Source: a virus. Taken from it: a stretch of DNA of 22,802 bases. Below the pieces are notes generated by a model. It was not told the origin of the DNA. It searched no databases and worked only from the letters and a program-made list of their open reading frames with translations. Made by a program: the position numbers and the translations under genes. Shown here one piece after another: positions 1-22,802 of the stretch; within the stretch, counting starts at the first letter, position 1, and every line of letters starts with the position of its first letter. The stretch is taken from positions 1 through 22,802 of IMG/VR virus record IMGVR_UViG_3300025030_000428. One strand, 5' to 3'.

Positions 1-305
1 TGTATCCGGCGTAATTCGTCGCCTACATTCGAGAAATAAGCGGTAAACGTCAGGTTGCCGTCCTCGTCGGGCACGGTCACGGTATGAAATTCTTCCGGTT
101 CAGTCAGCTTTTGCCACAGCGCGGCATATTCGGCGGTGTCCGTCGTGGTTCCCAGTTGGAGCGTATAGTTGAAATAGACGCCGATCAATTCTCTGTGAAG
201 CACCCCGTCGCTGGTCCGTTCGGCGTACTTGTCCAAGAAGTCGGCCCGGCGGGTCAGCGAGAGCACGGGTATATCAAAAGTCGTGCCGTCAATGGTCACG
301 CTCAC
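1..305 (-). CDS. Tail protein downstream of tape measure (partial, C-terminus outside window)
   Basis: This open frame starts with GTG at 305 and runs off the left edge after 101 codons, so only the N-terminal part is seen. The start overlaps the tape-measure stop codon in a GTGA arrangement, which points to translational coupling. The product begins SVTIDGTTFDIPVLSLTRRA and continues with a charged, beta-rich sequence without signal peptide or membrane segment. From memory, similar proteins sit directly after the tape-measure gene in siphophage tail modules of Firmicutes phages. By position it could be a distal tail or tail-completion protein, but the exact role is inferred from position only. 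The missing C-terminus prevents a firmer assignment. Confidence 0.7.
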   Translation of the reverse strand, partial: MSVTIDGTTFDIPVLSLTRRADFLDKYAERTSDGVLHRELIGVYFNYTLQLGTTTDTAEYAALWQKLTEPEEFHTVTVPDEDGNLTFTAYFSNVGDELRRI

Positions 306-2944
306 CCTGTCACCGCCTTTCGGACTAACGACTTCCCGATCCGCACGTTTTCCTGGTCAATGCGCGGTTTCAGTTCGCGGATCAAGGGAGCCAGCGGCCC
401 GGTGAAATCTATGCGAATATCGGCCTGAATCTGTCCCAACTCCTCGCGCACGATCTGGCGCAGCAGGGCTTCCGGGGCTTCGATGTTTTTGCCTGAACGC
501 TGATCACCCAGGATCGCGGCGAACTGCGCGTTGGGGGGAATGACCGCCCCGCGCGCCAGCTTGGGGATAACGGGCGCGGTAATCGGCTCAAGATGCACGC
601 CGAATTTGATATGCTGGCCGAGCACCTCTTCGTCTACCTGGATTGAATTGATCGCGTTAATGATGGTATTGATCCCGCTCACAATACCGTTGATCATGCT
701 CTGGATAAAGTCGATCATGCCGTTGACCAGCCCCTTGACCAGGTTAAATATGCCGTTCCAGGTATCGCTAAATGCCTGACTGACCGTATCGAGCATCGTG
801 TGGAAGGCCGCGTCGAGCGGGGCAATCACCGTGTCGTTAAACCAGTCTTTGGCGCTCTGCCACGCGGCTTTGATATTGTCCCAGGCGGTGGTAGCCCAAG
901 ACGTGATATTGTCCCACGCCTCGACAAACCAATCCTTGATCGGCGTAACCACGTTTTTACCAAACCAGGACGCCGCAATGCCCCATTGGACTTTGATGGC
1001 CTCCCACACTTCCCCCGCTTTGACCTTGATCTCATCCCAATGGGTGTACAGCAGGTAGAGGATGGCAATCAGGACGAGGATCGCCAGCACAGTGAGAAAG
1101 ATCGGGCTGGTCAGAATGGCGACGGCAATCCCAAAGGCGGTGGTGGCCGCCGTAACCACTGTGGCGATAACCCCCCAGAACGCTACCGCCGCATTGACCG
1201 CCCACCATACCGCCGCGAACGCCGTGAGCGTGCCCACCATAATATCAAAGGCGGTTTGATGATCGTCTATCCAATCGCTCACACCCCCCAGCCGATCAGC
1301 GAGCCAGTCCAGGGTATCCAAAACTTTATCACCCGCCCAGGCCGCCAGGGGTTTCAAAAACTCTTCAAACAAGACTTTCGCCAGGGGCTTGAGCGCTTCA
1401 ATGGCCGAATTGACCACTTTCAGCCCCTCTGCCAGCACGCGCAAGAAACGCGGTAGAACATCTGAGATCGTCCATGCCGCCAACGGCACGAGCACGCTTT
1501 CCCACAGCCATAGCAGTCCCTCGCCTACGTTGATCGCAAAGGGAGCCAGCGCATCCCACAGGTCAACCAGCGCGGCATTGATCCCCGGCCAGTCAATGGA
1601 TTCCAGGCCGACGGCAATGGCGTCAATGAAGCGCGGCAGGCCCTCGCCCAACACCCACGCGCCGACGGGTTTGAGGAAGTGTTCGTAAAAGTCTATCGCG
1701 CCCGTCGCCACAAACGTCTTGACAGGTTGCAGAGCGGCCCATAAGTGTTTGAGGCTGGCAATCGTCGGCTCAAATAAATTCAGCAGCTTGGCTTTGAGGT
1801 TTTCGACCTTTTCCGCCAGACTGTCTACTTCTTTCCCGATAATGCTGTCTCCCAGGCCCGCGCCGATCCCCGCGCCCACGTCCGGGATACCGCCCCCTGC
1901 ACCGCCGCCGCCCCCTGCACCGCCTGTGGGTGTAGTGGGCTGTTCCTGTTGGAGCACGTTCAATTCATCGAAGGCCGCCAGTGCGCCCTTTGCGGCTTTC
2001 GCCGCCGCGTCAGTGTTATCGGCCAGATCGCCCGCGCCGCCCGCCGCGTTCCCGGCGGCATCGGCTACGCCACCCATTGAGTCCGCCGCGTCTCCCGCGC
2101 CGCCCGCCACGTCGCCCAGGCTGACATCCACGCCAAACAGGAGGCTGATCACGCGCCCGATGGTGTTGAACAGCACCACGAGCCAATCAATCGCCATTTT
2201 GATGTACGGAATGATGGCGGATAGGATCGGGATAATGGCGTTTCCCACCGCCACTTTGAGGTTGTAGAAACTTGTGCCCAGCGCGGACACCATGCCCGCG
2301 TAACCGCCCGCGAGTTTGGCGGCGTCCCCGGTCTGGAAACGGGTTTCGGCCATGATCCCGTTGACTTCCGCCTGTATTTTCTGCTGCTGGTTCAGGCGAT
2401 TGGCCGTCGTGCCGATGCTGCGAGCATATTCGTCCCACATCTTGGCGACGTTTTTGGTGACGCCCGCGTTATCAACGAGAATCGAATTTTCGTTTTTAAG
2501 TCCTTCTGACGCACTCTGAACCGCCTCGCCCATCGTGAGCGACGACTGCCGCCCGAAGGCCGACGCATCCTTGAGCGCGATCATGGTCTGCTCGATTTGG
2601 TCCGTCGAATACCCGCGCAGCGCCAGATTCTTGTAGGCCGTGATCGCATTGGTCGCTGGAACTAAACCGTCGCTGATGAACTCATTGATGAACTTCTGCG
2701 CCTCAGCAAACGATTTGCCCGTGCCCGTCGTGACCGATTGCAGCCCGGTCATAGCTGAAGCCAGATCGGACGCGGCAGAGACGGCAGACTTACCGAACAT
2801 GACGATCCCCGCCACGCCCAACGCCAGCCCGACAGCCGCCGCCAGCCCTTTGACGCTCGACATCATGCTTTTAATGCCGTTGTTGAAGTTTTTTGTATCT
2901 ATCCGCGAATCTATTCTAATGCTGCCATCATAGCCGATTGCCAT
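302..2944 (-). CDS. Tail tape measure protein
   Basis: The product of about 880 residues is the longest in the window and has the features of a siphophage tape measure, which sets tail length and passes through the tail tube. The N-terminal 250 residues hold the SVKGLAAAVGLALGVAGIVM segment and alpha-helical sequence typical of TP901-type tape measures. A Gly/Ala-rich stretch near residues 270-370 includes a run of glycines. Strongly hydrophobic segments lie near residues 570-640, followed by repeated Trp-containing helices (WDNITSW, WDNIKAAW). Two ATGs are possible, at 2950 and 2944. The second is preferred because the GGGGGG-type ribosome site lies at normal distance from it and too close to the first. 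By the usual rule of about 0.15 nm per residue the tail would be roughly 130 nm long (inference). The HNH gene cassette separates it from the tail chaperone genes upstream. Confidence 0.93.
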   Translation of the reverse strand: MAIGYDGSIRIDSRIDTKNFNNGIKSMMSSVKGLAAAVGLALGVAGIVMFGKSAVSAASDLASAMTGLQSVTTGTGKSFAEAQKFINEFISDGLVPATNAITAYKNLALRGYSTDQIEQTMIALKDASAFGRQSSLTMGEAVQSASEGLKNENSILVDNAGVTKNVAKMWDEYARSIGTTANRLNQQQKIQAEVNGIMAETRFQTGDAAKLAGGYAGMVSALGTSFYNLKVAVGNAIIPILSAIIPYIKMAIDWLVVLFNTIGRVISLLFGVDVSLGDVAGGAGDAADSMGGVADAAGNAAGGAGDLADNTDAAAKAAKGALAAFDELNVLQQEQPTTPTGGAGGGGGAGGGIPDVGAGIGAGLGDSIIGKEVDSLAEKVENLKAKLLNLFEPTIASLKHLWAALQPVKTFVATGAIDFYEHFLKPVGAWVLGEGLPRFIDAIAVGLESIDWPGINAALVDLWDALAPFAINVGEGLLWLWESVLVPLAAWTISDVLPRFLRVLAEGLKVVNSAIEALKPLAKVLFEEFLKPLAAWAGDKVLDTLDWLADRLGGVSDWIDDHQTAFDIMVGTLTAFAAVWWAVNAAVAFWGVIATVVTAATTAFGIAVAILTSPIFLTVLAILVLIAILYLLYTHWDEIKVKAGEVWEAIKVQWGIAASWFGKNVVTPIKDWFVEAWDNITSWATTAWDNIKAAWQSAKDWFNDTVIAPLDAAFHTMLDTVSQAFSDTWNGIFNLVKGLVNGMIDFIQSMINGIVSGINTIINAINSIQVDEEVLGQHIKFGVHLEPITAPVIPKLARGAVIPPNAQFAAILGDQRSGKNIEAPEALLRQIVREELGQIQADIRIDFTGPLAPLIRELKPRIDQENVRIGKSLVRKAVTG

Positions 2945-2972
2945 TAGCATTCCCCCCTATTCGCGGTATAAT
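2944..2972 (+). promoter_or_regulatory. Sigma70-type promoter for the HNH gene
   Basis: On the plus strand TTAGCA (2944-2949) and a perfect TATAAT (2967-2972) are separated by exactly 17 bases. The -35 matches the consensus at four of six positions. Transcription would begin near 2979, about 60 bases before the HNH start codon. The promoter lies over the tape-measure start codon on the other strand. Its position in front of the only plus-strand gene supports function. Confidence 0.65.
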
Positions 2973-3041
2973 AAAGGGAAACAAAGCACCCCGCGCTGTT
3001 AGTAGCAGCCGGGGCATGGCAAATCAAACGGGAGGTTTGAA

Positions 3042-3518
3042 ATGCACTACGATTATACCCCGAAAGACGTAGAACGCTTCTGGTCAAAAGTTGACAAATC
3101 CGGCGGGCCTGACGCCTGTTGGAATTGGACGGCATACAAGGGAAGAAAAGGTTACGGGCGAATCGGATGGGGCGGGCCTGGATTACCGAAACTCTCTCAC
3201 CGAGTAGCCTATGAGATAGCTTTCGGAGAATTTCCAGAAGAACAGCAGGTTCTACATCGCTGCGATAATCCGTCTTGCGTGAATCCGTCCCATTTGTTTT
3301 TGGGCACGAATCGAGACAATGTGAATGATCGGCAGCGAAAAGGCAGGAACAATCCCCAACGCGGCGAGCGGAATGGGAATCACAAATTAACAGATATGCA
3401 GGTAGATGAAATCCGCCAACGCTACTCAAATGGCGAGACACGCTTTGAGTTAGCGAAAGTGTTTGGTGTTCACCATACGCAAATCTGGAATATTGTGAAA
3501 CGCAGACAGCGCGTCTGA
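3042..3518 (+). CDS. HNH homing endonuclease (free-standing)
   Basis: This is the only convincing plus-strand gene. The 158-residue product has the HNH_3-type layout. The N-terminal FWSKVDKSGGPDACWNWT leads to LSHRVAYEIAFG and then the HNH core VLHRCDNPSCVNPSHLFLGT, residues 70-89, with His72, Asn81 and His84 and Cys pairs that may bind zinc. The C-terminal KLTDMQVDEIRQRY...FELAKVFGVHHTQIWNIVKRR (about 115-155) looks like a helix-turn-helix DNA-binding region. Such enzymes cut a specific site in phage DNA and spread their own gene by repair. GGGAGG lies at normal spacing before the ATG. The gene sits between the tail chaperones and the tape measure, on the opposite strand to both, with its own promoter and terminator. 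It looks intact and is AT-richer than the flanking tail genes. Confidence 0.93.
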   Translation: MHYDYTPKDVERFWSKVDKSGGPDACWNWTAYKGRKGYGRIGWGGPGLPKLSHRVAYEIAFGEFPEEQQVLHRCDNPSCVNPSHLFLGTNRDNVNDRQRKGRNNPQRGERNGNHKLTDMQVDEIRQRYSNGETRFELAKVFGVHHTQIWNIVKRRQRV

Positions 3519-3523
3519 TTTTT
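3503..3523 (+). terminator. Intrinsic terminator overlapping the HNH stop codon
   Basis: CAGAC (3503-3507) and GTCTG (3513-3517) form a 5-bp stem with a 5-base loop, followed after one A by TTTTT (3519-3523). The stem includes the last codons of the HNH gene and part of its TGA. It would stop the plus-strand transcript before it runs antisense through the tail chaperone genes. The stem is short, so efficiency is uncertain. Confidence 0.55.
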
Positions 3524-3528
3524 CCCAT

Positions 3529-3693
3529 TTACTTTTTGCTCTTCCGTTCCTTGAGATACCGGGCGTAAATGCCCTGACTGACCAGCAGGTCTTTGTAAAA
3601 CGCCAGTTCGTCAGCCGTCATGTTCTGGACATGCTCGCGCACGCCCTTTTGCGCCAGCAGTTCGGCCATGATCGCCGGGTCAGGCTTTGCCAT
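3529..3693 (-). CDS. Small tail assembly chaperone-like protein (54 aa)
   Basis: The product starts MAKPDPAIMAELLAQKGVRE and ends YLKERKSKK. It is predicted to be alpha-helical and lysine-rich at its end. The ATG lies inside the last codons of the Gp15-type gene, with a 15-base overlap in the +1 frame, and AGAGGGG just upstream is a good ribosome site. Siphophages usually encode a pair of overlapping tail assembly chaperones before the tape measure, and the second is often made by ribosomal frameshifting. The position, small size and overlap match that second partner. Independent initiation seems sufficient here, but a shift at the GGGG of GAG-GGG-CAG could also make a fusion (inference). The HNH cassette lies directly downstream. 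Confidence 0.75.
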   Translation of the reverse strand: MAKPDPAIMAELLAQKGVREHVQNMTADELAFYKDLLVSQGIYARYLKERKSKK

Positions 3694-4264
3694 GCTGCCC
3701 CTCTTTGATCAGGCGCATAAATTCCGCCTCCTGCTCCCGTTCATCGGCGGACAACGGCTCCTCAATATCGAGTACGTCGTGCATCTCCTCGTACATGCGC
3801 CGTTCCTCTTTGGTCGCTTTGCCCGTTTTGACGCGCTTGCGCAGCGACACTAAACTGCAAAACGTGGTGTCGCTGCCCAGGTCCATAAACAGCGCCAGAA
3901 ACTTCCACCAGTGCAGATATTCGATACTTTCTAGATCGATCCCGTGCGTCTGCCGGAAAGCCGCGAAGATGTAATTCGCGTCTTGTCGGAAACTGTACAG
4001 CCGGAGCGCCGGACCGTCGTCTTCCGTGTGCTCTTCCCCTCCATTCAGAAAGCGGAGTGCCTGTTCAAAAGCGCCCGCCGCATTGTCGGGCGGTTTTGGG
4101 TAAAGATTGGCGAGTAAGATCGCCTGCTGCTCGACGGGCGCGAGTTCCGGGTCTTCGAACGCCAGAATCACCCGCAGACAGGCCCGGAAGTCGGTGTGGA
4201 TCGGCACGTTCTGGCCGTCAATCTCAACCGCCGTCGGCAGAGGCTCAAACAGGATATTGATCAT
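3680..4264 (-). CDS. Gp15-family tail assembly chaperone
   Basis: The 194-residue product carries the hallmark of the phage Gp15 family (Pfam Phage_Gp15, named from Listeria phage A118). The block LRLYSFRQDANYIFAAFRQT is followed by GIDLESIEYLHWWKFLALF near residues 88-127, and the C-terminus is charged and helical. Members lie just before the tape measure and are thought to act as tail assembly chaperones that coat it before tube polymerisation. The start overlaps the preceding gene's stop by four bases (ATGA), and the 3' end overlaps the small 54-residue gene, a typical chaperone pair layout. The length fits the family. The family match is recognised from sequence and the chaperone role is established mainly by genomic position in relatives. 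Confidence 0.88.
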   Translation of the reverse strand: MINILFEPLPTAVEIDGQNVPIHTDFRACLRVILAFEDPELAPVEQQAILLANLYPKPPDNAAGAFEQALRFLNGGEEHTEDDGPALRLYSFRQDANYIFAAFRQTHGIDLESIEYLHWWKFLALFMDLGSDTTFCSLVSLRKRVKTGKATKEERRMYEEMHDVLDIEEPLSADEREQEAEFMRLIKEGQHGKA

Positions 4265-4713
4265 GTCATGACCCGGCGCGGCTTCCCTTTACCGGCGCGT
4301 TTTTTCGGGAGGTACTTGCCGACCTTCGCTTGCCGGGCCTGCTGAACAAACGGCGTAATGCCCTCAAAGAACTGCTGGATCATGTCTAACCCCAGCGTGC
4401 CATCGAAGGCTTTTTGGGACGTGCCCGCGCCAAACAAGCGATCAATCTGCCCATACACGTACTCGCAGATGTCACGCATGAAGGCGATCCGGTCCGCCAT
4501 ATTGACAGGCAGGCCGATAGTGTCTACCGCCGTCACCTGGTCAATGACCTCGGCGCGCTTTTCGTACTCCGCCAGTTTGATCTCAAAGTCGCGCGTCAGG
4601 TCATAGTAGCGCTCGGCAAATTGAATATCCGAGGGATTGAAGACAATTACCCGGTCAGGATCATCGTTGACGGCGATGCGCTTGATACCGGAATCAATCT
4701 TGATACTGTCCAT
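4261..4713 (-). CDS. Tail module protein next to Gp15, probable chaperone (DUF6673-like)
   Basis: The 150-residue product begins MDSIKIDSGIKRIAVNDD and contains long helical stretches (FAERYYDLTRDFEIKLAEYEKRAE) with a basic tail ending KRAGKGKPRRVMT. In related Firmicutes phages a protein of this size, with a similar start and helical core, lies between the tail tube gene and the Gp15 gene. I recall it as DUF6673, but this should be treated as tentative. Its place immediately after the tail tube and before Gp15 suggests a tail assembly chaperone role. The start codon shares one base with the upstream stop (TAATG) and the stop overlaps the Gp15 start by four bases, so the three genes are tightly coupled. 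No enzymatic motif is visible. Confidence 0.75.
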   Translation of the reverse strand: MDSIKIDSGIKRIAVNDDPDRVIVFNPSDIQFAERYYDLTRDFEIKLAEYEKRAEVIDQVTAVDTIGLPVNMADRIAFMRDICEYVYGQIDRLFGAGTSQKAFDGTLGLDMIQQFFEGITPFVQQARQAKVGKYLPKKRAGKGKPRRVMT

Positions 4714-5483
4714 TACGCCGCCGCCCTGGTGATGTCAATCATATAAACAACGTTTTCAGTGCCCACCGTGACATCAATGGAGAGGTGATTCACGCCAACA
4801 GCTAGTGAGGCCGTCGCGCCTTGCAACACTTCCGCCGCCTCGTCGTACTGCACGATGGTTGCGCCTGAAAGCGTGCTGTCCATCTGAGCCGTCGTTACGC
4901 CGTTCGCCACACTCCCGGCATACCACAACCAGGATTTGTCGGTAGCGAACAACGGTGTCAGGGTCACAGAGCCGATGACCATCGTCGTCAGAATAGTGTC
5001 GATAGCCAGCGCGACAAATTCCGATCCGGTTGGGCTAAAGCCACCCTTCACCGGATCGCCTACGTAATTGATCGTGTACCCGATTTTGGCCGACGTGTTG
5101 CCCGGCCCGCCAAACTTATCCACCTGCACGCTGACGGCGACCTTTTCAGCAGCGTAGTATCCGAGGGCGGGCGTCTCAAACAGCCATACATTGACAATTT
5201 CGGTTTCTGCGTCCTCCAGTACATCGCGGCCCTGCCGGGTGGCATCAATCCAGTCAAAGACAGCATCACCCGCTATCGCCGTCGCCTCAATTGCCATCGT
5301 CGGCGCGTAGGACTCGACGCTGATGGTCGCGTTGTCATCCGCGATGTACGTCTCTTCAGACGTTTTGGGATTCATCGCTACTTCAGCCTCCGGGATACCC
5401 GCGCTGATCAGCGACCAAACGGGCGTGCCAACCGTGCCCGTGTTGAGAAAACTCTTGAACTGGCTGCGCTTGATTTTAGCCAT
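4713..5483 (-). CDS. Major tail (tube) protein with C-terminal Ig/cadherin-like domain
   Basis: The 256-residue product has two parts. Residues 1-160 are clearly paralogous to the upstream gene, with shared blocks MAKIKRS, MNPKTSEETYI, ISVESYAPTM, DAET-IVNVW and QVD-FGGPG. They form the presumed tube domain. Residues 165-256 (SVTLTPLFATDKSWLWYAGS through NVVYMIDITRAAA) read like the cadherin-like beta-sandwich domain family (PF12733), a surface decoration found on many phage tail tubes. The gene starts one base into the previous stop (TAATG). A tube subunit with an extra Ig-like domain is well known in lambda gpV and in the frameshifted long form of SPP1 gp17.1. Here the long form is a separate gene. 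Which paralogue forms most of the tube cannot be told from sequence. Confidence 0.88.
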   Translation of the reverse strand: MAKIKRSQFKSFLNTGTVGTPVWSLISAGIPEAEVAMNPKTSEETYIADDNATISVESYAPTMAIEATAIAGDAVFDWIDATRQGRDVLEDAETEIVNVWLFETPALGYYAAEKVAVSVQVDKFGGPGNTSAKIGYTINYVGDPVKGGFSPTGSEFVALAIDTILTTMVIGSVTLTPLFATDKSWLWYAGSVANGVTTAQMDSTLSGATIVQYDEAAEVLQGATASLAVGVNHLSIDVTVGTENVVYMIDITRAAA

Positions 5484-5950
5484 TACGTGAACGCTTTCGT
5501 GCCCGTGTTGAACGTGCCCGTTACCGGATCGCCCTGGTAGTTAATGGTGACTTTCAGCTTGACCGCTTGACCGCCGGGGCCGCCAAAAGCGTCCACCTGA
5601 ATACTCACGGCCTGCTGCTCTGCCGGGGCCGCGCTCGGACCGCCCGACTCGTAATTCCACACGTTGACGATGGTCGTTTCGGCGTCCCCCAACACGGCCC
5701 GGTTTTTACGCAGACCGTCCAGGAACTCAAACACTTCGTCGCCATTATGCGCCGTGATTTCGAGCGGCATGGTGGGCGCGTATGATTCGACACTGATCCG
5801 GGCATTATCTTCGTGGATGTACGTCTCTTCAGACGTTTTCGGATTCATGCTGACTTCACCCTCAATGACCCCTACTCCCAACAGGTAATAGGTTCCATCG
5901 CCTACAGTGTCAATGTAGGTCAAAAACTCACTGCGTTTAATCTTTGCCAT
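5483..5950 (-). CDS. Major tail (tube) protein, short paralogue
   Basis: This 155-residue protein corresponds to the tube domain of the gene that follows it and lacks the C-terminal beta-sandwich. Shared blocks run from the first residues (MAKIKRS) to NYQGDPV near residue 140, so the two genes arose by tandem duplication. A near-perfect ribosome site AGGAGG with 5-base spacing precedes the ATG, the best seen among the tail genes, which fits high expression of a tube subunit. The SD overlaps the stop codon of the tail terminator gene. It is placed as expected between the tail terminator and the tail chaperones. It probably forms the plain tail tube subunit (inference). Confidence 0.88.
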   Translation of the reverse strand: MAKIKRSEFLTYIDTVGDGTYYLLGVGVIEGEVSMNPKTSEETYIHEDNARISVESYAPTMPLEITAHNGDEVFEFLDGLRKNRAVLGDAETTIVNVWNYESGGPSAAPAEQQAVSIQVDAFGGPGGQAVKLKVTINYQGDPVTGTFNTGTKAFT

Positions 5951-5959
5951 CGTTTCCTC

Positions 5960-6382
5960 CTATGGCACTTGGTCATAGATAAGGCGGCAGGTAATGAGGT
6001 AAATTCCCGTTCCACTGTCGCCCTGCTGTTCAAGATAGCCCCAGTTAACCGCCTCTATCGTGTCGGCGGTTTTGCCCGTCGCCAGCGTGGGCAGCGTTCC
6101 GGCGAGCGTTTGGCTTTCGAGCCAATCCGCCAGCGCCTCGGCAAATTCCGCGTTCGCCAGCCGTTCGGCTTCGTCCATCGTGGACTCGGCGAATTGGAAC
6201 GCGAACGGAAATTCCCGTAATGAACTGCCGTCCAGATACTCTTCGAGCTTGCGCGCGCCCGGCAGAGGCACAATGGCATAGGCCGTCGGCGCGGCGTTCA
6301 GGTGGTTGACCCAGAGGGGGCTACCAGATGCCAACTCCGCGTAGGTCTTTAGATATGTCTGCACCGCGCTTATGATGCTCAC
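5960..6382 (-). CDS. Tail terminator / minor capsid protein 3
   Basis: The gene is taken to start at GTG 6382, which overlaps the previous stop codon in a GTGA arrangement. The open frame extends further upstream, but that part overlaps the previous gene and does not resemble protein sequence. The 140-residue product (MSIISAVQTYLKTYAELASG, ending YLITCRLIYDQVP) matches the general pattern of the Minor_capsid_3 or tail-terminator family of Firmicutes phages: an N-terminal helix, a beta-rich core, and a terminal strand. Tail terminators cap the tail tube and join it to the head. The order connector, closure, stopper, terminator, tube is conserved in siphophages and supports the call. Confidence 0.78.
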   Translation of the reverse strand: MSIISAVQTYLKTYAELASGSPLWVNHLNAAPTAYAIVPLPGARKLEEYLDGSSLREFPFAFQFAESTMDEAERLANAEFAEALADWLESQTLAGTLPTLATGKTADTIEAVNWGYLEQQGDSGTGIYLITCRLIYDQVP

Positions 6383-6771
6383 GATCCGCCCCCCGCCAGA
6401 CGGCGCGCGCCGTCCAGAATGACCTTTTTGTAGAGCGCTTTCATCCGCTCGAACCAAAATCCACCGCGCAACGGCCCGGTTTCGCTGCCCGCCTTGCGAG
6501 GGCTGTAGTATTGCGCGCGGGCGTAGGGGGCGATCCATTTCACTTCGCCACTGCCCACGTCGGTCCCTAATGACCCGGACTTAATCAGCATCCCGGTTTG
6601 CAGGGGCGTGAATGGCTCGGAAAGCCTTAAAATTTCCGAGTCTACAAAACGCTGCGCGCGGGTGTAGTTGCCGTTCCATTTGGGCGCAAAGTTCGTGTCC
6701 CAGGTCAGTTGGGCTTTGCCGCCCTTGCCCACGAACACCTGACCGCGCGGAGTCTTGATCGGATCGGGCAT
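6379..6771 (-). CDS. Minor capsid protein 2-like head-tail joining protein
   Basis: The 130-residue product contains the block RAQRFVDSEILRLSEPFTPL followed by QTGMLIKSG and GEVKWIAPYARAQYYSP, then FWFERMKALYKKVILDGA. These are the recognisable features of the Minor_capsid_2 family (PF11114) of A118-like phages, comparable in position and size to tail-completion proteins of other siphophages. It likely takes part in the head-tail interface. The stop codon overlaps the next GTG start. A GGGGGC ribosome site lies in the end of the preceding gene. No unusual features are seen. Confidence 0.8.
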   Translation of the reverse strand: MPDPIKTPRGQVFVGKGGKAQLTWDTNFAPKWNGNYTRAQRFVDSEILRLSEPFTPLQTGMLIKSGSLGTDVGSGEVKWIAPYARAQYYSPRKAGSETGPLRGGFWFERMKALYKKVILDGARRLAGGGS

Positions 6772-6773
6772 GG

Positions 6774-7184
6774 TTATTTGGCCCCCAATTGCCAGTGTTG
6801 CAAGGCGGGCGATCCACTGTCCATCGTGTCAACGGACGTAATCACCAGCACGTCATCATATTTGGCCTTGAGCGCCGTCAGGGTGAATGACGGCCCGATG
6901 GTATCTGTCACCGTGCCGCGCACGATAACATCCCCGACTTGCAGCGTCCATTTGCCCGTTTTGGACACGAGCGCCTGCCACGCTTTGGGAGCAAGGTAAT
7001 CGTCACCGCGCGCCAGGGGGATATACACCGCCACGCTATCGGCGGCCAGATTGCCGCCGGACGCCAGCACATTCGCCGCTTTCCGGTTTTCCCACGCGAC
7101 ATCGGCGATCACCGTGCGCTGGTAGGTTTCCGCCCCGGCTACAAGGTAACGGTTAAATAATGTGAGGTCAGAATTTGTGCGCAT
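6774..7184 (-). CDS. Head closure protein (DUF6751-like)
   Basis: The 136-residue product has the pattern TLFNRYLVAGAETYQRTVIA, then SGGNLAADSVAVYIPLA, YLAPKAWQAL and GKWTLQVGDVIVRG. It resembles a small beta-rich protein family of Firmicutes phages that I recall as DUF6751, located between the head-tail connector and Minor_capsid_2. A head-closure or stopper role is inferred from this order. The ATG directly follows the TAG stop of the GIY-YIG gene, with AAGGTG as ribosome site inside the end of that gene. The first twelve bases (ATGCGCACAAAT) closely resemble the start of the GIY-YIG gene, a sign of how the endonuclease was inserted. Confidence 0.75.
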   Translation of the reverse strand: MRTNSDLTLFNRYLVAGAETYQRTVIADVAWENRKAANVLASGGNLAADSVAVYIPLARGDDYLAPKAWQALVSKTGKWTLQVGDVIVRGTVTDTIGPSFTLTALKAKYDDVLVITSVDTMDSGSPALQHWQLGAK

Positions 7185-7190
7185 CTACAC
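7173..7190 (-). repeat. Near-repeat flanking GIY-YIG gene, downstream copy
   Basis: GTGTAGATGCGCACAAAT on the minus strand spans the endonuclease stop and the start of the next gene. It matches the copy at 7857-7875 at 15 positions with one gap. It may be a target duplication left by insertion, or a repaired gene start. Confidence 0.55.
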
Positions 7191-7868
7191 CTTTTGGCCT
7201 TTTGAACGTCGCCGTTCCCATGCTTCGCGCATTTTCTGTTTAGTTTCTTCCGAGTGAACAAATCCAGTTACAGAGGCGCTTATCTTTTGACGGTATTCAT
7301 CAGAAGACCATCGTTCTTTTGTTTTTGCACCGATCTTGGCTTTGTGCTCTTCGGAAAACTCCACGCCTTTATGGGCCTTACTCATCTTCCTGCGTGATTC
7401 CTCAGAAGGAATAATGCCCCTGACCGCTTCGGCGTGTTTCCTGATTTCTTCCTCGGACTTCTTCCTTCCCTTATTGCCCGCGCTTATCTTTCGGCGAGAT
7501 TCTTCTGAATGCCTTTTACCTTGTGACGCCTTCGACATCTTTGCCTTTACTTCGGCAGACCACACCCTGCCCAGATTAGGGGCGTATGCATTAAACGTGA
7601 TGTTATAGTCAGTCCTCATCCCGTTCAGACACGCCTGTTCGTAAAACAACGTCATGTCTCGATCACAATACAGGAGCGCGCGAAAAGCAAAGACTTCGCC
7701 GCCATACTTATTCCAGGCACTTTGCAGATGAGGATTGTCATGCGTCTGATTGTTCAGGTTTCTTTTGTGAAGCCTGAAACGATCTGGAATATTCACACTG
7801 CTGCCAATATAACGATGATTATTGACAGTGTTGCGAATTTCATAGACGCCGCATTTATTCGTCCTCAT
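7185..7868 (-). CDS. GIY-YIG homing endonuclease 1 with NUMOD3 repeats
   Basis: The 227-residue product starts CGVYEIRNTVNNHRYIGSS, the GIY-YIG nuclease signature. The catalytic arginine region follows (DRFRLHK), then HLQSAWNKYG and the glutamate in FYEQACLNG near residue 77. Residues 105-225 carry several copies of the NUMOD3-like motif (SEESRRKISAG, SEESRRKMSKAHKG, SEEHKAKIGAK, SEETKQKM), which binds DNA. The enzyme would nick or cut a target in related phages lacking the gene. The start overlaps the end of the head-tail connector gene by 14 bases. GGGAG in that gene is its ribosome site. The stop is directly followed by the next ATG. It is intact and AT-richer than its neighbours. The nearly repeated DNA at its two ends suggests a precise insertion. 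Confidence 0.95.
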   Translation of the reverse strand: MRTNKCGVYEIRNTVNNHRYIGSSVNIPDRFRLHKRNLNNQTHDNPHLQSAWNKYGGEVFAFRALLYCDRDMTLFYEQACLNGMRTDYNITFNAYAPNLGRVWSAEVKAKMSKASQGKRHSEESRRKISAGNKGRKKSEEEIRKHAEAVRGIIPSEESRRKMSKAHKGVEFSEEHKAKIGAKTKERWSSDEYRQKISASVTGFVHSEETKQKMREAWERRRSKGQKV

Positions 7869-8271
7869 CTAACACGCTCCCGTACTCGTCATCCGCAAAC
7901 CCTCGGAACATCAACCCGGTTGAACCAAGATAGAGTTTGGCGGCGTTGGACTGGCGCTGCTCCAATGAGCGAACCGAACCTTGAACATACGTCACCGAAT
8001 GCCGCCCGACGGTTTCGCTCTGGATAACCCCGCTGCCTGACTCGCCCGACTGCGTTTGCAGTTCCTCGGCGACGGCGCAGGTTGCCATTTTGATCGCGTC
8101 TATCGTGTCGGTTTCCGTCGCGGCGGTCACGATGGGCAAGGCGCGGTTAAACGTCAGTTGATCGATCGCCGCGCTGGCGCGCAAGGCCAGCGCCGCAAAA
8201 CTAGCCGAGGCGATGGCCGTGCCGAGATAGGTCCCGGTGTAGTAGGTATTGTCAACATAGCTGGTAGTCAT
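7855..8271 (-). CDS. Head-tail connector (adaptor) protein
   Basis: The 138-residue product has the helix-rich pattern of siphophage head-tail adaptors: YVDNTYYTGTYLGTAIASAS, then ALRASAAIDQLTFNR, AIKMATCAVAEELQ and ESGSGVIQSETVGRHSVTY, ending with an acidic tail. Such proteins bind the portal and form the first ring of the connector. The order major capsid, beta-helix protein, connector, closure supports this. Ribosome site GAGG is unusually close to the ATG. The last 14 bases are shared with the start of the GIY-YIG gene. The family is recognised by pattern, and no single invariant catalytic residue exists to check. Confidence 0.82.
   Translation of the reverse strand: MTTSYVDNTYYTGTYLGTAIASASFAALALRASAAIDQLTFNRALPIVTAATETDTIDAIKMATCAVAEELQTQSGESGSGVIQSETVGRHSVTYVQGSVRSLEQRQSNAAKLYLGSTGLMFRGFADDEYGSVLDEDE
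7857..7875 (-). repeat. Near-repeat flanking GIY-YIG gene, upstream copy
   Basis: GTGTTAGATGAGGACGAAT on the minus strand covers the last codons of the connector gene and the first four codons of the GIY-YIG gene. It is the partner of the copy at 7173-7190. Confidence 0.55.
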
Positions 8272-8294
8272 CGCCTCGTGCCTTTCGTTTTAGA

Positions 8295-9248
8295 CTACGG
8301 CGCAGCAGGAACGTCCAGACTCAGGCCGTCGGGAGCCGTCGTTACTTTCACAGCAACGGCGTTCTGATACCAGAGATCGCCCGTTGCGGCCACGTAATCC
8401 GAGGTGTCGTAAACCCCGCCCAGGATATTGTTCGCCACAACGTTGCCCGCGCCACCCGTCAGATCGACGTAGATTCCGGTGGACTTAACGGTTCCGAACA
8501 CGTTGCCCATGATGGTCGAGCCGTTCAGGGGGCTGTCAAGGTGCTGAAGGTTGCCCTCCGTCGAACTGTCCATCTGAAAACGATTGTTCAGGATCACCCA
8601 ACGGCGCGGCGCGGCAACGGAGGAACTGGTATTGATGATCGCGCAGCCGTTGGTCGCGTCAATCGTTTCAAAATCGTTGTCCTCGATCCGCATGTTCCAC
8701 ACGCCGCCGTCATCCTGAATGCCGTACTTGCCATTACGGAAGTCGCAGCCGATGACGCTGGCGTGTGAGGCATCGTATTCATTGACGCCCGACAGCGCGT
8801 TACGCACGAACTTGAGCGCAGCGGCGTCTACCGGGCAGTCAAACAGGATGTTCTGAAACTTCCAACCCCGCCCGCGCACTTCCAGGAGCGGCGTCGCCTC
8901 TGTCGGGGAGGCAGGCGGACGCCAGCAGGCCGCGCCGCCGTCATACCCGGCTGCCGGGAGATCGGGGTGATGCTTGGAGCCACACCCGATGATCGTCACG
9001 TCAAACACGAGATTTGAGCCGATCAATTCCTCGCGCACATCCCCGCGAAAGTAGATCGTGCCGCCCGTCTCTACAGCGGTCAGCGCGTCCTCCATCGTAT
9101 CGAGCGCGTTGGCCCAACCGCCGTAGCCGTTACCGGGCGAGGCGATAAAGGTATCCACGAACAACGGCGCGACGGGGTGCTGGTAAGCGACCTCGGCAAA
9201 GTTATCGTTCAGGTCTTTGATCAGGCCGTTCGGTCCAATCGTCTTCAT
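8295..9248 (-). CDS. Right-handed beta-helix structural protein in head module
   Basis: The 317-residue product shows the short repeated strands of a parallel beta-helix: TIYFRGDVREELIGSN, VTIIGCG, WKFQNILFDCP, ASVIGCDFRNGKYGIQDDGG, WNMRIEDNDFETI, WVILNNRFQMD, STIMGNVFG and NVVANNILGG (residues 65-285). This fold occurs in tailspikes, glycan lyases and some capsid-attached fibres. No catalytic motif can be assigned with confidence. The N-terminal 50 residues (KTIGPNGLIKDLNDNFAEVA) could anchor it to the particle. It lies between the major capsid and the connector, not with tail fibres, and starts in a four-base overlap with the small head gene. A capsid decoration or head fibre with a carbohydrate-binding or degrading role is therefore inferred. 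It could also be a displaced tailspike. Confidence 0.75.
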   Translation of the reverse strand: MKTIGPNGLIKDLNDNFAEVAYQHPVAPLFVDTFIASPGNGYGGWANALDTMEDALTAVETGGTIYFRGDVREELIGSNLVFDVTIIGCGSKHHPDLPAAGYDGGAACWRPPASPTEATPLLEVRGRGWKFQNILFDCPVDAAALKFVRNALSGVNEYDASHASVIGCDFRNGKYGIQDDGGVWNMRIEDNDFETIDATNGCAIINTSSSVAAPRRWVILNNRFQMDSSTEGNLQHLDSPLNGSTIMGNVFGTVKSTGIYVDLTGGAGNVVANNILGGVYDTSDYVAATGDLWYQNAVAVKVTTAPDGLSLDVPAAP

Positions 9249-9472
9249 TTGCCACCGCCTTTGGTCGCTTTCGGAGTACCTACGGACGTATTCACCGCTT
9301 CAATCGCGGTAGCGTTCTGTTGTTCCGGTGTGGGTTCCGCTTCCGCTTCAATCGCGGGCGGCGGTTCCACTTTGGCCGCCTTTTCGACGGGCTTGTAGCC
9401 CAGCGTTTTCATCCGCGCGATGTCTGCCGGGTTTTCGTGCTCCACCCGGATTCCGTCTTTTTCGAGCCACAT
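9245..9472 (-). CDS. Small head-associated protein
   Basis: The 75-residue product begins MWLEKDGIRVEHENPADIAR and has a Pro/Glu/Ala-rich, probably disordered second half ending KATKGGGK. Short proteins with a similar start and an order-poor tail follow the major capsid gene in many phages and may decorate the capsid or prime assembly. No firm family is recognised. A very good ribosome site (AGGAGG) overlaps the stop codon of the major capsid gene, so the two are probably co-translated. The stop overlaps the start of the beta-helix gene by four bases, suggesting the two products act together (inference). Confidence 0.75.
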   Translation of the reverse strand: MWLEKDGIRVEHENPADIARMKTLGYKPVEKAAKVEPPPAIEAEAEPTPEQQNATAIEAVNTSVGTPKATKGGGK

Positions 9473-9481
9473 AACAGCCTC

Positions 9482-10375
9482 CTAGCTGGCCTTGATGTGC
9501 GAGTACACGCCGTCCACTTTGTTCTCGTACACAAAAGCGTCGTGATACAGGCGATATTGCCACAGGTGGCCGTCGGACAGTTGATTTAGTTCAGGCGAAA
9601 AATACTTCACCTGATTCAGTTTGACAGGTTGCAGGACCGCCGTCGGGTGAATCATCAGGAAATTGATGTCCCGCCCGGTGCTGCCCGTTTTGGCAAACCC
9701 GCCCGCGCTGCCCGACGATCCCGCGTTGAGCGTGATCCCCTTGTAGAAGCGGGTCTGCGGAACCATGAAAACAGGCATTTTGTTGTAGTTTGTCACCATT
9801 TGCACGATCCCGGTTTCGTTGGAATACGTGCGGGTCACAGCTTGGTTGAGGAAGGTCTGCACCGTGTCGGACACGTACAGAATACGCCCGTCTTCGGGAA
9901 CCTGATCGGCGTTCATCTGGCCTGTCGCCACGTCAATCGCGGCCAGCACGGTATTGCTGGCGAGCGTTGTCGGTGATGCCACTTCGGACACGCCCGACCA
10001 GGACGCATACTTGGAGAGGCGGTAGGCGTCCAGTTCGGGCGCGACGTACATCCGCACCCATTCACGGATCAGGCTGCCCAACACCAGCCCCAACATCTCT
10101 TCGTTGTCCATACGATCCAGCGTGAAGGCGCGTCCGCGTTCCGTCGCCAGCGTCAGGGTTTCCCATGTCGCCACCAAATCGCCCGCCGGGTAGCCCGTCG
10201 TGCGGCTGTAGTTGCCCAGCCCCACCATATCGAGCTTCATGACTTTGACCTCATTGGCCCCCAGGAACTCCGGGGCTTGGGTCAGCGCGTCGAGGCGCGC
10301 GGTTTTGCTTTCAGCTTTGTAAGCCAGGTCCATCAGCGCTAAAAAGCGTGATACCAGATTTACCGTGTTTGCCAT
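9482..10375 (-). CDS. Major capsid protein (HK97 fold)
   Basis: The 297-residue product follows the scaffold gene and has the features of an HK97-type coat protein without protease-cleaved delta domain. It has an N-terminal helix (ANTVNLVSRFLALMDLAYKA), then RGRAFTLDRMDNEEMLGLVL and EWVRMYVAPELDAYRLSKYA, which looks like the spine helix region, and a beta-rich C-terminal half including GRILYVSD and FLMIHPTAV. It will form the icosahedral shell on the scaffold. AAGGA lies seven bases before the ATG. No maturation protease gene is seen nearby, consistent with a separate scaffold protein. Family assignment rests on general pattern and position, which together are convincing. Confidence 0.88.
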   Translation of the reverse strand: MANTVNLVSRFLALMDLAYKAESKTARLDALTQAPEFLGANEVKVMKLDMVGLGNYSRTTGYPAGDLVATWETLTLATERGRAFTLDRMDNEEMLGLVLGSLIREWVRMYVAPELDAYRLSKYASWSGVSEVASPTTLASNTVLAAIDVATGQMNADQVPEDGRILYVSDTVQTFLNQAVTRTYSNETGIVQMVTNYNKMPVFMVPQTRFYKGITLNAGSSGSAGGFAKTGSTGRDINFLMIHPTAVLQPVKLNQVKYFSPELNQLSDGHLWQYRLYHDAFVYENKVDGVYSHIKAS

Positions 10376-10385
10376 CGTTCAATCC

Positions 10386-10943
10386 TTATGATTTTGGTTC
10401 GGTCAGACCCGCGCCTTTGAGCATGTTTGTCCAGAGCGGATCACCGATGATGGTCGAATTATTGGCCCCGGCCACGATGGTCGGGGCAGGTTTATCGGCT
10501 TCAAACAGGAATTCATGGGAGGTCCTGATCGCTTTTAACTGGTCTTCCAGTCCGATGATCGCGCCCTCACTGGACAACTTGAGATCGCCCAATTTGAGGT
10601 GCGCGCGCACAGATACCGGGTCTTTGGCTTTCACCCCGGTCAGCGCCGCGTCCAGTGCGTGATCAAACTTCAACTGGTTAACCTGGGCGGCGGCGTCTTG
10701 CTCTGCCTTTTCCGCTTTCGCTTTCCAGTCATCGGCGGCGGCCTTGATCCCGTCTACGTCGAGCTTCTTAAAGCCTTCGATGGCGGTGTTGGCCTCGGCT
10801 AACTGCGCTTTGGCCGCGTCCGCGTCGGCTTTCGCCGTCTCCGTAGCGGTCTTGTGCTTCTCAAGGTCTTTGCCGTGCAGCGCCATGATCTGATCAATCA
10901 AATCATCGGCTACGCCCAGTGTTTTCAAGTCTTCCCGTTTCAT
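10386..10943 (-). CDS. Gp20-family scaffold protein
   Basis: The 185-residue product has the layout of the phage minor structural protein GP20 family (PF06810), the capsid scaffold of A118-like phages. It starts with MKREDLKTLGVADDLIDQIM and continues with KDLEKHKTATETAKADADAA, a long heptad-rich coiled coil (about residues 25-90) rich in Lys, Glu and Ala. A conserved C-terminal part includes HALDAALTGVKAKDPVSVRA and IGLEDQLKAIRTSHEFLFE. Scaffold proteins guide coat assembly and leave the procapsid. The gene is directly before the major capsid gene, as expected. GAGGG is the ribosome site. A weak hairpin (CGGCC at 11006-11010 pairing with GGCCG at 11021-11025) lies in the gap before it. Confidence 0.9.
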   Translation of the reverse strand: MKREDLKTLGVADDLIDQIMALHGKDLEKHKTATETAKADADAAKAQLAEANTAIEGFKKLDVDGIKAAADDWKAKAEKAEQDAAAQVNQLKFDHALDAALTGVKAKDPVSVRAHLKLGDLKLSSEGAIIGLEDQLKAIRTSHEFLFEADKPAPTIVAGANNSTIIGDPLWTNMLKGAGLTEPKS

Positions 10944-11036
10944 CCTGTTCCCTCTTCTCTGCGGTTTGCGTCTACGCTTTTAACGTGGTGGCTTCACGAG
11001 ACGCCCGGCCTTTGTACGCTGGCCGATGGCAATGGT

Positions 11037-12155
11037 TTATGCGAAAACTTGCTCGCGGAATCGTTGACGTTGTAATTTTGTTTGAGCAATAAAACGTTTC
11101 ATTTCAGTTTTCCACGCCTTGACTTTGGCGCTCTCACGCTCTGTGCTCAAACCTGCTGCGATCAAGGCGTTTTCGCGCCGCGTCCATTGACGTATCTGGC
11201 GCTCAATTGCGCGCTGTTTCTGCGTGGCGTCGTAAAAACTCATTTCTTGACCGTTATAAGTAACTTTTTTATCTGCGTAATTCTCTAATTCGGCCTGTTT
11301 GTAATGTTCTGCCGAAATGCCCTCGAAAAAAGGGAACCACGAATGACGGCAGCCCCAACCCATCAGCCCCGGCCCCGTGCCGTAGCCTGTGCTGGTCACG
11401 AAATCGGGATATTTCGCGTGCGTTCCCGAACGGCTGAAGATTTCGCCCTGCCATACCTGGTGTGTAGGCCGCGCGCCGATGTGGGCTGACACTTGCACGA
11501 GGTCTGCGCCTAAGTCATCCGCCCGGCGCTCTTGCAGCTTGCCGACGGTCTGCGATACACCCGTGAGCACCGTCCGGCGCAGGGCTACGTCAAGGTGATC
11601 GCTGTGTCCGCTGGCGTAATTGATAACCGATAGTCCGCTGTCGGCCAGTTTCATGACGCCCTGCCGCAGCGCATCTTGATACGAAAAAGTGCCCGTAGAA
11701 ATCTGTAAATAAGCAAAGTCCGCCGCGTCTATAAAAGCGGTCTGCGCCTGAATCGCTCTCGTCATCGTCAGGTTCCGCATGATCCCTTGCGTTTTCGCCA
11801 GCCCCGCCGCCAGCGTCTGCGCCATTGCGGGGGACAGGTTCAGGGGGAGCGGATTCAGCCCGGCGGCGCGATAGATCGCATCGTCAAATCGCATAGCCTT
11901 AACCCCGGCCTCCTGAAAAATAGCGCGCAATTCCTTTTCGCTTTTCCCGGTCACTTGTGCCAGCTTTTCAAGCACCGAGTCGTACAGCGCGCCGGATTCG
12001 GTGAGACGTTGCATTTGCCATGCCGCCGCGTCAAGCTCTTTCGCAGTCATTTTTTTGAGACGGCGTGCCATGTCGGTGATTACGCTGTCCTCCAACTGAT
12101 AAAAGAGGTCCAGGATCGGATCGGCCAACACGTCCAGGAAATCAGGAGGTAGCAT
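11037..12155 (-). CDS. Head morphogenesis protein (Phage_min_cap2)
   Basis: The 372-residue product belongs by pattern to the Phage_min_cap2 family (PF06152), minor head proteins following the portal in A118-like phages. It has an alpha-helical N-terminal half (residues 1-210) and a conserved C-terminal region. In that region VSAHIGARPTHQVWQGEIFS (about residues 220-240) leads to STGYGTGPGLMGWGCRHSWF, followed by a basic helical tail. The role is thought to be in head assembly or DNA ejection. The start overlaps the end of the GIY-YIG gene by 14 bases. Its ribosome site is weak (AAGAGAAG), so translation may depend on coupling. No truncation is visible. Confidence 0.88.
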   Translation of the reverse strand: MLPPDFLDVLADPILDLFYQLEDSVITDMARRLKKMTAKELDAAAWQMQRLTESGALYDSVLEKLAQVTGKSEKELRAIFQEAGVKAMRFDDAIYRAAGLNPLPLNLSPAMAQTLAAGLAKTQGIMRNLTMTRAIQAQTAFIDAADFAYLQISTGTFSYQDALRQGVMKLADSGLSVINYASGHSDHLDVALRRTVLTGVSQTVGKLQERRADDLGADLVQVSAHIGARPTHQVWQGEIFSRSGTHAKYPDFVTSTGYGTGPGLMGWGCRHSWFPFFEGISAEHYKQAELENYADKKVTYNGQEMSFYDATQKQRAIERQIRQWTRRENALIAAGLSTERESAKVKAWKTEMKRFIAQTKLQRQRFREQVFA

Positions 12156-12756
12156 GACGCTTCTCTTCCCAGTATTTCTTTCGGGCCGCGCTCATCTTGC
12201 GCTTTGTTTCTTCGCTGTGTGGTTTGCGCTTCTGTCCTCTCTGCCGCTCAGAAATAGCCCGCTTTTGCTCATCGGTTAATTTGCGCCCAACGCCTCGACC
12301 CGGCCTGCCCTTGCAAGATTCCGAGTACCGCGCGCGCGCCTCATCGGACCATTTTTTCCCGGTTTTGTTTTTTGACATTAGACGCTTTGTATCTTCGGTA
12401 TGTCTGTAGCCCAATGAGTATTGATTTCCTTGATTGGCAAGGCTAATTTTAGACCTGGTTTCCTCAGTCATTTCAACTTTTCCGGCTATGCTACTGCTGT
12501 TGTATTCTGGCATTAGCCCGTCCAGGCAAAGTTGCTCAAAGAAAAGTGTCGTGTCTGGGTCGCAATACAAAAGCGGTTTAAATTCAAAATTCTCTTCACC
12601 GTAAAGATTCCAAGCGTTTTGCAGATGAGAATTTTTGTGCCGATGCCCACGCAAATCACATTTGTGCTCACGCCAGCGTTTTTCAAGATCAATACTGCTG
12701 CCAATGTACTTTTTGCCGTTGGACGTGTTGACAATTTTGTATACACCGATTGACAT
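12142..12756 (-). CDS. GIY-YIG homing endonuclease 2 with NUMOD3 repeats
   Basis: The 204-residue product starts SIGVYKIVNTSNGKKYIGSS, followed by the catalytic arginine in KRWREHK, HLQNAWNLYGEENFEF and the catalytic glutamate in LFFEQLCLDG near residue 74. NUMOD3-type motifs fill the C-terminal half (TEETRSKISLANQG, TEDTKRLMSKNKTG, SDEARARYSESCKG, TDEQKRAISERQRG, SEETKRKMSAARKK). It is a paralogue of the other two GIY-YIG genes and looks intact. It is inserted exactly between portal and head morphogenesis genes. The ATG shares one base with the portal stop (TAATG), and its end overlaps the next gene by 14 bases. A sampled stretch (12421-12480) has 37% GC, far below the portal gene beside it. 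Confidence 0.95.
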   Translation of the reverse strand: MSIGVYKIVNTSNGKKYIGSSIDLEKRWREHKCDLRGHRHKNSHLQNAWNLYGEENFEFKPLLYCDPDTTLFFEQLCLDGLMPEYNSSSIAGKVEMTEETRSKISLANQGNQYSLGYRHTEDTKRLMSKNKTGKKWSDEARARYSESCKGRPGRGVGRKLTDEQKRAISERQRGQKRKPHSEETKRKMSAARKKYWEEKRHATS

Positions 12757-14165
12757 TAAGCACCGCTCTCGGAACCGAAAAAGTCCGCAGGCTGTTCGGC
12801 TTGCTTCATTTCAACCCACTTTTTGGCCTCGTTCTCTGGCAGGCCGTAGTTTCGCATCAAAAAGATAACCAGCGGCATGGCCCCCATGCCTACCGCCCGC
12901 GCGTCCTGCGTAAAGCGCGCCTCGCTGTCCACGATCAGGCTATCATCAAAATCATACGCGACCTGGTACGTGCCCGCCGGAGCCAGCGCGTTCAACGTCG
13001 CCCATACGTCCATCGCGTACAGCAGGTCATTCAGCGCGGTTTCGAGCGCCTTTTGTGTGTCGGTGATGGTCGCCTGAGATCGCTGCTTGCTGGCGGCGAT
13101 CTCCGTCGCGGTTTTGGCGACAATCTGCGGATCGCACAGCGTCCCAAACGCCAGCCCGCACAGAAATTCGATGCGCTCCAACATCGTCTGAAGTGCGGCC
13201 CACTGCTCGACCTGGCGCAGCGTGGGCGTCCAGTCCTCAAACAGCGTTTCGTCGGCGATACTGCCGCCCGCGTTCAGCGTGCGATACAGGCGTTTGTCAG
13301 GCAGGATCGGCTTACCGTTGGCGTCCTTGCCGAACGCCAGTTCATCCACGTACAACGCCCGCTCGCCGCTTTCAAACTCCCACAGGTAACGCGACCACTG
13401 GCGATCCGCCTGTTCAATCGGCCCGACGGCGCGGCTGTAGCAGGAGACGCCCAACGGCGAAGACGGGTCAACATTATTCGCCAGCGGAAAGCGGAAATAA
13501 GCGAAGAGCGGCTTTTCAATGCCCAGGATAGTCGCTTCCGGTTGCAGATTGGCCCACGCCTCTACCGCGCCCAATTCGACGGGCTGCCCCAGGTCGTTTG
13601 GCCCGTTCCCGCGAAAGGCCCGGTTACGAATCACGCAGCCGTCCGGCGTCATCTGGTGCAGTTCCAGGCGCGTGTAGGTGTACGATCCGACCTGACGTTG
13701 ATCAGCAAAGATACAGGCCGTGATGTGCCCGTTGGCGTCAAACGTGACCGGGTAAAATTGATCGGCCTGCACAAAATCCACGAGGATCGCGCCGTTACTC
13801 GGATAGGGCTTGAGCATCAGCCCGCCTTTGGCCGCGCCCACTTCCACCTTTGCGCGCAACCGGGTCAACACGGGCTGAAGCTGGGCCGCCAGATAATCGG
13901 CGCGCGGACCGCCCGACAAATTAACCGCCATTTCAATTGTCACGGCGCGGGCGATCTCGCTGGCAATCGCGGCGGAGAGGTTCAGGCTGTGGATGTTCGT
14001 GCCTAACCACGTCGCTTTGTTTTCGTACATCAGCGACCACGTTTGCAGCGCGTCTACCATGCCCGAAGACAACGCCACGTCAACCCGCAGGTGATCTTTA
14101 ATGGCAGCAGGGCCGATCATGCGCCGGATAGCCTCCCGAATCCACGTAACCAGTCGCGTAAACAC
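12756..14165 (-). CDS. Portal protein (SPP1 Gp6-like)
   Basis: The 469-residue product has the general sequence course of SPP1-type portals (PF05133): an amphipathic start FTRLVTWIREAIRRMIGP, then YENKATWLG, VEVGAAKGGLMLKPY near residue 110, VDFVQADQFYPVTFDANGHI, a long central part, IEQADRQWSRYLWEFESGER and the C-terminal helical region KTATEIAASKQRSQATITDT. Portals form the dodecameric ring through which the terminase pumps DNA. The start is GTG at 14165 with no clear ribosome site. The N-terminal sequence matches the family from the first residues, so this start is preferred over an internal ATG at codon 16 that has GGGAGG upstream. The gene lies after the terminase block and before the head genes, as usual. 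Confidence 0.9.
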   Translation of the reverse strand: MFTRLVTWIREAIRRMIGPAAIKDHLRVDVALSSGMVDALQTWSLMYENKATWLGTNIHSLNLSAAIASEIARAVTIEMAVNLSGGPRADYLAAQLQPVLTRLRAKVEVGAAKGGLMLKPYPSNGAILVDFVQADQFYPVTFDANGHITACIFADQRQVGSYTYTRLELHQMTPDGCVIRNRAFRGNGPNDLGQPVELGAVEAWANLQPEATILGIEKPLFAYFRFPLANNVDPSSPLGVSCYSRAVGPIEQADRQWSRYLWEFESGERALYVDELAFGKDANGKPILPDKRLYRTLNAGGSIADETLFEDWTPTLRQVEQWAALQTMLERIEFLCGLAFGTLCDPQIVAKTATEIAASKQRSQATITDTQKALETALNDLLYAMDVWATLNALAPAGTYQVAYDFDDSLIVDSEARFTQDARAVGMGAMPLVIFLMRNYGLPENEAKKWVEMKQAEQPADFFGSESGA

Positions 14166-14171
14166 ACTGGG

Positions 14172-14543
14172 TTAGGGTTCCTGAAAGTAAATGAGATGCG
14201 CGACGGCGGGCGATTCGCCGAACACGGCCAGACTGGCCAGATTCGCCAGTTTGATGATGAAATTGTGCAGGTTCTCCGGCACATAGCCGCCGCTCGTAGC
14301 ACTGGCAGCCGCGTTGATGGTAAACCGCACGTCGCCCCCTTCAGCGGCGATCATCACAAAGTTGGTTCCACTGGGCAGCGTGGCGGCCTGAGACGCGCCA
14401 TTCATCGTGATACTCTGTTCGCCCTTGTACGTCAGGCCCGTGTATGAACTGATCTCGACGTTGCCGATCACATTCGTGCCCGCCGGGAGCGCCTCGATCA
14501 TGGTCACTTCATGCGCCAGCCGTCCTTCGCCTACGTCTTTCAT
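14172..14543 (-). CDS. Small beta-rich structural protein (unassigned)
   Basis: The 123-residue product starts MKDVGEGRLAHEVTMIEALP and is rich in short beta strands and small residues (GTNVIGNVEISS, GASQAATLPSGTNFVMIAAE, GGDVRFTINAAASA), ending with AVAHLIYFQEP. No enzymatic motif, signal peptide or membrane segment is seen. Placed between terminase and portal, it could be a decoration, collar or head-fibre protein. Proteins with such a composition occur as head or collar decorations in other phages, but I cannot name a family. Its ribosome site AGGAG lies in the last codons of the GIY-YIG gene, so that gene supplies its translation signal. Confidence 0.65.
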   Translation of the reverse strand: MKDVGEGRLAHEVTMIEALPAGTNVIGNVEISSYTGLTYKGEQSITMNGASQAATLPSGTNFVMIAAEGGDVRFTINAAASATSGGYVPENLHNFIIKLANLASLAVFGESPAVAHLIYFQEP

Positions 14544-14546
14544 TGT

Positions 14547-15197
14547 CTACTCCTGTTCTGTATCGGCGTATCGCCAGATAAAACCGCCTGCTGTGGGTCG
14601 TTTCCCCTTACAACATCTCACAATGGACTGATTATTGACGCCAGTTGCGCGTTGAGCATCCATGATGCTTTCATAAATATTTAACACTGTGCCGTCTCTG
14701 GAAAGTTGCAAAACGGCCTTGTCTGACCAGCCGCGATATTTTCCTGTAGTAGCCGCACTCATTTTCCGCTTGGTTACTTCGCTGATGATCGTGCCCTTGT
14801 GCGTATCGCTTAACTTTTGGCGCGTCTCCTCAGACGGGCGAATCCCAATGTGGCTTCTGGCTATCTTCTGCTTAGTTTCTTCTGTTCGCTTCTGTCCCAG
14901 GTGATTTAAAACCGAATTGGACAGAACGTTATACTCAGGCTTGCATCGATCAATAAAGCCTTGCTCTATCCCAACAAGGGCGTTCAAATCTTGTACTTCC
15001 ATTAAAACAACGAATGAAAAGACCGATTCCCCGTATTTATTCCATGCGTTCTGCAAATGCCGGGAATGATGTTTATTTTTCTTGAGTTCGTTGATATGGC
15101 GTTTCCATCGGTACGGCATATTGACAGCGGACCCAATATACTGATGTCCGTTGGTGGTGTTTACAATAGCGTAGATACCAGAAAGGGGGGCAGACAT
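14547..15197 (-). CDS. GIY-YIG homing endonuclease 3 with NUMOD1 domain
   Basis: The 216-residue product starts SAPLSGIYAIVNTTNGHQYI with the GIY-YIG signature. The arginine is in PYRWKRHI, followed by HLQNAWNKYGESVFSF and the likely catalytic glutamate in VGIEQGFIDR. NUMOD3-like motifs follow (TEETKQKIARSHIG, SEETRQKLSDTHKG), and then a C-terminal NUMOD1-type unit (VLQLSRDGTVLNIYESIMDA to GGFIWRYAD, about residues 160-212) that differs from the other two endonucleases. ATG 15197 is preferred because AGGAG lies nine bases upstream. The frame is also open to an ATG at 15362 that overlaps the terminase stop in an ATGA arrangement, but the extra 55 residues look non-coding and cover a structured leader. 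The gene is intact and separates terminase from the small beta-rich protein. Confidence 0.93.
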   Translation of the reverse strand: MSAPLSGIYAIVNTTNGHQYIGSAVNMPYRWKRHINELKKNKHHSRHLQNAWNKYGESVFSFVVLMEVQDLNALVGIEQGFIDRCKPEYNVLSNSVLNHLGQKRTEETKQKIARSHIGIRPSEETRQKLSDTHKGTIISEVTKRKMSAATTGKYRGWSDKAVLQLSRDGTVLNIYESIMDAQRATGVNNQSIVRCCKGKRPTAGGFIWRYADTEQE

Positions 15198-15214
15198 AAC
15201 AAAGCGCTCCTGTC

Positions 15215-15357
15215 GTATATGCTGCCATTGCTGAGATGAACAGCGGGACGCGAGTCCACACGACAAGAGCGTTTTGGGCACAATCTGGTTATGCAGAAAG
15301 GCAGCGTTTGAAATACAAAACGCCCCGTATCTGTTCATCTCAGCGCCCACAGTATAC
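15215..15357 (-). ncRNA. Structured leader RNA candidate between terminase and GIY-YIG 3
   Basis: A perfect 14-bp inverted repeat, GCTGAGATGAACAG with CTGTTCATCTCAGC (15344-15331 and 15243-15230), encloses 87 bases. Outside it CTG/CAG (15352-15350 with 15224-15222) and GTATA/TATAC (15357-15353 with 15219-15215) extend the helix past an internal loop and a small bulge. Inside, GCGTTTTG can pair with CAAAACGC or, in a competing way, with a nearby CAAACGC, and GGAC...GTCC forms a small hairpin. A TATACT resembling a -10 lies at 15356-15351, so a transcript could begin at the helix. No known RNA family is recognised. It could be a regulatory leader, an intron remnant or an element of the endonuclease cassette. 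Confidence 0.5.
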
Positions 15358-15358
15358 C

Positions 15359-17152
15359 TCATTCTCCCCTACGCCGCCACTGAAGATTCGTCGCATAACG
15401 AATTGCAGAAATGGCATGATCGTTTCGGTCAGGAAAAGCGCTTATGATTTCGTCATCTTTGGTGCGCTCGTATTCATACGATAGAAACTCCTCAGCCGAG
15501 TATGGCGCGCGCTCATTATCTATGACTATGGATTTCTGACTTTGGAGCCATTTTATAGAATACAAAACGCTCGTCGGGCCTTTCTCTGCCCCGCGCGCCA
15601 TTGCGCCATAGGCTCTCAGATCGGCCACGCTTTTGGGTTCGGCGGAGTCGCAGATTAGTAGGTCCTCCGGTTTTAGACCGTATTCCACAAGCGCGTCCCA
15701 CAACAATTGGTTGCTGGTTTTCCAACGGCGTACCTCTCCAAAGACATAGAGGGTCAGGCGCGCTTTGTCGTAATGCACCCGGCTGTAATGTGCAGGATCG
15801 GGATAAAACCCAAAGTCCAGCCCGTGCATAACATGATCAAATTGAGCAATCTCTTCGTCGGTGATTTTGCGAACTGTGACGTTCTCGAAAACCATGCCGC
15901 CCGCCGAATTTGCATTGCCCATGTATTCATGGTCGTAAGCGTCAGGGTTTACATTTTTTAGGTGTTCGGCCTCATCTAAGAAAACTCTCCCTAGCCACTC
16001 TGTAGGCACTTCAAGGTAGGTAGAGAAATGCTGATATTGAGACAGCTTAGGTATCTTAATGTACCTATTGACCCAACTATTTTGGGTGCGGGGCGGATTG
16101 AACGACTTGAAAATAAAGGCGTCATCCGTGCCCCGAATGACCGACTGTTCAATCTTGCGAACCGATTCAGGTCCGGTAAACTGGTCTAACTCTTCCATCC
16201 AGAGAATAGAAATTGCCCCAAAAGACGGCTTTATTGATTTCAGCTTTCCAGGATCGTCAGCGCCACGAAAAAAGATTTTTTGCCCAGTGGGTTTGTATTC
16301 TATTTCGAGAGGTGACGTAGTGCTCTTAAATTGATCCGTTAGTCCCAGTTCGCCGATAGCCCAAATAAATTGGTTATACACGCTATCTCGTAAAGTATTT
16401 GCCACCTGCCGAACCGCCAGCGCGTGCATGTCTCGATTGTTGACCAACAGATACAATGTCACCAGACTCACAAAGCTCGATTTCGTGCTGCCGCGCCCGC
16501 CGAAAAACAGGTATTCAGTATGGCGTCTGTTTTTAATATCCCGATACACGTCCAGAAATGATTTCGCTACGGAACTGGCGGGAAGATCATAGGTATCCCC
16601 GCCCCCCATGCCGCCACGCCGATCCGTGAGTTCTACGCGCTCCTGGAACAGCCCCAGATGTTTACCCAGATGAACCAGGGCGTTTTGCTTGTTGTAGAGT
16701 TCAATCTCAAACCCATTACGCGGTGTGTCAGAAATCTTCTGAATCAAGCGTGAATACTGCGGGTCTATCAGTCTGTCAACATCAATCGCCACATGGCGAA
16801 CCAAATAACTCACGCGCTTGACGGGCTTTTCAGGATCGGTATTATCCTCAACTTCTACGGCGTCCAGAATGTCAGAGGTAGGCAGAGGATAAAATGTCCA
16901 TTCTTCTACCACCTTGTAAAACAAGCCAATGTTGGAGCGGGCGTGTTCGGCTAACTCCGATAGAACTTCATCCGCCTGCATGTGCTTCTCTTTGATCCGC
17001 GCTTTGATCTGAGCCGCAACACCAACATTCACCAACAGGCGCGGACCTTGCGTGTTCGGATCGGCATAATCGGCGCGCCGGGCCGCCTCAGTCGCATTCC
17101 AGCAGGTCAGGTATTCTTCGATAAATACGCGCTGTTTGTTGGTGAGAGTCAT
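15359..17152 (-). CDS. Terminase, small subunit fused to large subunit
   Basis: ATG 17152 opens a 597-residue protein. Residues 1-170 have the Terminase_2 small-subunit pattern: the helix-turn-helix start LTNKQRVFIEEYLTCWNATE, then EAARRADY, and the closing IELYNKQNALVHLGKHLGLF. After a Gly-rich linker (about 179-186) comes a complete large subunit (Terminase_3 type). Its ATPase has Walker A GGRGSTKS at 218-225 and Walker B ISILWMEE at 314-321. The RNase H-like nuclease has Asp446 in HGLDFGF, Asp502 in ICDSAEP and Asp578 in RNDHA. The enzyme recognises, cuts and pumps phage DNA into the head through the portal. Small and large subunits are normally separate genes, so the fusion is unusual. 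The start region is GC-rich and the large-subunit part is AT-richer. The upstream open frame before ATG 17152 looks non-coding. The ribosome site is weak (GGGG). Confidence 0.92.
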   Translation of the reverse strand: MTLTNKQRVFIEEYLTCWNATEAARRADYADPNTQGPRLLVNVGVAAQIKARIKEKHMQADEVLSELAEHARSNIGLFYKVVEEWTFYPLPTSDILDAVEVEDNTDPEKPVKRVSYLVRHVAIDVDRLIDPQYSRLIQKISDTPRNGFEIELYNKQNALVHLGKHLGLFQERVELTDRRGGMGGGDTYDLPASSVAKSFLDVYRDIKNRRHTEYLFFGGRGSTKSSFVSLVTLYLLVNNRDMHALAVRQVANTLRDSVYNQFIWAIGELGLTDQFKSTTSPLEIEYKPTGQKIFFRGADDPGKLKSIKPSFGAISILWMEELDQFTGPESVRKIEQSVIRGTDDAFIFKSFNPPRTQNSWVNRYIKIPKLSQYQHFSTYLEVPTEWLGRVFLDEAEHLKNVNPDAYDHEYMGNANSAGGMVFENVTVRKITDEEIAQFDHVMHGLDFGFYPDPAHYSRVHYDKARLTLYVFGEVRRWKTSNQLLWDALVEYGLKPEDLLICDSAEPKSVADLRAYGAMARGAEKGPTSVLYSIKWLQSQKSIVIDNERAPYSAEEFLSYEYERTKDDEIISAFPDRNDHAISAIRYATNLQWRRRGE

Positions 17153-17481
17153 AAACCCCACTGCTGCCCAAAAACACAAACGGCACGCCGCTCTCACGCC
17201 ATGCCGTGAACCGTCTGCCGCGCAAGGGCGGCGATGATCCCCGGTGATCAATCCGAGGATGAGGCTATGCTTTGTCCTGACGCGCAGCAGGCGATAGCGA
17301 CCTGGTGCGGCGCGCTTAGGCGGCTGTTCGGCCCGCCATGCCGGAATAAGACCGTGCGGGACACTTTCAGGCGGCCCCGCTTACCTGTTGTGGCCGCGCG
17401 CCAGAGGGGAAATCCTGCGACGGCCTTGCGTGTGCTGTGGCGCGGGATGATGGGACCGGGTGTCCGACGATTCGGAAAACG
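17153..17481. other. GC-rich non-coding region before terminase (possible packaging or late control region)
   Basis: No convincing gene occupies these bases. On the minus strand there are short inverted repeats, including ACGGCA/TGCCGT (17202-17207 with 17180-17185). No clear -10 and -35 pair is visible. Lying between a terminator and a terminase with a DNA-binding domain, it is the natural place for a packaging recognition site and for the late promoter, but neither is proven. Confidence 0.45.
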
Positions 17482-17522
17482 AAAACCCGCGCCTACACTC
17501 CTTAAAGAGTAGCACGGGTTTT
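17482..17522 (-). terminator. Intrinsic terminator, possibly bidirectional
   Basis: AAAACCCG (minus strand, 17522-17515) pairs perfectly with CGGGTTTT (17489-17482), with further pairs toward the loop. On the minus strand it is followed by CGTTTTCC, so transcription from the replication and regulator genes could end here. T-rich ends on both strands allow activity in either direction. It divides the early-type genes from the terminase operon. Confidence 0.65.
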
Positions 17523-17549
17523 GTCAAGAATATCCTGTTATTTCCTGTT

Positions 17550-17834
17550 TTATCGCGCCGCCTCTGGCACGCCACGATAGACATGTTTACGCACGCCACG
17601 CGGAATCCGCTCCACGTAGCCCGCCCGCGCCAGTTCGCACAAGGCAAAATGCGCCCGACTGCGAGAGTAGCCTGTCATGTCGGCGATCACCTGCACCGAT
17701 ACGATTTGCCCGCGCAGAAACGACGGCGGAGCCTGGTGCAGAATGTGCCGCGCTGCTGGGGACAACTGATACACCGGAATGAGATCGTCGGTATGGAAGA
17801 CCGCCTTGCATTTTGGACATTGCACAACAGGCAT
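17550..17834 (-). CDS. Small winged-helix protein, possible late-gene regulator
   Basis: The 94-residue product begins MPVVQCPKCKAVFHTDDLIP, with a CPKC pair that could bind metal but has no visible second pair. It continues with a winged helix-turn-helix (residues 43-88): GQIVSVQVIADMTGYSRSRA, then HFALCELARAGYVERIPRG. This pattern is that of a small DNA-binding regulator. ATG 17834 is preferred over an upstream ATG at 17852 because GAGGGG precedes it, and because the promoter's likely start point (near 17855) leaves almost no leader for the earlier one. The gene stands alone between an extended -10 promoter and a terminator, directly before the terminase. A role in switching on late genes is inferred from place only. 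Confidence 0.75.
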   Translation of the reverse strand: MPVVQCPKCKAVFHTDDLIPVYQLSPAARHILHQAPPSFLRGQIVSVQVIADMTGYSRSRAHFALCELARAGYVERIPRGVRKHVYRGVPEAAR

Positions 17835-17861
17835 AAACCCCTCGCTCCTCACGTTTCCCTC

Positions 17862-17870
17862 ATTATAGCA
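17862..17870 (-). promoter_or_regulatory. Extended -10 promoter
   Basis: On the minus strand TGCTATAAT is a perfect extended -10 element, with TATAAT at 17867-17862. No good -35 hexamer lies 16-18 bases upstream, which is usual for this promoter type. Transcription would start near 17855, just before the ribosome site of the winged-helix gene. Confidence 0.55.
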
Positions 17871-17904
17871 CGATCATCGGGCGGCGTTTTCAGGCGCGTC
17901 ACCT

Positions 17905-18522
17905 TTACTGTTTTCCCCTACCATAGTTATTCACGCTGCTCACCAGGAGCCGCGCGGCGTCTTGCGCCATTTCGTCCGTCCAGACTTCCGGCAATGTCTC
18001 CGGCCTGACCACTTGCGGCGCAGCACGAGCCGGGCGCGGGCGATCCATGTTCAGCCCGCCGCTAGTCGTCGGACCGGGTTCGTTTTCGTCCCTGGAAATC
18101 ACGCCAAACGCGGGCGGACTTTCGCGCCCCCGACTCGCCGGGAGCATCGTAGGGTTTACGGGCGTCACGGCTCCCGCGATCTTATCGCCTAATGTTTCCA
18201 GAGCGTGCGCCTGACGATCTAGCGCTTGGGCAAAGTCACGCGCCGTCTGTGCCTGATGATCAATCTGACGTTCTTGGAGTTGCATCAGGCGGTCTACGAT
18301 GTCGGCGGGTTGTTCCGACTTCCCACGTTCAGGCACACCAATCATCTTGTGCAACAATTGGAGTTCGGAAGGCAGATCGTCAAATCGCGCACCCGCTAGG
18401 AGATACATGGCTAAACGAATAACGTCTGCCTGCTGTCCATGCTGAAACGTCTTGAGCCATTCTTGGAGCGGCTCGTCGCCCGCCCGCCAACGGCTTTTGA
18501 ATTGCACGCCATCAATAGACAT
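17905..18522 (-). CDS. Hypothetical coiled-coil protein
   Basis: The 205-residue product is not recognised. It starts MSIDGVQFKSRWRAGDEPLQ, has a helical N-terminal part (WLKTFQHGQQADVIRLAMYL), then a probable coiled coil (IVDRLMQLQERQIDHQAQTA to LETLGDKIAG, about residues 75-117), and a long Pro-rich, probably disordered part with a final helix ending VSSVNNYGRGKQ. There is no signal peptide or membrane segment. GAGGGG lies at good spacing before the ATG. It is the last gene of the replication-type block, so an accessory replication, recombination or host-interaction role is possible but unsupported. Confidence 0.7.
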   Translation of the reverse strand: MSIDGVQFKSRWRAGDEPLQEWLKTFQHGQQADVIRLAMYLLAGARFDDLPSELQLLHKMIGVPERGKSEQPADIVDRLMQLQERQIDHQAQTARDFAQALDRQAHALETLGDKIAGAVTPVNPTMLPASRGRESPPAFGVISRDENEPGPTTSGGLNMDRPRPARAAPQVVRPETLPEVWTDEMAQDAARLLVSSVNNYGRGKQ

Positions 18523-18555
18523 GTTCCCCTCAGTTTCACTTGGTACTTTTCGGGA

Positions 18556-18842
18556 CTAAAGAGATTTTGCCGTGCCTGTCTCCACGATCTGCCGCGCCAG
18601 CTTGCGCAACTCCAAAAACGCCCGACACACTCTTTGTCGTGCATCTCGTTCAGGTCGTAGGACAGGATCGCCGCCAGCAGCCCCCGCAGCGTCAGGAGGT
18701 CGCGCTGAAGCTGGGAAACCAGCACCAGCAGATAACGAAGGTCCGCGTCATTTTGCATCAGCATGGCCGACACAGAAGGCGGAACGTCGGGCATATAAGC
18801 AGTTCTGACGCGCTCCCTGATCTTCTCAAGTTCGTCGTCCAT
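18556..18842 (-). CDS. Small hypothetical protein with one-base frameshift
   Basis: The gene starts at ATG 18842 after GGAGAGGGG. The first frame (MDDELEKIRERVRTAYMPDV, then LRYLLVLVSQLQRDLLTLRG) is a helical protein, but after HDKECVGRF it turns into Trp/Arg/Ser-rich sequence and would overlap the next gene by 112 bases. In the -1 frame, beginning at the TTTTT at 18614-18618, translation gives LELRKLARQIVETGTAKSL and stops at TAG 18556-18558, leaving the next gene's ribosome site free. Joining the two gives a sensible 95-residue helical protein, possibly coiled coil. The cause could be a base lost in the T run (real mutation or sequencing error) or a programmed -1 shift. No family is recognised. 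Confidence 0.65.
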
Positions 18843-18854
18843 AGTTCCCCTCTC

Positions 18855-19172
18855 CTAAAATGGTAAATCGTCAGTGTCAGGCGGATAGTCATCCACCACG
18901 CGAAACACCCCGAACCGCCGCCGGATCGCCGTCTTCATCCGGTCCCAGGCGATTTCGAGCGCCGTTGGCTCTGGCATATCAGGCATGTCGAGCCAGTCAT
19001 ACGGGGCGAACCCCCCAGTCACGTACACCGAGCCACCGTAGCCGCCCTCCTCAAAATCAGCGTCGCAGTCGTGGCACAGGTAGTGATCCGCTACGCCGTC
19101 GCCGTACATCCCCGCGCCGTCGGTAACGCCGAAATACTCCGTGTTGTTGCTGTCACAGTAGGGACAGGTCAT
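18855..19172 (-). CDS. Zinc-ribbon-like protein
   Basis: The 105-residue product has two Cys pairs, CPYC (3-6) and CHDC (33-36), spaced as in a zinc ribbon. A Gly/Asp/Tyr-rich segment follows (EEGGYGGSVYVTGGFAPYDW), and then a helical, basic part (AWDRMKTAIRRRFG) with an acidic end ending DDLPF. Such small zinc proteins near phage replication genes often bind nucleic acid or partner proteins, but no specific role can be given. The ATG overlaps the stop of the 44-residue gene by four bases (ATGA). A GAGGAG ribosome site lies in the end of that gene. It is probably part of the same operon as the methyltransferase. Confidence 0.75.
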   Translation of the reverse strand: MTCPYCDSNNTEYFGVTDGAGMYGDGVADHYLCHDCDADFEEGGYGGSVYVTGGFAPYDWLDMPDMPEPTALEIAWDRMKTAIRRRFGVFRVVDDYPPDTDDLPF

Positions 19173-19303
19173 GTCTTTTCTTTCTCCTCACTCATCACAC
19201 ACACGAAATGGTACACGACGATCCGCCCGTCCTCGACGGTGCAATACGTCGAGTCGGCGGCGGTCACGGGATGGCCGCAGATTGGGCATACCGGGCGGCT
19301 CAC
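19169..19303 (-). CDS. Very small zinc-finger-like protein (44 aa)
   Basis: This short gene has a GTG start at 19303 that overlaps the methyltransferase stop in a GTGA arrangement. Its TGA overlaps the next gene's ATG, again by four bases, so it fills the gap exactly. The product MSRPVCPICGHPVTAADSTY continues CTVEDGRIVVYHFVCVMSEE and has CPIC (6-9), His11, Cys21, His32 and Cys35, a plausible zinc-binding arrangement. Precise overlap at both ends and the cysteine pattern support a real gene in spite of its length. Function is unknown. A small DNA- or protein-binding accessory is likely. Confidence 0.72.
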   Translation of the reverse strand: MSRPVCPICGHPVTAADSTYCTVEDGRIVVYHFVCVMSEEKEKT

Positions 19304-20139
19304 TTCGCAAACACCAATATGTCTTCAACATCCACAATCGGCAACCCTTGCTCCCGTCGGCGGCGCTGCCACAGGGACGGATTAACAATGGCTCGCGCAT
19401 GGTGGGCTTCGAGAGCCAGCCCCAGCGCACGCACTTCGACGACGGTTTGATCAACGATGTTGATCAGCTTGCCGCGCCGATAGTGGTTTTTCAGGATAAC
19501 AATCATCCGCCCGCCGGAGGGCGTGAGTTCCGCCAGCCGTGCGTAGATCGTCCGCATATCCGCCCAATAGTTGCGCCCTGACTTATTGCCCGTATTAGAC
19601 TTCCCGCCCACATAATGAAAATTGATGCAGAAAGATGCCTGGTTGGGCATATCAATATAGCGCTTCCAACGTCGCCCCAGCTTGCCGTTATAGAGCGCGG
19701 CTATACGCTGCGGATTAGACACGCCGCCCCCGGACTGAAATCCATACGGCGGGCTGAAAATAATGTGCTCAAACGCAGGGCAGATCAGCGTTTTTGCGTC
19801 GGCCTGATCAATGTCAATCAGCCCGGCAAACAGCCCGCCAATCTGGTGCACCCGACTCGCGCTGGCTTGCATCATGGCGACGTATTCCGGCTGAATGTCG
19901 CGCAGAATCACGTTGCGCTGCTGCGTGGCCGCGAGCATCAATGAGCCTGTGCCCGCCATTGGGTCAAGCAATGTATCGCCTGGCGCGGTGTAGAGATCAA
20001 TCAGGCGTTGCAGCAGCCCCAGGTGCAGCTTGGCGGGATGCTGGAAAACCTCAGCCCCAAACAGCCTTCGTCGAAGACCCGAATCGACACCAAACACCCA
20101 GGGCGTCTCTATCGTCGGCAGTGCGAGTGTCGTGCTCAT
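19300..20139 (-). CDS. DNA methyltransferase (N4/N6 type, SPPY)
   Basis: The 279-residue product has SAM-dependent methyltransferase motifs in the order X (HPAKLHLGLLQRLI, 34-47), I (LLDPMAGTGS, 57-66), II (DIQPEY, near 81) and IV (FSPPYG, 128-133). SPPY is more typical of N4-cytosine than N6-adenine enzymes, but this cannot be settled from sequence. The X-I-IV order is that of the gamma class, whereas many SPPY enzymes have IV first. No restriction endonuclease is nearby, so it is an orphan phage enzyme, perhaps protecting phage DNA from host restriction or modifying the origin. The ATG overlaps the helicase stop by one base (TGATG). The gene is followed by the 44-residue zinc protein. Confidence 0.88.
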   Translation of the reverse strand: MSTTLALPTIETPWVFGVDSGLRRRLFGAEVFQHPAKLHLGLLQRLIDLYTAPGDTLLDPMAGTGSLMLAATQQRNVILRDIQPEYVAMMQASASRVHQIGGLFAGLIDIDQADAKTLICPAFEHIIFSPPYGFQSGGGVSNPQRIAALYNGKLGRRWKRYIDMPNQASFCINFHYVGGKSNTGNKSGRNYWADMRTIYARLAELTPSGGRMIVILKNHYRRGKLINIVDQTVVEVRALGLALEAHHARAIVNPSLWQRRRREQGLPIVDVEDILVFAK

Positions 20140-21632
20140 CAGTCTTTCGCCCCCCGTCCGACATACGCGCCGGGATCGGTGCTGCCATCGTCAAATCCGG
20201 CAGGGACATCCGCCCACAAAAAGCGTGGCCCGACGTACAACATCTTGAGCACGCCGCCGCCGCCGCCCCGGTGTTTTTCAATGGCGAGGGTCATGAGCGG
20301 GCTTCTATCGCCCGCGAAATACCGATAAGGCACGCCGTCAAACTCAAAATCAAAGTCGTGCTCCAAAACCTTTGGCTTAATCTTGAGGAATAGCGTGGCT
20401 TTGTGGCGCAATGCCGAACCGATCATGTAGGCGTTGCCCTCTTTGTTGATCTGCGCACCCGTGATAATGCGCGTGCCGTTGCGGTTATTGAAATGCTCCA
20501 ACCGCGCCAGTAGATTACGCCAGGTGTCCGCGCTGTTGGTGTCGCGCCGCTTGATTTCCGGGATCACGTCATTCAGGTAGTCCAACACAAAGCATCGCGT
20601 ATCAAAATCGTCTACCATGCGCTGCATTACGGCGAACAATTTATCCTCGCCCGGCTGCCCGGCGTGCCAGTAATCAAGCCGGGGCAACCACGTTTCCATG
20701 ACCACGCCCACTTCCACGATATGCGCCCACTGCGGATCGTTCAGGTCTTCCGGCTTTTGGAGCGCGGCAAAGGGAATCACTTTGGTGTGCGCGACCAGAC
20801 GGCGGTTAAACACGTCCGCTTTGGTCATTTCCGTGTGGATGTACGCGGTTTGGTTGCCCTGATTGGCCTCGTATTCAGCCCAGTTCATCAGCATGGATGA
20901 CTTACCTGACCCCTCCGGGCCAGCCACCACGATCAGATCGCCGTCAACGGTGACGGGCACGCGCTCGCCCAGCGCGGTCCAGGGGACGGTGTGCCACGAT
21001 TGGCGCTTGGCCTGCTCAGCCAACATAGACTCGTGCGTGTTGGTTGATAGTCTCCCGCGTACAAATTCCGCATTGATACGAAAAGGCTTGAGTTGCTCCA
21101 TTACCCGCACATGCCGATCTATCAAAATCGTCGGGTCAATGTCGTCATTAAAAAACTCCGTCGCGCACCGCGAAAATTCGTTCAGCGCTCGGCGGCTGAT
21201 CGCTTTTTCGCGGATCGTGCGGGCCAGCCCACGTACTGCCGGAAACATGTCCCCGCCGCGATACGCAATGAGCCAGCGCAGCGCCATGACTCCACCTTCG
21301 CCGTGTATCATTAATTGGTCAAGCTGGTGACGATCCGCCAGCAGCGCGGCAACAGCGTCCAGTCCGATCAGCGTGAGACTGTTTCGCTCGGCGTCTGTTG
21401 CGCCCGGTTCCGGGTCCACGTCGCACATGGCGGCATAAATCCAACCGTGTTGAACCTTGAAAAAATCTTCCGGCGTCAGCCCTTCCGACAGGCACACCGA
21501 CAGCTTGCCGCCACTGAACAGCCCGCCTAGTAGCGCTTCCTCGGCCTCTATCGCGCAAGGCGGCAGAAACCCCTCGTCAGGCTTGGGCTGTTTCTGGATT
21601 GGCTTAGGCACAAAAGGATTCGGTGCGCTCAT
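20139..21632 (-). CDS. DnaB-type replicative helicase
   Basis: The 497-residue product has a DnaB-like N-terminal part (EAEEALLGGLFSGGKL) and a RecA-like ATPase domain. Walker A is GPEGSGKSS (238-246), Walker B CFVLDYLND (347-355), followed by TRIITGAQINKEG (388-400), GSALRHKATLFLKIKP and IEKHRGGGGGVL near 451-462, similar to the motifs of replicative helicases. It would unwind DNA at the fork. It directly follows the initiator gene with a four-base ATGA overlap, the O-P-like pair seen in lambda-type replication modules. The N-terminal domain is longer and more divergent than in cellular DnaB. The enzyme's need for a separate loader is unknown. Confidence 0.9.
   Translation of the reverse strand: MSAPNPFVPKPIQKQPKPDEGFLPPCAIEAEEALLGGLFSGGKLSVCLSEGLTPEDFFKVQHGWIYAAMCDVDPEPGATDAERNSLTLIGLDAVAALLADRHQLDQLMIHGEGGVMALRWLIAYRGGDMFPAVRGLARTIREKAISRRALNEFSRCATEFFNDDIDPTILIDRHVRVMEQLKPFRINAEFVRGRLSTNTHESMLAEQAKRQSWHTVPWTALGERVPVTVDGDLIVVAGPEGSGKSSMLMNWAEYEANQGNQTAYIHTEMTKADVFNRRLVAHTKVIPFAALQKPEDLNDPQWAHIVEVGVVMETWLPRLDYWHAGQPGEDKLFAVMQRMVDDFDTRCFVLDYLNDVIPEIKRRDTNSADTWRNLLARLEHFNNRNGTRIITGAQINKEGNAYMIGSALRHKATLFLKIKPKVLEHDFDFEFDGVPYRYFAGDRSPLMTLAIEKHRGGGGGVLKMLYVGPRFLWADVPAGFDDGSTDPGAYVGRGAKD

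Positions 21633-22802: not shown

Follow-up and report, generated by a model that had tools for sequence, protein, structure and literature searches.

The terminases of phages SPP1 and SF6 are made from two genes, one for the small subunit (G1P) and one for the large subunit (G2P), and their small subunits form separate rings. Small-subunit rings hold 8-11 copies, whereas the motor is pentameric. The standard large subunit (TerL) of the PBSX/SPP1 type is likewise the product of its own gene, located downstream of the small-subunit gene. Thermus/Geobacillus phage phiOH2 and Brevibacillus phage Abouo have a Terminase_2-type small subunit and a TerL in this order, encoded by two genes that overlap by 14 bases in different frames. 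An in-frame addition of an extra DNA-binding domain is found in the Bacillus phages Sam46 and Sam112, in which an FtsK_gamma domain is joined to a Terminase_2 small subunit (PMC8190038).

We analysed a 22,802-nucleotide stretch of viral DNA (the whole of IMG/VR record IMGVR_UViG_3300025030_000428, hereafter the window), for which a first-pass annotation had proposed that both terminase subunits lie in a single protein. The gene order of the window is that of phiOH2 and Abouo, and its TerL part is 42% and 39% identical to theirs, respectively, but the two genes are fused. It also shares with Sam46 and Sam112 the presence of a DNA-binding domain in frame with a terminase subunit, but in those phages the joining involves the small subunit only and TerL is a separate gene.

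Results

A small and a large terminase in one reading frame

The fusion gene of the window encodes 597 amino acids on the minus strand (Table 1), while the plus strand across the same interval contains many stops. Pfam residue numbers were converted from a 630-amino-acid frame, whose start lies 33 residues upstream, by subtracting 33. In this numbering, Terminase_2 (PF03592) was matched at residues 3-176 over profile positions 1-138 of 141 (E 6e-23; 82.5 bits against a curated cut-off of 26.1), in agreement with the earlier placement of a small-subunit-like region at residues 1-170, and the remainder of the protein was matched by Terminase_3 (PF04466, E 1e-38) and Terminase_3C (PF17288, E 3e-10). 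The PHROGs and NCBIfam assignments gave the same picture. The window protein scored 146 bits with the PBSX-family model TIGR01547 (cut-off 105), and nine fused relatives were likewise above its curated cut-off; yet this NCBI model spans the large subunit only and leaves the fused head unregistered. Across 36 fused relatives, the Walker A motif (GGRGSTKS, residues 218-225), the acidic pair of Walker B (E320/E321) and the nuclease aspartates D446 and D502 vary little or not at all, and D575 is kept in 34 of the 36.

The structural comparisons led to the same assignment. A single profile built from 36-38 fused relatives matched a small subunit of the SF6 type (3zqp) at one end and the nuclease of the SPP1 large subunit (2wbn) at the other, and the family profile matched the heads of the small terminases 3zqp, 4zc3 and 2cmp in the PDB, with 3zqp covered up to chain residue 141. 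AlphaFold, run on an input from which two rows of deposited phage records had been removed, modelled the head with a pLDDT of about 90 (residues 1-50) and the TerL part confidently, whereas the core was of low confidence (pLDDT 44-68). The 3zqp profile match spans both head and core. The linker was predicted to be disordered (pLDDT <50 at residues 170-184). The Foldseek matches of the large subunit were Sf6 gp2, D6E TerL and SPP1 G2P, and the SPP1 G2P nuclease 2wc9 was superposed on the window nuclease with an rmsd of 1.8 over 173 columns. The nuclease (2wbn/2wc9) and small-subunit (3zqp, 2cmp) families of the SPP1/SF6 terminases are thus matched by sequence and fold, but within one gene. These results confirmed that the frame joins a near-complete Terminase_2 small terminase to a PBSX/SPP1-type large terminase with intact motor and nuclease motifs; the E-values and the recurrence of the architecture in more than 100 other contigs rule out a chance origin. 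The short Gly-rich linker noted earlier (RRGGMGGGD, about residues 178-187) does exist in the window, but most relatives do not have a Gly-rich sequence at this position.

Table 1. Positions of the terminase gene, its parts and other features in the window
Feature	Positions	Strand	Basis or remark
TerS-TerL fusion gene	15359-17152	-	597 aa; ATG start at 17152, TGA stop at 15359-15361
Predicted DNA-recognition head (residues 1-56), helix-turn-helix part of Terminase_2	16985-17152	-	PF03592, PDB profile matches, AlphaFold
Small-subunit core, oligomerisation-type part of Terminase_2, residues 57-176	16625-16984	-	PF03592 to profile position 138/141, 3zqp match
Linker, residues 177-190, Gly-rich, predicted disordered	16583-16624	-	low pLDDT; breakpoints of relatives here
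TerL ATPase (Terminase_3), residues 213-412	15917-16516	-	Pfam, fold match, motifs
Walker A motif	16478-16501	-	residues 218-225
Walker B motif	16190-16207	-	E320/E321
TerL RNase H-like nuclease (Terminase_3C), residues 446-587	15392-15817	-	Pfam, fold match, motifs; D446, D502, D575
GIY-YIG homing-type endonuclease gene	14547-15362	-	between terminase and portal genes, overlaps terminase stop codon; NUMOD motifs (Pfam)
Portal protein gene	12756-14165	-	Pfam/PHROGs context
GIY-YIG homing-type gene	12142-12756	-	NUMOD motifs (Pfam)
GP20-b RNA (RF03003)	10973-11031	-	Rfam, E 7e-8
GIY-YIG homing-type gene	7185-7868	-	
Adjoining ORFs with similar starts	4713-5483 and 5483-5950		MAKIKRSQF and MAKIKRSEF
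HNH-endonuclease-like ORF	3042-3518	+	by eye

Several other features of the locus were recorded. Three GIY-YIG homing-type genes lie between the structural genes, two of them with NUMOD motifs, and an HNH-endonuclease-like ORF runs opposite to the phage genes. In the related locus L051 (3731-6637), the fused terminase gene is itself split near Walker B. The insert is about 800 bases long and contains an HNH-like ORF (5094-5609), and Rfam gave no intron match for it. The GP20-b RNA lies in the gap that separates the minor head protein gene from the following ORF. The two adjoining ORFs with similar starts probably arose by duplication of a gene of the tail-tube type, and one of them has an additional domain at its C-terminus.

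The fusion in a clade of tailed phages

We then collected about 300 related loci from scans of viral contigs and genomes and constructed a FastTree phylogeny of 173 related large subunits, based on the large subunit alone. The window falls in a clade of 108 members (support 0.938), 105 of which are fused and carry an N-terminal in-frame module of about 75-300 amino acids. The three others are L156, which is cut by a contig end; L125, whose upstream frame is apparently broken and which looks like a frameshift or a secondary split; and L185 (2598-4227), the only locus of the fused clade in which a module of the same type adjoins TerL in a different frame, by either a sequence error or frameshift or a secondary split. 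Neither L185 nor L125 was counted as fused, and no intact member of the clade was found without an N-terminal module. L061, where an open frame precedes an unfused TerL by chance, was left out of the fused counts. Over the 173 sequences, the length of the extension before TerL is bimodal, with 10 residues or fewer in 31 and 75-300 in about 125.

Since the first scans had used the whole fused protein, a second scan was run with only the large subunit as query. Ranked in this manner, 75 of 80 loci were fused, and the other five comprised three contig ends, L125 and L185. Similarly, in 291 Clostridia species genomes, almost all matches above about 53% identity lay in frames of the fused length (506-657 amino acids), while those below about 51% identity were mostly in frames of 415-450 amino acids. 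Separate genes are the rule for phages in reference collections and for the more distant relatives, as had been expected, but not for the clade of the window, where the halves are joined in essentially all members. Fitch parsimony placed seven changes between the fused and unfused states on the whole tree, and fused groups outside the clade include L071, L246/L247, L040/L046 and the group of Blautia phage Montmirail. Within the clade of the window, the best reading is that the fusion is ancestral and was then retained.

These proteins are built from known families, and the databases already contain fused examples. Montmirail (WAK79252.1, ON453898) encodes a fused protein that the tree places in a second fused group, and the BFVD entry A0A8S5PD03 is also fused and in addition structurally matches the phrog_2412-type head described below; each is labelled only "terminase large subunit" and neither is annotated as a fusion. 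Our search of the open-access full-text literature found no description of the terminase fusion, its clade or the exchange of its heads, and no experimental work on any fused member.

Exchange of the head module at the linker

The head classes were defined by HMMs built on the first 90 residues. An initial single-linkage cluster of 102 heads, produced artificially by the linker helix that they share, was rejected, and a Terminase_2 HMM seeded with members that lie outside this family, L108 and L098 among them, was discarded. About 16 classes of fused module were distinguished, in part known small-terminase families and in part families of unknown function. They include the Terminase_2 class (44 modules), a phrog_2412-matching class (30) and a DUF5681-like class (PF18932; 16), and a class of eight, exemplified by L073 and L078, combines the Terminase_2 core with another head. 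Further fused classes include a PF10668-type small subunit, matches to the small terminases phrog_309/4044, phrog_645 and others, and the P22 gp3 family (PF16677) was seen in Clostridia genome loci. Profile-profile comparison of the head classes yielded no significant similarity except weak scores for the DUF5681-like classes N2/N3 and for N7/N8, in small alignments that do not prove an unrelated origin.

On the tree, the modules must change 33-37 times within the clade, also after the collapse of weakly supported nodes. In L202 and L105, the TerLs are 92% identical, and the heads are of the Terminase_2 and PF10668 types, respectively. Unlike heads on nearly equal TerLs also occur in L218/L220 (92%), L189/L205 (90%) and L059/L118 (86%). 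When the DNA identity was followed in 30-base steps, it was high throughout TerL and dropped to the chance level 30-90 bases upstream of the TerL start, and the module breakpoints of the relatives fall in the linker. In the L202/L105 pair, the conservation extends into about 30 residues of the linker helix. Since these residues are missing from the unfused TerLs, the common ancestor of L202 and L105 was already fused, and the head was replaced rather than newly joined. In our best reading of these sequences, the recognition head was exchanged by in-frame recombination at the linker while it was joined to the motor.

Module families and their standalone forms

Two of the unannotated module classes also occur as separate proteins beside TerL, at the very position expected of a small subunit. 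A standalone phrog_2412-type protein is encoded by ORF38 of Streptococcus phage EJ-1, annotated as "hypothetical", directly upstream of and overlapping the TerL gene, and its counterpart in Javan316 has the same position and overlap. The phrog_645-type protein, a family labelled "RNase E", is gene 1 of Gordonia phage Jace, directly upstream of TerL. For the DUF5681-type head of L007 searched alone, the phage collection yielded no match. The phrog_2412-type head was confidently modelled as all-helical; only one of 14 compared PDB chains matched it at Z of at least 2, with no clear counterpart among solved structures. In BFVD, it matched a "Terminase small subunit" weakly (E 0.07) and phage proteins that are uncharacterised more strongly. 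A protein of Eggerthella phage PMBT5, possibly its ORF1, was among the best structural matches of this module; the PMBT5 authors could predict no small subunit for ORF1 (PMC9394477). Because phrog_645, phrog_2412 and DUF5681 modules are fused to and placed beside TerL, their present labels are probably wrong or missing, and the families point to small terminases.

The phrog_2412 type is also carried by Streptococcus satellite phages, Javan248 (L401, 4001-4471) and Javan103 (L404, 4001-4483), as a standalone protein annotated "hypothetical"; in Javan103, another gene is also labelled terminase small subunit. Satellites elsewhere divert packaging with a small subunit of their own, which makes this occurrence suggestive, and the phrog_2412-type protein may be the small terminase of Javan248 and Javan103.

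One product or two

If the fused genes also produced a free TerL from an internal start in the linker, next to the full-length fusion, only a few heads would be present in the motor. We searched for ATG, GTG or TTG codons within -18 to +8 codons of the junction with a Shine-Dalgarno (SD) match of at least 4 bases. Such starts were found in 17 of 126 fused genes (13%), against 28 of 46 unfused ones (61%), and the fused value does not exceed the background at other internal positions of the same genes (5-23 of 126). Any start codon near the junction was present in 87 fused genes and absent from the remaining 39. An internal start, which the first-pass annotation had asked to be checked, is therefore not supported as a general feature of fused genes. 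The window itself has an ATG at codon 182, in the linker (GGMGGG), which would yield a TerL of normal size, and since the gene's own ATG has no clear SD sequence, the SD strength is not decisive for this phage. Taken together, a dual product is unlikely.

The N-terminal module might instead be a relic or an accessory, with the DNA recognised by another, unrecognised protein or packaged with no small subunit at all. Certain phages do package without a known small subunit, and in some relatives the module is from a family without a known function (DUF5681, phrog_2412) or from no family. However, the module of the window is a near-complete Terminase_2 domain, and in the clade the modules are replaced and not lost, with one in every intact member. 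Furthermore, when 2-6 kb flanks were searched with the module HMMs, a separate recognisable small-subunit ORF was detected near TerL in none of the 126 fused loci, as compared with 20 of the 46 unfused ones. The case against a second small subunit is strong but not complete, given these flank lengths and given that the window is a linear 22.8-kb record without end repeats. A relic or accessory module is thus quite improbable.

Post-translational cleavage would also restore separate subunits, and a disordered linker that is Gly-rich in the window could accommodate it, but the linker sequence varies among the relatives and no protease was identified, which makes cleavage very improbable. Finally, although the window is an assembled record and two contigs 100% identical to it begin inside the TerL part and leave the junction uncovered, an assembly or sequencing error that joined two genes, raised in the first-pass annotation, is excluded because more than 100 independent contigs, drawn from many samples, show the same in-frame architecture, as do Clostridia genomes and the sequenced isolate Montmirail.

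Discussion

We propose that the gene most probably encodes a single-polypeptide packaging terminase whose head has been exchanged in the linker. The full-length protein would be the working form, in which the small-subunit module at the N-terminus would recognise the site on the phage DNA where packaging starts and the C-terminal PBSX/SPP1-type ATPase-nuclease would cut the DNA and pump it through the portal. Because the head is joined to the motor, each motor subunit would bring its own head, in a presumed ratio of 1:1. The head has repeatedly been replaced by other modules that resemble small terminases and are mostly unrelated, probably by recombination within the linker. Two arrangements can be envisaged: the core may still drive the formation of a ring from which the TerLs hang, or the motor pentamer may carry five heads.

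How the small and large terminases combine, and in which ratio, is an old question in packaging, and a natural fusion allows it to be addressed directly with a single purified protein. Heads that change on a nearly constant motor show at which point the two parts can be separated and rejoined. In addition, a function would be assigned to several phage families without one, namely phrog_2412, DUF5681 and phrog_645; a phrog_2412-like protein is deposited from PMBT5, a phage whose authors could predict no small subunit (PMC9394477).

A broader proposal, which we advance tentatively and rate at somewhat less than an even chance, is that a whole clade of tailed phages packages its DNA without a separate small-subunit ring, that each motor subunit carries its own exchangeable head, and that phages, and perhaps satellites, change their packaging-site specificity by swapping one end of a gene.
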